NCBI GenBank assembly: GCA_000471045.1
Contig: KI301992.1
Coordinates: 688,606-752,605, forward strand
DNA length: 64,000 bases
Direction of reading: 5' to 3'
Origin: an actinobacterium LLX17
Lineage (GTDB): Bacteria > Actinomycetota > Actinomycetes > Propionibacteriales > Nocardioidaceae
Shown here: positions 1 to 64,000 of the stretch, in pieces
Numbering within the stretch: the first letter of the stretch is position 1
Layout: every line of letters starts with the position of its first letter
Translations under genes and position numbers: made by a program
Notes under the pieces: model-generated
What the model saw: the letters and a program-made list of their open reading frames with translations, nothing else
What the model was told of the DNA's origin: nothing
Databases searched by the model: none

Positions 1-1
1 G

Positions 2-478
2 GGTCTGCGGTACGTCGTGCAGCGCGCCCGGCTGCTGGGGTTCGGGGGAGACGAGCTGGACGACGCGGTGCAGGCCGGCTCGCTGGGGCTGATCGCCGCG
101 GTCGACCGCTTCGACCCCGATCGCGGAGCCAGGCTCAAGACCTTCGCGTGGTGGTGGATCGGCGACGCGATGCGCACGGCCGTCCCGCGTCCGAATGCCG
201 TCATGGACGTCCGCACGGAGGCAGCGGAGCCGGCTGTGGACCTGCCGGTCGAGGTGCCCGAGGTGCTGCGCCTGCGGTTCCGACTGGGTGAGCCGGCGGG
301 TCCGTTGCGCCCGCGGCACGAGGTGGCCGCGCTGCTCGGACTCACGGTCGCGCAGGTCCGTGCGGAGGAGAGCCGGGCGATGCGTCGTGTGCGCGCGGGA
401 CTTGCTAAGGTTGGTCACCGTGCTCCCGCAAGGGAGTCGATCCCCCATAGCTCAATTGGCAGAGCATTCGACTGTTAA
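2..478 (+). CDS. Sigma-70-like RNA polymerase sigma factor, 5' end outside window
   Basis: The frame is open from the window edge, so the true start lies upstream. The first part reads like sigma region 2 (DELDDAVQAGSLGLIAAVDRF, then FDPDRG and TFAWWWIGDAM, matching the usual LIQEGNLGLIRAVEKF...WWIRQAI pattern). A short spacer leads to a region 4-like helix-turn-helix (LRLRFRLGEP...VAALLGLTVAQVRAEESRAMRRVR). Region 3 is lacking, so this is a short sigma factor. Its stop codon lies inside the anticodon loop of the downstream tRNA-Asn gene, a 38-base same-strand overlap. Residues after about KVGHRAP look non-homologous, which suggests erosion or read-through of the 3' end. Sigma assignment is fairly sure; the promoter target is unknown. 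Confidence 0.7.
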   Translation, partial: GLRYVVQRARLLGFGGDELDDAVQAGSLGLIAAVDRFDPDRGARLKTFAWWWIGDAMRTAVPRPNAVMDVRTEAAEPAVDLPVEVPEVLRLRFRLGEPAGPLRPRHEVAALLGLTVAQVRAEESRAMRRVRAGLAKVGHRAPARESIPHSSIGRAFDC

Positions 479-516
479 TCGAAGGGTTTCTGGTTCGAGT
501 CCAGATGGGGGAGCCA
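441..516 (+). tRNA. tRNA-Asn (GTT)
   Basis: Acceptor strands TCCCCCA (441-447) and TGGGGGA (506-512) pair fully. The anticodon stem TTCGA/TCGAA encloses the loop CTGTTAA, giving anticodon GTT. The T arm TCTGG-TTCGAGT-CCAGA is canonical. Discriminator G is followed by an encoded CCA (514-516). The 3' end of the sigma-like frame runs into this gene. Confidence 0.97.
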
Positions 517-581
517 CGCAGGGCCGGAATCTCGCAGCGCGAGGTTGCGGCCCTTGCTGTTGGTCCAGGTGAGGAGGTGTC

Positions 582-1133
582 GTGGCAGACCCGCGTCGAC
601 CGCTGCTGACCATCGGGCACGGGGCCTCTGACGGCGCCGAGCTGGTGACGCGCCTGCAGGCCGCCGGCATCGAGGTGCTCGTCGACGTGCGGCGCTTCCC
701 CGGCAGCCGGCGCAACCCCGAGGTGGGCCGCGAGGCGCTCGAGGCCGCTCTCCCGCAGCACGGCATCCAGTACGTGTGGGACGAACGGCTCGGTGGACGG
801 CGGCGGAAGGATCCCGAGGCCGAGGATGCCGATGCGTGGTGGCGGGTCGAGCAGTTCCGCGCCTACGCCGCGCACACCCGAACCGACGACTTCCGCGAGG
901 CGATGGCCGAGCTGCTCGCGCTGTCCGAAGGTCAGACCGTCGCGATCATGTGCAGCGAGAACGTCTGGTGGCGGTGCCACCGCCGGCTCGTCTCCGACGT
1001 GACGGTCCTCCTGCACGACGTCCCCGTCATCCACGTGATGCCCGACGGCCGGAAGAGCCCCCACCACCCGTCCGAGGGCGCGGTCGTGACCGACGCCGGG
1101 CTGACCTATCCGGCGCGGCCCGACGGCTCCTGA
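582..1133 (+). CDS. DUF488 family protein
   Basis: 183 aa; GTG start with a strong GAGGAGG Shine-Dalgarno at 571-577. The sequence follows DUF488: N-terminal LLTIGHGASDG, then VLVDVRRFPGSRRNPE, a KDP-containing loop and a C-terminal core with MCSENVWWRCHRRLVSD, which carries the Cys and Cys-His-Arg positions conserved in the family. The biochemical role is not established; these proteins resemble small nucleotide- or nucleic-acid-associated enzymes. It lies just after tRNA-Asn and its 3' end overlaps the convergent coiled-coil gene by 28 bp. Confidence 0.85.
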   Translation: MADPRRPLLTIGHGASDGAELVTRLQAAGIEVLVDVRRFPGSRRNPEVGREALEAALPQHGIQYVWDERLGGRRRKDPEAEDADAWWRVEQFRAYAAHTRTDDFREAMAELLALSEGQTVAIMCSENVWWRCHRRLVSDVTVLLHDVPVIHVMPDGRKSPHHPSEGAVVTDAGLTYPARPDGS

Positions 1134-1792
1134 TGGGCCTCTGCGGCCTCGACGACCCTCGTCTCAGCCTCCTCGGCCTGCTCCTCGTCGATCCGCTTCT
1201 TGACCCGGCCGAGCCCGGGCACCTTCGCGAGCATCTCGTTGAGCTCCTCGATCAGGTCGAGCATGTCGTGGATGTCGGGGGCGACCGTGCCGAGCCCGGC
1301 CATCATCGGCAGGACGTCGGTCTCGAGCCGCTTCATCAGGACGGGGGCCTGGTCGATCATCTCGATGATCGCGTCGACCTCCGTGACGTCGGTCGTGCTG
1401 GCCAGCCGCTCGAGCATGGGCTGCAGCTTCTCGAGCGACGGAGCGAAGCCGTCGACCAGTCGCTCGGTGCGCTCGAGGGTCGGCTCGACGCTGCCGATGG
1501 TCCCGGCTGCCCGCACGACGAGGGCGTTGGCGTCGTCGAGCGTCTTGCCGGTGCTGGAGATCGACTCGTCGGCCGTCTTGACCGTCTCCCGGGTCTGGCG
1601 GACGACCTCGTCGGCGTCCTGCCGGGTCCGGTCGATGTCGTCGACGAGCTGGTGGGCCCGCTTGACGAGGGCCTCGGCGTCGTCGAGCAGGTCGAGGATC
1701 CGGGGGAGCGCTCCGACGAGCTGCGCCACGAGGGCGGGACCCCCGGCGGCGAGCGCGAGGGCATCGCGAGGATCGGGGATCGGCAGTCGCAT
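1106..1792 (-). CDS. Coiled-coil protein of unknown function
   Basis: About 228 aa from the ATG at 1790-1792 (MRLPIPDP); the frame stays open further upstream but that stretch looks non-coding. The body is one long run of heptad-like helices (LVKRAHQLVDDIDRTRQDADEVV, then TVKTADESISSTGKTLDDA) with a mid-region of short hydrophobic repeats around DAIIEMIDQAPVLMKRL. No transmembrane segment, signal peptide or catalytic motif is seen. The acidic C-terminus (DEEQAEEAETRVVEAAEAH) is low complexity. Similar actinobacterial proteins are annotated only as hypothetical. The gene is convergent with the DUF488 gene and overlaps it by 28 bp. Confidence 0.75.
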   Translation of the reverse strand: MRLPIPDPRDALALAAGGPALVAQLVGALPRILDLLDDAEALVKRAHQLVDDIDRTRQDADEVVRQTRETVKTADESISSTGKTLDDANALVVRAAGTIGSVEPTLERTERLVDGFAPSLEKLQPMLERLASTTDVTEVDAIIEMIDQAPVLMKRLETDVLPMMAGLGTVAPDIHDMLDLIEELNEMLAKVPGLGRVKKRIDEEQAEEAETRVVEAAEAHQEPSGRAG

Positions 1793-1865
1793 CTGCTCAC
1801 GGTAGCCAGCGGACCCGCACCCCGCCCCTCGGGACGGCGGCACGGACACACGTGCGGAGCTTCGG

Positions 1866-1939
1866 TAGGGAGGGCGGGGCTCGAACCCGCGACCCAGGGA
1901 TTATGAGTCCCCTGCTCTGACCGGCTGAGCTACCTCCCC
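1866..1939 (-). tRNA. tRNA-Met (CAT), elongator type
   Basis: Read on the minus strand, GGGGAGG pairs with CCTCCCT, with a G-U pair at position 1:72. The anticodon stem GGGGA/TCCCT encloses CTCATAA, so the anticodon is CAT. The three consecutive G-C pairs of an initiator are not at positions 29-31, so it is not tRNA-fMet. A tRNA-Ile with lysidine-modified CAT cannot be excluded by eye. CCA is not encoded (ACCG follows). Confidence 0.9.
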
Positions 1940-1984
1940 GGGTCGAACCAGCCTAGCGCCGCAGGAGTCGGCAGACTGGACCCC

Positions 1985-2434
1985 ATGGCAGCGACGAAGC
2001 ACGACGGGCCCCGGGACGCGGTGGTGCTCGACCTCGACGGCACGCTCTGCGACACCTCCTCGGTCGAGCACCTCATCGAGGACGCCGACTTCGCGACGTT
2101 CCAGGAGGCCGCGGTCGGCTGTCCGCCGGACCCCGAGCTGGTGGAGGTCGCGCGCCAGCAGGCCGCCGACGGTCGCGCGGTGCTGATCGTCTCCGGACGC
2201 GAGTTCATCTGGCACGACCACACCCTCGACTGGCTGGTGGAGCACGAGATCCCGCACGACGCGGTCTACCTGCGCATCGTGGGCGACTACCGCAAGGACA
2301 TCGTGATCAAGGCTGAGATCCTCGAGCAGATCGAAGCCGACGGATACCGCGTGCTGGAGGCGTGGGACGACAAGTCCCGCGTGGTCGACATGTGGCGCGA
2401 GAACGGCATCGCCGGCCACCTCGTGGGCGGCTGA
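1985..2434 (+). CDS. HAD-superfamily phosphatase, polynucleotide 3'-phosphatase-like
   Basis: 149 aa. Motif I is DLDGTL with nucleophile Asp16 and general acid Asp18; motif II is VSGRE at about residues 62-66; a late acidic motif, AWDDKSRVVDMW, supplies the metal-binding aspartates. The pattern (DLDGTLCDTS...VSGRE...AWDDK...) matches the phosphatase half of T4-type polynucleotide kinase-phosphatase and related single-domain actinobacterial proteins. No kinase domain is present. It likely removes a phosphate from a nucleotide or nucleic acid end; the substrate is inferred. No neighbour gives a pathway. Confidence 0.8.
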   Translation: MAATKHDGPRDAVVLDLDGTLCDTSSVEHLIEDADFATFQEAAVGCPPDPELVEVARQQAADGRAVLIVSGREFIWHDHTLDWLVEHEIPHDAVYLRIVGDYRKDIVIKAEILEQIEADGYRVLEAWDDKSRVVDMWRENGIAGHLVGG

Positions 2435-2447
2435 GCGAAGGCACTAG

Positions 2448-2476
2448 TTGGCACTCTGCCGCAGGTCAGGCACAAT
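2448..2476 (+). promoter_or_regulatory. Candidate housekeeping promoter for the DUF3145 gene
   Basis: TTGGCA at 2448-2453 and CACAAT at 2471-2476 are separated by 17 bases, close to the sigma-70 consensus. The start codon follows at 2553, leaving about 70 bases of leader, with AGGAGG at 2542-2547. Confidence 0.55.
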
Positions 2477-2552
2477 GGGACTGACGTCGGGATGACGGCG
2501 GCACTGCGCTCGAGAACGCTGGGGAAGGCGACCCTCGAGACCAGGAGGCCCC

Positions 2553-3077
2553 ATGAGCATCGCCGTCGGCTCTGCCGTGCGCCCCGCCACGCGTGGTGTG
2601 CTGTTCGTGCACTCCGCCCCCTCGGCCCTCTGTCCGCATGTCGAGTGGGCGGTCACCGGTGTGCTCGGCGACGCCCCCGACGTCGCGTGGCGGCCGCAGC
2701 CCGCTGAGCCCGGCGCCTACCGCGCCGAGGTCTCCTGGCAGGCCGGGATCGGCACGGGCGCCTCGATCGCGAGCGCGCTGCGCGGCTGGGACATGCTGCG
2801 CTTCGAGGTGACCGAGGAGCCCACCGCGTCCACGGAGGGAGCGCGCTACTCGTACACACCGGATCTCGGCATCTTTCACTCCGTCGTGGGGGTGCACGGT
2901 GACCTGATGATCCCCGAGGACCGCATCCGCGCCATCCGCGCCAAGGCCGCCACCGGGGAGATCACGATGGACGAGGCCCTCGACGGCCTGCTGGGCGCCC
3001 GCTGGGACGCCGAGCTGGAGCCGTTCCGGCACGCCGGCGACGGCGCTCCCGTGCGGTGGTTGCACCAGGTCGTCTGA
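2553..3077 (+). CDS. DUF3145 domain-containing protein
   Basis: 174 aa; ATG start preceded by AGGAGG. It matches the actinobacteria-specific DUF3145 family along its length: RGVLFVHSAPSALCPHVEWAV near the N-terminus, SWQAGIGTGASIASALRGW in the middle and RWDAELEPFRHAG near the end. Family function is unknown and no catalytic residues can be named. It is soluble, with no signal peptide. It converges on the membrane-anchored carrier-domain gene with a 6-base gap. Confidence 0.9.
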   Translation: MSIAVGSAVRPATRGVLFVHSAPSALCPHVEWAVTGVLGDAPDVAWRPQPAEPGAYRAEVSWQAGIGTGASIASALRGWDMLRFEVTEEPTASTEGARYSYTPDLGIFHSVVGVHGDLMIPEDRIRAIRAKAATGEITMDEALDGLLGARWDAELEPFRHAGDGAPVRWLHQVV

Positions 3078-3083
3078 GCGGGC

Positions 3084-3899
3084 TCAGCCGATGGTGACGG
3101 TGACCTCGGGCGTGGCGCGGTCGGTGCCGATGAGCAGCATGCGGAACTGCCGGGTGCCGGTGCGCGAGGTGTAGACCTGCGTCTCGAAGGTGTCGCCGGC
3201 GCGCACCGGTGTGGTGACCGGGAAGTTGTCCCAGGGGGTGTCGCCCTCCTTGACCTGCACCTGCAGCTCGGCACCCTCGCCGGCACCCGGGAACGTGCCG
3301 GTGAGCGCGAACCGCTCACCCGGGGCCACCCGGTCCTTGGGCGTCGTGAGGACCGGCTGGGGCTCCGCGTCGTCCTGTGGAGGTGCCGGCGTGGGAGACG
3401 GTGTGCTCGACTTCGTGGGTTCCGGTGTGGGGCTGGCGCTGAGCGGGGGGAGCGCGGCGTCGTTGAGGCCCGTGGCGCTCATGGCCGTCATGACGCCGAA
3501 CCCCAGCACACCACCGATGACCGCTCCGATGATCGTCATGGTGATGGCCGTGGAGATGGCCCCGGACTTGAGCGCACCCCGGTCGGCGGGCAGGTCGGAG
3601 TCGTCGAGGGGCACAGCCGCCAGTCCCGCGCTGGGACGTGCGGAGGCACCGACCGCAGCGCCCTGGTGCGACTCCACGGCCCGCACGGCGTCCTGCACGG
3701 TGCGCAGGCCGTCGACCGTCTCGTCGGACAGGTACGTGTCGTAGCGGCGGCCCAGCTCCTCGGCCAGCTCGACCGTGAGCAGCGAGTCGATGCCGACGTC
3801 CTTGAGAAACGTCTCGGGGCCGATCTCGGCCGGGTCGGCGTGCGTCAGCTGCACCACGAGGTCGACCACCGTCGACTGGACTTCTCCCCGGGACGGCAT
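3084..3899 (-). CDS. Membrane-anchored acyl carrier domain protein with extracellular Ig-like domain
   Basis: 271 aa with an unusual order of parts. Residues 1-80 are a phosphopantetheine-binding carrier domain (FLKDVGIDSLLTVELAEELG) with attachment serine Ser39 and the following hydrophobic helix. One transmembrane segment spans roughly 113-138 (ISTAITMTIIGAVIGGVLGF). A Pro/Thr/Ser-rich spacer (SPTPEPTKSSTPSPTPAPP) leads to an all-beta, Ig-like C-terminal domain of about 90 residues. This predicts the carrier in the cytoplasm and the Ig-like part outside. The gene is divergent from an alpha/beta hydrolase, 66 bp away, which could act on the carried acyl group. Carrier assignment is good; role unknown. 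Confidence 0.75.
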   Translation of the reverse strand: MPSRGEVQSTVVDLVVQLTHADPAEIGPETFLKDVGIDSLLTVELAEELGRRYDTYLSDETVDGLRTVQDAVRAVESHQGAAVGASARPSAGLAAVPLDDSDLPADRGALKSGAISTAITMTIIGAVIGGVLGFGVMTAMSATGLNDAALPPLSASPTPEPTKSSTPSPTPAPPQDDAEPQPVLTTPKDRVAPGERFALTGTFPGAGEGAELQVQVKEGDTPWDNFPVTTPVRAGDTFETQVYTSRTGTRQFRMLLIGTDRATPEVTVTIG

Positions 3900-3953
3900 G
3901 GAGCGAGTCTAACGGCGGCCGGCGCGCGACACACCGCGGCAACATGGGAGCCC

Positions 3954-3959
3954 TACGAT
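3954..3959 (+). promoter_or_regulatory. -10 element TACGAT of a predicted leaderless gene
   Basis: TACGAT ends exactly 6 bases before the GTG start at 3966, so transcription would begin at or next to the start codon. No convincing -35 is seen. Confidence 0.5.
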
Positions 3960-3965
3960 GGCGCG

Positions 3966-4901
3966 GTGACGACACCCCACCGGTCCGGGCCAGACCTGCA
4001 GTACGTCGTCGTGCACGGGTACCGGCGGGCCTACCGGATGACCGGCTCCGGGCCGGTCCTGCTGCTGATCCACGGCATGGGGTGCGACTCCAGCACGTGG
4101 GACACCGTGATCGAGCCGCTGGCCGAGCACTTCACGGTGCTGGCGCCCGACCTCCTGGGCCACGGTGACTCCGACAAGCCCACCGGCGACTACTCGCTGG
4201 GCGGCTACGCGAACGGGATGCGCGACCTGCTGACCGTCCTCGGCATCGACCGGGCGACGATCGTCGGGCACAGCTTCGGTGGCGGTGTGGCGATGCAGTT
4301 CGCCTACCAGTTCCCCGAGCGCACCGAGCGCGTCGTGCTGGTCTCGACCGGCGGCCTCGGGCGCGAGGTCAGTCCCTTGATCCGGGCCATGACGTTGCCG
4401 GGTGCGGGCGCCGCCCTTGCGATCGCGACGGCCAGGCCGTGGCGATCCGTGGTCAGCGCGACCCTGCAGGCGCTGTCGTCGACCGGCTGGGCCTCGACCC
4501 GCGACCTCGGTGAGGTGGCGCGCATCTACGAGTCGCTCGCCGAGCCGCGCTCCCGGGCCGCCGTGCGGCGCCTGACCAGCCACGTGCTCGACTGGCGGGG
4601 CCAGTTCATCACCATGACCGATCGCACCTACCTGGCTCAGCTGATGCCGGTGCTGGTGGTGTGGGGCCGCGACGACATGGTCATCCCGGTGTCCCACGCC
4701 ACCCACGCGGCCCGCGCCTCGCTGTCGGACGTGCGGGTGCTCGACCGCTCCGGCCACTTCCCGCACCGTGACCACCCGCAGCGATTCGTCGAGCTGGTGA
4801 GCACGTTCGTCGCCGACAACCCCCCGGCCTCCTATCACCGGGGCCGGTGGCGCGGCATGCTGCGCCGGGGCGACCAGGCCGTCCTGGAGTCCGCGGTCTA
4901 G
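3966..4901 (+). CDS. Alpha/beta hydrolase
   Basis: 311 aa. GTG at 3966 is chosen because the frame upstream is not conserved-looking and a -10 element sits 6 bases before it. The family features are clear: oxyanion loop HGMG after LLLI, a GHGDSDKP loop, nucleophile elbow GHSFGGG with the catalytic Ser, acid in WGRDDMVIP, and catalytic His in DRSGHFPHRDHP. It resembles epoxide-hydrolase/carboxyl-esterase-like enzymes in actinobacteria; the substrate is unknown. It is divergent from the membrane-anchored carrier-domain protein and its stop overlaps the stop of the convergent PAP2-type gene. Confidence 0.85.
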   Translation: MTTPHRSGPDLQYVVVHGYRRAYRMTGSGPVLLLIHGMGCDSSTWDTVIEPLAEHFTVLAPDLLGHGDSDKPTGDYSLGGYANGMRDLLTVLGIDRATIVGHSFGGGVAMQFAYQFPERTERVVLVSTGGLGREVSPLIRAMTLPGAGAALAIATARPWRSVVSATLQALSSTGWASTRDLGEVARIYESLAEPRSRAAVRRLTSHVLDWRGQFITMTDRTYLAQLMPVLVVWGRDDMVIPVSHATHAARASLSDVRVLDRSGHFPHRDHPQRFVELVSTFVADNPPASYHRGRWRGMLRRGDQAVLESAV

Positions 4902-5986
4902 CTGGACCGGGTCGCGCCCGCCGCCTCGTGCTCGTGGTCGGGGTGGGGGAACACGTCCGGGTGGTCGACCTCGGAGTGTCCTTCGGCGGCCTTGCGCCGT
5001 TGTCTCTTCGTGTTGCCAGTGGCCCAGGCGCCCAGCATGACCGCGATCCAGCCGATCAGCAGGCCGGCGATGTCGTCGGACACGTAGTGCCAGCCGAAGT
5101 AGACCGTGGCCAGCATCGTGCCCACGAAGTACACCCACGCCGTGATGCGCAGCAGCGGGTGGATCTTCGTCATCTCGAAGAACAGGCACGCCGTGAAGAC
5201 GACCGAGACGTGCAGCGAGGCGAATCCGGCGATGCCGTAGATGCTGCTGCTCTGGTCGTTCTCGATGAAGTCTCGGCCGGACCTGAACAACGAGCGTTGC
5301 AGCTCTGAGGCCGGGGTGCCGTCGATCTCCTCGAACCGGGTGGGGAAGGCGAACGCCGGGCCGACCGTGGGAAGGATGTAGTAGCTGATGGTGCCCAGCA
5401 CCCAGTTCAGGCTGAGGGCCGTCGCGTACCAGGCACCGATCGACACGTCGCGGTTCAGCACGAGGTAGGCGCCCAGGGTGATCGGGATCAGCATCAGGTA
5501 GCTGACGTAGATCGCGGCGATGATCTGCGCGACGATGCCGGTGCCCAGCAGGCTGTGCAGGATGTCGGACGGATAGTTGCCGAAGAACAGCCAGTGGTCG
5601 AGCTTCTCGAGCTCCAGGTCGTACGACGGGGGACGCAGCTCGGGCAGGTAGCTCTTGAGGTTCCGGTAGCTGACGTAGCAGGTGTAGAACGCCAGCAGTC
5701 CCAGCGCGATGTAGGAGAAGCGTGCCCACGTCCAGTCGTTCTGGATCACCTTGCGCACGCCGGGAATCGTGCCCCGGAACCCGTAGCGAGCGATGGCCTG
5801 GGGGACGATGCCGGCGGCGAAGAAGATCAGCGCCAGCAACGGCAGCCGCACGTACGCCGGGCCCAGGAAGCCCTCCGGGTCTCGCAGCTTGATGTCCAGG
5901 CTCAGCGAGAAGTAGATGGCCGTCGCTGCGATCCCCAGGGACACGATGCCGACGAACGTGTAGGGATTGCGACGCATGGCCGACAC
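4898..5986 (-). CDS. PAP2-superfamily integral membrane protein (inositolphosphotransferase Aur1/Ipt1-like)
   Basis: 362 aa with about six to eight hydrophobic segments. Conserved blocks are PTVGPAFAFP, a SLHVS motif (FASLHVSVVF) and WHYVSDDIAGLLIG, the histidine-containing motifs of PAP2_3 (Aur1/Ipt1-like) lipid phosphatases/transferases. The expected activity is transfer or hydrolysis of a phospho-head group on a lipid at the membrane; the substrate is unknown. The C-terminal tail is charged and His/Asp-rich. The start may be the ATG at 5986 or the one three codons later (MRRNPYTF). It is convergent with the hydrolase gene and lies 39 bp after aceE in the same direction. Confidence 0.8.
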   Translation of the reverse strand: MSAMRRNPYTFVGIVSLGIAATAIYFSLSLDIKLRDPEGFLGPAYVRLPLLALIFFAAGIVPQAIARYGFRGTIPGVRKVIQNDWTWARFSYIALGLLAFYTCYVSYRNLKSYLPELRPPSYDLELEKLDHWLFFGNYPSDILHSLLGTGIVAQIIAAIYVSYLMLIPITLGAYLVLNRDVSIGAWYATALSLNWVLGTISYYILPTVGPAFAFPTRFEEIDGTPASELQRSLFRSGRDFIENDQSSSIYGIAGFASLHVSVVFTACLFFEMTKIHPLLRITAWVYFVGTMLATVYFGWHYVSDDIAGLLIGWIAVMLGAWATGNTKRQRRKAAEGHSEVDHPDVFPHPDHEHEAAGATRSS

Positions 5987-6025
5987 TCTAGTGGCCGGTC
6001 GCTGAGACCTCGCTGAGACGCCGGG

Positions 6026-8794
6026 TCAGGCGTCGCCACCTTCCTGCGGGACGTCGGCCACAGCCGTGGGATCGTCGATGCGGAAGGTCTCGGCGGCCTC
6101 CTGGACGGTGGCGACGTCGACCAGTCCCCGATCGGCGAGGCCCTTGAGCGTCGCCACGACGATCGACTCGGCGTCGATGCGGAAGTGCCGGCGAGCCGCG
6201 GCGCGGGTGTCGGCGAAGCCGAATCCGTCTGCGCCCAGGGCCATCCAGGGTCCGGGCACCCAGCGAGCGATCTGGTCGGGCACGGCGCGCATGTAGTCGC
6301 TGACCGCGACCGTGACGGCCCGGTCCTCGGGCAGCTTCTCGGTGACGTACGGGACCTTCTGCGACTCGGCCGGGTGCGTCAGGTTCCACTGCTCGGCCTG
6401 GGCGGCGTCGCGGGCCAGCTCGTTCCAGGAGGTGACCGACCACACGTCGGCGGCGACGCCGAACCTCTCGGCCAGGATCTGCTGGGCCTTCAGCGCCCAC
6501 GGCACCGCCACGCCCGAGGCGAGGATGCGGGTGGCCGTGGCGTCCGATCCCGCGTCGGGGGCCGGCTTGAAGAGGTAGGCGCCGCGCAGCACACCGTCGA
6601 CGTCGAGGTCCTCGGGCTCGGCCGGCTGCACCAGGGGCTCGTTGTAGACGGTGAGGTAGTAGATGACGTCCTCGCCGTGCGGGTGCTCGTCGCTGGTGCC
6701 GTACATCCGCTCCAGGCCGCGCTTGACGACGTGCGCGATCTCGAAGGAGAACGCGGGGTCGTAGTGCACGACCGCCGGGTTCGTCTGGGCGATCAGCGGT
6801 GAGTGGCCGTCGGCGTGCTGCAGGCCCTCGCCCGTCAGCGTCGTGCGACCGGCGGTGGCGCCGATGAGGAATCCACGGGCCAGCTGGTCGGCCATGGCCC
6901 AGATCGAGTCGGCGGTCCGCTGGAAGCCGAACATCGAGTAGAAGAGGTAGACCGGGATCATCGGCTCGCCGTGCGTGGAGTAGGCGCTGCCGGCGGCGAT
7001 GGCCGAGGCGACGGCGCCGGCCTCGCTGATGCCCTCGTGCAGCATCTGGCCCTGCTCGGACTCCTTGTAGGCCAGCAGGAGCTTGCGGTCGACCGACTCG
7101 TAGGCCTGGCCGCCCGGGTTGTAGATCTTGGCCGAGGGGAACATCGAGTCCATGCCGAACGTGCGGTACTCGTCGGGCGCGATGGGCACGATGCGCTGGC
7201 CGACTCCCTCGTCCTTCATCAGGTCGCGCAGCAGCCGGACGAACGCCATCGTCGTCGCGATCTCCTGCTTGCCCGAGCCCTGCCGCAGCGCCTTGTAGGT
7301 GTCGTCTGCGGGCAGCTTGACGGGGGTGACGTCGAGGCGACGCTTCGGCAGGCTGCCGCCCAGCGCCTCGCGACGAGCCATCATGTACTGGATCTCCTCG
7401 CTGTCCGCGCCGGGGTGGTAGAACGGCGCGAGCTCGTCGCGATCGATGTCCTCGTCGGTGACGGGGATGTTGAGCCGGTCGCGGAAGTTCTTCAGATCGT
7501 CCTTCGTCAGCTTCTTCATCTGGTGCGTCGCGTTGCGGCCCTGGAAGGACTCCAGCAGCCAGCCCTTCACGGTGTGCGCCAGGATGACGGTCGGCTGACC
7601 GGTGTGCTTGGTCGCAGCCTCGAACGCCGCGTAGACCTTGCGATAGTCGTGCCCGCCGCGGGGGAGCCGCTCGATCTGCTCGTCGCTGAGGTGCTCGACC
7701 ATCTTCTGCAGGCGCGGGTCGGGCCCGAAGAACTTCTCGCGGTTGTAGCCGCCCGTCTCGACCGACATCGTCTGGAACTGCCCGTCGGGTGTGCGGTTCA
7801 TCTGGTTGACCAGCACGCCGTCGGTGTCGCGGGCCAGCAGATCGTCCCACTCGCGGCCCCACACGACCTTGATGACGTTCCAGCCGGCGCCGCGGAAGTA
7901 CGACTCCAGCTCCTGGATGATCTTGCCGTTGCCACGCACGGGCCCGTCGAGCTGCTGCAGGTTGCAGTTGACGACGAACGTGAGGTTGTCGAGCTCCTCA
8001 CGGGCGGCCAGGCCGATCGCGCCGAGTGACTCGGGCTCGCCCATCTCGCCGTCACCGAGGAACGTCCACACGCGCTGCTGGCTGGTGTCCTTGATGCCGC
8101 GGTGGTGCAGGTAGCGGTTGAACCGCGCCTGGTAGATCGAGTTGATCGCGCCCAGGCCCATCGAGACGGTGGGGAACTCCCAGTACTCGGGCATCAGGCG
8201 GGGGTGCGGGTACGACGAGAGGCCCTCGCCGGCGCCCTGCGAGACCTCCTGGCGGAACCGGTCCATCTGCGACTCGGTCAGGCGGCCCTCGAGGTAGGAC
8301 CGGGCGTAGATGCCGGGAGCGGCGTGCCCCTGGAAGTAGATGTGGTCGCCGCCGCCGGGGTGGTCCTTGCCGCGGAAGAAGTGGTTGAAGCCCACCTCGT
8401 ACAGGCTGGCCGCCGACTGGTAGCTGGCGATGTGCCCACCGACGCCGAGGCCGGGGCGGTTGGCGCGCGAGACCATGACGGCCGCGTTCCAGCGGATGTA
8501 GGAACGGATGCGACGCTCGATCGCCTCGTTGCCGGGGAACCACGGCTCGTGCTCGGGCGGGATCGTGTTGATGAAGTCGGTGCTGCGCAGCGCCGGGACG
8601 CCCACGGCCTGCTCACGCGCTCGCTCCAGCAGACGCAGCATCAGGTACCGGGCGCGGTCGCGGCCGCGGGTGTCGATCATCGCGTCGAGCGAGTCGATCC
8701 AGTCCTTCGTCTCCTCCGGATCGATGTCGGGAAGCTGGGTGGGCAGACCCTCGTGGATGACGGGGCGGCGGTCGCTCGGGCCGGTGTGCGGCAT
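6026..8794 (-). CDS. aceE: Pyruvate dehydrogenase E1 component, homodimeric type
   Basis: 922 aa from the ATG at 8792-8794, which has AAGGAGT upstream; an in-frame ATG 12 codons earlier has no such site. Thiamine-diphosphate binding motif: [12 protein letters not shown], followed by the [11 protein letters not shown] block typical of AceE. Other AceE hallmarks are [21 protein letters not shown] and [18 protein letters not shown]. It decarboxylates pyruvate and reductively acetylates the E2 lipoyl group. The E2 and E3 genes are not in this window, as is usual in actinobacteria. It is divergent from the DUF3052 gene, as in mycobacteria. Confidence 0.97.
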
Positions 8795-8929
8795 CGTGAC
8801 TCCTTGGGCGTGTCTTGTGGACCTCTCCATCCTTCCACGCGAGGTTCGCTAGGGTGAGGGCGGGAACGGTGCTCCTTTCCTTACTTTTCAGTAGGTTTCG
8901 GGGCATCACCGCCATCAATGAGGAGGATC

Positions 8930-9316
8930 GTGGACACGGGCAAGCTGGGGTTCGTCCCCGACAGCGTCATCCAAGAGCTGGGTTGGGACGACGACGTCGA
9001 CGACCAGCTGCGCGAGGCGATCGAGCAGACCACCGGCAACGCGTTGGTCGACGGCGACGTCGGGCTCGTGGTCGACGGCGTGATCCTCTGGTGGCGCGAC
9101 GGCGACGGTGATCTCGCCGACGCGCTGATGGATGCGCTGCAGGACCTCGTCGAGGGTGGCTTCATCTGGTTGCTCACCCCGAAGGTCGGCCGCCCCGGCT
9201 ACGTCTCCGGCGCCGACATCGGCGAGGCCGCACCCGTGGCCGGCATGTCCACCACCACCACGTCGTCGGCCACCGACGACTGGGCCGCCACGAAGCTCTC
9301 CAGCCACAAGCGGTAG
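8930..9316 (+). CDS. DUF3052 domain-containing protein
   Basis: About 128 aa. It begins at GTG 8930 just after AGGAGG (8921-8926) or at ATG 8918, which lacks a site; the spacing to GTG is short, so the start is uncertain. The DUF3052 signature is complete: KLGFVPDSVIQELGWDDDVDDQLREAIE, a VDGVILWWRDGDGDLADALMDA block, then TPKVGRPGYVSGADIGEAAPVAG and a terminal DDWAATKL. Function is unknown; the gene is linked to aceE and ahpE across many actinobacteria, which suggests a metabolic or redox connection. TAGGGT at 8850-8855 may be its -10. Confidence 0.88.
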   Translation: MDTGKLGFVPDSVIQELGWDDDVDDQLREAIEQTTGNALVDGDVGLVVDGVILWWRDGDGDLADALMDALQDLVEGGFIWLLTPKVGRPGYVSGADIGEAAPVAGMSTTTTSSATDDWAATKLSSHKR

Positions 9317-9362
9317 CGCGCGGCTCCTTCGTCGCCGCTCCAGCGGTTCGTGCCTCACCGCT

Positions 9363-9379
9363 GCCGGGCTTCGCCCGGC
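9363..9379. terminator. Short GC-rich hairpin between DUF3052 and ahpE
   Basis: GCCGGGC-TTC-GCCCGGC is a perfect 7-bp stem with a 3-base loop, 47 bases after the DUF3052 stop. No U-run follows, so it is either a weak terminator or a REP-like hairpin. Confidence 0.35.
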
Positions 9380-9438
9380 CGCCTCGCCTCGCCTCGCTGC
9401 GCTCGGCCCGTGGTCGGGTCCTTGGGGTGACGCAGCCA

Positions 9439-9444
9439 TAGGGT
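9439..9444 (+). promoter_or_regulatory. -10 element TAGGGT of predicted leaderless ahpE
   Basis: TAGGGT ends 6 bases before ATG 9451. There is no Shine-Dalgarno in the intervening bases, consistent with a leaderless transcript. Confidence 0.55.
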
Positions 9445-9450
9445 TACGGC

Positions 9451-9906
9451 ATGACTATCGAGATCGGCCAGGCCGCCCCCGACTTCACCCTCCGCAACCA
9501 GCACGGCGAGGAGGTCTCGCTGTCGGGTCTGCGCGGCCGGCCGGTCGTCGTGGTGTTCTACCCGTGGGCGTTCACCGGTGTGTGCACCGGTGAGCTCTGC
9601 GAGATCCGCGACAACCTCTCCGACCTCACCGCCGACGGTGCCGAGATCCTCGCCATCTCCTGCGACGCAACCTTCTCGCTGCGGGTCTTCGCCGAGCGCG
9701 AGGGCTACGACTTCTCGCTGCTGAGCGACTTCTGGCCGCATGGCGAGGTCGCCCGCGCCTACGGCGTCTTCAACGAGCAGGCGGGCGCCGCCGTGCGCGG
9801 CACGTTCGTCATCGACGCCGAGGGCGTCGTGCGCTGGAAGATCGAGAACGGCATCCCGGACGCCCGCTCGCTCGACGAGTACCGCGAGGCCCTCGCAGCT
9901 CTCTGA
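9451..9906 (+). CDS. ahpE: Peroxiredoxin, AhpE type
   Basis: 151 aa thioredoxin-fold peroxidase. The peroxidatic cysteine is Cys45 in [13 protein letters not shown]; a second cysteine, Cys50, is five residues later. The [10 protein letters not shown] pattern is that of the AhpE group, whose mycobacterial member reduces peroxides and peroxynitrite. AhpE is normally a 1-Cys enzyme; the nearby Cys50 could form a disulfide with Cys45 or be incidental. The order aceE, DUF3052, ahpE is conserved with M. tuberculosis. Confidence 0.9.
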
Positions 9907-10005
9907 GCCGGTTCGTCGATTCCTCTGCGCCGTGCCCCCGCGGTGCGCTTTGATGGGGATGCGCGGCCGCTTGGGACCCGAGACCCCGGCGGTCGCGCGC
10001 TGTAT

Positions 10006-10141
10006 TCTCATGCCGCCCAGGGCCCGGCACCCCTGCCGGTCTCATGCCGCCCAGGGCCCGGCGCCCCTGCCGGTCTCATGCCGCCCAGGGCCCGGCACCC
10101 CTGCCGGTCTCTTGCCGCCCAGGGCGCTGACGCCCGGTCCT
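10006..10141. repeat. 34-bp tandem repeat, three near-identical copies plus a diverged fourth
   Basis: Units start at 10006, 10040, 10074 and 10108, each opening TCTCATGCCGCCCAGGGCCC and closing with CCCCTGCCGG; the fourth decays after about 20 bases. Copies 1-3 differ by about one base (GGCACC versus GGCGCC). The block fills most of the gap between ahpE and tRNA-Val. A single 27-base unit core, 26 of 27 identical, occurs on the other strand inside panB at 22613-22639, so this is a dispersed repeat family, not only a local array. Confidence 0.9.
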
Positions 10142-10163
10142 GGGGTAGGGTTCCGGGGTTCGC

Positions 10164-10240
10164 GGGCGAATAGCTCAGTTGGTCAGAGCGTCCGGTTTAC
10201 ACCCGGAAGGCCGGGGGTTCGAGACCCTCTTCGCCCACCA
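10164..10240 (+). tRNA. tRNA-Val (TAC)
   Basis: GGGCGAA (10164-10170) pairs with TTCGCCC (10230-10236). The anticodon stem TCCGG/CCGGA holds loop TTTACAC, so the anticodon is TAC. Discriminator A and CCA (10238-10240) are encoded. It begins about 20 bases after the 34-bp repeat array. Confidence 0.97.
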
Positions 10241-10261
10241 GTCACATCCGAGTCGGGACCC

Positions 10262-10708
10262 ATGACCATGAAGCAGAACCTGCACTTCGTCACGCTCGCC
10301 ACCATCGACCTCGACGCCACCCGTGCGTTCTACGGCGCCCTCGGCTGGACGCCGCTCATCGACGTCGAGGACGAGATCGTCTTCTACCAGGTGGCGCCAG
10401 GGATGGTGCTGGGGTTCTTCGACGCCGAGAAGTTCGGCCAGGACCTCGCCGCCTCCACCGACCACTCCCGGCTCGGCGGTGTCACGCTGTCGCACAACGT
10501 CGAGAGCCCCGCCGAGGTCCACGAGCTCACGGGATCGATGGCCGCGGCCGGTGGTGCGGTGCTGAAGCAGCCGCAGGCCGGCCAGTTCGGTGGCATCTTC
10601 CACGCGCACGTGCAGGACCCCAACGGGGTGATCTGGGAGATCGCGCACAACCCCGGCTGGCACGTCGACGCCGACGGCACGGTCTCCTTCAGCGAGCCGA
10701 CGGACTAG
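10262..10708 (+). CDS. VOC (glyoxalase/bleomycin-resistance) family protein
   Basis: 148 aa, with ATGs at 10262 and 10268 both possible. Two beta-alpha-beta-beta-beta modules are visible: residues 1-60 ([23 protein letters not shown]) and 75-135 ending in [22 protein letters not shown], where the late Glu is the usual metal ligand. VOC proteins range from lyases and dioxygenases to binding-only resistance proteins; nothing here singles one out. Its stop overlaps the stop of the convergent enoyl-CoA-hydratase-family gene by 4 bases. Confidence 0.85.
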
Positions 10709-11754
10709 CTGCTCGCGAGCCCCAGCTCGTCGTCGCCCAGCGACGCGAAGCAGGACTCGACCAGCGCCGGATCGACCCCGATGATCGTGGCGGGGTCCCA
10801 CCGCGGGTCGCGGTCCTTGTCGACGAGCTGCGCGCGGATGCCCTCGGCCGCGTCGTGAGTGGCGAACAACCGGCAGGCCAGGCGGTACTCGAGATCGAGC
10901 GACTCGCGCAGATCGCTGAAGTCGGCCGACTCCCGCAGGGCGCGCAGGGTCACCGCGAGGGCCGTGGGGGAGCGGCGGCCGATCGTGTCGGCGGCCTCCC
11001 GAGCCGCCGGTTCGTCCGAGGTGGCGAGCCGTTCGACGATGACGCCCAGATCGTCGCCGGCGTAGCAGGAGTCGATCCAGTCCTGTGCGAGGGGAAGCTC
11101 CGGTTCCGGTGCGCCGAACTCCACGGCAGCGACCGCGTCGGCCGGGTCCTCGACGGCGAGTCGCTCGATGAGGTCGCCGAGCCGGTCACTGGGCACCATG
11201 TGGTCGGCGAGGCCGAGCGCGATGGCGTCGGCCGCCCCGACCGAGCCCGCCGTCAGGGCCAAGTGGGTCCCGAGCTGGCCGGGTGTGCGCGACAGCAGCC
11301 ACGTGCCACCCACGTCGGGCAGGAAGCCGATGCCGGTCTCGGGCATGCCGATCGACGAGCGCTCGGTGACGACCCGGGTGCCGGCGTGCGCGGACAGGCC
11401 GATGCCGCCGCCGAGCACGATGCCGTCCATGGCCGCCACGAACGTCTTCGGGTACTCGGCGATCAGGGCGTTGAGGCGGTACTCGTCGGCCCAGAACGCC
11501 GCCGCGGCCGAACCGCCCTCGCGGGCGTCGCGCCACAGCGCCACCATGTCGCCACCGGCGCACAGGCCGCGACTCCCGGCGCCACTCAGCACGATCGTCT
11601 CGACGGCATCGTCGTCCGCCCACTCCTCGAGCTGTGCCGTCAGGAGGAGCACCATCTCGTGCGTCAGGGCATTGATCGCACGCGGGCGATTCAGCACCAG
11701 ATGGCCGAGGCGACCCGCTCGACGAGCGAGGACGGGTGGTTCGGTCGAGCTCAT
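10705..11754 (-). CDS. 3-hydroxyisobutyryl-CoA hydrolase / enoyl-CoA hydratase-isomerase family
   Basis: 349 aa, longer than plain enoyl-CoA hydratases (about 260) and of the size of HIBCH. Crotonase-fold markers: [15 protein letters not shown] near residue 20, oxyanion-hole loop [34 protein letters not shown] and the [19 protein letters not shown] block, all typical of HIBCH. The C-terminal third carries the family extension ([36 protein letters not shown]). It would act in valine breakdown. No other valine-degradation gene is adjacent. Confidence 0.85.
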
Positions 11755-11818
11755 GGACGTCCTTCCGTGGGGGAGTGTTCAGTCGTACCAGCCGGCCCTC
11801 GCGGGTGATCATGGGGCC

Positions 11819-12592
11819 ATGACCGAGATGGCAGAGGTCGTGGCGCGGCTGCGCGCTGCGGGATGTGTCTACGCCGAGCAGGAGGCGGCCCTGCTGCACG
11901 ACGTGGCCGACGGTGTGGCGCTCGATGATCTGGTCGCCCGGCGGGTGGCGGGGGAGCCGTTGGAGCACCTGCTCGGTCGTGTCGAGTTCCGCGGTCTTCG
12001 GCTCGTCCTGACCCCCGGGGTGTTCGTGCCCCGCCAGCGCACCGCGCTGGTCGTCGAGGAAGGACTGCGGGCCCTGCGGTCGGACGCGCTCGCGATCGAC
12101 CTGTGCTGTGGGGCGGGAACGATCGGCGCGGGGATCGGGAGTGCCCGGCCGGACGTCGAGCTGTGGGCCACCGAGCTCGATCCGACGGCCGCCGCCAGTG
12201 CGCGGCAGAACCTGGGCGGGCCCGTCCGGGTCGGCGACCTCTTCGAGCCGCTGCCGTCGCGCCTGTGGGGGCGCGTCGACCTCGTGGCGGCCAACCTCCC
12301 CTACGTGCCCACTGCCGCCATCGCCACGATGCCGGCCGAGGCGCGCGACCACGAACCGCGCCTGGGCCTGGACGGCGGCGACGACGGCCTGAGGCTGCAC
12401 CGCCGGGCCGTGCCGGAGGCGGCCGAGTGGCTCGCGCCGGGCGGACGACTCGTGGTGGAGTGCGGGCGTCCCCAGGCGTCGACGCTGGCCGACCTGATGC
12501 GCGCGTCGGGACTCGACGCGTCCATCGTCACGGACGACGCGCTCGACGGCACCGTCGTCTCCGGGCGGCGGAACGATACGGTCACCGCGTGA
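11819..12592 (+). CDS. Putative protein N5-glutamine methyltransferase (PrmC/HemK-like)
   Basis: 257 aa from the ATG at 11819. An N-terminal helical part precedes a VARRVAGEPLEHLLGRVEFRGL block typical of HemK/PrmC. Then come the SAM-binding motif (AIDLCCGAGTIGAGIG) and the substrate-amide motif, here NLPYVP in place of canonical NPPYIP. The family methylates glutamine in release factors or ribosomal protein. The Leu-for-Pro change and short N-terminal domain make it a PrmC relative, not the true prmC. Its stop overlaps the following TetR start (GTGA), so the two are co-transcribed. Confidence 0.82.
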   Translation: MTEMAEVVARLRAAGCVYAEQEAALLHDVADGVALDDLVARRVAGEPLEHLLGRVEFRGLRLVLTPGVFVPRQRTALVVEEGLRALRSDALAIDLCCGAGTIGAGIGSARPDVELWATELDPTAAASARQNLGGPVRVGDLFEPLPSRLWGRVDLVAANLPYVPTAAIATMPAEARDHEPRLGLDGGDDGLRLHRRAVPEAAEWLAPGGRLVVECGRPQASTLADLMRASGLDASIVTDDALDGTVVSGRRNDTVTA

Positions 12593-13200
12593 GCACCAAG
12601 CGTCGTCAGGCGACCCGCGCCCGCCTCCTCGAGGCCGGCCGCGAGCTGATGGCCGAGATCGGCATCCAGGGCGCGACGGTCGAGGCGATCTGCGAGCGGG
12701 CGGGGTTCACGCGCGGCGCGTTCTACTCGAACTACGCCAGCAAGGACGAGCTGATCCTCGACCTGTTCGATCACGAGAAGACGATCCTGGTCAGCCTCAT
12801 GCAGGCCGCGCTCGACGCCGAGCTGCGGCCCGACGACGACGTCGCCTCGATGCTGCGGGCCGCCGACCACTTCCTCGCGGCCTACCCCCGTGACCGCACC
12901 AGCTTCCTGGTGCACCAGGAGTTCGTGACGCACGGGATTCGCGGCCGCGCGGTGGCGCAGGTGTACCGGGAGGTCTGGAACGAGACCCACCGCGAGTTCG
13001 TGCGCATCATCGACCACGCCCTCACGGTGCTGAACCGCCGCCTCACCGTGCCCCTCGACCAGGCGGCGCTCGTGCTGATCGGCGCCTGGGAGATGGTCAT
13101 GCGCGAGGCCTTCCTCGAGTCCGACGACGACGAGGCCGACACGGCGGCTTTCTCGCAGATGCTCCCGCAGCTGCTGCTCGCCTTCCTCGAGCCTGTCTAG
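12589..13200 (+). CDS. TetR/AcrR family transcriptional regulator
   Basis: 203 aa; GTG start overlaps the methyltransferase stop by 4 bases, implying translational coupling. The N-terminal DNA-binding domain is clear: RARLLEAGRELMAEIGIQGATVEAICERAGFTRGAFYSNYASKDELILDLF. The C-terminal ligand domain is all-helical with no recognisable specificity. It probably controls its own operon or a distant target; no palindrome was found directly upstream of the pair. Confidence 0.9.
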   Translation: MSTKRRQATRARLLEAGRELMAEIGIQGATVEAICERAGFTRGAFYSNYASKDELILDLFDHEKTILVSLMQAALDAELRPDDDVASMLRAADHFLAAYPRDRTSFLVHQEFVTHGIRGRAVAQVYREVWNETHREFVRIIDHALTVLNRRLTVPLDQAALVLIGAWEMVMREAFLESDDDEADTAAFSQMLPQLLLAFLEPV

Positions 13201-13243
13201 CCGGGTTGTGGAGAACCTGCCGCCCACTGTCGGGACCGGCTGA

Positions 13244-13249
13244 CACGAT
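13244..13249 (+). promoter_or_regulatory. -10-like element CACGAT of possibly leaderless recQ
   Basis: CACGAT ends exactly 6 bases before ATG 13256. It departs from TAnnnT at the first base, so support comes mainly from the conserved spacing seen at other genes in the window. Confidence 0.35.
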
Positions 13250-13255
13250 GGCGGC

Positions 13256-15367
<2,112 letters not shown>

Positions 15368-15371
15368 GCAC

Positions 15372-15377
15372 TAGGCT
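15372..15377 (+). promoter_or_regulatory. -10 element TAGGCT of predicted leaderless Nif3 operon
   Basis: TAGGCT ends 6 bases before ATG 15384, leaving no room for a ribosome-binding site. It lies directly after the recQ stop. Confidence 0.5.
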
Positions 15378-15383
15378 CGTCGC

Positions 15384-16517
15384 ATGGCTTCCCTGCGTGA
15401 CGTCGTGGCAGTCCTCGACCAGCTGTACGACCCCCGGTGGGCCGACGGATGGGACGCCGTCGGAACCGTCGTGGGTGACCCCGAGGCCGAGGTGCGCAGC
15501 ATCCTGTTCGCCGTCGATCCGGTCCAGGCCGTGGCCGACGAAGCCGTCGCCGGGGGGCACCAGCTCCTGGTGACGCACCACCCGCTGTGGCTCAAGGGCG
15601 TCACGTCGGTCGCCGCCTCGGATCCCAAGGGCAGGGTGGTGCACACGCTGCTGAGCTCTGGCGTCGCCCTGCACACCTGTCACACCAACGCCGACGTGCC
15701 GCCGCTCGGCGTCTCGGAGTCGATGGCGCTCGCGCTCGGTCTGCAGGACGTCAGGCCCCTCGACGTCGACACCGACCCGATGGACGTCTGGACGGTCTTC
15801 GTCCCCGACGACCACGCCGACTCGGTACTCGCCGCGATGCACGGGGCCGGAGCCGGACGGTACGACCTGTACGACAGCGCCGCCTTCCGCTCCGCCGGCA
15901 CCGGCCAGTTCCGACCCCTCGACGGTGCCAGGCCCGCCATCGGCGCCGTCGGCGACGTCGAGCAGGTCGCCGAGACCCGCCTGCACCTCGTGGCGTCACC
16001 GGGGGTGCGTGAGTCCGTGCGCTCGGCACTGCTCGCGGCCCACCCCTACGAGGTGCCCGCCTACGACGTCGTCGCCGCCGAGCCCACGCCGTCCGACCGT
16101 GGCAGCGGCCGCATCGGCCTGCTGCCCGAGGCAATGCCGCTGGGGGAGTTCGCCGACCACGTGGCTCGCTCGCTGCCCGCCCACGGCGGCGCCACCCGCG
16201 TGGCGGGCGACCTCGAGCGGCCCATCCGCACCGTCGCGCTGTGCGGCGGCTCGGGCGACTTCCTGCTCGGTCCGGCCACTGCGGCCGGTGCCGACGTGCA
16301 CGTCACGTCCGACCTCAAGCACCACACGGTCAGCGAGCATCTCGAACGACCTGGCGCGTGTGCCGTCGTCGACGTCCCGCACTGGGCCGCGGAGTGGACC
16401 TGGCTGCCAGTGGCCGCCCGCGCCGTGCAGGAGCGCCTCGGCAATGGCGTCAGCACCCACGTCTCCACGCTCGTCACCGACCCGTGGACCGTCAGCCGCA
16501 CTCACGACCGGCCCTGA
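15384..16517 (+). CDS. Nif3-like dinuclear metal center hexameric protein
   Basis: 377 aa, the long form with a central insert (YqfO type). The metal-binding motif THHPLWLKG lies at about residues 63-71, with a second set in VALHTCHTNAD; the C-terminal ligands fall in a VTSDLKHHT block. The middle (about 130-230) is the PII-like domain found in YqfO. Nif3 proteins bind two metals and form toroids; the physiological reaction is unsettled, although a GTP cyclohydrolase activity has been described for some. First gene of a three-gene operon with the zinc-ribbon protein and a phosphatase. Confidence 0.9.
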   Translation: MASLRDVVAVLDQLYDPRWADGWDAVGTVVGDPEAEVRSILFAVDPVQAVADEAVAGGHQLLVTHHPLWLKGVTSVAASDPKGRVVHTLLSSGVALHTCHTNADVPPLGVSESMALALGLQDVRPLDVDTDPMDVWTVFVPDDHADSVLAAMHGAGAGRYDLYDSAAFRSAGTGQFRPLDGARPAIGAVGDVEQVAETRLHLVASPGVRESVRSALLAAHPYEVPAYDVVAAEPTPSDRGSGRIGLLPEAMPLGEFADHVARSLPAHGGATRVAGDLERPIRTVALCGGSGDFLLGPATAAGADVHVTSDLKHHTVSEHLERPGACAVVDVPHWAAEWTWLPVAARAVQERLGNGVSTHVSTLVTDPWTVSRTHDRP

Positions 16518-16562
16518 ACGGTACGGTGGGCATCTCGTACACCCTCGACCCGGGAGCCCACG

Positions 16563-17303
16563 CTGAAAGCCGCACCCTCCGACCAGCTGGTCGTGCTCGA
16601 CCTGGCTGATCGCGACGCCGTCATCGCCCAGCTCGACCACCGCCGCCGCTCGCTCCCACAGCTGGCGCGCCTCGCCGAGCTGGGTGCCCAGCGCAAGGAC
16701 GTCAACGACCGGCGCATCGAGCTGCAGACGACCGTCGACGACCTGACGCGCGAGCAGCGCAAGGCCGACACCGAGGTCGAGCAGGTCAAGGCCCGCAAGC
16801 AGCGCGACGAGGAACGCCTCAACTCTGGTGCCGTCAACAACCCCAAGGACCTCGAGAACATCCAGCACGAGCTCGTTGCCCTGGAGCGCCGCATCGGCGT
16901 GCTCGAGGACGCCGAGCTCGAGATCATGGAGCAGCTCGAGACCGCCGAGGGCGAGCTGTCGGTCGTCGTCGAGCAGCTGGCAGGGATCGACGCCAGCATC
17001 GCCGAGGCCGAGGCCGAGCGCGACCAGCAGGTCGCCGTCCTCGACGAGCAAGCTGCGGCCGCGCTGTCGGACCGCAAGGACATGGTCGTCCTGGTGCCCG
17101 ACGACCTGCTGGCGCTGTACGAGAAGATCCGAGCCCAGTACGGCTCCGGCGCCGCGGTCCTGCGCGCCCGGCGCTGCGAGGGATGCCGGCTCGAGCTGAA
17201 CGGCTCGGACATCCGCGAGATCGCCGTCACCTCCGAGGACACCGTGGTGCGGTGCCCCGAGTGCAGCCGCATCCTGGTGCGCACCGACGAGTCGGGGCTG
17301 TGA
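16563..17303 (+). CDS. Coiled-coil zinc-ribbon protein (C4-type, CT398-like)
   Basis: About 246 aa. The conserved N-terminus (KAAPSDQLVVLDLADRDAVI) begins at a CTG codon at 16563, which has GGGAG 6 bases upstream; the first GTG (16593) lacks a site and would cut ten conserved-looking residues. A long coiled coil (about 30-170) precedes a C4 zinc ribbon, CEGC and CPEC. Homologues such as Rv2229c sit between Nif3 and an RNase H/phosphatase gene in mycobacteria. The role is unknown, possibly nucleic-acid binding. Its stop overlaps the next start (GTGA). Confidence 0.85.
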   Translation: MKAAPSDQLVVLDLADRDAVIAQLDHRRRSLPQLARLAELGAQRKDVNDRRIELQTTVDDLTREQRKADTEVEQVKARKQRDEERLNSGAVNNPKDLENIQHELVALERRIGVLEDAELEIMEQLETAEGELSVVVEQLAGIDASIAEAEAERDQQVAVLDEQAAAALSDRKDMVVLVPDDLLALYEKIRAQYGSGAAVLRARRCEGCRLELNGSDIREIAVTSEDTVVRCPECSRILVRTDESGL

Positions 17304-17953
17304 CGAAGAACCAGCTCGTCGGGTGGCGCGGCGCCATGCACGGTGAGCCGACGACCCTGATCCTGCTGCGGCACGGCGTCACGGCCAGCACGCTCGGCAA
17401 GCTGTTCTGCGGTTCCGGCGGCAGCGACCCCGGTCTCGTGGCCGAGGGTGAGGAGCAGGCCCGACGGGCCGCCGAGCACCTCGCGGCGCGGAGAGGCATC
17501 GACGCCATCATCGCGTCACCGCTGCGCCGGACGCAGGAGACCGCGGGGGTGGTTGCCGAGGCCCTCGGTCTCGACGTCACCACCGAGCCCCTGATCGCCG
17601 AGGCCGCGTTCGGCGAGTGGGACGGGTTCTCGTTCGCCGAGATCATGGATCGCTGGCCCACCGAGCTCGACGCCTGGTTGGCGTCGACGGCCGTCGCCCC
17701 GCCGGGAGGCGAGACCTTCGACGCCGTGGCCGAGCGCACCGCGCAGCTGCAGCAGCGCCTCGTCGAGGAGCACGCGGGGCAGACGATCGTGGCGGTCAGT
17801 CACGTGACGCCCATCAAGATGCTGACCCGCCTGGCGCTCGGCGCACCGATGGACGTCATCTACCGCATGGAGCTCGCCCCGGCCTCCCTGACCACCATCG
17901 TCTGGTGGCCCGACGGCACCCCGAGCCTCCGCTCCTTCTCCGTCACACCCTGA
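17300..17953 (+). CDS. Histidine phosphatase family protein (CobC-like)
   Basis: 217 aa; GTG start overlaps the zinc-ribbon stop by 4 bases. The catalytic motif is LLRHGVTAST with phospho-acceptor His25; further active-site residues are in SPLRRTQETA, the acid pair EAAFGEWDG and late SHVTPIK. In mycobacteria and streptomycetes the equivalent gene encodes an RNase HI domain fused ahead of this phosphatase. Here the RNase H part is absent and only about 15 linker-like residues (TKNQLVGWRGAMHGEP) precede the phosphatase. It probably acts on alpha-ribazole phosphate or another small phosphate ester. Confidence 0.88.
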   Translation: MTKNQLVGWRGAMHGEPTTLILLRHGVTASTLGKLFCGSGGSDPGLVAEGEEQARRAAEHLAARRGIDAIIASPLRRTQETAGVVAEALGLDVTTEPLIAEAAFGEWDGFSFAEIMDRWPTELDAWLASTAVAPPGGETFDAVAERTAQLQQRLVEEHAGQTIVAVSHVTPIKMLTRLALGAPMDVIYRMELAPASLTTIVWWPDGTPSLRSFSVTP

Positions 17954-17956
17954 CGC

Positions 17957-18703
17957 TCAGGTGGTGATGACGTCGAGGCGGTCGTCGTGGGGCTCGACGG
18001 TCCAGCCGAGGGCGCGGACGGAATCGACGAGCTCGTCGGGCGTGGTCGGCTCGTCGCCCGACTCGAGCAGCGCCCGGGCGATGCGCCCCTTGGTCGCCTT
18101 GTTGAAGTGGCTGACGACCGTGCGCTTGCCGTTCGCCTCGTGCAGCACCCGCATCGTGGCCGTGGATACCCCGGTCGGTGCTTGGCCCAGCTGCACGTAG
18201 GTGCCGGAGCGCAGGTCGAGCACGAGCCCGCCGTCGGCGAGGTCGGCGATCGCGCGTGGCACCACCGGCTTCCAGCGGCTGGCCACCGTGCCGAGCCGGG
18301 GGAGCGTCGTGCCGCCGGACAGCTTGTAGGCCGGGATGCGGTCACCGGGACGCACGAGTCCGAACAGCGCGGACGCGATGGCGATGCGCTCGTCAGCACG
18401 CCGCCGAGCGGTCGCGTCGAGCGAGTCGAGACCCAGCTCGCCGAACAGCACGCCGGTGTAGACCGCGTCGGCCCGTCCGGCCGGCTCCTCGCGCAGGCGC
18501 GTGTTCTGCTCGAGCAGGTCGGCCTGCGTCGGCCCCAGCCCCAGGATCTCGGCCCCGCGGCGCGTAGCGCTGAGCCGCACCAGAGCGCTGAGCAGCTGCT
18601 CGCGCACGCGCGTGAGCCCCGGCGAGGAAAGGGTCGACAGGTCGAGCGGGTCGCCGCCCTCGGGCCGGGTCTTGCCCTCGGACGGCGGCAGCAGGATCAG
18701 CAC
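17957..18703 (-). CDS. yaaA: Peroxide stress protein YaaA
   Basis: 248 aa, the standard length for UPF0246/YaaA. Family blocks: MLILLPPSEGKTRPEGG at the N-terminus, AVYTGVLFGELGL, a mid-region with RIPAYKLSGGTTLPRLG, and VSHFNKATKGRIAR near the C-terminus. In E. coli YaaA limits intracellular iron during peroxide stress and binds DNA; the actinobacterial role is inferred from that. It is convergent with the phosphatase gene (3-base gap) and 19 bp after the manganese exporter gene. Confidence 0.9.
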   Translation of the reverse strand: MLILLPPSEGKTRPEGGDPLDLSTLSSPGLTRVREQLLSALVRLSATRRGAEILGLGPTQADLLEQNTRLREEPAGRADAVYTGVLFGELGLDSLDATARRRADERIAIASALFGLVRPGDRIPAYKLSGGTTLPRLGTVASRWKPVVPRAIADLADGGLVLDLRSGTYVQLGQAPTGVSTATMRVLHEANGKRTVVSHFNKATKGRIARALLESGDEPTTPDELVDSVRALGWTVEPHDDRLDVITT

Positions 18704-18722
18704 CCCGAGACCCTATCCGGCG

Positions 18723-19304
18723 TCACAGGAGGCGGATGCCCTCGACCACCAGCAGGACCGCGAAGACCGCGAAGGCCGCCGCGGCCCCGTAGCGGATGAC
18801 CTTCTCGGGCAGCTTGCGGCCGAGCATCGCGCCGACGACGATCGCCATCGCGTCCGCCGCCACCATGCCGACGGTGCTGCCGATCCAGACGCCGACCCAG
18901 TCGTTGTTCACGGCCAGCGTGATGGTGGCGAGCATCGTCTTGTCGCCCAGCTCGGCCAGGAAGAACGCCAGGCCGACCGCCAGCAGGGCCCGCCCGGACG
19001 CGTTCCTGGCCTTCTGCGCCTCGTCCTCGGTCAGCTCGTCCCCGCGGAGGGTCCACGCGGCGAATCCGAGGAACGCGACACCGGCGACGATCGAGATCCA
19101 GCCCTGGTACTCGGAGAACGCGTCACCGATCCAGTAGCCGATGCCGACCGAGGCGAGGTGGACGATCGCCGTGGCGACGGTGATGCCGATCAGCACGTCC
19201 CGCACGCGATAGCGGGAGGCGAAGGTCATCGCCATCAGCTGGCTCTTGTCGCCGAGCTCGGCGATGAAGATGACCACCGTGCTGAGCAGCAGGGCGTCGA
19301 TCAT
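18723..19304 (-). CDS. TMEM165/GDT1 (MneA-like) family manganese exporter
   Basis: 193 aa, six predicted membrane segments in two homologous halves, each with the family signature: ELGDKS at residues 16-21 and ELGDKT near 117-122. This family exports Mn2+ (MneA of Vibrio) or exchanges Mn2+/Ca2+ for protons (GDT1, TMEM165). The manganese assignment is strengthened by the yybP-ykoY-type riboswitch in its leader. Its GAGGAG ribosome-binding site (in 19314-19322) lies inside a hairpin. The ATG is 19302-19304. Confidence 0.9.
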   Translation of the reverse strand: MIDALLLSTVVIFIAELGDKSQLMAMTFASRYRVRDVLIGITVATAIVHLASVGIGYWIGDAFSEYQGWISIVAGVAFLGFAAWTLRGDELTEDEAQKARNASGRALLAVGLAFFLAELGDKTMLATITLAVNNDWVGVWIGSTVGMVAADAMAIVVGAMLGRKLPEKVIRYGAAAAFAVFAVLLVVEGIRLL

Positions 19305-19313
19305 GAAGAAGGG

Positions 19314-19371
19314 CTCCTCGTCTCCCGGACGAAGAGCCTCAGCGTGACGAGTCCTCGACCGGGCTCGTCAC
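19314..19371 (-). promoter_or_regulatory. Riboswitch expression platform: anti-P1 hairpin and SD-sequestering hairpin
   Basis: On the RNA, GTGACGAG (19364-19371) pairs with CTCGTCAC (19344-19351). The loop of this hairpin holds CCGGTCGAGG (19353-19362), which can instead pair over 10 bp with TTTCGACCGG (19381-19390), the 3' side of riboswitch helix P1. Nearer the gene, CTCTTCGTC (19328-19336) pairs at 8 of 9 positions with GACGAGGAG (19314-19322), hiding the Shine-Dalgarno. Mutually exclusive pairing of P1 and anti-P1 is what a translational switch needs. Confidence 0.6.
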
Positions 19372-19385
19372 ATGACAGATCCGGT

Positions 19386-19506
19386 CGAAAGTCTCGTCCG
19401 CCAGCCTGAACAAGCAGTGCTTGTTCTTGGGGCTGGCCCGCTGCACCGGAGCCCTGGCGAAGCGGCTCAGTATGTCGATGCAGCGATTGGGGACTACTCC
19501 CTTTCG
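19386..19506 (-). ncRNA. yybP-ykoY type manganese riboswitch aptamer
   Basis: The minus strand opens with CGAAAGGGAGTAGTCCCC and closes with GACGAGACTTTCG. CGAAAG (19501-19506) and CTTTCG (19386-19391) form the closing helix P1. GGGAGTAG and GAGACTTT correspond to the two conserved Mn2+-binding strands (consensus GGGGAGTAG and AGACCTTT). Between them are CATCGACATACTGAGCC, typical of the class, and a long arm GCCAGCC/GGCTGGC enclosing GAACAAG/CTTGTTC. It sits about 80 bases before a TMEM165/GDT1 gene, a known target of this class. Confidence 0.78.
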
Positions 19507-19538
19507 CTGCCGCAAGACTACAGGGTGGCCGCCGGGGC

Positions 19539-19544
19539 TAGGAT
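19539..19544 (+). promoter_or_regulatory. -10 element TAGGAT of rnpB
   Basis: TAGGAT ends 6 bases before the 5' end of RNase P RNA as fixed by its terminal helix (19551). The 44 bases from 19507 to 19550 must also hold the divergent promoter of the manganese exporter leader. Confidence 0.55.
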
Positions 19545-19550
19545 CAGGGT

Positions 19551-19958
19551 GCGAATGAGCCGGCCGGGCGGCCGCGGCCCACTGACGTGGGTCGAGGAAA
19601 GTCCGGACTCCACAGAGCGCGGTGGTGGCCAACAGCCACCCACGGTGACGTGCGGGACAGTGCCACAGAAAACAGACCGCCAACGGCCTCTCGGCTCTCG
19701 AGCTGAGAGGTGCGGGCAAGGGTGAAACGGTGAGGTAAGAGCTCACCAGCGCCTCCGGTGACGGAAGCGGCTCGGTAAACCCCACCGGGAGCAAGACCAA
19801 GAGGGCCCGTCTCCGGGCGGGCCTGCGCTGACGGGCTGCTCGTCCGATGTCAGCGGGTAGGTCGCACGAGGCGTCCAGCAATGGGCGTCCCAGATGGATG
19901 GTCGCCCGGGGCCCGCGAGGGTCTCGACAGAATCCGGCTTACAGGCCGGCTCATTCGC
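19551..19958 (+). ncRNA. rnpB: RNase P RNA, type A
   Basis: The ends form a perfect 15-bp helix P1: 19551-19565 opens with GCGAATGAGCC and pairs with 19944-19958 ending CTCATTCGC. The universal block GAGGAAAGTCCGGACTCC lies near 19595, followed by the CR-III-like GGTGAAACGGTGAGGTAAGAG region and, near the 3' end, a GACAGAATCCGGCTTACAGG stretch typical of type A RNA. At about 408 nt it has the usual actinobacterial size. It is the catalytic RNA of tRNA 5' maturation. Confidence 0.96.
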
Positions 19959-20007
19959 ACCTGTGCCCTAGGGTGGGGGCCGTCCCCGACCCGTCGACGG
20001 AGCCCGC

Positions 20008-20391
20008 ATGACGTCTCGCCACCTGTTCCGCCGTGTCACGTACCTGACCGTGTTCGTGATGATCTTGGCGGTCGCGGCGTACTTCCTCATGGACTACCTG
20101 GACCAGCAGGAGAAGCGCGAGTCGGCACCGGCGCAGACGACACCCCCGCCGGCCGGCATCGTGACCGACGAGATGGTCACCACCATCACCGAGCAGGCGG
20201 GCCGCAACCTCGACCGTCCCGTGGTCGTCATCTGCCCGCCGCGCATCGAGCTCAAGCGCGACAACCAGATGACCTGCCAGATCACCGAGGCTGCGGGTGA
20301 GACCCCCGGCACGCTGATCACCGAGGCGATCGTGACGATCACGGACCCGGCCGCGTCGAAGGGCGCGCGCTGGAGCTGGAAGACCCCGTAG
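20008..20391 (+). CDS. Membrane-anchored DUF4333-like protein
   Basis: 127 aa. One N-terminal membrane segment (YLTVFVMILAVAAYFLMDYL, about 12-31) is followed by a Pro/Thr linker and a small extracellular domain with two cysteines (VICPPRIELK and MTCQITEA), a spacing like that of DUF4333 proteins (CP...C). It is not a lipoprotein. Function unknown. TAGGGT at 19969-19974, just after rnpB, can serve as its -10, giving a leader of about 27 bases. Convergent with map. Confidence 0.7.
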   Translation: MTSRHLFRRVTYLTVFVMILAVAAYFLMDYLDQQEKRESAPAQTTPPPAGIVTDEMVTTITEQAGRNLDRPVVVICPPRIELKRDNQMTCQITEAAGETPGTLITEAIVTITDPAASKGARWSWKTP

Positions 20392-20419
20392 CTGGAGAAC
20401 GCCGTAGCGCCGTTCCCGG

Positions 20420-21277
20420 TCAGCTGAGGGTGAGGATCTCCGCGCCGTCCTCGGTGACCAGCAGGGTGTGCTCGAACTGAGCCGTGCGCGATCCGTCGCG
20501 CGTGACGGCGGTCCAGCCGTCGTCCCACAGGTCGAAGTCGATCGTCCCGAGGGTCAGCATCGGCTCGATCGTGAACGTCATGCCCGGCTCGATGACCGTG
20601 GTGGCCGACGGGTCGTCGTAGTGGGGCACCACCAGGCCGTCGTGGAAGGCGGGCCCGACCCCGTGGCCGGTGAAGTCCTCCACGACGCCGTAGCCGAAGC
20701 GCCGCGCGTAGGCCTCGATGACGCGGCCGATGACGTTGATCTGGCGGCCGGGCTTCACAGCGCGGATGGCTCGCATCGTCGCCTCGTGGGTGCGCTCGAC
20801 CAGCAGTCGCGACTCCTCGTCGACGTCGCCCACCAAGTAGGTCTTGTTGGTGTCGCCGTGCACGCCGCCGATGTAGGCGGTGATGTCGATGTTGACGATG
20901 TCGCCGTCGGCGAGAGGACGGTCGTCGGGGATGCCGTGGCAGATGACCTCGTTGACGCTGCTGCACATCGACTTGGGGTAGCCGCGGTACCCGAGGGTCG
21001 ACGGATACGCGTTGTTCGCCAGGAGGAACTCGTGGGCGACTCGGTCGAGCTCGTCGGTCGTCACGCCCGGCGCGATGGCGGCCTCGACGGCGTCGAGGGC
21101 CTGAGCCGCAAGGCGTCCCGCGACCCGCATGGCGGCGATCGTCTCGGCGCTGCGGACGAGCGGACCGCGGTAGGGCAGCGGGGCCAACTGCCCGACGTAC
21201 TCGGGGCGGTCGATGCTGCCGGGGACGGCGCGTTCCGGGCCGATGACACCGGGGGACAGGAGCTCGACAGGCACCAC
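20420..21277 (-). CDS. map: Methionine aminopeptidase, type I
   Basis: 285 aa. Pita-bread fold metallopeptidase with ligands in order: Asp in [19 protein letters not shown] (the two Asp ligands), His in [11 protein letters not shown], Glu in FTIEPML and Glu in AQFEHTLL. The N-terminal extension of about 40 residues with [13 protein letters not shown] is typical of actinobacterial MetAP1c. It removes initiator methionine from nascent proteins. An unrelated small gene diverges from it 47 bp upstream. Confidence 0.95.
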
Positions 21278-21312
21278 GGGAGTCTACGGGGTGCGTCCGG
21301 ACGCGAGTCTGG

Positions 21313-21318
21313 CACGAT
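21313..21318 (+). promoter_or_regulatory. -10-like element CACGAT of a possibly leaderless small gene
   Basis: CACGAT ends 6 bases before ATG 21325 and no ribosome-binding site is present. Confidence 0.35.
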
Positions 21319-21324
21319 GCCGGT

Positions 21325-21513
21325 ATGTCCTACTACTACTGCCTCAAGCACCGTTCCGTGGAGGGCGAGGATGGCTGCCGCGCCAAGGACCGCCTCGGAC
21401 CGTACGAGACGGAGGCCGAGGCGTCTCGCGCGCTCGACAAGGTGGCCGAGCGGAACGAGGAGTGGGACAACGACCCGGACTGGAACGAGCCCGAGCCCGA
21501 CAGCGCTCCGTGA
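21325..21513 (+). CDS. Small conserved actinobacterial protein
   Basis: 62 aa, acidic. MSYYYCLKHRSVEGEDGCRAKDRLGPYETEAEASRALDKV is a recognisable opening shared by small hypothetical proteins of actinobacteria. Two cysteines (Cys6, and one in DGCR) could bind metal, but no function is known. The C-terminus is Asp/Glu/Pro-rich. It lies between map (divergent) and a small membrane protein 14 bp downstream. Confidence 0.75.
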   Translation: MSYYYCLKHRSVEGEDGCRAKDRLGPYETEAEASRALDKVAERNEEWDNDPDWNEPEPDSAP

Positions 21514-21526
21514 ACCCCCGTCCCCT

Positions 21527-21793
21527 GTGAATCTTCGCCTCGAGCGGTCCGGGCCGTGGATCGGCGTCGGCGGCGTCTTCATCCACCTCTGGCTCGCCAT
21601 CACGACCGTGCTCTACGCCCCGTGGTGGGGCGTGGCCTTGCACGTCCTCGCCATCACGCCACCGGCGGTGCTCGTGGCCCGGTGGGCCCGCGAGCAACCG
21701 CGCCGGTGCGCCTGGCTGCCGCTGCTCGGCGTCGCGATCTGGGCGACCTTGAACGCGATCGGCATCGGCCTGCTCGGCTGGCGGATGGACTGA
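21527..21793 (+). CDS. Small integral membrane protein, unknown function
   Basis: 88 aa from GTG 21527 (VNLRLERSGPWIG). Three hydrophobic stretches (GGVFIHLWLAITTVLYAPWW, GVALHVLAITPPAVLVARW and LPLLGVAIWATLNAIGIGLLGW) fill nearly the whole protein. No family recognised. It closely follows the 62-aa gene and may be co-transcribed with it; it converges on panB. Confidence 0.6.
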   Translation: MNLRLERSGPWIGVGGVFIHLWLAITTVLYAPWWGVALHVLAITPPAVLVARWAREQPRRCAWLPLLGVAIWATLNAIGIGLLGWRMD

Positions 21794-21801
21794 CCTGACG
21801 G

Positions 21802-22698
21802 TCAGGTCTCGAAGGTGTGCTCCGGCGCCGGGAAGGTGCCGCCGGCGACGTCGGCCGCGAACTCTCGCGCGGCGGTGTCGATGATGCCGTGCAGGTCGGC
21901 GTACTTCTTGACGAAGCGCGGACCCTTCCCGGGACGCAGGCCGAGCATGTCCTGCCAGACCAGCACCTGCGCGTCGCAGTCGGGTCCTGCGCCGATCCCG
22001 ATCGTGGGGATGCGCAGCGTGGCGGTGATCTTCGCGGCGGTGGGCGCCGGGACCATCTCCATCACGACGGCGAACGCGCCGGCCTCCTGCACGGCGACGG
22101 CGTCGTCGATCAGGCGCTGGGCGGTCTCGCCGCGGCCCTGCACCCGGTAGCCGCCGAGCGCGTGCTCGGACTGCGGCGTGAAGCCGATGTGTGCCATGAC
22201 GGGGACGCCTCCGCGGGTCAGCAGCTCGATCTGGGGGGCCATCTCGGCACCACCCTCGAGCTTCACGGCGTGCGCGTGCCCTTCCTTCATGAAGCGCACC
22301 GCGGTGTCGTAGGCCTGTTCGGGCGAGCGCTGGTAGGAGCCGAACGGCAGGTCGGCGACGACGAGACCGCGGTCCGAGCTGCGGCTGACCGCCTGCACGA
22401 GCGGCAGCAGCTCATCGACCGTCACCGGCAGCGACGACTCGTAGCCGAAGACGTTGTTGGCCGCGGAGTCACCGATGAAGAGCACCGGCACGCCGGCGTC
22501 GTCGAAGATGCGGGCGGTGTACTGGTCGTACGTGGTGAGCATGACCCACTTGTGGCCCTGCTCCTTCCACTGCTGCAGGTGGTGGGTGCGGACGCGCTTG
22601 ATCTTCGGGTTCCCGGCAGGGGTCCCGGGCCCTGGGCGGGAGGAGGCACTGCCTCCACCGTAGGGCGCGGCCTCTTCGGGCATGACGGGATCGCTCAT
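21802..22698 (-). CDS. panB: 3-methyl-2-oxobutanoate hydroxymethyltransferase
   Basis: 298 aa; ATG preceded by GGAGAAG. PanB signatures are complete: [67 protein letters not shown]-type [23 protein letters not shown], and [20 protein letters not shown]. It makes ketopantoate in pantothenate/CoA synthesis. The N-terminal tail (about residues 15-30, [14 protein letters not shown]) is encoded by one copy of the 34-bp repeat found upstream of tRNA-Val; this tail is variable in the family, so the insertion appears tolerated. Confidence 0.97.
22613..22639 (-). repeat. Single repeat-unit core inside the panB reading frame
   Basis: Read on the minus strand, the 27 bases open CCGCCCAGGGCCCGG and close ACCCCTGCCGG, matching the unit repeated at 10006-10141 with one mismatch. 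In panB it encodes RPGPGTPAG in the N-terminal tail. Confidence 0.85.
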
Positions 22699-22749
22699 GG
22701 TCTTCTCCTTCTCGCAGCCCCTCGGTGGGGGTCCACGGACACCGTCAGT

Positions 22750-24519
22750 CTAGAGCGACTCGCGCCACTGGGTGGTGATGGGGAGACGACGATCACGTCC
22801 GAAGTTGCGGGCGCTGACCTTGGGTCCCGGCGGGTACTGGCGGCGCTTGTACTCGGCACGGTCGACCAGGGTGACCACGCGTTCGACCAGCTCGGCGTCG
22901 AATCCGCGGGCCACCACCTCGGTCGATCCCAGGCCCTGCTCGACGTAGAGGTCGAGCACCGCGTCCAGCTGGTCGTAGGGCGGCAGCGAGTCTGAGTCGA
23001 CCTGCCCCGGGCGCAGCTCGGCCGACGGCGGCTTGCTGATGGTGTTCTCGGGGATGGGCGGCTGCTCGCCCTGCGACTCCGCCCATGCGTTGCGCCACCG
23101 CGACATCTCCCAGACCAGCGTCTTGTAGACGTCCTTGATGGGCGCGTAGGCGCCGACGGCGTCGCCGTAGATGGTCGAGTAGCCGGTGGCGAGCTCGGAC
23201 TTGTTGCCGCACGCCAGCACGAGGTGCCCGTCCTGGTTCGACAGCCCCATCCAGATCACGGCGCGGATGCGGGCCTGCAGGTTCTCCTCGGCCAGACCGT
23301 CGAGGTTCAGCGCGTCCTGGTAGGCGTCGAACATCGGCGCGATCGGCACGGTGTCGAGGTGCATGCCGGTGCGGCGGGCGAGCTCGGCGGCGTCGCCGCG
23401 ACTGTGCTCGGTGGACCACTCGCTGGGGTTGGAGATGCCGTGGACGTTCTCGGGCCCGAGGGCGTCCACGGCGATGGCGGCCACGAGCGTGGAGTCGATG
23501 CCGCCGGACGCACCGAACAGCACGCTGGAGAAGCCGTTCTTGCGCACGTAGTCGCGCAGGCCGAGCACGGTCGCCTGGTAGCGCTCGCCGAGGTCGTCCC
23601 AGCGCTCGGCGATGCGCGCGGGAAGGGGCTCCGCGTCGTCGCTGACAGGCTCGGAGGAGACGACGGTGCGCTGGACCCGCAGGCCCTCGAAGCGCTCGTC
23701 GGCCTCGGGCATGCGAGCGGTGGCCGCGGGGAGGTCGAGGTCGACGACGAGCAGCTCCTCCTCGAACTGCGCAGCACGTCCCACGGTCTCGCCTTGGGAG
23801 TCGACCACCAGGGAGTCGCCGTCGAAGACCAGCTCGTCCTGGCCGCCGACGAGGTTGACGTAGGCCAGGGCGCACCCACCCTCCCGAGCGCGGCGCGCGC
23901 AGAGGTCGTGGCGTTCGTCGTCCTTCGCGGCCTCGTAGGGCGAACCGTTCAGCACCACGAGCAGGCCGGCCTCCGCGGCGTTGGCGGCGGCCGACGGGCC
24001 GTCCTGCCAGATGTCCTCACAGATGGCGATGGCGACGTCGACCCCGTGCACCTGCACGATCTGCGTCTCGTCACCCGGGACGAAGTGCCGGAACTCGTCG
24101 AAGACGCCGTAGTTCGGCAGGTGGTGCTTGTCGTAGCGAGCCACGATCTTGCCGCCGGTGATGACCGAGGCCGAGTTGGTGGGGGCGTTCGCCGGCACGC
24201 CGAGCCGGTCCGGGACGTTGTCGAGGGTGTCGGACTTCGCGGTGTCGAGGTGGCCGACGACGACCACGAGGTCGCCGAGTCCTTCCGACTCGAGCCGCTC
24301 GGCGAGGTCGGCGACCGCTGCTCGGCTGGCCTCGATGAAGGTGGCGCGATACGCGAGGTCCTCGATCGGGTAGCCCGTCAGCACCATCTCGGGCGTGACG
24401 ACGAGGTGCGCTCCGGCGGTGTGGGCCTCGCGACAACGCTTCAGCACGAGCTCGGCGTTGCCGGGCAGATTCCCGACCGTGGCGTTGACCTGGGCGAGGG
24501 CGAGACGCAGGCGAGGCAT
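22750..24519 (-). CDS. nadE: NAD(+) synthase, glutamine-hydrolysing
   Basis: 589 aa from ATG 24517-24519. The N-terminal half is a nitrilase-fold glutaminase (Glu in TPEMVLTGYPIED, Lys in YDKHHLPNYGVFDE, nucleophile Cys in AICEDIWQDG). The C-terminal half is an NAD synthetase with the PP-loop SGGIDSTLVAA and the block NKSELATGYSTIYGD. It converts nicotinate adenine dinucleotide to NAD+ using glutamine. It is shorter than the mycobacterial enzyme (about 680 aa) but both domains are intact. Divergent from glnA2. Confidence 0.96.
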   Translation of the reverse strand: MPRLRLALAQVNATVGNLPGNAELVLKRCREAHTAGAHLVVTPEMVLTGYPIEDLAYRATFIEASRAAVADLAERLESEGLGDLVVVVGHLDTAKSDTLDNVPDRLGVPANAPTNSASVITGGKIVARYDKHHLPNYGVFDEFRHFVPGDETQIVQVHGVDVAIAICEDIWQDGPSAAANAAEAGLLVVLNGSPYEAAKDDERHDLCARRAREGGCALAYVNLVGGQDELVFDGDSLVVDSQGETVGRAAQFEEELLVVDLDLPAATARMPEADERFEGLRVQRTVVSSEPVSDDAEPLPARIAERWDDLGERYQATVLGLRDYVRKNGFSSVLFGASGGIDSTLVAAIAVDALGPENVHGISNPSEWSTEHSRGDAAELARRTGMHLDTVPIAPMFDAYQDALNLDGLAEENLQARIRAVIWMGLSNQDGHLVLACGNKSELATGYSTIYGDAVGAYAPIKDVYKTLVWEMSRWRNAWAESQGEQPPIPENTISKPPSAELRPGQVDSDSLPPYDQLDAVLDLYVEQGLGSTEVVARGFDAELVERVVTLVDRAEYKRRQYPPGPKVSARNFGRDRRLPITTQWRESL

Positions 24520-24574
24520 GGCGCCAGCGTAGTCACGACGGCCGGCGCCGCACCTGCGTGCGAGGATGACGCCC

Positions 24575-25912
24575 ATGGGTAAGCAAGAGGCTTTCGTGCT
24601 GCGTGCGCTCGAGGAGCGCGACGTCCGTTTCGTCCGCCTGTGGTTCACCGATGTGCTGGGTTCCCTGAAGTCGGTCGCCATCGCGCCGGCCGAGCTGGAG
24701 GGGGCCTTCTCGGAGGGCATCGGGTTCGACGGATCGGCCATCGAGGGCTTCGCCCGGGTGCATGAGGCCGACATGCTGGCCAAGCCCGATCCGTCGACCT
24801 TCCAGATCCTGCCGTGGCGCGGTGAGACCCCGGCGACGGCCCGCATGTTCTGTGACATCCACATGCCCGACGGCAACCCGTCGTTCGCCGATCCGCGGCA
24901 CGTGCTCAAGCGGACGATGAAGAAGGCCGCCGACGCCGGCTTCACGTACTACACCCACCCGGAGATCGAGTTCTTCCTGTTCAAGGGCAAGCCCGGTCTG
25001 GGCGAGCGACCCGTGCCGGTCGACGACAGCGGGTACTTCGACCACACCGCGCAGGGTGGCGGCCAGGACTTCCGCCGCGAGGTCATCACCATGCTCGAGA
25101 GCATGGGCATCAGCGTCGAGTTCAGCCACCACGAGGGCGGCCCGGGGCAGCAGGAGATCGACCTGCGGTACGCCGATGCGCTGTCGATGGCCGACAACAT
25201 CATGACGTTCCGCACCGTGGTGCGTGAGGTGGCGCTCAGCGCCGGCAAGTGGGCCTCGTTCATGCCCAAGCCGTTCACCGAGCACCCCGGCTCCGGCATG
25301 CACACGCACGTCTCGCTGTTCGAGGGTGACGAGAACGCCTTCTACGAGGCCGGTGCTCAGTACCAGCTGTCGCAGACCGGCCGACGGTTCATCGCGGGCA
25401 TCCTGCACCACACCCCGGAGATCACCGCTGTCACCAACCAGTGGGTCAACTCCTACAAGCGGCTGGCCGGCGGGGGCGAGGCGCCCAACTACGTGTGCTG
25501 GGGCCACAACAACCGCTCCGCCCTGGTGCGCGTGCCGATGTACAAGCCGCACAAGAGCGGCTCGGCCCGCGTCGAGCACCGCGGCATCGACGCCGCCTGC
25601 AACCCGTACCTCGCGTTCGCGCTGCTGCTGGCGGCCGGCCTGAAGGGCATCGAGGAGGGCTACGAGCTCCCGGCCGAGGCCGAGGACGACGTGTGGTCGC
25701 TCAACGAGCGCGAGCGCAAGGTCATGGGCATCGCACCGTTGCCCCGCAACCTCGACGAGGCCATCCGCATCATGGAGAACAGCGAGCTGGTCGCCGAGAC
25801 CCTGGGCGAGCACGTCTTCGACTTCTTCCTGCGCAACAAGCGGGCCGAGTGGCAGGACTACCGGTCGCAGGTCACGCAGTTCGAGATCGACCGGCTCATG
25901 CCGGTCGTCTGA
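24575..25912 (+). CDS. glnA2: Glutamine synthetase, type I, GlnA2-like
   Basis: 445 aa; ATG 24575 chosen over 24566 because GAGG (24562-24565) then has normal spacing and the N-terminus MGKQEAFVLRALEERDVRFVRL fits homologues. Family motifs: EGIGFDGSAIEGFA, HPEIEFFLF, HHEGGPGQQEIDLRY, KPFTEHPGSGMHTHVSL, NSYKRL and RVEHRGIDAACNPYLAFA. The adenylylation-type NRSALVR loop is present, but the tyrosine context of GlnA1 is not evident. It condenses ammonia and glutamate. Directly followed by glnE, four bases apart, as in M. tuberculosis. Confidence 0.93.
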   Translation: MGKQEAFVLRALEERDVRFVRLWFTDVLGSLKSVAIAPAELEGAFSEGIGFDGSAIEGFARVHEADMLAKPDPSTFQILPWRGETPATARMFCDIHMPDGNPSFADPRHVLKRTMKKAADAGFTYYTHPEIEFFLFKGKPGLGERPVPVDDSGYFDHTAQGGGQDFRREVITMLESMGISVEFSHHEGGPGQQEIDLRYADALSMADNIMTFRTVVREVALSAGKWASFMPKPFTEHPGSGMHTHVSLFEGDENAFYEAGAQYQLSQTGRRFIAGILHHTPEITAVTNQWVNSYKRLAGGGEAPNYVCWGHNNRSALVRVPMYKPHKSGSARVEHRGIDAACNPYLAFALLLAAGLKGIEEGYELPAEAEDDVWSLNERERKVMGIAPLPRNLDEAIRIMENSELVAETLGEHVFDFFLRNKRAEWQDYRSQVTQFEIDRLMPVV

Positions 25913-25916
25913 GTCC

Positions 25917-28823
25917 GTGGCCCTCGAACCCCTCGACCTGTCCCGGCGAGGCTTCGACAACCCGGAGTCGGCCGCGGCGCACCTGGCCGTGCTCGGCGAC
26001 GTGGCCGACGACCTCGTCGCGCAGATCGCGCAGGTGGCCGCGCCCGACACGGCGCTGACGTCGTTGGCGGCCATCGCCGAGTCGGCCGGCGCCGACGTGC
26101 TGCGCCGACGGCTCGACGACCCGGTGCTGCGGGAGCGTCTGCTGGTGGTGCTGGGCACGAGCGAGGCGATGGGCAGCTTCATCGCGCGGCACCCCGAGAT
26201 GCTCGACGAGCTGGAGGAGGGGCGCCTCGACCTCACCCGCCGTCCGGCCGACGCGATGCGCGAGGAGCTGGCCGAGGCCCGGGATGCCGCCGAGCTGCGG
26301 GTCACGTACTACCGGCAGCTGCTCTGCATCGTCGCTCGCGACCTCAACGCCCATTCGTCCTTCCGCGACACCTCGGCCGAGATCTCCGACCTCGCGGTCG
26401 CCACGCTCGACGCCGCCCTGCGCATCGCGGCTGCCGACGAGCGCGACGCCGACACGGTGCGGCTCGCGGTCATCGCGATGGGCAAGACCGGCGGCCACGA
26501 GCTGAACTACATCAGCGACGTCGACGTCATCTTCGTGCACGAGACGGTCGAGGGCGCCGACGAGCAGAAGGCCCTCGCCGCCGCCACGCGGATGGCCGCC
26601 GCGCTGATGCGCATCTGCAGCGAGCCCACGGTCGAGGGCACCATCTGGGAGGTCGACGCGAACTTGCGGCCCGAGGGCACGCAAGGTCCGCTCACCCGGA
26701 CGCTCGCTTCCCACGTGGCGTACTACGAGCGCTGGGCCACCACGTGGGAGTTCCAGGCGCTGCTGAAGGCGAGGTTCGCGGCCGGTGACGCCGACCTCGG
26801 CCAGGCCTACCTCGACGCGTTGAAGCCCCTCGTCTGGGAGGCCAGCACCCGCGAGAACTTCGTGGCCGACACCCGCGCCATGCGGCGCAGGGTCATCGAG
26901 CACATCCCCGTCGCGCACCGCGAGCGTCAGCTGAAGCTGGGCAGCGGCGGACTGCGCGACGTCGAGTTCGCGGTGCAGCTGCTGCAGCTGGTGCACGGTC
27001 GCGCCGACGAGACGCTGCGCAGCCCCACCACCCTCGACGCCCTCGAGGCGCTCATCCAGGGCGGCTACGTGGGCCGGCGCGACGGTGCCGCCCTCGAGGA
27101 GGCGTACGAGTTCCTCCGCACCCTCGAGCACCGCATCCAGCTGTACCGCCTGCGGCGCAGCCACATCGTGCCCGAGGACCCGGACGACCTGCGACGCATC
27201 GGGCGCAGCATGGGCTACAAGCTCAAGCCGGCCGAGAGCCTGGTCTCGGAGTGGCAGTCACACCGCCGTGTCGTCCGACGGCTGCACGAGAAGCTGTTCT
27301 ACCAGCCGCTCCTCGAGGCCGTCGCGTCGTTGCCGACCGAGGACCTGCGCCTGACCCCCGAGGCGGCCGAGCAGCGGCTCAAGGCCCTCGGCTTCGTCGA
27401 CCCGCGCGGCGCCCTCTCCCACCTGCAGGCCATGACGTCCGGCGTGCAGCGGCGCTCGGCCATCCAGCGGTCGCTGCTGCCGGCGATGCTCGCGTGGTTC
27501 AGCGAGTCACCCAACCCCGACGCCGGTCTGCTGGCCTTCCGGACCATCTCGGAGCGGCTGGGGGAGTCGCACTGGTACCTGCGCAAGCTGCGCGACGAAG
27601 GCGCCGGTGCCGAGCAGCTGGCCCACATCCTGTCGTCGAGCCGGTACGTCACCAACCTCCTCGTCAACGCGCCGGACGCGGTGGCGCTGCTGGGTGACGA
27701 CGAGGCGCTCGTGCCGCTCAACCGCGAGCGCGTGGAGACCGAGATGGTCCTCGGGGCCCGGCGCCACGACGACGCCGGCGCCGCCATCCGCGCGGTGCGT
27801 CGCATCCGGCGCCGTGAGCTGTGCCGCATCGGCATCGCCGACGTGCTGGGCCGCCTCGACATCCTGGAGGTCGGCCGCGCGCTGTCCGACCTCAACGCCG
27901 CGACGCTCGGCGCGGCCCTCGTGGCCGCCACCCGGGCGGTGGAGGCCGAGCGCGGCGAGATGCCCACGCGCATGGCCGTCGTGATGATGGGCCGCCTCGG
28001 GGGGCACGAGTCGGGCTACGGCTCGGACGCCGACGTGATGTTCGTGCACCAGCCGCGGGAGGGTGCCGACGAGCGTGCCGCCTCCACGGCGGCCACCGCG
28101 GTGGCCACGACGCTCCGCACGATGCTGGCGGCCGCCGGCGACGACCCGCCGCTCGAGGTCGACGCCGAGCTGCGTCCCGAGGGCAAGAACGGCCCCTTGG
28201 TGCGCACCTTCGCGTCGTACGAGCGCTACTACGCCAAGTGGTCGGCGGTGTGGGAGGCCCAGGCTCTCCTGCGCGCCGACGCATCGGTCGGCGATCCCGA
28301 GCTGTGTGAACGCTTCACCGCGCTGATCGACCCGCTGCGCTTCCCGGTCGACGGACTCGGCGACACCGAGGTGCGCGAGATACGCCGCATCAAGGCGCGG
28401 GTCGAGTCCGAGCGCCTACCGCGAGGGGCCAACCCCAACACGCACCTCAAGCTCGGGCGCGGCGGCATCGCGGACGTCGAGTGGACCGTCCAGCTGCTGC
28501 AGATGTGCCACGGCCACGCCGTGCCGGGCCTGCGGACGACGGTGACGCTCGAGGCGCTGCACGCAGCCGTCGACGCGGGACTCGTGGAGGCGGCCGACGC
28601 CGAGACGTTGGAGGAGGCCTGGCGGCTCGTCAGCCAGATCCGCAACGGCGTGGTGCTGATGCGCGCCAAGCCGGCGGAGTCGATGGTCGAGCAGGCCGCC
28701 GAGCGCGCGGGGCTGGCTCACTTGCTCGGCTACGGCCAGGACCAGAGCGAGCAGCTGTACGACGACTACCTGCGCCTCACCCGCCAGGCCCGCGCCGTCG
28801 TCGAGCGCGTCTTCTGGGAGTGA
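25917..28823 (+). CDS. glnE: Bifunctional glutamine synthetase adenylyltransferase/adenylyl-removing enzyme
   Basis: 968 aa from GTG 25917. Two homologous nucleotidyltransferase halves are clear: AMGKTGGHELNYISDVDVIFVHE in the N-terminal (deadenylylating) half and MMGRLGGHESGYGSDADVMFVHQ in the C-terminal (adenylylating) half, each with the paired Asp motif. A linking helical region includes repeats of LKLGSGGLRDVEFAVQLLQL and LKLGRGGIADVEWTVQLLQM. It tunes glutamine synthetase to nitrogen supply. Translationally linked to glnA2. Confidence 0.96.
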   Translation: MALEPLDLSRRGFDNPESAAAHLAVLGDVADDLVAQIAQVAAPDTALTSLAAIAESAGADVLRRRLDDPVLRERLLVVLGTSEAMGSFIARHPEMLDELEEGRLDLTRRPADAMREELAEARDAAELRVTYYRQLLCIVARDLNAHSSFRDTSAEISDLAVATLDAALRIAAADERDADTVRLAVIAMGKTGGHELNYISDVDVIFVHETVEGADEQKALAAATRMAAALMRICSEPTVEGTIWEVDANLRPEGTQGPLTRTLASHVAYYERWATTWEFQALLKARFAAGDADLGQAYLDALKPLVWEASTRENFVADTRAMRRRVIEHIPVAHRERQLKLGSGGLRDVEFAVQLLQLVHGRADETLRSPTTLDALEALIQGGYVGRRDGAALEEAYEFLRTLEHRIQLYRLRRSHIVPEDPDDLRRIGRSMGYKLKPAESLVSEWQSHRRVVRRLHEKLFYQPLLEAVASLPTEDLRLTPEAAEQRLKALGFVDPRGALSHLQAMTSGVQRRSAIQRSLLPAMLAWFSESPNPDAGLLAFRTISERLGESHWYLRKLRDEGAGAEQLAHILSSSRYVTNLLVNAPDAVALLGDDEALVPLNRERVETEMVLGARRHDDAGAAIRAVRRIRRRELCRIGIADVLGRLDILEVGRALSDLNAATLGAALVAATRAVEAERGEMPTRMAVVMMGRLGGHESGYGSDADVMFVHQPREGADERAASTAATAVATTLRTMLAAAGDDPPLEVDAELRPEGKNGPLVRTFASYERYYAKWSAVWEAQALLRADASVGDPELCERFTALIDPLRFPVDGLGDTEVREIRRIKARVESERLPRGANPNTHLKLGRGGIADVEWTVQLLQMCHGHAVPGLRTTVTLEALHAAVDAGLVEAADAETLEEAWRLVSQIRNGVVLMRAKPAESMVEQAAERAGLAHLLGYGQDQSEQLYDDYLRLTRQARAVVERVFWE

Positions 28824-28836
28824 CCCTGTCGGTGCG

Positions 28837-29121
28837 TCAGCCGGTGCGACGGCCGGCCAGGACGTGCTCACGCTCGGTGGCGTTGAGGCCACCCCACACG
28901 CCGTACGGCTCGCGCACGGTCAGTGCGTGGTCGAGGCACTCGGCGACGACGGGGCAGACGGCGCATCGGGCCTTCGCTGCCGCCTCACGCTTGCGGCGTC
29001 GCGGGCCACGCTCGGACTCCGGGGAGAAGAAGGTCTCCGGGTCGGTGTCGTTGCACGCACCGCGAGCTTGCCAGTCGTACGACTCCTGGATGGGAGCCGG
29101 CAGTCGGCTGATGCTGGCCAT
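28837..29121 (-). CDS. WhiB-family iron-sulfur transcriptional regulator
   Basis: 94 aa with AGGAGG six bases before the ATG. The four cluster cysteines are Cys23 (ARGAC), Cys53, Cys56 and Cys62 (C-x2-C-x5-C), followed by the EPYGVWGGL turn that contacts sigma region 4. The basic stretch RGPRRRKREAAAK and the spacing resemble the WhiB3/WhiD branch more than WhiB1, WhiB4 or WhiB7. WhiB proteins bind a [4Fe-4S] cluster and act with the principal sigma factor. It is convergent with glnE (13-base gap). Confidence 0.93.
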   Translation of the reverse strand: MASISRLPAPIQESYDWQARGACNDTDPETFFSPESERGPRRRKREAAAKARCAVCPVVAECLDHALTVREPYGVWGGLNATEREHVLAGRRTG

Positions 29122-29208
29122 GAGGACCTCCTGGGATGGGTGCCTGTCACAGGAGATTCGGCACGGCTCGGGCCCCGGATGGGTCCGGTTGCCCCTTCAA
29201 GCACTTTC

Positions 29209-30444
29209 TCAGCGTCGCCTCATCTGCAGCTGCAGCACGTCGAGGTAGCCGGTGCGGAATCCTGCCTCGCAGTAGCCGAGGTAGAACTCCCACATGCGGC
29301 GGAACGTCTCGTCGAAGCCGAGCGCATTGATGTCCGCCCAGTTCTGGTTGAAGGCCTCGCGCCAGAGGTGCAGGGTGCGCGCGTAGTCCGGTCCGAGCGA
29401 ACGCGTGGCGGTGACGCGCAGCCCCGTGTGCTCGGCCAGGTTGCGGTCGACGGCCTCGGGGGAGGGGATGAGTCCGCCCGGGAAGATGTACTTCTGGATC
29501 CAGCCGTAGGAGTTGCGGGTCGCGCGGTAGCGGTGGTCGGCCATCGTGATGGCCTGGATCGAGACCCGTCCGCCGGGCGCGAGGAGACGGTCGATGGTCT
29601 GGAAGTACGTGGGCCAGAACTCCTCGCCCACGGCCTCGATCATCTCGACGCTGACGATCGCGTCGTAGGTGCCGGTCTCGGACTGCGGCACCTCGCGGTA
29701 GTCCTGCAGGCGGATCTCGATGAGGTCTGCCACGCCGGCGGCCTCGAAGCGCTCCTGCGCGAGGGCGGCCTGCTCCTGCGAGAGCGTGATCGTGGTGACC
29801 GTCGCCCCACGCTCGGCGGCGCGGATGGCCAGGCTGCCCCAGCCGCTGCCGATCTCGAGCACGCGTGACCCGGCGGTGACGGCGGCCTGGTCGAGGATGC
29901 CGTCGATCTTGCGCAGCTGAGCAGTCTCCAACGACTCCTCCGGCGACTCGAACCAGGCCGAGGAGTACGACAGCGAGGGGTCGAGGAACTGGGCGAACAG
30001 GTCGTTCGACAGGTCGTAGTGCCGCTCGATGTTCGAGCGCGAGCCCTCGGACGTGTTGCGCTCGTGGTGCGGGAGCCGCTCGTCGACGAAGCCGCGCAGA
30101 CGCTGCAGCGGCTTGGGCACGATCGACGTCAGCCGGGCCGCGAAGGGCGTCAGCAGGTCGGCGAGATCGGTGTCGTCACCGGTGGTCCAGTCGCCGGCCA
30201 TGTACGCCTCGCCGAGGCCGATCTTGCTGTCGGCGCCGAGCCGGTTGAACAGCGAGTCGGGGCGCACGAGCTTCAGCTCGGGGGCCGAAGCGTCGCCGCC
30301 ACCCCAGACGGTGCCGTCGGGGAAGGTGACGCGCACGGGGAACCGGTTGACGGCGTTGTGGATGATGGCCCGCGCCACGCGGGCGCGGAACGGGGTGGTG
30401 GGCGCGGTGGACAGAGTCCAGGACGGCGCAGTGACGTCGCTCAT
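29209..30444 (-). CDS. Cyclopropane-fatty-acyl-phospholipid synthase family methyltransferase
   Basis: 411 aa from the ATG at 30442-30444, which overlaps the upstream stop (ATGA). SAM-binding motif: VLEIGSGWGSLAIRAAERGA. CFA-synthase blocks: IERHYDLSNDLFAQFLDPSLSYSSAWF, VSVEMIEAVGEEFWPTYF and YIFPGGLIPS. The N-terminal 100 residues are the lipid-binding domain usual in CFA synthases. It transfers a methylene or methyl group to an unsaturated acyl chain in membrane phospholipid. Last gene of an operon with DUF1365 and an FAD oxidoreductase. Confidence 0.92.
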   Translation of the reverse strand: MSDVTAPSWTLSTAPTTPFRARVARAIIHNAVNRFPVRVTFPDGTVWGGGDASAPELKLVRPDSLFNRLGADSKIGLGEAYMAGDWTTGDDTDLADLLTPFAARLTSIVPKPLQRLRGFVDERLPHHERNTSEGSRSNIERHYDLSNDLFAQFLDPSLSYSSAWFESPEESLETAQLRKIDGILDQAAVTAGSRVLEIGSGWGSLAIRAAERGATVTTITLSQEQAALAQERFEAAGVADLIEIRLQDYREVPQSETGTYDAIVSVEMIEAVGEEFWPTYFQTIDRLLAPGGRVSIQAITMADHRYRATRNSYGWIQKYIFPGGLIPSPEAVDRNLAEHTGLRVTATRSLGPDYARTLHLWREAFNQNWADINALGFDETFRRMWEFYLGYCEAGFRTGYLDVLQLQMRRR

Positions 30445-31187
30445 GAGGTGCCCTCCTGGGGCTGGTGCGGGGGTCGGGGGACGATGGGCAGGCGGCGCAG
30501 CCACAGCCAGACGCCGTGGACGCGGATCAGCAGGCTGGTGCGCTGGGTCATCAGCGGTTGGCTGACGACGGTGCGGGCGATGCGTCCGGTGGTGGCCGGT
30601 CGCGGGATGCCCTCGAAGGTGGCGCCGAAGACGGGGGTGTCGTCGTGGCGCAGGACGATGGTGGAGGCGATCCGCTCGTCGCCCAGCTCGAACCGCAGGT
30701 CGTAGCGACCGTCGACCTCGTAGAAGGGCGAGACGTAGAACGCCTTGTCGGTCCGGGTGCGGCCGTCGGCGTCGGGACGCAGGAAGTAGGCGTGCCGCTC
30801 GCCGTAGGTGTTGTGCACCTCGGCGACGATGCAGGTCAGCGAGCCGTCGTCGGCCAGCACCCAGAACACGCTGAGCGGGTCGAAGACATGGCCGAGCACC
30901 CGGGCGTTCGCCAGCATGACGATGCGCTGGCCCGTGACGTCCACGCCCTGCGTGGCGCAGAAGTGCTCGATGTTCTGCCGCAGGGTGCGGTTCGGGTCAC
31001 CGATGTGGTCGGCGGGGCGGAAGGACGTGAACGGGCGCAGCCACCAGGCGGTGCGCGGCAGCCGGTCGACGTCGACCAGCCACTGGTACACGCGGTGCTT
31101 GAACCGGTGCTGGAGGGGTCCCCGGCGGGTGTGCGCCACCGTCCCGCTCACGAGGGCGGGAAGCGCTGGAAGAACTGGGCTCACCAT
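30441..31187 (-). CDS. DUF1365 family protein
   Basis: 248 aa from ATG 31185-31187. Family blocks: a start near SGTVAHTRRGPLQHRFKHRVYQWLVDVD, then ANARVLGHVFDPLSVFWV, EVHNTYGERHAYFL and KAFYVSPFYEVDGRYDLRF. DUF1365 genes are almost always found next to a CFA-synthase-like methyltransferase and an FAD amine-oxidase-like protein, as here; the function is presumed to be in acyl-chain modification but is not established. It overlaps both neighbours (7 bases upstream, 4 downstream), so all three are translationally coupled. Confidence 0.9.
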   Translation of the reverse strand: MVSPVLPALPALVSGTVAHTRRGPLQHRFKHRVYQWLVDVDRLPRTAWWLRPFTSFRPADHIGDPNRTLRQNIEHFCATQGVDVTGQRIVMLANARVLGHVFDPLSVFWVLADDGSLTCIVAEVHNTYGERHAYFLRPDADGRTRTDKAFYVSPFYEVDGRYDLRFELGDERIASTIVLRHDDTPVFGATFEGIPRPATTGRIARTVVSQPLMTQRTSLLIRVHGVWLWLRRLPIVPRPPHQPQEGTS

Positions 31188-32446
31188 TGCGCCCCCAGGG
31201 CTCGGGCGGCGTCCAGGCCGGAGCGGCAGCCGTCCTCGTGGAAGCCCCAGCCGTGGTACGCGCCGGCGAAGGCGGTGGAGCCGGTGCGCAGGGAGGGCAG
31301 CTCGGCCTGGGCGGCGACGGACTGCGGCGTGTACAGCGGGTGCGTGTAGTGCATGGTCTCGATGATGGAGTCCGGGTCGAGCCGGTCGGTGCCGTTGAGC
31401 GTGACCAGGTAGGGGCTCGACTCGTCGAGTCCCTGCAGCCGGTTCATCCAGTAGGTGACAGGCGTGGTGGACCCGTCGGGCCGGCACGCCGCCGTGCGGT
31501 AGTTCCACGCGGCGCGGGCCTCTCGGGCTCCGGGCAGCGGCGACGTGTCGCGGTGCAGCACGGTCTCGTTGCGCGTGTAGCCGAAGGCGCCGAGCACGCG
31601 ACGCTCGTCGTCGGTGGCGTCGGTCAGCAGCGCCAGCGCGTCGTCGGCGTGGGTGGCGATGACGACCTGATCGGCCGTGTGGGTCTGGCCGGACCTGTCG
31701 AGCAGCTGCACGTGGTCGGGCTTGCGGGACACCGCGGTGATGCGGGTGGAGTGCCGGACGTCACCGATCTCCTCGGCCACGCGCTGCACGTACGCGCCGG
31801 AGCCGCCGACGACGGTGTACCACTGCGGCGAGCCCTTGATGGACAGGAAGCCGTGGTGCTTGAGGAACTCGAAGAGGTAGCGCGCCGGGTAGAGGCGGGC
31901 GTCGTCGTCGGAGGACGACCACACGCACGCCACGACGGGCAGCGCGTAGTGGTGCAGGAAGTAGTCGTCGAAGTCGTGCAGCTTCAGGAAGTCGCCGTAG
32001 GTCAGCACCTCGCCGGTGGTGTCCTCGGGCTCGTCGAGGAGCGCCTGCGCGGCGCGCTGGAAGCGCTTGACCGACGTGAGCATGCGCAGGTACCGGGGAT
32101 CGGCGAGGCGGCGCTTCTGCGCGAAGAGGCCCTTGCCTCCGCGGCCGCCGGCGTACTCCAGGCCGCAGCCCTCGCACGAGATGCTCATGCTCATCTCGGT
32201 GGGACGGATCTCGACGCCCAGCTCGGTGAACAGGCGCTGCAGGTTCGGGTAGTTGCGGTCGTTCAGCACGATGAAGCCCGTGTCGACACGATCGGCGCGG
32301 TCACCGTTCGGCACGGTATGCGTGTGGGCGTGGCCGCCGAAGCGGTCGTCAGCCTCGAACAGCGTCACCCGATGGGTGTTGCGCAGGGCGTAGGCAGCGG
32401 TCAGTCCGGAGATCCCGGAGCCGACGACCGCGACGGATGGCGTCAT
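31181..32446 (-). CDS. FAD-dependent amine-oxidase-like oxidoreductase
   Basis: 421 aa. Rossmann FAD motif GSGISGLTAAYALRNTHRVTLFEADDRFGGHAHT at the N-terminus; central DTGFIVLNDRNYPNLQRLF and TVVGGSGAYVQRV blocks and a C-terminal FAGAYHGWGFHEDGCRSGLDAA typical of this family. It is predicted to oxidise or reduce acyl chains together with the two downstream genes. The same three-gene set occurs in alpha-proteobacteria under oxidative-stress sigma factors, where it is linked to unusual fatty acids; that role is inferred here. Confidence 0.9.
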   Translation of the reverse strand: MTPSVAVVGSGISGLTAAYALRNTHRVTLFEADDRFGGHAHTHTVPNGDRADRVDTGFIVLNDRNYPNLQRLFTELGVEIRPTEMSMSISCEGCGLEYAGGRGGKGLFAQKRRLADPRYLRMLTSVKRFQRAAQALLDEPEDTTGEVLTYGDFLKLHDFDDYFLHHYALPVVACVWSSSDDDARLYPARYLFEFLKHHGFLSIKGSPQWYTVVGGSGAYVQRVAEEIGDVRHSTRITAVSRKPDHVQLLDRSGQTHTADQVVIATHADDALALLTDATDDERRVLGAFGYTRNETVLHRDTSPLPGAREARAAWNYRTAACRPDGSTTPVTYWMNRLQGLDESSPYLVTLNGTDRLDPDSIIETMHYTHPLYTPQSVAAQAELPSLRTGSTAFAGAYHGWGFHEDGCRSGLDAARALGAQW

Positions 32447-32461
32447 GTGAGTAGTTCGTCG

Positions 32462-32686
32462 TCAGGGCGTCGGCGGATGGGTCCGCCGGTCATGAGGCGT
32501 GTCATCCCCCGCTCGCTTGCTGGCTTCGGCGATCTCGAAGACCTCGGTGGCGAACCCGCCGACCTCCGCAGTCACCCGCCGCCCGGTGTCGACGAGGATC
32601 GCGACGACCCGTCCGGTCGTCGCGATCGCTGCGTCCAGCGACTGCTGCAGGGCGTCCTTGCCGATCTCGCGGCGGCTCAGCGCCAT
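32462..32686 (-). CDS. Small hypothetical protein
   Basis: 74 aa; GAGGGG about 8 bases before the ATG. The sequence is amphipathic helical (REIGKDALQQSLDAAIATTGRVVAILVDTGRRVTAEVGGFATEVFEIAEASKRA) with a disordered tail. No family recognised. It lies between the desaturase gene (16 bp upstream) and the FAD oxidoreductase (15 bp downstream), on the same strand, so it could belong to one long lipid-modification transcript. Confidence 0.55.
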   Translation of the reverse strand: MALSRREIGKDALQQSLDAAIATTGRVVAILVDTGRRVTAEVGGFATEVFEIAEASKRAGDDTPHDRRTHPPTP

Positions 32687-32702
32687 GGCGCGCCCCTCGT
32701 GG

Positions 32703-33992
32703 TCATGCCACCAAGTGTTCCGTACGCTCGTCGACTGCGCGAGCCGCGGCCTCGCGCTTGGCGCGACGCAGGGCCTTGCTCTCGGGGCTCTTGCCGACCA
32801 GGTAGGGATCGTCGGGCTTCTTGGCGTACAGCGCCAGCTGGCGGGCGACGCTCATCAGCTGCTTGCCCATGCGGCCGCTGTTGTACTGCAGGCCGTGGCG
32901 CTCGCAGACCTCGCGGATCTCGTGCGAGAGCTCGGGGTAGCGGCGCGCCGGGATGTCGGGGAACAGGTGGTGCTCGATCTGGTGGCTCAGGTTGCCGCTG
33001 AGCACGTGGAACGGGCGGCTGCCGGAGATGTTGGCCGAGCCGAGCAGCTGGCGCAGGTACCACTGGCCGCGGGACTCGTTGACGGCGTCGGCCTCGTCGA
33101 ACGACTGCACCTCGGCGGGGAAGTGGCCGCAGAAGATGATCAGGAACGTCCAGATGTTGCGGATCAGGTTGGCGACGAAGTTCGCGCCCAGGACGGCGAG
33201 CGGGGCCCACCAGCCGACGAAGGGCACGAGGGCCAGCGCGAGCGCCGGGTAGGCGACGTAGTCCTTGAACACCTGGCGGCGGGCCTTGCGGGCCGCGCGG
33301 CTCTTGCGGTCGCGGAACTCCTTCTTGGTCATCTTGCCGCCGAGGTACTCGTCGAGCTCGATGCCGTGGTACATCACGCCCCACTCGAAGAACAGCATGA
33401 GGAAGAACGCGGCCGGCAGGTTGAACCGGTGGCTGGCGTACCAGGGCTGGCCGGTGTCGATGCGCAGCAGGCCGTAGCCGATGTCGCGGTCCATGCCGTG
33501 GATGTTGGTGTACGTGTGGTGGATGTAGTTGTGGCCGTGCTTCCAGTCCTGGGCCGGCGCCACGTTGTCCCACTCGTAGGTCTTGCCGTCGATCAGCGGG
33601 TCGTTCATCCAGTCGTACTGGCCGTGCATGACGTTGTGGCCGATCTCCATGTTCTCGAGGATCTTGGCCAGGCCGAGCAGCACGATGCCCGCCACGAACG
33701 TGGGCCAGAAGAACGGCGTGAAGATGAGGATGCGACCGGCGACCTCGCTGGCCTGCTGCACGCGGATGACGCGGCGGATGTAGTTCGCGTCGTCCTGGCC
33801 CAGGGAGGCCAGGGTGCGACGGCGGATGCCGTCGAGCTCCTCGCCGAAGGCGTCGAGCTCATCGCGCGTCATGATGTCGAGGCCGATCGTGGCCTCGCGA
33901 TCGGTGTCGCCCACGAGGGGCTGCGGGGCGGCGTCGTGGCCGCTGGCGTCATAGCTGACGGTGTCGTGGAGGGAGGTGCGCTTCTTGCTCAT
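32703..33992 (-). CDS. Membrane fatty acid desaturase (DesA3-like acyl-CoA delta-9 desaturase)
   Basis: 429 aa. Three histidine boxes: GHNVMHGQYDW, HNYIHHTYTN and HQIEHHLFPDIPARRYPE, the diiron ligands of membrane desaturases. Hydrophobic hairpins lie around ILIFTPFFWPTFVAGIVLLGL and PALALALVPFVGWWAPLAVLG. It matches mycobacterial DesA3 (Rv3229c), which desaturates stearoyl-CoA to oleoyl-CoA. Its electron donor is the gene 9 bp upstream, as with Rv3230c. The C-terminal tail is highly charged (RRAKREAAARAVDERTEH). Confidence 0.93.
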   Translation of the reverse strand: MSKKRTSLHDTVSYDASGHDAAPQPLVGDTDREATIGLDIMTRDELDAFGEELDGIRRRTLASLGQDDANYIRRVIRVQQASEVAGRILIFTPFFWPTFVAGIVLLGLAKILENMEIGHNVMHGQYDWMNDPLIDGKTYEWDNVAPAQDWKHGHNYIHHTYTNIHGMDRDIGYGLLRIDTGQPWYASHRFNLPAAFFLMLFFEWGVMYHGIELDEYLGGKMTKKEFRDRKSRAARKARRQVFKDYVAYPALALALVPFVGWWAPLAVLGANFVANLIRNIWTFLIIFCGHFPAEVQSFDEADAVNESRGQWYLRQLLGSANISGSRPFHVLSGNLSHQIEHHLFPDIPARRYPELSHEIREVCERHGLQYNSGRMGKQLMSVARQLALYAKKPDDPYLVGKSPESKALRRAKREAAARAVDERTEHLVA

Positions 33993-34001
33993 GAGGGCTC
34001 C

Positions 34002-35096
34002 TTAGAGGGCGACGGTGACGTCGCCGACGGGCACGTTCACACAGGGCTTGATGGTCTCGTCGGTGTTGGCGCACACCTCGCCGGAGATGACGTGGCGCAC
34101 GGCGCCGTGCAGCTTCTTGACGGCGCAGGTGTTGCAGACACCCATGCGGCAGCCGAACTCGGGCGTGAGTCCGGCGGCCTCGGCCTGCTCGAGGATCGTG
34201 GCGCCGGAGTTCTCGGCGGTGGCGCCGGAGCGGTCGAAGGCCAGCGTGCCGGTGGCGTCGGCGGCATCGAGATCCACTGCAGGCACCTTGAAGTACTCCT
34301 GGCGGATCATGTCCTCGGCGCCGTGGTCGGCGTACGCCTCGCGCACCGCGCCGATGAGGCCGGCCGGTCCGCAGACGAAGCTGAGGGTCTCGGCGGGGTC
34401 GATGCCGAGGTGCTTGAGGTGGTCGATCGTGAACCGGCCGGTCAGCTCGGCGCCCGGCTGCGGCTCGCGGGTGTAGATGCGCACCATGTCGACGCCCGGC
34501 ATCGACGCCAGCTCGTCGAGCTCGTCGGTGAACATCTCGTCGGCTCGCGACCGTGCATAGTGCACGAAGGTGACATGAGCAGGGAGGGGCTTCTTCTTGT
34601 CGCGCAGCGTGCGCAGCATCGACATGACCGGTGTGATGCCGGAGCCACCGCTGAGCAGCAGGAGGTGGGGGGGCAGCGTCTCGGGCAGCGTGAACTCGCC
34701 CTTGGCCTGCGACATGAAGACGATGGCGCCCGGCTTCAGCTCGCGGTGCAGGAACTGCGAGACGAAGCCGTCGGGGTGGGCCTTGACCGAGACGCTGAAG
34801 CGTCCGTCGCGGCGAGCGGCGGAGCTGGAGACGGAGAAGACGCGCACCTTGCGGACGCCGTCGACCTCGACGCCGAACTCGACGTGCTGGCCGGGGCGGA
34901 ACCCGCGCCAAGCGCCGTTGGGGCGGAGCACGACCGTGCTGGCGTCACCGGTCTCGTGGTGCACCGAGACGACGCGGGCACGCACGGCCTCGGCGGTCCA
35001 GAGCGGGTGAACCTTCTCGAGGTAGTGGTCGACGTGGTGCGGGGAGGTCAGCGTTGCGACGGGGCGCGAGGCGAGGGCGCTGCGAACGATTCCCAC
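34002..35096 (-). CDS. Ferredoxin reductase with C-terminal 2Fe-2S domain, desaturase electron donor
   Basis: 364 aa from GTG 35094-35096, chosen for AGGAGG 6 bases upstream; ATGs further upstream (35138, 35129) lack a site. Order of domains: FAD-binding (RVFSVSSS near 85-95), NADPH-binding (LLLLSGGSGITPVMSML, SFVCGPAGLIGAV) and plant-type ferredoxin with cluster cysteines in EFGCRMGVCNTC and a last Cys in EVCAN. It passes electrons from NADPH to the downstream desaturase. The pair corresponds to Rv3230c-Rv3229c. Likely controlled by the divergent TetR gene. Confidence 0.92.
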   Translation of the reverse strand: MGIVRSALASRPVATLTSPHHVDHYLEKVHPLWTAEAVRARVVSVHHETGDASTVVLRPNGAWRGFRPGQHVEFGVEVDGVRKVRVFSVSSSAARRDGRFSVSVKAHPDGFVSQFLHRELKPGAIVFMSQAKGEFTLPETLPPHLLLLSGGSGITPVMSMLRTLRDKKKPLPAHVTFVHYARSRADEMFTDELDELASMPGVDMVRIYTREPQPGAELTGRFTIDHLKHLGIDPAETLSFVCGPAGLIGAVREAYADHGAEDMIRQEYFKVPAVDLDAADATGTLAFDRSGATAENSGATILEQAEAAGLTPEFGCRMGVCNTCAVKKLHGAVRHVISGEVCANTDETIKPCVNVPVGDVTVAL

Positions 35097-35141
35097 GTCC
35101 GACCTCCTGTGGTCTGGTGCTGCTGTCATGCTCACCAATCA

Positions 35142-35157
35142 GTGAACACCCGTACAC
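35142..35157. promoter_or_regulatory. Palindromic operator site 1 upstream of the desaturase operon
   Basis: GTGAACACCCGTACAC is an imperfect palindrome that extends to CAGTG/CACTG at its ends. It shares GTGAAC-N4-GTnnAC with a second site at 35241-35256 and lies 46 bases before the reductase start. Confidence 0.55.
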
Positions 35158-35240
35158 TGAAAGTATGTCCGCAAGGGTGGGTCCTTCGCAACCCGGCGCG
35201 CCAGTGACGTGGCCCACCCGGTGGCCCGGTGCGCCATTCG

Positions 35241-35256
35241 GTAAACGCGCGTTCAC
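35241..35256. promoter_or_regulatory. Palindromic operator site 2 upstream of the TetR gene
   Basis: GTAAACGCGCGTTCAC, whose reverse complement aligns with site 1. It ends 15 bases before the -10 of the TetR gene, in a position to block its promoter, so autoregulation is likely. Confidence 0.6.
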
Positions 35257-35270
35257 CCAGTGATGGCGCA

Positions 35271-35276
35271 TAGGAT
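35271..35276 (+). promoter_or_regulatory. -10 element TAGGAT of leaderless TetR gene
   Basis: TAGGAT ends 6 bases before GTG 35283; the transcript would start on the start codon. Confidence 0.6.
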
Positions 35277-35282
35277 GGGCAT

Positions 35283-35906
35283 GTGAGCACGGCCGGGACA
35301 CGTCAGGAGCAGAAGGAGCGCACGCGTGAAGCGATCCTCTCCTCGGCGTTGACCCTCGCGCAGGAGCACGGCTTCGCGCAGATCAGCCTGCGGCAGGTGG
35401 CGCGGCACGCCGGGGTGGTGCCCACGGCGTTCTACCGGCACTTCCAGTCGATGGACGAGCTGGGGCTCGCGCTCGTCGAGCAGTCGTTCGACACGCTGCG
35501 GCAGATGATTCGCGACGCGCAGCGGGACCCCGACGTGTTCGCCAACATCATCGACGCCGCCGCCGAGGTGCTGGTCGACACGGTCAAGCAGTACAAGGCG
35601 CACTTCGCCTTCGTGGCGCGGGAGCGCTTCGGGGGGTCCGACGCGGTCCGCGGAGCCATCCGTCACGAGCTCGACCTGTTCGTCAGCGAGCTCGCAGTCG
35701 TCCTGGCCCGGTTGCCGAACATCGAGCGGTGGCGCAGCGAGGACGTGCAGATGGTCTCGCGACTGTTCGTGCGCAACATGGTCTACAACGCCGAGGAGGT
35801 CGTCGAGATGCCGGACAACCGTCCCGACCTCGAGGAACGCATCAAGGAAGGCGCACGGCGCCAGATGCGGCTCATCGTCCTGGGCTTCGAGAAGTGGGAG
35901 AGCTGA
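35283..35906 (+). CDS. TetR family regulator, DesT-like, of fatty acid desaturation
   Basis: 207 aa. The helix-turn-helix is REAILSSALTLAQEHGFAQISLRQVARHAGVVPTAFYRHFQSMDELG. The ligand domain (DVFANIIDAAAEVLVDTVKQYKAHFAFVARERFGG) resembles regulators of the DesT/FabR-like group that sense acyl-CoA saturation. It diverges from the reductase-desaturase operon and the gap holds two matching palindromes, so it very probably represses both directions. A small membrane-protein gene follows by one base. Confidence 0.88.
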   Translation: MSTAGTRQEQKERTREAILSSALTLAQEHGFAQISLRQVARHAGVVPTAFYRHFQSMDELGLALVEQSFDTLRQMIRDAQRDPDVFANIIDAAAEVLVDTVKQYKAHFAFVARERFGGSDAVRGAIRHELDLFVSELAVVLARLPNIERWRSEDVQMVSRLFVRNMVYNAEEVVEMPDNRPDLEERIKEGARRQMRLIVLGFEKWES

Positions 35907-35907
35907 C

Positions 35908-36114
35908 GTGAGAAGTCCCCGGTTCGATCGGCGCCTCGCGGCCGCGTTCTACGGCGTGGTGCTGGTCAACCTGCTCATCATGTGGCTCGAGAGCAGCACC
36001 GGCCTCGGCGAGTCGCCGCTGTACCTCGTGCTGCTCGTGCCGGCGCTGATCGCGCTCGTCGTCACGGGCTTCCTGCTGCTGCGCGACATCTTCCGCAGTC
36101 GCCCGAATCCCTGA
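35908..36114 (+). CDS. Small two-segment membrane protein
   Basis: 68 aa from GTG 35908, one base after the TetR stop, so co-transcribed. Two hydrophobic helices (LAAAFYGVVLVNLLIMWL and SPLYLVLLVPALIALVVTGFLLL) are flanked by basic ends (RSPRFDRR, RDIFRSRP). No family recognised; coupling to a lipid regulator suggests a membrane-related role, which is inference only. Confidence 0.65.
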   Translation: MRSPRFDRRLAAAFYGVVLVNLLIMWLESSTGLGESPLYLVLLVPALIALVVTGFLLLRDIFRSRPNP

Positions 36115-36227
36115 GCCGCGCGCGGGAACATCCCGCGGACGGCGTGTCTCGTAGGGGGTGTCAGGGCGACGCCACGGCGCCTCGGGGGAGGCAGATGATG
36201 GCCGGGGCGTCGTCCTGGCCATCGGGA

Positions 36228-36265
36228 CCGGTGGTGGGGCAGTCGGGGGTACGCCCCACCACCGG
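36228..36265. terminator. Strong bidirectional hairpin terminator
   Basis: A perfect 13-bp stem, CCGGTGGTGGGGC (36228-36240) with GCCCCACCACCGG (36253-36265), around a 12-base loop. It lies between two convergent genes. No T-run follows, as is usual for actinobacterial terminators. The rest of 36115-36283 shows nothing else. Confidence 0.65.
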
Positions 36266-36283
36266 GTTCCCCGAGGGGTCTGG

Positions 36284-36601
36284 CTACCAGGTGCGGTAGA
36301 GCGAGACGGGCGGGCTGATCTGCCCGTCGGCCACGAGCTCCTCGCGCAGGAGCGCGAGCTGGGCGTCTGGCGTCGTGAGCACGTGGTGCAGGAAGCGCTC
36401 GCCGATGAAGGCGAGCACCGTCAGGGCGGCGTGGACCGCGCCCATGGCGTAGGCCTGCGCGCCGCCCTCGGGCACGAGCGTGGTGATCGCGACCGTCGCC
36501 ATGGCGACGAAGATCGACCACAGCACGACCATCGGGACGACGGTCGCGACGCGATGGCGCAGGTGCTGGGACCGGTGCGCGGACTGCTGATGTACTCCCA
36601 T
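36284..36601 (-). CDS. Small two- or three-segment membrane protein
   Basis: 105 aa if started at the ATG at 36599-36601 (MGVHQQSAHRSQ), which has GGGAG upstream; an earlier in-frame GTG at 36643 is less likely. Hydrophobic segments: TVVPMVVLWSIFVAMATVAITTL and AYAMGAVHAALTVLAFIGERFLHHV. The N-terminus is His/Gln-rich. No family recognised. Confidence 0.6.
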   Translation of the reverse strand: MGVHQQSAHRSQHLRHRVATVVPMVVLWSIFVAMATVAITTLVPEGGAQAYAMGAVHAALTVLAFIGERFLHHVLTTPDAQLALLREELVADGQISPPVSLYRTW

Positions 36602-36652
36602 GGACGTCTCCCTCGCCGTGTGGGTGTGATCACAGGACACCACAGTTCTGGG

Positions 36653-37306
36653 TCAGATGTGGGACTTTCTCGCGATTCCCATCCACGACCACATCGCGAG
36701 GCGCGGTTGCCAGCCGAGCGAGACGTACAGGTCGCGTCCCTGCGGGCTCGCCGCGAGGACGCCCGTCGCCGCTCCCTCGGACACTGCCCAGGCGGTCAAC
36801 GTGTCGGTGACGTGTGCGGCGAGACCACGGCGACGATGCCGGGACGAGGTCTCGATGCCGTCGAGCACGGCGACGTCACCCCAGACGCCGACCACGCCCT
36901 CGGCCGCGACGGACCGCCCGTCCTCGACGCTGTACCGCATGCGGTGGCCGTCGGGTGACCAGCGCGTTCGGTAGCCCGGGAGGAGCGGCAGACCTTGCGG
37001 GGACAGACGCGTCGACATGAACGTCTCGTCGGCGCGGTCGACCCGCACCCCGCCGGGGAACGGCGCCGCGAGGAAGGGGGCGAGGTCGGGCGTCACGAGG
37101 GTCGCCATGGCGCGGGGGTCGTCGGCCACGTGCGCCGCGATGGCCGGCAGGTCGTCCGGATCGGGGTCGATCGCGATGAGCTCGGTGGCTCGCGAGGCGG
37201 ACCGCACGTGCAGGAGCGGCCACTCACCGCGCTGCTCGACCCGCATCCCTCGCGTCGCAGCCCAGGCAGAGACCCACCGCTGAGCAAGATCTGTGGCCTC
37301 GCTCAT
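36653..37306 (-). CDS. GNAT family N-acetyltransferase
   Basis: 217 aa from ATG 37304-37306 (MSEATDLAQRW). The C-terminal half has the acetyl-CoA loop SSRHRRRGLAAHVTDTLTAWA (the R/Q-x-x-G-x-G/A variant) followed by the last GNAT strand-helix, GATTGVLAASPQGRDLYVSLGWQPRLAMWSW. The N-terminal 90 residues look like a degenerate second GNAT-like lobe. The substrate cannot be assigned. Confidence 0.82.
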   Translation of the reverse strand: MSEATDLAQRWVSAWAATRGMRVEQRGEWPLLHVRSASRATELIAIDPDPDDLPAIAAHVADDPRAMATLVTPDLAPFLAAPFPGGVRVDRADETFMSTRLSPQGLPLLPGYRTRWSPDGHRMRYSVEDGRSVAAEGVVGVWGDVAVLDGIETSSRHRRRGLAAHVTDTLTAWAVSEGAATGVLAASPQGRDLYVSLGWQPRLAMWSWMGIARKSHI

Positions 37307-37352
37307 CTCCACGACGCTACCGGGGGCTGCTGACCCCCGGCAGCGTCGATCG

Positions 37353-37877
37353 TCAGAAGGTGTCGCTGATGGTGATCTGGTCGTAGGCCGCAGGCAGCTC
37401 GTCGCCGGAGAAGCACCCCAGCGTCGTGATCTGTCCGACCGGGATCTGCTCGGTGCTGCAGTCCACCAGCGCGAGGACCTCGCTGCCCTGCATGAAGCGG
37501 ATCTCCACGATCGCCCCGTCCTCCTCGTCGCGGTTGTTCTGGACCTTGAGGTCGTTGATCTGCACGTAGCCAAGGGCGTCGGCCGAGACGGACCAGCCCG
37601 GCTGGTAGTCGAAGTCGAGCACCGAGAACGGTTCGCCGGGCACGATCGGCAGCGGGTTGTCCGGGCCGCCGGGAACGGCGTCCTTGTCCTCCTCGGCCTC
37701 GATCGCGTTGTCGACCTCGTTGACGAACGCCGCAGTGACCGCGAAGCAGCCAGCAATCAGCAGAGCGAAGACACCCAGCAGGATCAGGATCACGTTGCGG
37801 AGCGTGTGCGACTTCTTGGGCGGCGCGTGACCGGACGGCGGGGGAGTCGAGGGGCGGGGCGGGGGTGATGCGGTCAT
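37353..37877 (-). CDS. Single-pass membrane protein with extracellular FxLD/DUF4352-like domain
   Basis: 174 aa; ATG 37875-37877 has AGGAGG upstream. A proline-rich cytoplasmic head (TASPPPRPSTPPPSGHAPPKK) precedes one membrane helix (NVILILLGVFALLIAGCFAVTAAF, about 27-50). The extracellular part is a small beta domain with paired cysteines (LVDCSTEQ, LGCFSGDE). Such proteins are common in actinobacteria with no known role. The helix contains Cys, but not in a lipobox. Confidence 0.72.
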   Translation of the reverse strand: MTASPPPRPSTPPPSGHAPPKKSHTLRNVILILLGVFALLIAGCFAVTAAFVNEVDNAIEAEEDKDAVPGGPDNPLPIVPGEPFSVLDFDYQPGWSVSADALGYVQINDLKVQNNRDEEDGAIVEIRFMQGSEVLALVDCSTEQIPVGQITTLGCFSGDELPAAYDQITISDTF

Positions 37878-38041
37878 GGAGTCCTCCTGGGATGGGTCGT
37901 GACCCGCGCACGCTGTCACCGGATGCGACTGCAGACAGGCTCGTTCCGCCGGATCCGGTGCAGATGGCTCCTTCGGGTGGTGTGAACCATCCCGACGGGT
38001 GGTGCCCGTCCTGCCTCGGAAGGGATGTCCGTCCTGTCTCC

Positions 38042-38047
38042 TACGCT
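38042..38047 (+). promoter_or_regulatory. -10 element TACGCT of predicted leaderless sbcD
   Basis: TACGCT ends 6 bases before ATG 38054; no Shine-Dalgarno can fit. Confidence 0.5.
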
Positions 38048-38053
38048 GCAGAC

Positions 38054-39205
38054 ATGCGCATCCTGCACACCTCCGACTGGCACGTCGGTCGTACGTTCCA
38101 CGGGCACTCGACGCTCGAGGCGCTCGACGGCGTGCTCGAGGCGATGGTCGGCCTGGTCGAGCAGCACGCGGTCGATGTCGTGCTGGTGGCGGGCGACGTC
38201 TACGACAGCTCCACCCCGTCGGCCGCTGCGGTCGAGCTCCTCAACCAGGCCCTGCTGCGGCTGCGTGAAGCCGACGCCACGCTCGTCATCACCAGCGGCA
38301 ACCACGACTCGCCGGCGCGGCTCGGCACCATGGCCGAGTTCGCCGCAGCCGCCGGGGTCCATGTCGTCACCCGGCCTCACCTGATGCCCGTCACACTGAC
38401 CGACGCGCACGGGCCGGTCCACTTCTACGGCATCCCGTTCCTGGAGCCCGCGCGACTGCGCCACGTCTGGACCGACGTGCCCATGCGCACCCAGCGCGAC
38501 GCCGTCGGCCACGCGATGCAGCTGGTCCGCGACGACCTCGCCGAGCGCGACGGTCGCTCGGTGGTGCTGGCGCACACCTTCGTGCAGGGCGCCGACGGTG
38601 AGTCGTGCGACTCCGAGCGCGACATCGTCACCGTCGGTGGCGTCGACAAGGTGCCGGTGCCCGCCTTCGACGGTGTCGACTACGCGGCGCTGGGGCACAT
38701 CCACGGCCGGGCCACCCTCGCCGAGCACGTCCGCTACAGCGGGGCGCCCTTGCACTACTCGTTCTCCGAGGCTGCCAAGCCCCGCGGCGGCTGGCTGGTC
38801 GACCTCGACGCCCAGGGGCTCGCCGGGGTCGAGTGGCTCGACCTGCCGGTCCCGCGTCCGCTCAGCGTCATCCGCGGCACGCTCGACGAGCTCCTGTCCG
38901 ACACCACCCACACCGCCGCCGAGCAGCACTGGGTCAGCGCCGTCATCACCGACGCTTCTCGTCCCCTCGATGCCATGCGCAAGCTGCAGCAGCGCTTCCC
39001 GGCGTGCGCCCACCTCGAGTTCCGACCCGACACCGTCCACGACGACCGGGCCGACAGCTACGCGTCGCTGGTGCGCGGACGCACCGACGAGGAGGTCGTC
39101 GAGGCCTTCCTGGTCCGAGTACGCAACGGGGAGGGGCCCACCGACGACGAGATCGAGCTCATCGACGAGGTCGTGGGCGAGCGCCGCGCGCGGGTGACGT
39201 CGTGA
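38054..39205 (+). CDS. sbcD: Exonuclease SbcCD subunit D (Mre11-type nuclease)
   Basis: 383 aa. Metallophosphoesterase motifs: HTSDWHVGRTFHG (I), VLVAGDVYDSSTPS (II), TSGNHDSPARL (III), HTFVQG (IV) and ALGHIHGRATL (V), together supplying the two metal sites. The C-terminal capping region follows. With SbcC it forms a nuclease that opens hairpins and blocked DNA ends. Its stop overlaps the sbcC start (GTGA), so the subunits are coupled. Confidence 0.95.
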   Translation: MRILHTSDWHVGRTFHGHSTLEALDGVLEAMVGLVEQHAVDVVLVAGDVYDSSTPSAAAVELLNQALLRLREADATLVITSGNHDSPARLGTMAEFAAAAGVHVVTRPHLMPVTLTDAHGPVHFYGIPFLEPARLRHVWTDVPMRTQRDAVGHAMQLVRDDLAERDGRSVVLAHTFVQGADGESCDSERDIVTVGGVDKVPVPAFDGVDYAALGHIHGRATLAEHVRYSGAPLHYSFSEAAKPRGGWLVDLDAQGLAGVEWLDLPVPRPLSVIRGTLDELLSDTTHTAAEQHWVSAVITDASRPLDAMRKLQQRFPACAHLEFRPDTVHDDRADSYASLVRGRTDEEVVEAFLVRVRNGEGPTDDEIELIDEVVGERRARVTS

Positions 39206-42171
39206 AGATCCACAGCGTCACCATGGAGGGCTTCGGCCCGTACCGCGACCGCCAGGTCGTCGACCTCGACGCGTTCGACGACGACGGCATCTACCTCATC
39301 GCCGGCCGCACGGGCGCGGGCAAGTCCTCGATCCTCGACGCCATCACCTTCGGCCTCTACGGCCGGGTGCCGCGGTACGAGGGCAAGGTCGACGAGCAGG
39401 TGCGCAGCGACCACATCGCTCCCGATGCGCCGTGCGTGGTCGAGGTCGAGTTCACCGCCGGCGACTCCCGCTACCGGGTCGAGCGGACCCCCTCCTACCG
39501 TCGGCCCAAGCTCAAGGGCACGGGGTTCACCACCCAGTCCGCCACTTGCACGCTGTCGCGACTCGACGACGGCCAGTGGGCGGTCATCGAGACCCGGCTC
39601 GGCAACGCCGAGACCCACGTCAGCGAGGTCGTGCGGCTCACCGCCCAGCAGTTCCAGCAGGTCATCCTGCTGGCGCAGGGGCAGTTCCAGGAGTTCCTCG
39701 TGGCCAGCAGCGACAAGCGCCGCGACCTCCTGCGCAGCCTCTTCGACACCCGCAGGTTCGCCGACTACAGCGAGATCCTCGACGCGCGGGCCAAGGTGCT
39801 GCGCGAGGAGCTCGCGTCCTCCGCGGCCTCCCTGGGCAGCACGTGCGAGTCGCTCGAGCGGGTGTCCGGGCAGCCGATTCCTGACGGCGTCGACCCGGCG
39901 ACCGGCTCCGGCGTCGCCGCGTGGGCTGCGGACCTGGTCGCCCAGCAGCAGGCCCTCGTCGATGCCGCCGCACTGCAGGCCGGCGTCGCTCGCGAGGCCT
40001 TCGACGACGCGACCACGCAGCAGCTGGCGGCCACCGATCTCGCCGGTCGCCAGCGCCGACTTCGCGAGGCGCTGGAGCGGCAGGTGGGTCTGGAGGTCGA
40101 GGCCCCGCAGATCGAGTCCGACCGGGCTCGAGTCAGCGCCGGTACCCGGGCGGATCGGGCGGCCTCGGCCGTCGATCGTGACGAGCGCGCGGCCACGCAG
40201 CTCGCCAAGACCTCTGCGCAGCACCGTTCCGCAGCCGAGGCCCTGACGGCCGAGATGCCCCAGCAAGCCCAGGACGCCGACTCCCTGCAGGAGGCCGCAG
40301 CGCGACTCGGTGAGCAGCGAGGCGCCCTGCGGGCCGCCGCCGACCAGGAAGCAGCCTTGCCGGCCCTCGAGGCGTCGGTCGAGGCGGCGACAGCGGCGCT
40401 GCAGGACTTCGACCAGACCGCGCGGGCCGAGACCACCCGACGCACGGAGCTGCAGGAACAGCTGGCGCAGGTCGTCCAGCAGCAGGCCGAGCTCGCCGAG
40501 GCTCCCGACGAGCTCGCCGCGGCCTCGCACGAGCTCACCACGCAGCAGGCGGCTCTGGCGGCAGCACGACGCGGCGACACTCTGCGTCGCCAGCTGGACG
40601 AGGCCGTCGAGGCGCGTGACGCCGGCGGCCGAGCCGTCACTGCGGCCTCCCGGGCGCAGGACGACCTCAGGGCCGCCCACCGTGCGGGACTCGCGAGCGC
40701 GCTGGCCGTCCAGCTCGTTGACGACGAGCCGTGCGCCGTCTGCGGTTCCACCACCCACCCGGCGCCCGCCACGCCCGATGGTGAGCTCGTCGACGACTCG
40801 CACCTCGAGCAGGCCGCGGATGCCTTCGCGCAGGCCGTCACAGAGGCCCAGCGGCTCGAGCAGGTCGTCACGAGGCTCACCACGCAGGCCGAGGCCGAGT
40901 TCGCCGCTGCGGGGGAGCGCGACACCGCCGAGCTGATCGGCATCGTCGCCGAGGCCGAGCAGGCTCGCGACCTCGCTCGCAAGAATCGCGACGAGCTCAC
41001 CGCCCTCGCCACGCGCCACCAGAACCTGAGCGCCGGGCTCGAGCAGGTGGCAGCGCTCATTGAGTCCGCTCATCAGCGGCGCGCCGACCTCGCGGCGGCC
41101 GAGGTGTCGGCCACCGAGCGTCTTCGTGCCGCGCTCACCGCCGTCGAAGCCGCACGGGCCGAGCACCCCACGGTCGCCCACCGCGTGGAGGTCGTCGAGC
41201 GCCACCTGCGGCTCACCGAGGCTCTGCTGCGTGCCCACCGCGCGCTCGGCGACGCCGCGCACGAGGCCGACGAGGCCGGTGCCGTGTGCGCGTCCGCTCT
41301 CGCCGAGCACGGCTTCGACGACGTCGCAGCCGTGCGGGCCGCCCGTCTTCCCACCGACCTCTGCGAGACGCTGACCCAACGCGTCAAGGACCACGACGCC
41401 TCCCAGCAGGTCGTGGCCGAGACGCTGGCCGCACCCGAGCTGCAGGACCTTCCGGCCGAACCCGTCGACCTCGAGGCACCCACCGAGGCGCAGCGCTCGG
41501 CCCGGGCCGCGCATGACGACGCCGTCGGCGTCGAGTCCGCCGCACGTCAGAAGCTGCACACGCTCACGGGACTCCGCGACGCGGTCACCAGCACGCTGGC
41601 CGGCGCCGCCGCGGCCCGCGAGCACTACGAGGTCGTCGAGCGACTCGCCTTGACCGTCCGCGGCCGGGGTCCCAACACCAAGCAGATGATGCTCGAGACG
41701 TTCGCGCTCGCGGCCGAGCTCGAGGACATCGTGGCGGCGGCCAACACCCGCCTCACCGTCATGACCTCCGGCCGGTACGAGTTCCTGCACTCCGACAAGG
41801 TCGGCAAGGGGCAGGGCCAGTTCGGCCTGTCGCTCGAGGTGCTCGACTCGCACACCGGTGACACCCGACCTCCCCAGTCGCTCTCGGGTGGCGAGAAGTT
41901 CCAGGCGTCACTCGCGCTCGCGCTCGGCCTGGCCGAGGTCGTCACCGGCCGCGCCGGCGGCCTGCGGCTCGACACCCTCTTCATCGACGAGGGCTTCGGC
42001 TCCCTCGACCCCGAGACGCTGGAGACCACGATGGCCACCCTCGACGGTCTCCGCGAGGGCGGCCGCACGATCGGCCTCATCAGTCACGTCGAGGCGATGA
42101 AGGAGACGATCCCCGCCCAGCTCCACGTCGACGTGGCCGACGGGGGATGGAGCACCATCCGGCAGAACTGA
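39202..42171 (+). CDS. sbcC: Exonuclease SbcCD subunit C (Rad50-type ATPase)
   Basis: 989 aa from GTG 39202. The N-terminal ATPase lobe has Walker A GRTGAGKSS (35-43) and the QFQQVILLAQGQFQEFL block. Two long coiled coils flank the zinc hook CAVC (about 510, followed by GSTTHPAP). The C-terminal lobe has the signature LSGGEKFQASLALALGLAE and Walker B LFIDEGFGSLDP. It is the SMC-like partner of SbcD in end processing. Complete, with no frameshift. Confidence 0.95.
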   Translation: MKIHSVTMEGFGPYRDRQVVDLDAFDDDGIYLIAGRTGAGKSSILDAITFGLYGRVPRYEGKVDEQVRSDHIAPDAPCVVEVEFTAGDSRYRVERTPSYRRPKLKGTGFTTQSATCTLSRLDDGQWAVIETRLGNAETHVSEVVRLTAQQFQQVILLAQGQFQEFLVASSDKRRDLLRSLFDTRRFADYSEILDARAKVLREELASSAASLGSTCESLERVSGQPIPDGVDPATGSGVAAWAADLVAQQQALVDAAALQAGVAREAFDDATTQQLAATDLAGRQRRLREALERQVGLEVEAPQIESDRARVSAGTRADRAASAVDRDERAATQLAKTSAQHRSAAEALTAEMPQQAQDADSLQEAAARLGEQRGALRAAADQEAALPALEASVEAATAALQDFDQTARAETTRRTELQEQLAQVVQQQAELAEAPDELAAASHELTTQQAALAAARRGDTLRRQLDEAVEARDAGGRAVTAASRAQDDLRAAHRAGLASALAVQLVDDEPCAVCGSTTHPAPATPDGELVDDSHLEQAADAFAQAVTEAQRLEQVVTRLTTQAEAEFAAAGERDTAELIGIVAEAEQARDLARKNRDELTALATRHQNLSAGLEQVAALIESAHQRRADLAAAEVSATERLRAALTAVEAARAEHPTVAHRVEVVERHLRLTEALLRAHRALGDAAHEADEAGAVCASALAEHGFDDVAAVRAARLPTDLCETLTQRVKDHDASQQVVAETLAAPELQDLPAEPVDLEAPTEAQRSARAAHDDAVGVESAARQKLHTLTGLRDAVTSTLAGAAAAREHYEVVERLALTVRGRGPNTKQMMLETFALAAELEDIVAAANTRLTVMTSGRYEFLHSDKVGKGQGQFGLSLEVLDSHTGDTRPPQSLSGGEKFQASLALALGLAEVVTGRAGGLRLDTLFIDEGFGSLDPETLETTMATLDGLREGGRTIGLISHVEAMKETIPAQLHVDVADGGWSTIRQN

Positions 42172-42172
42172 C

Positions 42173-42298
42173 TCAGAGCGCGACTGGGGCCGACCCGAAC
42201 GAGACGTTGAACCGGTCGCACCAGATCACGACGCTCTGCTGACCGAGGGTGACACAACGGCCGTCGTCGTACTGGTGCCAGTCACCACGTCGGCGTGC
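42173..42298 (-). pseudogene. Possible remnant of a frameshifted gene
   Basis: A stop-bounded stretch of 41 codons without a proper start ends in a coding-like run (WHQYDDGRCVTLGQQ, then VVIWCDRFNVSFGS). Upstream, a different frame looks coding (ATRGTATVTEHADVVTG), as expected if a small gene had been broken by a frameshift. It is on the strand opposite sbcC and begins two bases after the sbcC stop. The rest of 42172-42361 shows no other gene. Weak call. Confidence 0.3.
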
Positions 42299-42361
42299 TC
42301 AGTGACCGTGGCCGTGCCGCGGGTGGCGTGCTCCTGCGTTCGTGGCAGATGTCGATGACGA

Positions 42362-42574
42362 TCAGGGCGCGTCGGGCTCCCAGCGCAGGAGGTCTCCCGG
42401 CTGGCAGTCCAGCACCTCGCACAGCGCCTCGAGGGTCGTGAAGCGCACGGCCTTGGCGCGACCGTTCTTGAGCACAGCGAGATTGGCCGGGGTGATGCCC
42501 ACCCGCTCGGCCAACGTGCCGACGGCCATCTTCCGGTGGGCCAGCATCACGTCGATGTCGACGACGATCGGCAT
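42362..42574 (-). CDS. Cro/CI-type helix-turn-helix regulator (YozG-like)
   Basis: 70 aa from ATG 42572-42574, sharing one base with the upstream stop (TGATG). It is a single HTH domain: DIDVMLAHRKMAVGTLAERVGITPANLAVLKNGRAKAVRFTTLEALCEVLDCQPGDLLRW. These small regulators are commonly paired with DUF2975 membrane proteins, as here. Two ATCG-N5-CGAT palindromes 21 bp apart flank the operon's -10 and are the likely binding sites, implying autoregulation. Confidence 0.9.
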   Translation of the reverse strand: MPIVVDIDVMLAHRKMAVGTLAERVGITPANLAVLKNGRAKAVRFTTLEALCEVLDCQPGDLLRWEPDAP

Positions 42575-43038
42575 CAGATCACCTCGTCCAGCTCGGAGCG
42601 CAGGTGCGTCGCCTGGGCGAGCAGCTGCCGCATGACCAGCATCAGCAGTGCGAATCCGCCGATGGTCAGCGAGATGCCGCAGATGAGACCGACGATGCCG
42701 GGGGCCACGTCGCTGGGCGCGAGGGTGACGGCCATCGCGAACGCCAGCACGGCAGCGGTGGCGATCGCCCCGATCATGACGTCGACGTAGCGGAACGCGC
42801 TGTGCGAGAAGACCGTGCCGCGTCGCACCATCGTCAGCAGACGCCAGATGCAGACGGCCAGGACCTGCAGCGTGCCGACGCCCAGGATCACGATCACCGC
42901 CACCGCCACACGCGCCGACGTGGGTGCGTCCTCCAGGTCGATCCACAGCAGCGGCACCATGACGCCCTGGACGACGAGTGAGCCGACGAAGGCGATCGCG
43001 ATGACCGCGCGCAGTGCGAAGATGGTGAGGCGTCCCAT
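42574..43038 (-). CDS. DUF2975 integral membrane protein
   Basis: 154 aa with four membrane segments (ALRAVIAIAFVGSLVVQGVM; VAVAVIVILGVGTLQVLAVCIW; MIGAIATAAVLAFAMAVTL; VGLICGISLTIGGFALLMLVM). The RRGTVFSHSAFRYVDVMIGA block between helices 2 and 3 is typical of DUF2975. CAGGAG lies 6 bases before the ATG. Function unknown; the partner HTH gene follows with a one-base overlap. Confidence 0.88.
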   Translation of the reverse strand: MGRLTIFALRAVIAIAFVGSLVVQGVMVPLLWIDLEDAPTSARVAVAVIVILGVGTLQVLAVCIWRLLTMVRRGTVFSHSAFRYVDVMIGAIATAAVLAFAMAVTLAPSDVAPGIVGLICGISLTIGGFALLMLVMRQLLAQATHLRSELDEVI

Positions 43039-43049
43039 GATGTCTCCTG

Positions 43050-43083
43050 ATCGTTGGTCGATCAGAACCTATCGAAAAACGAT
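43050..43083. promoter_or_regulatory. Tandem palindromic operators flanking a -10 element
   Basis: ATCG-TTGGT-CGAT (43050-43062) and ATCG-AAAAA-CGAT (43071-43083) are palindromes of the same design, spaced 21 bp start to start, two helical turns. On the minus strand TAGGTT (43066-43071), a good -10, lies between them, upstream of the DUF2975 start. A dimeric HTH protein bound at both would cover the promoter. Confidence 0.7.
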
Positions 43084-44414
43084 CACTCTGTCGAGTCGGG
43101 ACGGCGTGCGACGGCGAACGGCTTTCCGGCCTCCAGCACCCGGGCCGCTGCGGGAAGCGTCCTCGCCAGGGCCGCCGTGGCTCGTTTCCGAGCGGCGTGG
43201 ACGTCGGGCGCGCCACACTCCTCACCGTCCGCGAGGTACTTGACGGTCGGGTCCTCGGAATCGAGCCCCTCGTCACGGAGTGACTCCTCGAGGCCCTCGA
43301 CCTGGCCCGGCCGCTCCTCGACCACGAACCGCTCCTCGACCAGCGCACCGTCGCGCAGACCACGACGCACGGTCTTGCGTCCACCGGTCGAGGTCTTGTC
43401 GATCGACTGCTTCGCCACGTGGCGCATGCGTCCGGTCGCCGGATCGGCGATGGCAACGAGCTTGTAGACGAATCCCGGTGTCAGGTGACTGCCACCGCTG
43501 ACCAGCTCGGTGCCCACGCCGAAGGCGTCGATCGGCGCACCGGCTGCGACGAAGTCATGGATGCGGTGCTCGTTGAGGTCACCGGTGGCCACGATGCGCG
43601 TGGCGACATTGCCCGCGGCATCGAGCGCCGCGCGGGCCGCTCGCGCCTCCTCGCCCAGGTCGCCCGAGTCGATGCGGATGGCGTCCAGCGTGGGCCCGCC
43701 GATCTCGATCGCGCGGCGCACACCCTCTGAGGTGTCGAAGGTGTCGACGAGCAGCGTGGTGGCCGGCCCGCGCTTCAGCTGCGCCCGGAACGCGTCGGCC
43801 TCGCTGGGGTAGGCGAGCACGAAGGCGTGCGCTGCCGTCCCCGCGGTCGGGATGCCGAAGTCGCGGCCGGCCTGCAGGTTGCTGGTGGTGGTGAATCCGG
43901 CGATGTAGGCAGCGCGGGCCGCCGCCACGGCACTGCGCTCGTGCGTGCGCCGCGAACCCATCTCGATCAGGCCGGCCCCCTGGGCGGCCAGCACCATCCG
44001 CGCCGCGGCCGAGCTGACGGCGGTGTCGTGGTTGAGCACCGACAGCACCAATGTCTCGAGCAGCAGACCCTGCCCCAGAGGGGCGTCGACCGTCAACACG
44101 GGGGAGTGCGGCAGGTAGAGGTCGCCCTCGCGGTAGCCGCGGATGCTGCCGGTGAACCGGAAGTCCGCGAGGTAGCGGGCCGTCGCATCGTCGATCACGT
44201 CGCGCTCGAGCAGCCACTCGATCTCGTCGGAGGCGAACGTGAAGTCCCGCAGCAGCTCCATGAGTCGGCCGGTGCCCGCGAGCAGCCCGAACCGGCGGCC
44301 GGCAGGCAGTCGGCGGGCGAACGCCTCGAACGTGGCGGGTGCCTCGGCGAGACCGTCGGCGACGAAGGTGCGCAGCATGGTCAGCTCGTAGTGGTCCGTC
44401 AGGAGGGCGGTCAC
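43083..44414 (-). CDS. pncB: Nicotinate phosphoribosyltransferase
   Basis: 443 aa from GTG 44412-44414 (TALLTDHYELTMLRTF). Family blocks: TDHYELTML, the GSRRTHE active-site motif with the autophosphorylated-type His in RRTHERSA, LVDTFDTSEGVRRAI, IRIDSGDLGEEAR and FGVGTELVSGG. It makes nicotinate mononucleotide from nicotinate, PRPP and ATP. With pncA (53644) and nadE (22750) it covers the nicotinamide-to-NAD salvage route except nadD. A C-terminal extension (residues 390-443) is Arg/Ala-rich. Confidence 0.95.
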   Translation of the reverse strand: MTALLTDHYELTMLRTFVADGLAEAPATFEAFARRLPAGRRFGLLAGTGRLMELLRDFTFASDEIEWLLERDVIDDATARYLADFRFTGSIRGYREGDLYLPHSPVLTVDAPLGQGLLLETLVLSVLNHDTAVSSAAARMVLAAQGAGLIEMGSRRTHERSAVAAARAAYIAGFTTTSNLQAGRDFGIPTAGTAAHAFVLAYPSEADAFRAQLKRGPATTLLVDTFDTSEGVRRAIEIGGPTLDAIRIDSGDLGEEARAARAALDAAGNVATRIVATGDLNEHRIHDFVAAGAPIDAFGVGTELVSGGSHLTPGFVYKLVAIADPATGRMRHVAKQSIDKTSTGGRKTVRRGLRDGALVEERFVVEERPGQVEGLEESLRDEGLDSEDPTVKYLADGEECGAPDVHAARKRATAALARTLPAAARVLEAGKPFAVARRPDSTE

Positions 44415-44450
44415 GCGTCCAACCCTGCCACGGCTGGGTACGACTGCCGT

Positions 44451-45509
44451 ATGACCTCTCCGTCGACGCTTCTCGAGCGTTCTCGCGACATCATCGCGCT
44501 GCACCCCCGTGTGCCGCGCGCCGTCAAGGCGGCACTGGCCGCTGTGCTGGCCTGGCTCGTGGTCCAGCCGCTCGGCGGGGCGGCCGACGAGTATCCGTAC
44601 TACGCGCCGCTCGGAGCGGTGATCGCGGTCTCGGCGACTGTCGCGGACTCTCTGCGCGAGTCCCTGCAAAGTGTCGCGTCCATCCTGGTGGGCGCGGCCC
44701 TGGCAATCCTGGCCGGCGCCGTCCTGCCGAATGCCCTGGCCATCGCCGTGGTGGTGCTGGTGGGCACGCTCGTGGCCGGGTGGTGGCGTCTGGGCGAGAT
44801 GAGCAGCTGGGTACCGATCTCGGCGCTGTTCGTGCTCATCATCGGCAGCTCCGGGCTCACGGACTACGTGGTGGGCTACGTGCTGCTCACGGGTCTGGGC
44901 GCCGCCGTGGGCGTCGGTGTCAACGCCGCGATGCCGCCGATGCCCCTGGTACCGGGTGAGCGGGAGGTCGTGAGGCTGCGCGGGTCCTTGGCCGACCAGC
45001 TCGACGACCTCGCGGACGCGCTCGACCAGTCCGAGCCGCTCAGCCGCGAGGACTGGCTCGCCCGGCACCACGACATCGCGTCCCGGGCCCGGGACATGAA
45101 CCGGGTGGTCGTGCAGACGACGGAGGCCCGGCGGGTCAACTGGCGGGCCCGGCGACTCCGGGATCGGGCTGACCGACAGGCCGAGCACGCTCGCGCGCTC
45201 GAACGACTCTCGCTCGTCGTCGACGACCTCACCGGACTGCTCGCCGAGGTCGAGAACGCCGATCGGCCTGACGTCGCCCTCGGTCCTCAGCTTCGCGCTC
45301 CGACGTCCCGGGCGATGGCTGCCGTCGCCCAGATGCTGCGTGATCGGGACGAGGACGACGAGGCGACCTCGGAGTCTGTCGACGCTGCCGACACCGCGGT
45401 CGAGGAGCTGGCGCAGGCCGTCACCGATCGCATCCGGGCGGGCGTGACCGACGTCTTGGCGGCCGGGGCCGTGGTCACCGCCCTGCGTCAGCTCGTCGCC
45501 TCGCTGTGA
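44451..45509 (+). CDS. FUSC-family (aromatic acid exporter-like) membrane protein
   Basis: 352 aa. Six membrane helices occupy residues 20-165 (AALAAVLAWLVVQPLGG; APLGAVIAVSATVADSL; ILVGAALAILAGAVLPNALAIAVVVLVGTLVAGWW; ISALFVLIIGSSGLTDYVVGYVLLTGLGAAVGVGV), followed by a long helical cytoplasmic half. This matches the half-size FUSC/ArAE type. The transported substrate is unknown. TACGAC at 44439-44444 lies 6 bases before the ATG and may be a weak -10. Divergent from pncB. Confidence 0.82.
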   Translation: MTSPSTLLERSRDIIALHPRVPRAVKAALAAVLAWLVVQPLGGAADEYPYYAPLGAVIAVSATVADSLRESLQSVASILVGAALAILAGAVLPNALAIAVVVLVGTLVAGWWRLGEMSSWVPISALFVLIIGSSGLTDYVVGYVLLTGLGAAVGVGVNAAMPPMPLVPGEREVVRLRGSLADQLDDLADALDQSEPLSREDWLARHHDIASRARDMNRVVVQTTEARRVNWRARRLRDRADRQAEHARALERLSLVVDDLTGLLAEVENADRPDVALGPQLRAPTSRAMAAVAQMLRDRDEDDEATSESVDAADTAVEELAQAVTDRIRAGVTDVLAAGAVVTALRQLVASL

Positions 45510-45585
45510 CCGGGGTTTCGCCGGCCGCCGGACGAGGTAGTCCAGAGAGAGGGCCGGGACGCTCCGGGTCCGGAGAGGTGACGCC

Positions 45586-45924
45586 ATGTCCGGCACCAAC
45601 GACGCGGTCGACGAGATCTGGGACGAGTGGCACGAAGCCGTCACGATGACCGCGAAGGAGCTCGAGGACTTTCTCGAGACCGACGAGTCGAGGTCCGTCG
45701 GCGACAGCTCGTCCGGTGGTGAGTCGACCGGGCACCGCTCCGGTCGACGCATCGTGGAGATCCTGCAGACGAAGAAGACCGACCTCACGGACGACGACGC
45801 CACCCACATGCGCAAGGTGGTCGGCTACGTCCACCGCCACCTGGCGCAGCGGCCCTCCGGCGACATCGAGGACTCCGCGTGGCGCTACTCCTTGATGAAC
45901 TGGGGCCACGACCCGCTGAGCTGA
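45586..45924 (+). CDS. DUF3140 domain-containing protein
   Basis: 112 aa; ATG preceded by GGAGAGG. The family pattern is EIWDEWHEAVTMTAKELEDFLETDESRSVG, GHRSGRRIVEILQTKKTDLTDDDATHMRKVVGYVHRHLAQRP and a terminal WRYSLMNWGHDPL. Function unknown; the C-terminal half resembles plant-type DNA-binding domains annotated in some members. Convergent with the amidotransferase gene (7-base gap). Confidence 0.9.
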   Translation: MSGTNDAVDEIWDEWHEAVTMTAKELEDFLETDESRSVGDSSSGGESTGHRSGRRIVEILQTKKTDLTDDDATHMRKVVGYVHRHLAQRPSGDIEDSAWRYSLMNWGHDPLS

Positions 45925-45931
45925 CTGCCTG

Positions 45932-46744
45932 TCAGGACCCGCGCATGCCGACCGAGACGAGGGGCAGTGGTGTGATCTCGCGGGTCTCGAGGTCGACCGC
46001 CACCGCCGTGTCGGCCGGCACGCGGTCCCACCCCTCCTGCTCGAGTCCGGTCGAGATGACGTGCACGGCGTCGTCGGTGACGCGGTAGTTCATGGCGAAG
46101 TAGGCAGTGGAGTGCTCGGCCGGCATGGCCTCGTCGGACTCGAACATCTCGCGGAGGGCCTTGACGGGGGAGCTGGCGCGGCTGTTGACGTGCACGGCGA
46201 ACATGCGGCGCGAGCCGAGCAGCAGGGCGTTCAGGCTCGCGTTGGGGAACTCCGCCATGAGGATCTCGAGCGCCCGCGTGACGCCGGTGACCTCGTCGCC
46301 CTGCTCCTCGATGCACTGCAGCACCAACCTGAAGTACCGCTCGCTGTCGGTGTCGCCGGACAGCTTCGCGCACGACTCCCGTGTGAGCAGACGCTCGAGC
46401 TGGTCGATCGGCGCGACGTGCCCGTTGTGCGCGAAGGCGTACTCGCCGTCGACGAAAGGGTGGGTGTTCTCGGGCGAGACGGGCAGTCCGCCGGTGGCCC
46501 AGCGCAGGTGCACGAGCCCGGCCGATCCCAGCGGTTGCTCGGCCAGGTCCCGGTAGCGGGGGTCGTCCGCTGCGGAGTCCGCCGACGACGTCGCCTGCGT
46601 GCCACCGTCGTCGGCGTGCCAGGCCATGCCCCAACCATCGCAGTGCACCGCGGTGAGGGCGGTGAAGGTGTCGAAGCCGTCAGGGCCGAGGACGTCGGTG
46701 ACGGAGGTCGGACGGGTCGAGACGTAGCCGAGCAGTCGGCACAC
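45932..46744 (-). CDS. Class II glutamine amidotransferase (Ntn hydrolase)
   Basis: 270 aa. Nucleophile Cys2 (MCRLLGYVS) becomes N-terminal after Met removal. Supporting residues: VHCDGWGMAW, VHLRWATGG, ENTHPF and AFAHNGHVAP, the usual Arg/Asn/Gly oxyanion set. This stand-alone glutaminase domain is of the YafJ type. It is not EgtC: no ergothioneine genes are adjacent and the start motif differs. The acceptor of the released ammonia is unknown. Confidence 0.88.
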   Translation of the reverse strand: MCRLLGYVSTRPTSVTDVLGPDGFDTFTALTAVHCDGWGMAWHADDGGTQATSSADSAADDPRYRDLAEQPLGSAGLVHLRWATGGLPVSPENTHPFVDGEYAFAHNGHVAPIDQLERLLTRESCAKLSGDTDSERYFRLVLQCIEEQGDEVTGVTRALEILMAEFPNASLNALLLGSRRMFAVHVNSRASSPVKALREMFESDEAMPAEHSTAYFAMNYRVTDDAVHVISTGLEQEGWDRVPADTAVAVDLETREITPLPLVSVGMRGS

Positions 46745-46813
46745 GAGGCAGCACCTTCCTGTGGGGTACGCCTTCGACTCTCGCCGACGTCACGACGCCG
46801 GGCAACCGGGCGA

Positions 46814-48304
46814 CTAGAACGATCGCGTGTCGTTGGTCGAGTCGGGGTCCGCGTTGCCGACACCCTCGACCGTGACGCTGCCGGCGGGCGTTCCCAGCAG
46901 CGACTCCACGACGAGCTCGAACGGTGCGACCGGCTGGCCGGGCTCGTAGGTGTAGCTGCAAGTGACGGTGTCGAAGTAGAACGGGTCGCCGTTGGCGTCA
47001 CCGGCCTCGATGGGGCCGCAGGCCCACCCCGCTGAGGCGCGCTCCACGAACGCGGTGGGCTGGGCCATCGTGATCGTGAGGTTGATCGTGAACCCGGTGG
47101 CCGGTGTGGCACCGGCCGCGAGCAGGGGCACGGTCAACAGGTAGCGATCCGGTGCGCCGGTCGCCTCAACCGTGGGTGCACCGACCTGCAGGTCTGCGGG
47201 CCCGGGAGGGGGAGGCGCGGGCGCCGGAGGTGCGGCCGGGACCACCGTTGCGGGAGCCACCACGTTCGCCATGGAGGGGGATGCCGACGCCGCCGGGACC
47301 GCGGGCTTCTCGACCGGCGGGACGAGGACGGGCTGACCCGGGCCCTCAGCGACCGGCGAGGCGACCGTCGAGGACTCGGCCGGGTCGCTTGAGCCCGCAA
47401 GCGCGGCCGCGACGGCGGCCACGACGATCGCGACGGCTGCCGCCGCGCCTGCCATCGCGCGGACGGACGGGCGGGGGAGCCGCGAATTCTTCGGGGTGCC
47501 GTCACCGGTGTCGGGGATGGTGACGATGCCCCCCGTGGTCGTCAGACCCACCAGCAGAACCGGCCAGATCGCGGCGCCGAGCCGGGTGTTCAGCTGGTCG
47601 AGATCGGCGTGGAGCAGGGCGCACTCGCGGCAGTCGTCGAGGTGGGCTCGGACCTTGTTCTCGGTGCGAGGCCTCAGCGTCCCGCGGACGAGCCGCCCGA
47701 GGTGACGCCTGGTCCAGTCGCAGTGGCGGTCGGTCGCACCGGCGACGTGCTCGTCGAGGTAGGCCAGGCGCAGCCCCTCACGAGCGCGATAGGCGGTGGA
47801 GGAGACGGTGGCTGCCGGAACCTCCAGGTCGGCGGCGACCTCGGCCGGCTTGCGTCCCTTGACCTCCAGCTCCCACAGCAGGGATCGCCAGCTGTCCGGC
47901 AGCGTGCGGAGGGCTCGGGCGGCCCGGTGGGCGTCGAGCTCGTCGAAGAGCGAGGAGCCGTCGTCGCCGTCGACGGTGTCGAGGAGCCAGGGCTTGTCGG
48001 AGGCCGCGTGCTCGCGGGCCGCCCGCCGCGATCGCTCGCCGTGGAGGTTGCGGATCACCGTGTGCAGGTAGCCCCGGAAGCTCGTCTGGGGGCCGCGGCC
48101 GCTGACGATCTGGTCGACCACGCGGAGAAAGGCATCAGCGGCCAGGTCCTCGGCATCGCGGCCGTGGGTGACGATCCGGGCCACACGCAGCGCGTCGGCG
48201 CTGTGCCGGGCGTGCAGCACCGCCAAGGCGCGGCCGTCGCCTGCGCGCAGGCCGGCGACCAGCTCGGCGTCGGTGGCGCCGTCCGTCAGGTCCTGCTGCG
48301 TCAT
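46814..48304 (-). CDS. ECF sigma factor fused to zinc-finger anti-sigma, membrane and extracellular domains
   Basis: 496 aa from ATG 48302-48304 (MTQQDLTDG). Residues 10-90 are sigma region 2 (HGRDAEDLAADAFLRVVDQI); 120-190 are region 4 (LRTLPDSWRSLLWELEVKGRKPAEVAADLEVPAATVSSTAYRAREGL). Then comes a ZAS-type zinc site (HCDW...HLDDCREC), one clear membrane helix (AMAGAAAAVAIVVAAVAAAL) and a Pro/Ala linker. The last 115 residues form a DUF11-like extracellular beta domain ending NADPDSTND. Sigma, anti-sigma and sensor are thus one chain. Divergent from an LPXTG surface protein, its probable target. Confidence 0.85.
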   Translation of the reverse strand: MTQQDLTDGATDAELVAGLRAGDGRALAVLHARHSADALRVARIVTHGRDAEDLAADAFLRVVDQIVSGRGPQTSFRGYLHTVIRNLHGERSRRAAREHAASDKPWLLDTVDGDDGSSLFDELDAHRAARALRTLPDSWRSLLWELEVKGRKPAEVAADLEVPAATVSSTAYRAREGLRLAYLDEHVAGATDRHCDWTRRHLGRLVRGTLRPRTENKVRAHLDDCRECALLHADLDQLNTRLGAAIWPVLLVGLTTTGGIVTIPDTGDGTPKNSRLPRPSVRAMAGAAAAVAIVVAAVAAALAGSSDPAESSTVASPVAEGPGQPVLVPPVEKPAVPAASASPSMANVVAPATVVPAAPPAPAPPPPGPADLQVGAPTVEATGAPDRYLLTVPLLAAGATPATGFTINLTITMAQPTAFVERASAGWACGPIEAGDANGDPFYFDTVTCSYTYEPGQPVAPFELVVESLLGTPAGSVTVEGVGNADPDSTNDTRSF

Positions 48305-48400
48305 CTCGGTGTCCTGGCGCGACGAGCCTCGCCGCGCTGATCCCTCTCCCAGGCTGACGATAACTGATCGACGGTACAGGTGGGACCCATTCACCACACA

Positions 48401-48423
48401 GGAAGTGATCCTCGTCACATTCC
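48401..48423. promoter_or_regulatory. Imperfect inverted repeat in the sigma/surface-protein divergent promoter region
   Basis: GGAAGTGA and TCACATTCC flank a 6-base centre and pair with one bulge. GGAA-type sequences on both strands resemble ECF -35 elements, so the region may hold divergent ECF promoters. No -10 can be assigned with confidence in 48305-48523. Confidence 0.35.
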
Positions 48424-48523
48424 GTGCAGGTGGCGCGAGATTCGCCGGGACGGATCTCCAGTTGATGTCGCGCAGGCATCTGCCCGCACGGCGTGAGACC
48501 CCCGATCGCATGGAGAAGTACTG

Positions 48524-51500
48524 ATGAGACGCACCCTGCTCGACTGGCGAGCCTGCCTCGTCGCGGCCCTGACGCTGCTGCTGACGGTGTCGACGCTGGC
48601 AGCACCGGCCACCGCCGCCACGCCCGGCATCACCTCGAACGTCCTGCTCAACGGCGAGACGTACGGCGGCACTCCGGTCGTCACCGAAGGTGATGAGCTG
48701 ACGCTGCGCGTGCAGTACGACACCGCGGTCACGCCGGGGTCGACCGTCGTGTTCGAGCTCGGCACGAACGTCACCGTGAGCGAGGTCCCGGTCGCGAACA
48801 CCGCGATCGAGTCGGTCACGCAGGACGGCAACCGGGTGTCGATCACCTTCCGGGACCCGTGGCCGGCCGGAGTGAACCAGGGTGTCTTCGACCTGACCTT
48901 CACGGTGAACAGCGTCGAGACGAGCACGCCCGGCGAGATCCGCTGGACCATCGACGGCGAGCCCAGCTCGGTCAACGTCATCGTGCGCAACAGCGGTGAC
49001 CAGTTCGCCTCCGTGCAGGAGAACTACGCCAAGAGCGCCACGCCGGGCAACCTCGACAGCTTCGTGACCGTCGTGGACGGCCAGGTCCGGCTGCGTCCCG
49101 AGATCGCCGGCCAGGAGATCAGCTACACCCTGCGACTCGACTCACCGGAGGCGCGGACCGATCTGCCCGTCACCGACCAGCTGCCCGACGGTCTGACGTA
49201 CGTCGACGGCTCGTTCGCCGGTCAGCTCACCACATGGGACGCCAACGGCCTCAACCGCACCACGAAGCCGTTCCCGTTCGCGCCCACCGTCACGGGCGAC
49301 TCCTTCGCCAGCACCCTGAGCGTTCCGGGTCCCTCGCAGCTCGCCCTCACCTACCGCGCGACCGTCACCGACATCGCCGCGCTCGAGCAGCAGCTGCAGA
49401 CACGCTACGACCAGCTCGGTGGAGGCACCGGCAACTTCGAGATCCAGCTGCGGAACACCGCGACCTTCGGCACGACCGAGCGGACTGCTTCGGTGCGGCT
49501 GCGCGGTTCCGTGCCCGGCGTCAACATCGGTCAGGCCTTCGGCAAGAACGCCAGCTGGAGCACCCAGAACGTCGTGACCGACGCCGCGGGCAACCTGGTC
49601 CCGCCGGCCGACCTCACCTACACGTTCAAGGCCGATCTACGGCAGTGGACGGGCGCCCCGAACTTCACGCTGAACCGCAACGTCGTCATCAGCGACGTCC
49701 TGCCGAGCCAGGCCGCCTGGAGCACCGACGCGACCGACTTCATCACCGCGAACGGCCTGACCCTCACCGAGGCGTCGACCTGCCCGGCCACCACGGACGC
49801 CTTCGAAGGGGACGAGTTCGTCGGTCAGTACTGCGTGGACGGCCAGCGACTGCTCGTGAACGTGGGGCGCGACAACACGACCAACGCGACCATCGCGGTC
49901 AAGGCGCAGCTCGCCACCGTGGAGGGTCTGACCCAGGCCGGAAGCACGCCCATCGTCGACGCGACGCCGTACCGCTGGCGCAACGTGGCCGACTTCCACT
50001 ACCGGGACGGCAACCCGCACAGCGCGACGCGCGACGTCACGGTGGTCGTGCTGCCCGACACCAGCGAGGGCATCAACGATCCGAGCGTCTTCCGAAAGAC
50101 CGGCACGCCCCGCGAGACGTCGGTCGCGCCGGGCGAGACGGTCACGGTCGACTACGACTTCGTCGTCGCGGCCGGCAAGGGCATCGACGTGACGACCAGT
50201 CGCATCGTCGACCACGTCGACACCGAGGTCTTCGACCTGAACGATCCGGAGGCGGTGGCCGTCTCCGGCAGCTACGCCGGGGTCGCGCTGACCTCTTCGA
50301 GCTTCGAGCTGAGCGTCGACGACGACGGGAACCTCGTCATCGACCTGAGCGACGCCGGCCGGGCCACGGTCCTCGCGCTGGGTGCGGACCGGGAGTACCG
50401 GGTCGACATCGCGCTGACGACGCGCCCCTTCGAGGGCAAGGAGACGCTCTCGATCACCAACACGGCGACCCTCTTCGGCGGGGACGACACCCCGCTGTAC
50501 TGGTCGGGCACCGAGACGGAGGCGACGTCGTTCGGCGACGAGGCCGAGGTCCGCAAGCGCGTCTTCGACCGCGCGTCCGAGGAGTGGGTCGAGACCGTCA
50601 AGGCCGAGACCGACGGGTCGGGCCAGCTCGTGCAGGACACCTACGTCTACCGGATCGAGTTCATCCCGCACGGCAGCTATGACGACGTCGTGGTCGTCCC
50701 GGTCGTCGACGTGCTGCCCGAGGCAGCGGACTTCCTCGGCTTCGTCTCCGAGGCGGACGCCGCGACGGGTGCCAACCCGACCACCGGACCCGTCGACGTG
50801 GGCGGCAACCTCGAGGCCACCTACGACGCGACGTCCGGCACCGTGCGGATCGTCCAGAAGGACGGCACCCGGCTCGACGCCGGCACCCCGATCGCGGCCT
50901 ACGTGGCCGTGCAGATCACCGACGGTTCGGCCCCTGTCGTCAACCGGATCGGTGACACGTTCGCCGAGATCGTGCCGCTGACCTCTGTCTCCGTGGGGGA
51001 CTTCGTGTGGGTCGACATCGACCGCGACGGCCGCCAGGGCGCCGGGGAGCCGGGGACCCCGGGCGTCGTGCTCGAGGTCGTTGGTCCCGACGGCGAGCCG
51101 GTCACCGACGTGCTCGGCAACCCGGTCGGGCCCGTCACGACCGGACCGGACGGTGGATACACGTTCGACCGTCTGCCGGCGCTGACCGGCGACCAGACCT
51201 ACACGGTCCGGATCGATCGCGATGCGTCCGCCGAGGCCCTTCGGCCCTACGTCCCGACGATCGCCCAGCAGGGCGACCGCGACCTGGACTCCTCCACGTG
51301 GGAGGCGGTGACCGTCCCGGGTGACCTGCACGACGACGGTGACCGTGACCCGACGCTGGACTTCGGGTTCGTGACCAAGACCTACGCGGTCGGCGACCTC
51401 GTGTGGATCGACGCCGACCGTGACGGCCTCCAGGGCGAGGACGAGGCGGTGCTGGCCGGCGTGCTGGTCGAGCTGCTCGACGCCGAGAGCGACGTGGTCG

Positions 51501-51952
51501 CCACCACGACGACCGCCGAGGACGGCCGGTACGTCTTCGACAACCTGCCGGCGGGCACGTACCAGGTGCGCTTCACGCTGACCGACGCACAGAAGGCGAT
51601 CTACGCCTTCACGCAGCGGGACGTGGACGGCGACGACCTCGACTCCGACGCGAACCCCGCGGACGGCATGACGGTCACGATCGTGCTCGACGACACCAAC
51701 ACCGCCCTCACGGGCGACTACGAGCACCGCCAGATCAGCGCGACCCAGGGCATCGACCCGACCTGGGACGCCGGTGTCCTCATCCAGGACGGACCGGTCG
51801 TCGAGCAGCCTGCGACCGATCCGCCGACGGCACAGCCGGAGCGTTCCGTGCTCCCGAGCACCGGAACGGCCCTGCGACTGGGCGTGCTGGCCCTGGCCCT
51901 GGCACTGGTCGGCCTGGGTGTGGTGTTCCTCCGATCGGGACGTCGTCCCTGA
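48524..51952 (+). CDS. LPXTG-anchored surface protein with SdrD B-like domains
   Basis: 1142 aa. A signal peptide (LLDWRACLVAALTLLLTVSTLAAPATAA) is followed by about 800 residues of repeated beta-sandwich domains like those of isopeptide-stabilised adhesins (YTLRLDSPEARTDLPVTDQLPDGLTYVDGSF). Two SdrD B-type calcium-binding domains follow: VGDFVWVDIDRDGRQGAGEPG near 825 and VGDLVWIDADRDGLQGEDEAV near 955. The cell-wall sorting signal is LPSTG about 30 residues from the end, then a hydrophobic stretch and RSGRRP. Sortase would link it to peptidoglycan. Role in adhesion is inferred. Confidence 0.88.
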   Translation: MRRTLLDWRACLVAALTLLLTVSTLAAPATAATPGITSNVLLNGETYGGTPVVTEGDELTLRVQYDTAVTPGSTVVFELGTNVTVSEVPVANTAIESVTQDGNRVSITFRDPWPAGVNQGVFDLTFTVNSVETSTPGEIRWTIDGEPSSVNVIVRNSGDQFASVQENYAKSATPGNLDSFVTVVDGQVRLRPEIAGQEISYTLRLDSPEARTDLPVTDQLPDGLTYVDGSFAGQLTTWDANGLNRTTKPFPFAPTVTGDSFASTLSVPGPSQLALTYRATVTDIAALEQQLQTRYDQLGGGTGNFEIQLRNTATFGTTERTASVRLRGSVPGVNIGQAFGKNASWSTQNVVTDAAGNLVPPADLTYTFKADLRQWTGAPNFTLNRNVVISDVLPSQAAWSTDATDFITANGLTLTEASTCPATTDAFEGDEFVGQYCVDGQRLLVNVGRDNTTNATIAVKAQLATVEGLTQAGSTPIVDATPYRWRNVADFHYRDGNPHSATRDVTVVVLPDTSEGINDPSVFRKTGTPRETSVAPGETVTVDYDFVVAAGKGIDVTTSRIVDHVDTEVFDLNDPEAVAVSGSYAGVALTSSSFELSVDDDGNLVIDLSDAGRATVLALGADREYRVDIALTTRPFEGKETLSITNTATLFGGDDTPLYWSGTETEATSFGDEAEVRKRVFDRASEEWVETVKAETDGSGQLVQDTYVYRIEFIPHGSYDDVVVVPVVDVLPEAADFLGFVSEADAATGANPTTGPVDVGGNLEATYDATSGTVRIVQKDGTRLDAGTPIAAYVAVQITDGSAPVVNRIGDTFAEIVPLTSVSVGDFVWVDIDRDGRQGAGEPGTPGVVLEVVGPDGEPVTDVLGNPVGPVTTGPDGGYTFDRLPALTGDQTYTVRIDRDASAEALRPYVPTIAQQGDRDLDSSTWEAVTVPGDLHDDGDRDPTLDFGFVTKTYAVGDLVWIDADRDGLQGEDEAVLAGVLVELLDAESDVVATTTTAEDGRYVFDNLPAGTYQVRFTLTDAQKAIYAFTQRDVDGDDLDSDANPADGMTVTIVLDDTNTALTGDYEHRQISATQGIDPTWDAGVLIQDGPVVEQPATDPPTAQPERSVLPSTGTALRLGVLALALALVGLGVVFLRSGRRP

Positions 51953-51973
51953 CGTTCCCACCTGAGGAACAGC

Positions 51974-52000
51974 AGCGCCCCGGTCATCGACCGGGGCGCT
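51974..52000. terminator. Perfect hairpin terminator after the surface-protein gene
   Basis: AGCGCCCCGGTC (51974-51985), loop ATC, GACCGGGGCGCT (51989-52000): a perfect 12-bp stem, 21 bases after the stop codon. No T-run follows. Confidence 0.75.
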
Positions 52001-52017
52001 GTCGCGCGCGGCGGGAC

Positions 52018-52023
52018 TAGGGT
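52018..52023 (+). promoter_or_regulatory. -10 element TAGGGT of the antiporter operon
   Basis: TAGGGT ends 7 bases before GTG 52031, suggesting a leaderless transcript and arguing against the GTG at 52022, which overlaps the -10. Confidence 0.5.
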
Positions 52024-52030
52024 GAAGAAC

Positions 52031-52513
52031 GTGGACATCGAGGAAGTGCTGCTGCCAGGCGTCGGGCTGCGCTACGAGTTCGTCAACCACCGCGGCGCCC
52101 GTGTCGGGGTGGTCGCCCTCCGCGACGGTGGGTTCGAGGTCGCTCTCTACGAGGGCGCCGACCCTGACCGTGCGACGTCGTCGTTCGACCTCGACGCGCA
52201 GGAGGCGGAGGCCCTCGCCCAGATCCTGGGCGCGCCGCGCATCTCGGAGCGCTTCGCCGACCTGACGCGTGAGGTCCCAGGTCTGGCCGCCGGCCAGGTG
52301 GAGCTGCGTGCTGGGGGGCCGTACGTCGATCGCCCCCTGGGTGACAGTCGGGCTCGGACCCGCACCGGCGCCTCGATCGTCGCTGTGGTCCGCGGCGACG
52401 ACGTCGTCGCCTCCCCGGGGCCGGAAGAGGTGCTGCGGGCCGGAGACGTCCTCGTCGCCATCGGCACCGCTGACGGGTTGACGGCCCTGACCGATCTGAT
52501 CGACTCCGCCTGA
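52031..52513 (+). CDS. Cation:proton antiporter regulatory subunit (KhtT-like, TrkA-C domain)
   Basis: 160 aa from GTG 52031 (VDIEEVLLPGVGLRYEF). The N-terminal part (residues 1-70) is the KhtT N domain. The C-terminal half is a TrkA-C (RCK-C) domain: RTRTGASIVAVVRGDDVVASPGPEEVLRAGDVLVAIGT. In Bacillus KhtT controls the K+/H+ antiporter KhtU in response to ligands such as cyclic di-AMP and pH; the same job is likely here because the antiporter gene starts one base after this stop. Confidence 0.88.
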   Translation: MDIEEVLLPGVGLRYEFVNHRGARVGVVALRDGGFEVALYEGADPDRATSSFDLDAQEAEALAQILGAPRISERFADLTREVPGLAAGQVELRAGGPYVDRPLGDSRARTRTGASIVAVVRGDDVVASPGPEEVLRAGDVLVAIGTADGLTALTDLIDSA

Positions 52514-52514
52514 C

Positions 52515-53654
52515 GTGGAGGTCTCGACCGCGCTGCTCCTCGAGCTGGGCATGCTGCTGCTGGTGCTGACGGTCCTCGGCTCGGCGGCACGACGGGTCGG
52601 ACTCTCACCGATCCCGCTCTACCTGGTGGCGGGGTTGTTCCTCGGCCCCGAGGGCATTGCCCCGGTGCCGGCCACGGAGGAGTTCGTCGACACCGGCGCG
52701 TCGATCGGCCTCGTCCTGCTGCTGCTCGTGCTGGGCCTGGAGTTCACGGTCGACGAGTTCGCGGTCAGCCTGAAGCGCCACCGTGCGTCAGCGCTCGTCG
52801 ACATCGTGCTCAACGCGACGCCCGGTGCGCTCGCCGGGTGGCTTCTGGGGTTCGACGCCGTCGGCATCGTCGCCCTGGCCGGCGCGACCTACATCTCGTC
52901 GTCGGGCATCGTCGCGCGCGTCCTCGGCGACCTGGGCAGACTGGGCAATCGCGAGACGCCCGCCGTGCTCTCGGTCCTCGTGCTCGAGGACTTCGCGATG
53001 GCCGCCTTTCTCCCCGTGCTGGCCGTCCTGGCGGCCGGCGGCACGTGGTGGCAGGCCGTCATCGGCGCCGCGATCGCGGTCGGAGCGCTCACCGGCGCGT
53101 TGCTGGCCTCGCGCCGCTACGGGCACCGGGTGGGACAGCTGGTCGCTCACCCGGACCCGGAGCAGCTGCTGCTGCGGGTGCTCGGACTGGCCCTGGTCGT
53201 CGCGGCCCTCGCCGAGCTGGTGCACGCCTCCGCAGCGGTGGGCGCGTTCCTCGTGGGTCTCACCCTCACCGGTCCCGTGGCCGATCGCGCCCGCGCGGTG
53301 CTCTCTCCGTTGCGCGATCTCTTCGCCGCCGTGTTCTTCCTGGCGATCGGCCTGTCGGTCGACCCGAGTGACCTGCTGCCGATGCTCCCGGCTGCCGTCG
53401 CGCTGGCCGCGGTCACGGCCGCGACCAAGATCGCGACAGGGTGGTTCGCGGCAGGTCGCGACGGGGCTGGCGCCCCTGGACGGTGGCGCGCTGGCACGGT
53501 GCTGACGGCGCGCGGCGAGTTCTCCCTGGTGATCATCGGCCTCGTCGGCACCCAGCAGGCCGAGCTGGGCAACCTCGTCACGGCCTACGTGCTGGTGCTC
53601 GCCGTGGTCGGGCCGGTGCTGACCCGAGCCCCCCTCCCGCTCGTCAGACAGTGA
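52515..53654 (+). CDS. Monovalent cation:proton antiporter (CPA2, KhtU/KefB-like)
   Basis: 379 aa from GTG 52515. Eleven to twelve membrane helices; the hairpins GLSPIPLYLVAGLFLGPEG and GLVLLLLVLGLEFTVDEF and the discontinuous-helix motif GATYISSSGIVARVLGDLG are characteristic of CPA2. The late FFLAIGLSVDPSDLLPMLP and LTARGEFSLVIIGL segments match KefB/KhtU. There is no cytoplasmic RCK domain; that part is the separate gene upstream. It should exchange K+ or Na+ for H+. Overlaps the convergent pncA end by 11 bases. Confidence 0.9.
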   Translation: MEVSTALLLELGMLLLVLTVLGSAARRVGLSPIPLYLVAGLFLGPEGIAPVPATEEFVDTGASIGLVLLLLVLGLEFTVDEFAVSLKRHRASALVDIVLNATPGALAGWLLGFDAVGIVALAGATYISSSGIVARVLGDLGRLGNRETPAVLSVLVLEDFAMAAFLPVLAVLAAGGTWWQAVIGAAIAVGALTGALLASRRYGHRVGQLVAHPDPEQLLLRVLGLALVVAALAELVHASAAVGAFLVGLTLTGPVADRARAVLSPLRDLFAAVFFLAIGLSVDPSDLLPMLPAAVALAAVTAATKIATGWFAAGRDGAGAPGRWRAGTVLTARGEFSLVIIGLVGTQQAELGNLVTAYVLVLAVVGPVLTRAPLPLVRQ

Positions 53655-54216
53655 GCTCGACGCCGGCGGTCTCCATCTCGACCAGGGCTGCCTCGCTGGA
53701 CTCGTGGGCCACCCCGGCGTGCAGGCCGTCGAGCAGCCGGACGGAGAAACCGGCCGACACGGCGTCGAGTGCAGTGGCCCGGACGCAGTAGTCGGTGGCG
53801 ATGCCGACGACGTCGACGGCCTCGACACCGCGATCGCGCAACAGGTCGGCGAGGAGCTCGCCACTGTCGGTGGTTCCCTCGAAGGCGGAGTAGGCCGGCA
53901 CGCCTTGGCCCTTGAGGACCTCGACGTCGATGAGGTCGGTCAACAGCTCCGGGGCGTACTCGGCGCCCTCCGTGCCCGCCACACAGTGCACGGGCCACGT
54001 GGTCACGTAGTCCGGCTCGCCGTGCGCGAAGTGGCCGCCGTTGTCGTTGTCGCCGTCGTGCCAGTCGCGGGAGGCGATGACGAGGTCGTACCGATTTGCC
54101 TGCTCTCGCAGCAGGATGCTGATGGCGGCAGCAACGTCGTGCCCACCGTCGACCCCGAGGGCGCCGCCCTCGCAGAAGTCGTTCTGGACGTCGACGACGA
54201 TCAGCGCGCTCTTCAT
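53644..54216 (-). CDS. pncA: Nicotinamidase
   Basis: 190 aa from ATG 54214-54216 (MKSALIVVDVQNDFCEGG). Catalytic triad: Asp in VDVQNDF, Lys in the EVLKGQG segment and Cys in GIATDYCVRATALDA. Metal ligands are in SRDWHDGDNDNGGHF. It converts nicotinamide to nicotinate and is the enzyme that activates pyrazinamide in mycobacteria. With pncB in the same window it forms the first steps of NAD salvage. Confidence 0.94.
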   Translation of the reverse strand: MKSALIVVDVQNDFCEGGALGVDGGHDVAAAISILLREQANRYDLVIASRDWHDGDNDNGGHFAHGEPDYVTTWPVHCVAGTEGAEYAPELLTDLIDVEVLKGQGVPAYSAFEGTTDSGELLADLLRDRGVEAVDVVGIATDYCVRATALDAVSAGFSVRLLDGLHAGVAHESSEAALVEMETAGVELTV

Positions 54217-54309
54217 GGAGATCAGCGTAGACGTCACGCGCAGGCTGTAAATTCCCTGTGCGAGAGGGAATCTCGACGCTCCTGAGTTTCTCGCCAGGGT
54301 CATCTGCCG

Positions 54310-54328
54310 TTAAGGTAAGCCGACCCTT
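54310..54328. promoter_or_regulatory. DtxR/IdeR-like iron box
   Basis: TTAAGGTAAGCCGACCCTT matches the TTAGGTTAGGCTAACCTAA consensus at about 12 of 19 positions and keeps the partial dyad. It lies 16 bases before the start of an iron transporter operon, so repression by iron-loaded DtxR/IdeR is likely. Confidence 0.65.
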
Positions 54329-54344
54329 ATGACGTGAGGACACC

Positions 54345-55364
54345 ATGAACACCCGCTTGCTGACCGCTCTCGCCGCCTCGATCCTCGCCGCCGGCACGCT
54401 CGCCGCGTGCGGCAGCGGCAGTGACGAGGAGGACGGACCGTTCATCACGGTCTACAACGCCCAGCACAAGCCGCTGCTGGAGGAGATGGCGCCGATCTTC
54501 GAGGAGGAGACAGGCATCGAGGTCCGCCTCCGCAACGGCAAGGACTTCGAGCTGGGCAACCAGCTCGTCGCCGAGGGCGAGGGGTCGCCCGCCGACGTCT
54601 TCCTCACCGAGAACTCCCCGGCGATGTCGCTGGTCGAGCAGGAGGGCCTGTTCGCCCCGCTCGACGAGGAGACCCTCGCCCTGATCCCGGAGCAGAACCG
54701 CCCGGCCAGCGGCATGTGGACCGGCTGGGCCGCCCGCTCGACCGTCCTCATGTACAACACCGAGGACATCACGCCCGAGGAGCTGCCGACCAGCATCCTC
54801 GAGCTGGCCGAGCCGCAGTGGAAGGGCCGCGTCTCGTTCTCGCCGACCGGCGCCGACTTCCAGGCCATCGTGTCGGCGGTCCTGCAGCTCGAGGGCGAGG
54901 ACGCCACCCGCGCCTGGCTCGAGGGGCTGGCCGAGAACGGTGAGGTCTACGAGGGCAACAACATCGTCATGCAGTCGGTCAACGACGGTGAGGTCGAGAC
55001 CGGCATCGCGTACCACTACTACTGGTACCGCGACCAGAAGGAGTCGGGCGAGAACAGCGACAGCACCGAGCTGTACTTCTTCGGCGCCCAGGACCCCGGC
55101 GCGTTCGTCAGCATCTCCGGTGCCGGCGTGCTGAAGTCGAGCGACAAGCGGGAGGACGCGCAGAAGTTCGTCCGGTTCCTCGCCGACAAGACCGGCCAGC
55201 AGGCGCTCGCCGACAGCTACGCGCTGGAGTACCCGCTGGATGGTGAGACCCCGCTCGACCCGGCGGTGAAGCCGTTCAGCGAGCTGCAGCCGCCGACGGT
55301 CGACGTCACCGAGCTGAACGGTCCGCTGGTCATCGAGATGATGCAGGACGTCGGGCTGCTCTGA
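54345..55364 (+). CDS. Ferric iron ABC transporter substrate-binding lipoprotein (FbpA-like)
   Basis: 339 aa. Lipoprotein signal with lipobox LAAC (Cys22). The mature part begins ITVYNAQHKPLLEEMAPIFEEETGIEVRLRNGKDFELGNQLVAEG, a pattern of FbpA-type Fe3+ binding proteins; later tyrosines in EVYEGNNIV and IAYHYYWYRDQ are the usual iron ligands. It captures ferric iron outside the membrane for the permease encoded next. Its stop overlaps the permease ATG (TGATG). Confidence 0.92.
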   Translation: MNTRLLTALAASILAAGTLAACGSGSDEEDGPFITVYNAQHKPLLEEMAPIFEEETGIEVRLRNGKDFELGNQLVAEGEGSPADVFLTENSPAMSLVEQEGLFAPLDEETLALIPEQNRPASGMWTGWAARSTVLMYNTEDITPEELPTSILELAEPQWKGRVSFSPTGADFQAIVSAVLQLEGEDATRAWLEGLAENGEVYEGNNIVMQSVNDGEVETGIAYHYYWYRDQKESGENSDSTELYFFGAQDPGAFVSISGAGVLKSSDKREDAQKFVRFLADKTGQQALADSYALEYPLDGETPLDPAVKPFSELQPPTVDVTELNGPLVIEMMQDVGLL

Positions 55365-56926
55365 TGGCCGCCGTGCTCGCCCCACCCCGGCCTGTGCGCC
55401 GGGTCGGCGGGACGGGCGGGACTCCCGTGGCGCTGCTGCTGCTTGGCACCGTCATCGCCGTGCTCGCCCTCGTCCCGCTGCTGCACGTGGTGCAGTACGC
55501 CGTGACGGTCGATCCTGCGGTGGCCCGCGAGCAGCTGTTCCGGCCGCGCATGGCGATGCTGCTGCGCAACACCATCGGGCTGACCATGGCCAGCGTGGCG
55601 CTGGGCATCGTGATCTCGGTGGCGTGCGCCTGGCTCGTGGTGCGCACCGATCTCCCCGGGCGCAAGCTCTGGCACGTCCTGCTCACCGCCCCGCTGGCGG
55701 TGCCGGCCTTCGTCAACGGCGTCGGGTGGATCTCGGTGACGCGCGCGGTCGAGGGCTTCGCCGGGGCGACGCTGGTCGTCACGCTCTCGTACTTCCCCTT
55801 CATCTACCTCCCTGTCTGCGCCGCCCTCCGAGGGCTCGACCCGGTGCACGAGGAGATCGCCGCGACCGCCGGGCTGGGACGCGTGCAGACCTTCACCCGG
55901 GTGGTGCTGCCGCAGCTGCGCCCGGCCATCCTGGGGGGATCTCTCCTGGTGGCGCTGCACATGTTCAGCGAGTTCGGAGCGCTGAAGACCCTGCGCTTCC
56001 CGACCTTCACGACCGCGATCTACGACCAGTTCAACTCCACGTTCAACGGTCCTGCCGCGCACCTGTCGGCCAGCGTCCTGGTGCTGCTGTGCCTGGCGGT
56101 GCTGATGCTCGAGCTGCGCCTGCGTGGCCGCCGCCGGTACGCGCGCACCAGCAGCGGCACGCCTCGCGGCCAGCGGCGCAGCCAGCTCGGCCGCCTGCGG
56201 CTCCCCGCGCTGCTGGTGCCCGGCACGGTCGTCGCCCTGGCGCTCGGCGTGCCGGGGTGGAGCCTCGTGCGCTGGATGGTGGTCGGCTCCTCGACCGGCA
56301 CGGGTCTTGACGGGCTGCTGCCCACAGCGGTCACGACCGTGGCCTACGCCGGCCTCGGAGCGCTCGTCGCCGTGATGCTCGCCCTTCCCGTCGCGGTGCT
56401 CGCCGTACGCCACGCCTCGCTGTCGAGCACGGTGGTCGAGCGCAGCACGTACACGGCCAACGCGCTGCCGGGCATCGTGATCGCGCTCGCGCTCGTGACG
56501 GTCACCCTGGCGCTGGCGCCCGGGCTCTACCAGACCGCGATCGTGCTGGTGGCGGCCTACTTGATCATGTTCCTGTCGCGGGCCGTCGTCTCGGTGCGCG
56601 CCTCGCTCGAGCAGGCGCCGCCGGTGCTGGAGCAGGTCGCGAAGTCGCTGGGCTCGGGCAACCTGGCCACCACGCTGCGGGTGACCGTGCCGATCGTGCT
56701 GCCCGGCATCGGCGCGGGTGCCGCCCTGGTGTTCATCGCCATCTGCACCGAGCTCACCGCCACACTGCTCCTCGCGCCGACCGGCACCGAGACCCTGGCC
56801 ACCGAGTTCTGGGCCCTCTCCGGCGGGCTGGAGTACGGGGCGGCCGCGCCGTTCGCGCTCCTGATGGTGCTGCTGTCGATGCCCGCGGTCTACCTGCTCA
56901 GCCGGTCGTCCGGGAGGACCACATGA
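55364..56926 (+). CDS. Ferric iron ABC transporter permease (FbpB-like)
   Basis: 520 aa, about twelve membrane helices in two BinPDT-permease halves. Each half has an EAA-type loop: EIAATAGLGRVQTFTRVVLPQLRPAI in the first and LEQVAKSLGSGNLATTLRVTVPIVLPGI in the second. The fused double permease is characteristic of the FbpB/SfuB group. It starts inside the stop of the binding protein and overlaps the ATPase start (ATGA), so the transporter is a single coupled operon. Confidence 0.93.
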   Translation: MAAVLAPPRPVRRVGGTGGTPVALLLLGTVIAVLALVPLLHVVQYAVTVDPAVAREQLFRPRMAMLLRNTIGLTMASVALGIVISVACAWLVVRTDLPGRKLWHVLLTAPLAVPAFVNGVGWISVTRAVEGFAGATLVVTLSYFPFIYLPVCAALRGLDPVHEEIAATAGLGRVQTFTRVVLPQLRPAILGGSLLVALHMFSEFGALKTLRFPTFTTAIYDQFNSTFNGPAAHLSASVLVLLCLAVLMLELRLRGRRRYARTSSGTPRGQRRSQLGRLRLPALLVPGTVVALALGVPGWSLVRWMVVGSSTGTGLDGLLPTAVTTVAYAGLGALVAVMLALPVAVLAVRHASLSSTVVERSTYTANALPGIVIALALVTVTLALAPGLYQTAIVLVAAYLIMFLSRAVVSVRASLEQAPPVLEQVAKSLGSGNLATTLRVTVPIVLPGIGAGAALVFIAICTELTATLLLAPTGTETLATEFWALSGGLEYGAAAPFALLMVLLSMPAVYLLSRSSGRTT

Positions 56927-57972
56927 GCGACCAGACGTGTGTGCTCGACGTCCGCAAGCTGACCCGCAGCTTCGGCCCCGTGTGGGCGCTCGACGGCGTC
57001 GACCTGACGGTGGCCGACGGCCAGGTGGTCGCGGTGCTCGGACCGTCCGGCTGCGGCAAGACCACGCTGCTGCGCATCATCGCCGGGTTCCTGCCGGGTG
57101 ACAGCGGCAGCGTCGACCTCGCCGGTCGCACGGTGTTCGCCGATGGCCGTTCCCGCGTGCCCACCAAGGCGCGCAACGTCGGCTACGTCCCGCAGGAGGG
57201 TGCGCTCTTCCCGCACCTCGACGTCGCCGCCAACATCACCTTCGGTCTGCCGCGCGCCGAGCGCCGGCGTGCCGACATCGGCGGGCTGCTCGAGATCCTC
57301 GACCTCGACCCCTCGCTGGCGACCCGAGCGCCCCACGAGCTCTCCGGTGGGCAGCAGCAGCGGGTCGCCGTGGCGCGGGCCCTCGCGCGCAAGCCGTCGC
57401 TCCTGCTGCTCGACGAGCCCTTCTCGTCCCTCGACGCCTCGTTGCGCGAGAGCACCGGACGGGCCGTGGTGCAGGCCGTCCGTGCGACGGGGGCCGCGGC
57501 GCTGCTGGTGACCCACGACCAGGACGAGGCCCTGTCGCTGGCCGACGTGGTCTCGGTGATGTCGGCCGGTCGCGTGCTGCAGACCGCCCCGCCCTTGGAG
57601 GTCTACACCCGTCCGGCCACGCCGTTCGTGGCGACCTTCGTGGGCAGTGGCACGGTCCTCAAGGCGACCGTCGCCGCCGGCATGGCGACCACCGCGATCG
57701 GCACCTTCCCCGTCAGTGCCGCCGTGACGCCGCGTGACGGCGAGGCTCCGGTCTTCGTCCGGCCTGAACAGGTCGTCATCGATCCCGACGGCCCGGTGCG
57801 CGGCACCATCACCGGGCTCGACTTCTTCGGCCACGAGGCGTGCGTCCACGTCGCTGTTCCGGGCCACGACGACGTGCTGTCGCGCGTCCGCGGCGACCAG
57901 CTGCCGGCGACCGGCGACGAGGTGCGGCTGTCGGTGCGCGGGGCCGCCACGGCGTTCGGGGACGAGCGATGA
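56923..57972 (+). CDS. Ferric iron ABC transporter ATP-binding protein (FbpC-like)
   Basis: 349 aa. Walker A GPSGCGKTT near residue 40, signature LSGGQQQRVAVARALARKPS, Walker B LLLLDEPFSSLD, and H-loop THDQDEAL. A C-terminal TOBE-like regulatory domain (about 250-349) includes VFVRPEQVVIDPDGPVRGTI. It powers iron import. Its stop overlaps the next ATG (ATGA), tying a biosynthetic fusion protein to the transporter. Confidence 0.94.
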   Translation: MSDQTCVLDVRKLTRSFGPVWALDGVDLTVADGQVVAVLGPSGCGKTTLLRIIAGFLPGDSGSVDLAGRTVFADGRSRVPTKARNVGYVPQEGALFPHLDVAANITFGLPRAERRRADIGGLLEILDLDPSLATRAPHELSGGQQQRVAVARALARKPSLLLLDEPFSSLDASLRESTGRAVVQAVRATGAAALLVTHDQDEALSLADVVSVMSAGRVLQTAPPLEVYTRPATPFVATFVGSGTVLKATVAAGMATTAIGTFPVSAAVTPRDGEAPVFVRPEQVVIDPDGPVRGTITGLDFFGHEACVHVAVPGHDDVLSRVRGDQLPATGDEVRLSVRGAATAFGDER

Positions 57973-60470
57973 CGATCCTCAACTCACCGCTGGTCGGCCC
58001 CGACGGGCAGGTCATCGGCGACCTCGCGACCGGGGGAGACCTGCCGGCTCTCGTCGACCACCAGCGCACCCTGACCTACCGCGATCTCGCGCGTCGAGTG
58101 GAGGAACGTGCCGCCCAGTGGCGGGGCTCGCGGCGCCTGATCATGCTCTCGGGTCACAACAGCATCGACTTCGTCGTGAACTACCTCGCTGCTCTCGAGG
58201 CCGAGTGCCCCGTGCTGGTCGTGAACGGGTGTGCCCGCGACGCCCTGACCGCCGCGTGGGATCCCGACATCGTCGTGGACGCCGAGACCGATCGTGTCGA
58301 GGTGCGCCGGGAGGTCTCCGGTCGCGACCTCCATCCCGACCTCGCCCTGCTGCTCTCCACGTCCGGGTCCACGGGCTCGCCGAAGCTGGTGCGACTCAGC
58401 CGTCAGAACCTGCGCAGCAACGCCGCGAGCATCGTCGAGTACCTGCGGCTCACCGCGGACGACTGCGGCATGACCAGCCTGCCGCTGCACTACTGCTACG
58501 GCCTGTCGATCCTGCACAGTCACCTCCTCGCGGGCGCCAGCATCGCGATCACCGATGCCTCCGTGGTCGACGTGGACTTCTGGCGGCTGGCGGAGGACGC
58601 CGGTGTCACGGGGCTGGCCGGTGTGCCGCACACGTTCGACCTGCTCGACCGCACCGGCTTCGCCGAGCGCGACCTCCCGCGACTGCGCTACCTGACCCAG
58701 GCCGGCGGTCGGCTCGAGGCCGACCGGGTGCGTGCCTGGCACGACCTGGGCGTCCGTCGCGGTTGGGACTTCTTCGTCATGTACGGCCAGACCGAGGCGA
58801 CCGCGCGCATGGCGTGGCTGCCGCCGGACCTCGCCGACCTGCACCCCACGTCCATCGGCCGCGCGGTGCCCGGCGGCTCCCTGCACCTGGCCCCATTGGA
58901 CGACGCAGTCGAAGGTGTCGAGGACGGCGTCGGCGAGCTCGTGTACACCGGTGCCAACGTGATGATGGGCTACGCCGAGTCCCCGGCTGACCTCGCCCTG
59001 CCTCCGATGGAGCCGGTCCTGCACACCGGCGACCTCGCCCGCGAGCTCGGCGACGGGCTGTTCGAGGTGGTCGGTCGGCTCAAGCGCATCACCAAGGTCT
59101 TCGGCCTGCGGATCAACCTCGACGACGTCGAGAAGCACCTCGCCGCCGCCGACCTGCCCGCGCGCGTGGTCGGCACCGACGACGCGCTCGTCGTCTTCGT
59201 GACCTCGCGGCGGCACCGCGACCGCGCCCGGGAGGTGGCGGCCACGGCCTGCGGTCTGCCGCTCTGGGTCGTGCACGTCGAGGCGGCGCGTCGAATGCCA
59301 CTCACGGCCAACGGCAAGCCCGACTACGCCGCCCTCTCGCAGCTTGCCGGTCGAACCCCGGCCCAGCGCGACAAGCGCCCCCGCGTCGTCGACCCCGAGG
59401 ACGTCTGCCAGCTGTACGCCCGCATCCTCAACCGGCCCGACGCCACGGTGGCCGACAGCTTCGTGGGCCTCGGTGCCGACTCGCTGTCGTACGTCGAGAT
59501 GTCGGTGCGCCTGGGGGAGCGGATCGACCCGCTGCCCCATGACTGGCACACGCGATCCATCGTCTCGCTGGCCTCCGGGGGTCAGCGTCAGCGCTGGGGA
59601 CGCGCGCTCGACACCAACGTGCTGCTGCGCGCACTCGCGATCGTCGCCATCCTCGGCTCGCACAGCGAGGCCTGGGTCCTCCTCGGCGGGGCCCACCTGT
59701 TGCTTGCCCTGGCCGGCTACAGCTTCGCTCGATTCCACCTCGCCGCCGGCAGGCGTCCGCTCTGGCGGCGGATCGGGTGGGCGCTCACCGCGATCGCCGT
59801 TCCCGCCTGCCTCTGGCTGGCCGGGGTGGCCTCGACCACAGGGGAGTACACCTGGCGCACGGTGGTCTTCCTCAACTGGACGCGCGGCAGCACGGCGTGG
59901 GACGACCAGTGGCGGTTCTGGTTCCTCGAGGCACTCGTGTGGACGCTCGTCGCGCTCGCCGCGGCGCTGTCCGTCCGTCGGGTCCGAGCGATCGAGGCGC
60001 GGCACCCTTTCGTGGTGGCCGCTGTCGTGCTGCTCGCCACCCTCGTGGTGCGCTGGACGCTGGTCGGCGTCACCGCCGACGAGGAGCAGAAGTACGCCCT
60101 CGCCAACGTGCTGTGGGTCTTCGCCCTCGGGTGGCTGATGGCGCGGTCGACATCGCTCCAGCAGCGAGTCCTGACGTCGGTCGTCATCGGCGCCTCGTTC
60201 GTCGGCTTCTTCGCCGACCCCCAGCGTGAGTGGTTCATCATCGTCGGCCTCTTCGTCGTGCTGTGGGTCCCGCAGGTGCGGGTGCCGCGCCTGGTCGCCA
60301 CGGTGATCGGCTCGGTGTCGGCGGCCTCCCTCGCGATCTACGTGACCCAGTGGCAGGTCTACCCGCATCTCGAGGTCGACCACCCCTACCTCGCCGTCCT
60401 GGCCTCCATCGCTGTCGGTATCGCCTACCACCGCTCGAGCAAGCCCGTGATGGCCCGGCTCAGGTCCTGA
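57969..60470 (+). CDS. Adenylation domain / carrier protein / membrane acyltransferase-3 fusion
   Basis: 833 aa in three parts. Residues 1-480 are an AMP-forming ligase (SGSTGSPKLVRLSRQN; YGQTEATARMAW; HTGDLARELGDGLFEVVGRLKRITKVFG; catalytic Lys in LTANGKPDY). Residues about 480-540 are a carrier domain with attachment Ser in VGLGADSLSYVEMSVRL. The rest is a ten-helix acyltransferase-3 (OafA-like) domain beginning LRALAIVAILGSHSEAWVLLGG, whose His fits the catalytic position. It could activate an acid, load it onto its own carrier and pass it to a membrane or exported acceptor. Coupled to the iron transporter by a 4-base overlap. Confidence 0.85.
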   Translation: MTILNSPLVGPDGQVIGDLATGGDLPALVDHQRTLTYRDLARRVEERAAQWRGSRRLIMLSGHNSIDFVVNYLAALEAECPVLVVNGCARDALTAAWDPDIVVDAETDRVEVRREVSGRDLHPDLALLLSTSGSTGSPKLVRLSRQNLRSNAASIVEYLRLTADDCGMTSLPLHYCYGLSILHSHLLAGASIAITDASVVDVDFWRLAEDAGVTGLAGVPHTFDLLDRTGFAERDLPRLRYLTQAGGRLEADRVRAWHDLGVRRGWDFFVMYGQTEATARMAWLPPDLADLHPTSIGRAVPGGSLHLAPLDDAVEGVEDGVGELVYTGANVMMGYAESPADLALPPMEPVLHTGDLARELGDGLFEVVGRLKRITKVFGLRINLDDVEKHLAAADLPARVVGTDDALVVFVTSRRHRDRAREVAATACGLPLWVVHVEAARRMPLTANGKPDYAALSQLAGRTPAQRDKRPRVVDPEDVCQLYARILNRPDATVADSFVGLGADSLSYVEMSVRLGERIDPLPHDWHTRSIVSLASGGQRQRWGRALDTNVLLRALAIVAILGSHSEAWVLLGGAHLLLALAGYSFARFHLAAGRRPLWRRIGWALTAIAVPACLWLAGVASTTGEYTWRTVVFLNWTRGSTAWDDQWRFWFLEALVWTLVALAAALSVRRVRAIEARHPFVVAAVVLLATLVVRWTLVGVTADEEQKYALANVLWVFALGWLMARSTSLQQRVLTSVVIGASFVGFFADPQREWFIIVGLFVVLWVPQVRVPRLVATVIGSVSAASLAIYVTQWQVYPHLEVDHPYLAVLASIAVGIAYHRSSKPVMARLRS

Positions 60471-60477
60471 GGTTCCG

Positions 60478-60483
60478 TAGGGT
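60478..60483 (+). promoter_or_regulatory. -10 element TAGGGT of the spermidine-synthase-like pseudogene
   Basis: TAGGGT ends 7 bases before ATG 60491, the leaderless arrangement seen elsewhere in the window. Confidence 0.4.
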
Positions 60484-60490
60484 CCCGACC

Positions 60491-60906
60491 ATGCCTCCCA
60501 CACCGTTCGCCGAGCTCGACTGGGCCGAGACACCGTGGGGGACGCTCGTCCTGCGACGACGCTTCGATCCCGCCACGCAGCGTGAGGTCGACGAGGTGAA
60601 GCTCGGTGACGACTACCTGATGTCGAGCCAGTTCACGGTCTCGGAGGTGGAGCTGGCTCGACTGGGCATGGCGGCAGCCGTCGGCCAAGAGCTGCGGGTG
60701 CTCGTCGGTGGCCTGGGCCTCGGCTACCCCCCGCCGGTGTCTTCGGGCTGTGGTCCGACGAGCCGCCGGACCCCGCGATGGTCGAGCTGATGCGCGGGTC
60801 CTTCGCCGAGGCCGAGGCGAATGTCGTCAGCTTCGACAACCCGCTCACGGGCGGAGTCTCGAGCTGCACGGTGTACCTGGCGACGGGACCGCGCCTCGCG
60901 GAGTAG
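60491..60906 (+). pseudogene. Spermidine-synthase-like methyltransferase, internal deletion
   Basis: The first 79 codons (ELDWAETPWGTLVLRRRFDP...EVKLGDDYLMSSQFT...LRVLVGGLGLGY) read as the N-terminus of a spermidine-synthase-like SAM protein, ending at the SAM-binding glycines. After a run of C's at 60727-60732, another frame continues with that family's C-terminus: AGVFGLWSDEPPDPAMVELM, VVSFDNPLTGGVSSCTVYLATG, stop at 60904-60906. Roughly 100 or more middle residues are missing and the frame changes, so the gene is not functional. Confidence 0.8.
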
Positions 60907-60944
60907 CCCCTCCTCGCGAACGGGCAGCCCGCCCACACTCCGAC

Positions 60945-60950
60945 TACGTT
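60945..60950 (+). promoter_or_regulatory. -10 element TACGTT of predicted leaderless uvrA-like gene
   Basis: TACGTT ends 6 bases before GTG 60957. Confidence 0.5.
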
Positions 60951-60956
60951 GGCGAG

Positions 60957-63359
60957 GTGCCTGAACCTGAGCAGACCGATGCCCTTCCCACCGGATCGTC
61001 GGGGTGGATCCGGGTCCGCGGTGCGCGGGAGCACAACCTGCAGGACGTCAGCGTCGACCTGCCGCGCGACTGCCTGGTCGCCTTCACCGGCATGTCCGGC
61101 TCCGGCAAGTCGTCCTTGGCCTTCGGCACGGTGTTCGCCGAGTCGCAGCGTCGCTACTTCGAGTCGGTCGCGCCGTACGCCCGGCGCCTGTTGTCGCAGG
61201 TCGGGGCACCCGCGATCGACACGATCGAGGGGCTTCCGCCGGCCGTCGCCCTTCAGCAGGCCCGGGGGGCTGCCAGCTCGCGATCGACGCTCGGCACCCT
61301 GAGCTCGCTGTCGGACGTGCTGCGCCTCCTCTACAGCCGCGCCGGCACCTATCCCGCAGACGCCGAGCACCTCCCGGCATCGGCCTTCTCGCCCAACACC
61401 GCCACGGGCGCCTGCCCCACCTGCCACGGCAGCGGCGTCGCGCGCAGCACCAGTGAGGCGCTGCTGGTGCCCGACCCCACGCTGTCGATCGACGAGGGCG
61501 CCATCGGCGTGTGGGCCACGAAGGCGTGGGTCGGCCTGAACGTCCGGCGCATGGTGACCAAGCTGGGCATCGACATCCACGCGCCGTGGCACACGCTGGC
61601 GCAGGCCGACCGTGACTGGCTGCTGTTCACCGAGGAGGAGCCGCGGATGCTCCTGCAGGGCAACAAGCAGGGTGAGGCGAGCGCGTACCACGGGCACTGG
61701 TCGTCGGCCGAGAAGTACCTCATGCGCAACCTCGCGAAGACCCAGTCGCCCACCCAGCGCGAGAAGCTCGAGGCGTTCCTCGCCGAAGGTCCGTGTCCGG
61801 CCTGCCACGGCAAGCGGCTGCGACCGGCAGCGCTGGCGGTGACGTTCGCGGGCGTCGACATCGCTGAGATGGCCGCCATGCCGTTGTCGCAGGTCTGCCA
61901 GCTGCTCGACACCGGGCTCGAGGAGCAGGCCCGTGGCACCGACCGTCACGGTGCGGCCGCTGCCACGGCAGCGCGATCGCTGGTCAAGGACTTCGGCGCC
62001 CGGGTCGAGGCGATCATCGGGCTTGGTCTGGGCTACCTCTCGATGGACCGTTCCAGCACGGCGCTCTCGGCCGGCGAGCTGCAGCGTGTGCGTCTGGCGG
62101 GCCAGCTGCGGGCGGGTTTGTTCGGCGTCCTCTACGTGTTGGACGAGCCGTCGGCCGGCCTGCACCCGGCCGACTCCGAGGCGCTGTACACCGCGCTGCG
62201 GGAGCTGGTGGCCAGCGGCAACTCCCTGTTCGTGGTCGAGCACGATCTCTCGATCGCGCGCAATGCCGACTGGGTCGTCGACGTCGGTCCCGGGGCCGGC
62301 GTGCTCGGCGGACGCATCGTGCACAGCGGACCGCCTGACGGCCTCGCCGACGTCACCGAGTCCGCGACGGCCGAGTTCATGTTCGGCCGCGACGAGGCGC
62401 CGACCCTTCAAGCGCGGGAACCGGATGGTTGGCGAGAGCTGGACCACCTGTCGGTCAACAACCTGCAGGACGTCAGCGTCCGTCTGCCGGTCGGCGTGCT
62501 CACGGCCATCACCGGTGTCTCGGGTGCGGGCAAGTCCTCGCTGCTGACCGCGATCGTCGAGCGGCTGGAGGACGAGCTGCGCGTCATCTCGATCGACCAG
62601 AAGCCCATCGGGCGCTCCCCGCGGTCGAACCTCGCCACCTACACGGGACTGTTCGACGCGGTGCGGCGCCTCTTCGCCGCCACGCCGGAGGCGAAGGAGC
62701 GCGGCTGGGCGGCGGGCCGGTTCTCGTTCAACGTCGACGCGGGTCGTTGCCCGACCTGCGAGGGGGAGGGCTTCATCGCGATCGAGCTCGTCTTCCTTCC
62801 CACCAGCTATTCGACGTGTCCCACCTGCCAGGGCTCGCGGTACAACCCCGAGACGCTCGAGGTCCGCTACCACGGCCGGGACATCGGTGAGGTGCTGGCG
62901 ATGACCACGCAGGAGGCCGCGGAGTTCTTCGCCGACGTCCCGGGCGTGCACCGCTCGCTCACCACGCTGCTGGACGTGGGGCTCGGGTATCTGACGCTCG
63001 GTCAGCCGGCGACCGAGCTGTCGGGCGGCGAGGCTCAGCGCATCAAGCTGGCCACCGAGCTGCAGCGTCCCCGCCGTGACGGCACCGTGTTCGTGCTCGA
63101 CGAGCCGACCGGGGGACTGCATCCCGTCAATGTGCGCGACCTCGTGCGGGTGCTGGGCCGGCTCGTCGATTCCGGTGCCACGGTGGTCACGGTCGAGCAC
63201 GACATGCAGGTCGTCGCGGCCGCCGACTGGGTCATCGAGCTGGGCCCCGGCGGCGGTGATCGCGGCGGCACCGTCATCGCGGCAGCCACCCCGTCCGACC
63301 TTCTGGCTCACGAGGACAGCATCACTGCGCCCTACCTACGGCGGTCGCTCGAACGCTGA
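60957..63359 (+). CDS. UvrA-like ATP-binding cassette protein (short, UvrA2/drug-resistance type)
   Basis: 800 aa from GTG 60957. Two ABC modules: Walker A GMSGSGKSS near 50 with GTVFAESQRRYFESVAPYARR after it, and GVSGAGKSS near 525. Signatures are LSAGELQRVRLAGQL and LSGGEAQRIKLATELQ; zinc motifs are CPTCHGSG, CPACHGKR and CPTCEGEG...CPTCQGSR. UvrA itself is about 950 aa; this protein is shorter and appears to lack the UvrB-binding insert, as in UvrA2 and antibiotic-resistance UvrA-like proteins. Role in DNA damage or drug tolerance is inferred. Confidence 0.9.
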   Translation: MPEPEQTDALPTGSSGWIRVRGAREHNLQDVSVDLPRDCLVAFTGMSGSGKSSLAFGTVFAESQRRYFESVAPYARRLLSQVGAPAIDTIEGLPPAVALQQARGAASSRSTLGTLSSLSDVLRLLYSRAGTYPADAEHLPASAFSPNTATGACPTCHGSGVARSTSEALLVPDPTLSIDEGAIGVWATKAWVGLNVRRMVTKLGIDIHAPWHTLAQADRDWLLFTEEEPRMLLQGNKQGEASAYHGHWSSAEKYLMRNLAKTQSPTQREKLEAFLAEGPCPACHGKRLRPAALAVTFAGVDIAEMAAMPLSQVCQLLDTGLEEQARGTDRHGAAAATAARSLVKDFGARVEAIIGLGLGYLSMDRSSTALSAGELQRVRLAGQLRAGLFGVLYVLDEPSAGLHPADSEALYTALRELVASGNSLFVVEHDLSIARNADWVVDVGPGAGVLGGRIVHSGPPDGLADVTESATAEFMFGRDEAPTLQAREPDGWRELDHLSVNNLQDVSVRLPVGVLTAITGVSGAGKSSLLTAIVERLEDELRVISIDQKPIGRSPRSNLATYTGLFDAVRRLFAATPEAKERGWAAGRFSFNVDAGRCPTCEGEGFIAIELVFLPTSYSTCPTCQGSRYNPETLEVRYHGRDIGEVLAMTTQEAAEFFADVPGVHRSLTTLLDVGLGYLTLGQPATELSGGEAQRIKLATELQRPRRDGTVFVLDEPTGGLHPVNVRDLVRVLGRLVDSGATVVTVEHDMQVVAAADWVIELGPGGGDRGGTVIAAATPSDLLAHEDSITAPYLRRSLER

Positions 63360-63362
63360 GGG

Positions 63363-64000
63363 TCAGGCGGCCGTGGTCTGCTCACGGTCGAAGTACTCCA
63401 CCAAGGCCGCGGCGAGGGCATGGTTCTCCATCGAGCAACAGGTGCTCGGCTGGTGCTCATCGGGAGGGGGAGCCTGGCTGTGCCGTGGCCTCGTCAGCCC
63501 GGCACTGAGCACACCGGATCCCTTCATGCGGTGGTGACACTTGCACTTGTCATCGAGGTTCCACCCGGCGGTGGGACCGTTCTGCTGGGGTGGGTCCTTC
63601 TCGCATTGTCGTGCCGGGGTGGTGCACCCGGTGGCGGTGCAGACCTGGTCGCGGAAGGCGAGGGCGGTGGCCAGGATGTCGGGGGCGAACCTGCCGAGGT
63701 AGGTGTGATCGAGCACCCCGCCGGCCGGATCGGTGACGATGCGGTGCCAGAGGGTGTTGCCGGTGCCGGCCAGGGCGGTCAGCCAGTCGGCGGGCATCGT
63801 CCAGGAGTGGTCGTACGACGCGACCGGAAGGTCGGTGTGGCCGGCCAGGGCCTCGACGGGCACGGTGACGGCGACGTCCATGTGCACGGTGGGCGTGGAG
63901 ATGGTCTCGTCGCCATGGGTGAGCCACGCGCCCAGCAGATCGGCGCGCTTGTGCTGGAGGCTACGCGGCCCGTCGGGCCCGTCGGGCTCGTCCTCGAGAA
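63363..64000 (-). CDS. DUF222/HNH-type (13E12-like) protein with degenerate HNH site, 5' part outside window
   Basis: The minus-strand frame is open to the window edge, so only about 211 C-terminal residues are seen. The layout is that of DUF222-HNH proteins: RSLQHKRADLLGAWL, TVPVEALAGHTDL, WHRIVTDPAGGVLDHTYLGRFAP, then FRDQVCTATGCTTPARQCEKD...GPTAGWNLDDKCKCHHRMK. In typical members the site reads CD-x-DH; here it is CEKDP, so the first catalytic His is missing although the zinc-like cysteines and the HH remain. The tail (APPPDEHQPSTCCSMENH) is unusual. Nuclease activity is doubtful. Confidence 0.75.
   Translation of the reverse strand, partial: LEDEPDGPDGPRSLQHKRADLLGAWLTHGDETISTPTVHMDVAVTVPVEALAGHTDLPVASYDHSWTMPADWLTALAGTGNTLWHRIVTDPAGGVLDHTYLGRFAPDILATALAFRDQVCTATGCTTPARQCEKDPPQQNGPTAGWNLDDKCKCHHRMKGSGVLSAGLTRPRHSQAPPPDEHQPSTCCSMENHALAAALVEYFDREQTTAA

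Follow-up and report, generated by a model that had tools for sequence, protein, structure and literature searches.

An iron-boxed operon pairing an Fbp-type ferric importer with an adenylation-carrier-acyltransferase fusion in actinobacteria

Gene content of the operon

The window, meaning the whole 64,000-nt stretch of DNA that was analysed, comes from LLX17 (Nocardioidaceae; contig KI301992.1, positions 688,606-752,605, forward strand). It holds a set of four overlapping genes (54345-60470) behind an iron box, with the following features:

54311..54329, no strand assigned: DtxR/IdeR/DmdR-like iron box TAAGGTAAGCCGACCCTTA, 14/19 consensus matches
54345..55364, + strand: fbpA, FbpA-type ferric-iron-binding lipoprotein with Cys22, His41, Glu77, Tyr225 and Tyr226 (phmmer and ligand columns)
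55364..56926, + strand: fbpB, FbpB-type two-domain permease (PF00528, two stretches)
56923..57972, + strand: fbpC, FbpC-type ATPase with a TOBE domain (PF00005, PF08402)
57969..60470, + strand: fusion gene, adenylation-carrier-acyltransferase-3 fusion of 833 aa
58014..59342, + strand: adenylation (AMP-forming ligase) domain, residues ~16-458 (PF00501)
59400..59522, + strand: carrier domain, matched residues 478-518, phosphopantetheine serine S505 (PF00550)
59601..60443, + strand: membrane acyltransferase-3 domain, residues ~545-825, R554-X10-H565

Coordinates and junctions were read directly from the sequence, and the reading confirmed the description in the initial annotation of four genes linked by overlapping starts and stops: TGATG at fbpA/fbpB and ATGA at both fbpB/fbpC and fbpC/fusion. 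An isochorismatase-fold gene neighbours the operon at 53644-54303; it was considered as a candidate siderophore gene and set aside.

Fbp transporters import ferric iron, and the first three genes are predicted to encode an FbpABC-type importer that would bind and import Fe(III). The window FbpA matched the solved YfuA at E 2.8e-101 and SfuA at E 3.1e-100 (phmmer). Its relatives were divided into a near class (E 1e-98 or better, identity of at least 48%) and a far class, both being labels of this analysis. At the columns that we take to hold the ferric ligands His, Glu and Tyr-Tyr, all 22 near-class rows carried the full set; the 36 far-class rows had Glu in 36 and Tyr-Tyr in 35 (with one gap), with His in only 5 and Asn in 24 at the His column. 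The lipoprotein Cys was present in both classes (58/58 rows). The known FbpABC, SfuABC, YfuABC and HitABC systems consist of three genes. The window importer is like them in its FbpA (~1e-100), its presumed ferric ligands, its two-domain permease and its TOBE ATPase, but differs in that, among actinobacteria, a fourth gene encoding an enzyme regularly accompanies it.

Domains of the fusion protein

The fourth gene encodes, as first described, one 833-residue chain of ligase, carrier and acyltransferase, although its membrane part proved to be divergent. The chain matched the AMP-binding model at E 3.5e-40 and the PP-binding model at E 7.2e-5. Across 59 homologues the catalytic residues S505, K450, D355, R554 and H565 are invariant. 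The adenylation motifs S130 T131 S132 G133 T135 G136, Y272 G273, T275 E276, T353 G354 D355 and R370, together with the catalytic Lys K450, were found in 59/59, as was the carrier serine S505.

The acid pocket of the adenylation domain presumably comprises G178, L179, L182, A217, T243, A245, M271, A279, R280 and K450, an approximate mapping under which 7 of the 10 positions are invariant in the 59 homologues. A pocket so nearly invariant suggests that one conserved acid is taken. At pocket position 235, where domains that adenylate amino acids carry Asp, all 59 sequences have Gly (alignment to LgrA; mapping approximate), and activation of an amino acid is therefore not favoured; the activated acid is probably something other than an alpha-amino acid. 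The invariant R280 might prompt the guess that this acid is dicarboxylic or resembles citrate. Whether the carrier is loaded is less certain, since the searches of the genome showed only two phosphopantetheinyl transferases, both of AcpS size, and PF17837 found no Sfp/PptT-type enzyme in it.

For the membrane domain, PF01757 gave no match to the window protein at E <=0.1, and a genome-wide search with the model likewise did not return the fusion. In an alignment of the window protein and 21 relatives, however, PF01757 matched 20 of the 22 members at E <=0.1 (best 2.5e-15), and the five families matched included no MBOAT model. Averaged hydropathy gave eight strong cores between residues 552 and 820, a stretch for which the initial annotation had put the number of helices at ten. 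The R-X10-H of TMH1 and the Gly of TMH2 were kept in 59/59 homologues and the SxxxY of TMH9 in 58/59. RxxR of TMH3 was present in 47/59 at columns 595/598, the window protein having Leu at 598. The Asp of DxxR and the Phe of TMH2 were found in none of the 59, and on account of these two absences we file the domain, from its sequence, as a divergent relative of the acyltransferase-3 enzymes and not among their typical members. According to the available text of PMC12423673, the Asp of DxxR is dispensable in OacB and the TMH2 Phe is important in OatA.

The fusion thus shares R-X10-H, SxxxY and the TMH2 Gly with OafB and OatA (acyltransferase-3, PF01757, TmAT superfamily) but differs from them in lacking the DxxR Asp and TMH2 Phe and in having adenylation and carrier domains of its own ahead of the membrane part. 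The label 'OafA-like' in the initial annotation holds for the membrane domain and fails for the SGNH part, which is absent. The words 'AMP-binding', 'iron' and 'siderophore' do not occur in the main text of the 2022 acyltransferase-3 review (PMC9558356), nor do 'adenylation' and 'acyl carrier' in the available text of the 2025 superfamily paper (PMC12423673).

Iron boxes and co-occurrence with Fbp importers

The box TAAGGTAAGCCGACCCTTA ends 15 bases before the fbpA start codon. Scored against a DtxR/IdeR consensus that we take as the reference, it ranks first among the 19-mers of either strand in the 64 kb (14/19; the runner-up scored 12), so that the box first proposed ahead of the operon is the best of its kind in the window. 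It is clear but imperfect, since scanning for the complete consensus at <=3 mismatches gave no hit. A pattern built from the window box and the consensus, with <=1 mismatch allowed, returned its own site (by construction) and one other site in the 3.0 Mb genome. The genome also encodes a DtxR-family repressor (PF02742, one match, E 2.1e-29).

Comparisons across genomes drew on 80 named loci, the best 80 of the 581 relatives confirmed in a set of 591 stretches, and therefore lean to close relatives; some loci have short flanks, and the gene caller and start codons are crude. Boxes scoring >=13/19 were found upstream of fbpA in 55 of the 57 related loci having an FbpA match. Where the fusion lacked flanking fbp genes, it had such a box of its own in 18/22 loci of the best 80, compared with 7/881 other predicted genes of the same loci, a contrast somewhat flattered by the many control genes that sit inside operons. 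In a phylum sample, 5 of 7 further unlinked fusion loci had their own box, leaving 4/22 and 2/7 unlinked fusion genes without one at >=13. A separate promoter for the fusion had been named at the outset as a point against coupling, but a fusion with an upstream region of its own usually has an iron box there. Recurrence of the boxes before fbpA or a lone fusion in other lineages rules out a chance box, and we infer that the fusion and importer genes respond to iron.

The co-occurrence with fbp genes on which the coupling depended was also found. In the best 80 of 581, fbp genes flank the fusion in 58/80 actinobacterial loci, in varied orders and orientations, and in the tested genomes of this set whose fusion is unlinked, FbpA is encoded elsewhere in 21/21. 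Among 197 genomes of the family, 46 of the 47 with a near-class FbpA have the fusion, and in the sole exception the contig stops just past fbpC. The phylum sample gave 6/6 near-class genomes with the fusion, two of them unlinked (the window's own genome is included in both samples). Far-class FbpA is common there without the fusion (117/378 genomes), and FbpA went unmatched in 4 of the 18 genomes that matched the fusion. The partnership survives at least 10 arrangement changes among linked loci, or 19 if unlinked is counted as a state, both being minima on a quickly built tree. Neighbourhood, unlinked co-occurrence and the own boxes of most lone fusions strongly support the iron coupling that was claimed. 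Because the fusion and FbpA co-occur even when unlinked, a chance neighbour is ruled out.

No family other than fbp occurred in more than 8 of the 80 loci (best 80 of 581), and on this ground a larger siderophore cluster around the fusion was rejected. Seven of the next families, on inspection, were unrelated housekeeping types or unmatched (one without a Pfam match), and none was of a siderophore, glycan or teichoic acid type. The association links a membrane acyltransferase with the supply of iron in named genera from seven orders of actinobacteria, among them Streptomyces, Micromonospora, Rhodococcus, Arthrobacter and Nocardioides. None of the titles and abstract openings listed from an open-access library names the fusion, and section 8 of PMC12161575, on the DmdR1 regulon predicted for S. 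coelicolor, gives no such gene.

Candidate function and alternatives

Building on what is established at the level of sequence, namely the architecture, the intact catalytic residues, the iron boxes and the conserved link to FbpA, we propose an iron-starvation system in which an Fbp ferric importer works with a one-chain, acyl-placing enzyme that makes a ferric ligand; taken as a whole, the proposal has in our estimate not quite an even chance of being right. Iron shortage would lift DtxR/IdeR-type repression, and all four genes would be expressed. The adenylation domain would activate a specific carboxylic acid of a common kind, probably other than an alpha-amino acid, which would be loaded onto the phosphopantetheine arm at S505. 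The loaded arm would enter the acyltransferase-3 pore from the cytosol, replacing acyl-CoA, and R554 and H565 would help to transfer the acyl group to an acceptor located at the membrane or outside it. The product would most likely be a ferric ligand that faces outward or is released, gathering Fe(III) for the FbpA lipoprotein. We infer that the acyl donor is held on the carrier; that a common metabolite serves as the acid is a guess, as is the binding of iron by the product, which the initial annotation had inferred to be an acylated surface glycan or an iron-binding molecule.

Acyltransferase-3 enzymes are described in a review (PMC9558356) as acylating mainly sugars and using acyl-CoA rather than acyl carrier protein, which counts against the proposed mechanism; if the mechanism is true, the fusion would be a carrier-fed and directly testable exception to that acyl-CoA view. 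The FbpA class changed at least 8 times on the quick tree (a minimum), and such repeated switching argues against a tight fit between product and FbpA. We regard the fusion and importer as candidates, open to test, for a route to iron that has yet to be described. That they form a separate class of bacterial iron acquisition, in which one membrane chain activates a common organic acid, keeps its own carrier arm rather than acyl-CoA as acyltransferase-3 donor and builds a ferric ligand outside the cell that is emptied by Fbp, without a siderophore assembly line or dedicated exporter, is a more tentative claim, and one we would sooner doubt than assert. Should the product be an iron ligand, the iron route would be very compact and would hint at how ferric iron reaches the importer in cells where that importer stands bare.

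The main rival, which we consider somewhat unlikely, is an iron-responsive, Dlt-like acylation of the envelope, in which a wall glycan, teichoic acid or lipid is decorated and the benefit under iron shortage comes from surface charge, permeability or resistance, not from iron binding. Dlt (DltA, DltC, DltB, DltD) follows the same logic of AMP-ligase, carrier and membrane transferase but consists of separate proteins, whereas the fusion is one chain for whose acid an amino acid is not predicted. DltB belongs to the MBOATs, which have a fold of their own (PMC12423673), and the membrane part studied here matches PF01757 in 20 of the 22 aligned proteins, with no MBOAT model among the five families matched. 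Precedent favours the envelope, as acyltransferase-3 enzymes acylate extracytoplasmic sugars (available text of PMC9558356 and PMC9833829), and the repeated exchange of FbpA classes is in keeping with a product that does not have to be recognised by FbpA. Against this, the sole recurrent partner in the best 80 of 581 is a ferric importer; no other family exceeds 8/80, and the seven inspected families (one Pfam-unmatched) included no glycan or teichoic acid enzyme.

Tailoring of a ready-made molecule, with the acyl group placed on a siderophore, on the FbpA lipoprotein itself or on another exported molecule, appears quite improbable. To lipidate mycobactin, MbtM-MbtL-MbtK activate an acyl group, load it on a carrier and transfer it, under iron regulation, and this activate-load-transfer logic resembles that of the fusion, which matches the MbtM model, though far under its cut-off (75 of 621 bits); the lipoprotein Cys of both FbpA classes (58/58 rows) also counts in favour. 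Yet the Mbt enzymes are separate soluble proteins in a siderophore gene set, no recurrent siderophore family or set lies in the flanks of the fusion, and none of our tests indicated a fatty-acyl pocket. An ordinary ligase-like fusion placed in the operon by chance is hardly credible: every part does come from a large known family, but the co-occurrence and iron boxes across many separate arrangements already contradict it.

A further one-chain comparison is Pls/PosA (TIGR02353), which also joins adenylation and carrier domains to a further C-terminal part. That part is membrane-bound in Pls/PosA, and the C-terminal part of the fusion is another domain; TIGR02353 was not among the best 25 of 84 models matching the fusion. 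A true Pls/PosA protein is also encoded in the same genome.

The iron-box operon

Four plus-strand genes, each joined to the next by an overlap of stop and start codons, were read from the sequence of the window. Direct reading thus bears out the chain described in the initial annotation, spanning 54345-60470.

54345-55364, plus strand, fbpA
55364-56926, plus strand, fbpB
56923-57972, plus strand, fbpC
57969-60470, plus strand, the fusion gene, encoding the 833-residue adenylation-carrier-acyltransferase protein

Domain searches identified FbpB as a two-domain permease and FbpC as a TOBE ATPase. FbpA matched two ferric-binding proteins of solved structure, YfuA and SfuA, at E values of approximately 1e-100, and HitA- and FbpA-named proteins at approximately 1e-74 to 1e-22.

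The DtxR/IdeR-like box reported ahead of these genes is present and is the highest-scoring place in the window. The 19-mer at 54311-54329 agrees at 14 of 19 positions with a DtxR/IdeR consensus, and other independent sites on either strand of the window reach at most 12. A search with the full consensus at up to three mismatches found no site. The genome is a single contig of 3.0 Mb (the window being 688606-752605 of it), where a pattern built from the window box and the consensus, allowing up to one mismatch, found two sites only: the window box and one at 2065843-2065861. A DtxR-family C-terminal model matched once in the genome. No sigma-70-like promoter was matched in 54200-61000, which says little for an actinobacterium.

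The second box site lies directly ahead of a minus-strand lipoprotein gene whose product, from our reading of the translation, reads like a FecB/FhuD-type siderophore-binding protein. Divergent from fbpA is a gene for an isochorismatase-fold hydrolase (53644-54303, minus strand); only 7 bases separate the start of its longest reading from the iron box, and the box could serve both genes. Further upstream, 48524-51952 (plus strand) encodes a protein of 1142 residues that contains an SdrD_B-like domain and may be a surface protein.

The fusion enzyme

In the protein, AMP-binding and carrier domains are joined to a membrane part. In an alignment of 59 fusion proteins, where relatives are 43-59% identical to the window protein, every ligase motif tested is invariant, as are K450, S505, R554 and H565 (59 of 59). 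Seven of the ten approximate acid-pocket positions are also invariant; L179 is kept in 58 and A217 in 56 of the 59, while L182 is I, V or L. By our reading of the alignment to LgrA, a Gly occupies the position of the Asp found in amino-acid adenylating domains. The nearest NCBI models, an exosortase-associated ligase and a general adenylation domain, both fell far under their cut-offs. One conserved acid, probably not an alpha-amino acid, is the predicted substrate.

The ligase and carrier domains of the earlier description stand; the membrane part is best placed, through its relatives, in a divergent branch related to acyltransferase-3. The membrane part of the window protein is divergent and falls below detection by the Pfam acyltransferase-3 model, which matches 20 of the 22 proteins in an alignment of the window fusion with 21 relatives (E up to 0.1). 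All 59 fusion proteins carry the hallmark R-X10-H pair (R554 and H565 in the window protein). Unlike typical acyltransferase-3 proteins, as defined by motifs described in PMC9833829 and PMC12423673, none of the 59 has the Asp of DxxR or the TMH2 Phe, and the RxxR motif is present in 47.

Two AcpS-size phosphopantetheinyl transferases (PF01648), which may or may not charge S505, and three carrier-domain matches were found in the genome. The Sfp/PptT N-terminal model PF17837 had no match there, and itself matched just 3 of 14 control genomes. A further adenylation-carrier protein, a one-chain synthetase of the Pls/PosA family (TIGR02353, E 2.3e-195), is encoded at 1062320-1066207 of the contig. 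Within the window, 3084-3899 (minus strand) encodes a protein of 271 residues; its acyl carrier domain is N-terminal, and the roughly 190 residues beyond it match no Pfam family at E 1e-5.

Partnership with the Fbp importer

The fusion accompanies Fbp import widely, usually with an iron box, and its enzyme design is unusual; the earlier observation of this operon was correct and understated. Among 197 same-family genomes, 126 match the fusion at E 1e-20 or better, many over the ligase part only, and 76 reach 1e-60. In the phylum sample 18 of 396 genomes match at 1e-50, three of them (G385, G400 and G533) over the ligase part only.

A lack of fbp co-occurrence in relatives, which would have counted against the earlier reading, is contradicted by the family sample, where FbpA was matched at 1e-20 in 73 of the 76 fusion genomes, as against 13 of 121 genomes without the fusion. 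The three lacking a match (G009, G045 and G052) are 76-82% complete. FbpA matches fall into two classes separated by a wide E-value gap, which we label near (E 1e-98 or better, at least 48% identity) and far. The near class occurs in 47 family genomes, the window's own included, and the fusion in 46 of these; in the exception, G169, the contig stops about 126 bases past the fbpC match, at the expected fusion start. In the phylum sample, all six near-class genomes (own included) carry the fusion. Eight more fusion genomes there have far-class FbpA, and four fusion-match genomes (the three ligase-only ones and G469) have no FbpA match. Since 117 of the 378 other genomes also have the far class, the presence of far-class FbpA is by itself no predictor of the fusion.

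How often the fusion adjoins fbp was assessed in 80 loci from named genomes, the best of 581 confirmed relatives; these 80 lean to close relatives (23 Nocardioidaceae, 21 Streptomycetaceae, 11 Micromonosporaceae, 7 Micrococcaceae, 5 Nocardiaceae, 4 Microbacteriaceae, 4 Thermomonosporaceae, 1 Jiangellaceae, 1 Mycobacteriaceae, 3 unassigned). The fbp genes flank it in 58 loci, some assigned to an arrangement by hand: the fusion follows fbpC as in the window in 19, is divergent from fbpA in 27, precedes fbpA on the same strand in 5 and lies on the opposite strand in 6, with 1 mixed. The other 22 have no fbp in the available flanks, some of which are short. FbpA was found elsewhere in all 21 unlinked genomes examined (L107 left out), 11 near and 10 far class. 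In neighbour clustering of the 80 loci, the top-ranked families were those of the fusion and of fbp, and one of these clusters also contained 7 genes elsewhere; beyond these, no family occurred in more than 8 loci. Seven of the minor families were represented by a short-chain dehydrogenase, an acyl-CoA dehydrogenase, a biotin carboxylase, a TetR regulator, a histidine kinase, a FAD-binding protein and one protein that matched nothing.

At a threshold of at least 13 of 19, 55 of the 57 loci with an FbpA match have a box ahead of fbpA, and all 27 divergent pairs have one ahead of the fusion, in the stretch shared with fbpA. As a control, 7 of 881 other predicted genes of the same loci reach 13. 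Without fbp nearby, the fusion has its own box in 18 of 22 loci (misses: L087; L107, at a contig edge; L112, with 12 of 19; and L129) and in 5 of 7 further unlinked loci of the phylum sample, which include L153, whose site coincides with the estimated start; L147 and L152 miss at 11. In G204 and G281, where the fusion and fbpA are 775 kb apart or on separate contigs, both genes are boxed (fusion 16 and 16, fbpA 17 and 13). The fusion gene is therefore usually iron-signed even when alone.

Proposed role and history of the pair

For acyltransferase-3 proteins, a review favours acyl-CoA over acyl carrier protein as donor (PMC9558356), and a modelled acetyl-CoA extends through the pore (PMC9833829). 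The fusion's own carrier would present the same pantetheine arm as acyl-CoA, so the simplest reading is that the fusion feeds itself its donor.

The conserved iron boxes and partnership suggest that the product serves iron uptake. Our guess is an iron ligand, since the ferric importer is the sole constant partner. Acylation of the envelope, which has acyltransferase-3 precedent and would suit the exchangeability of the FbpA classes, appears less probable for the same reason, as that constant partner is the ferric importer alone. There is a real possibility that the fusion with Fbp represents a new iron-acquisition class. Among the open-access papers listed by literature searches none dealt with the fusion, which is weak evidence of novelty.

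The pair has been repeatedly separated and reassembled. In a quickly built tree of 79 fusion proteins, FbpA class (labelled on 77 rows) changes at least 8 times and linkage at least 10 times, as does gene arrangement among linked loci alone. The same fusion pairs with two FbpA classes, and among the FbpA proteins of L054-L133 the far class mostly has Asn for the ferric-ligand His: all 22 near-class rows carry His41, as against 5 of the 36 in the far class, where 24 have Asn. Glu77, Tyr225 and Tyr226 are conserved in both classes, one gapped row excepted.
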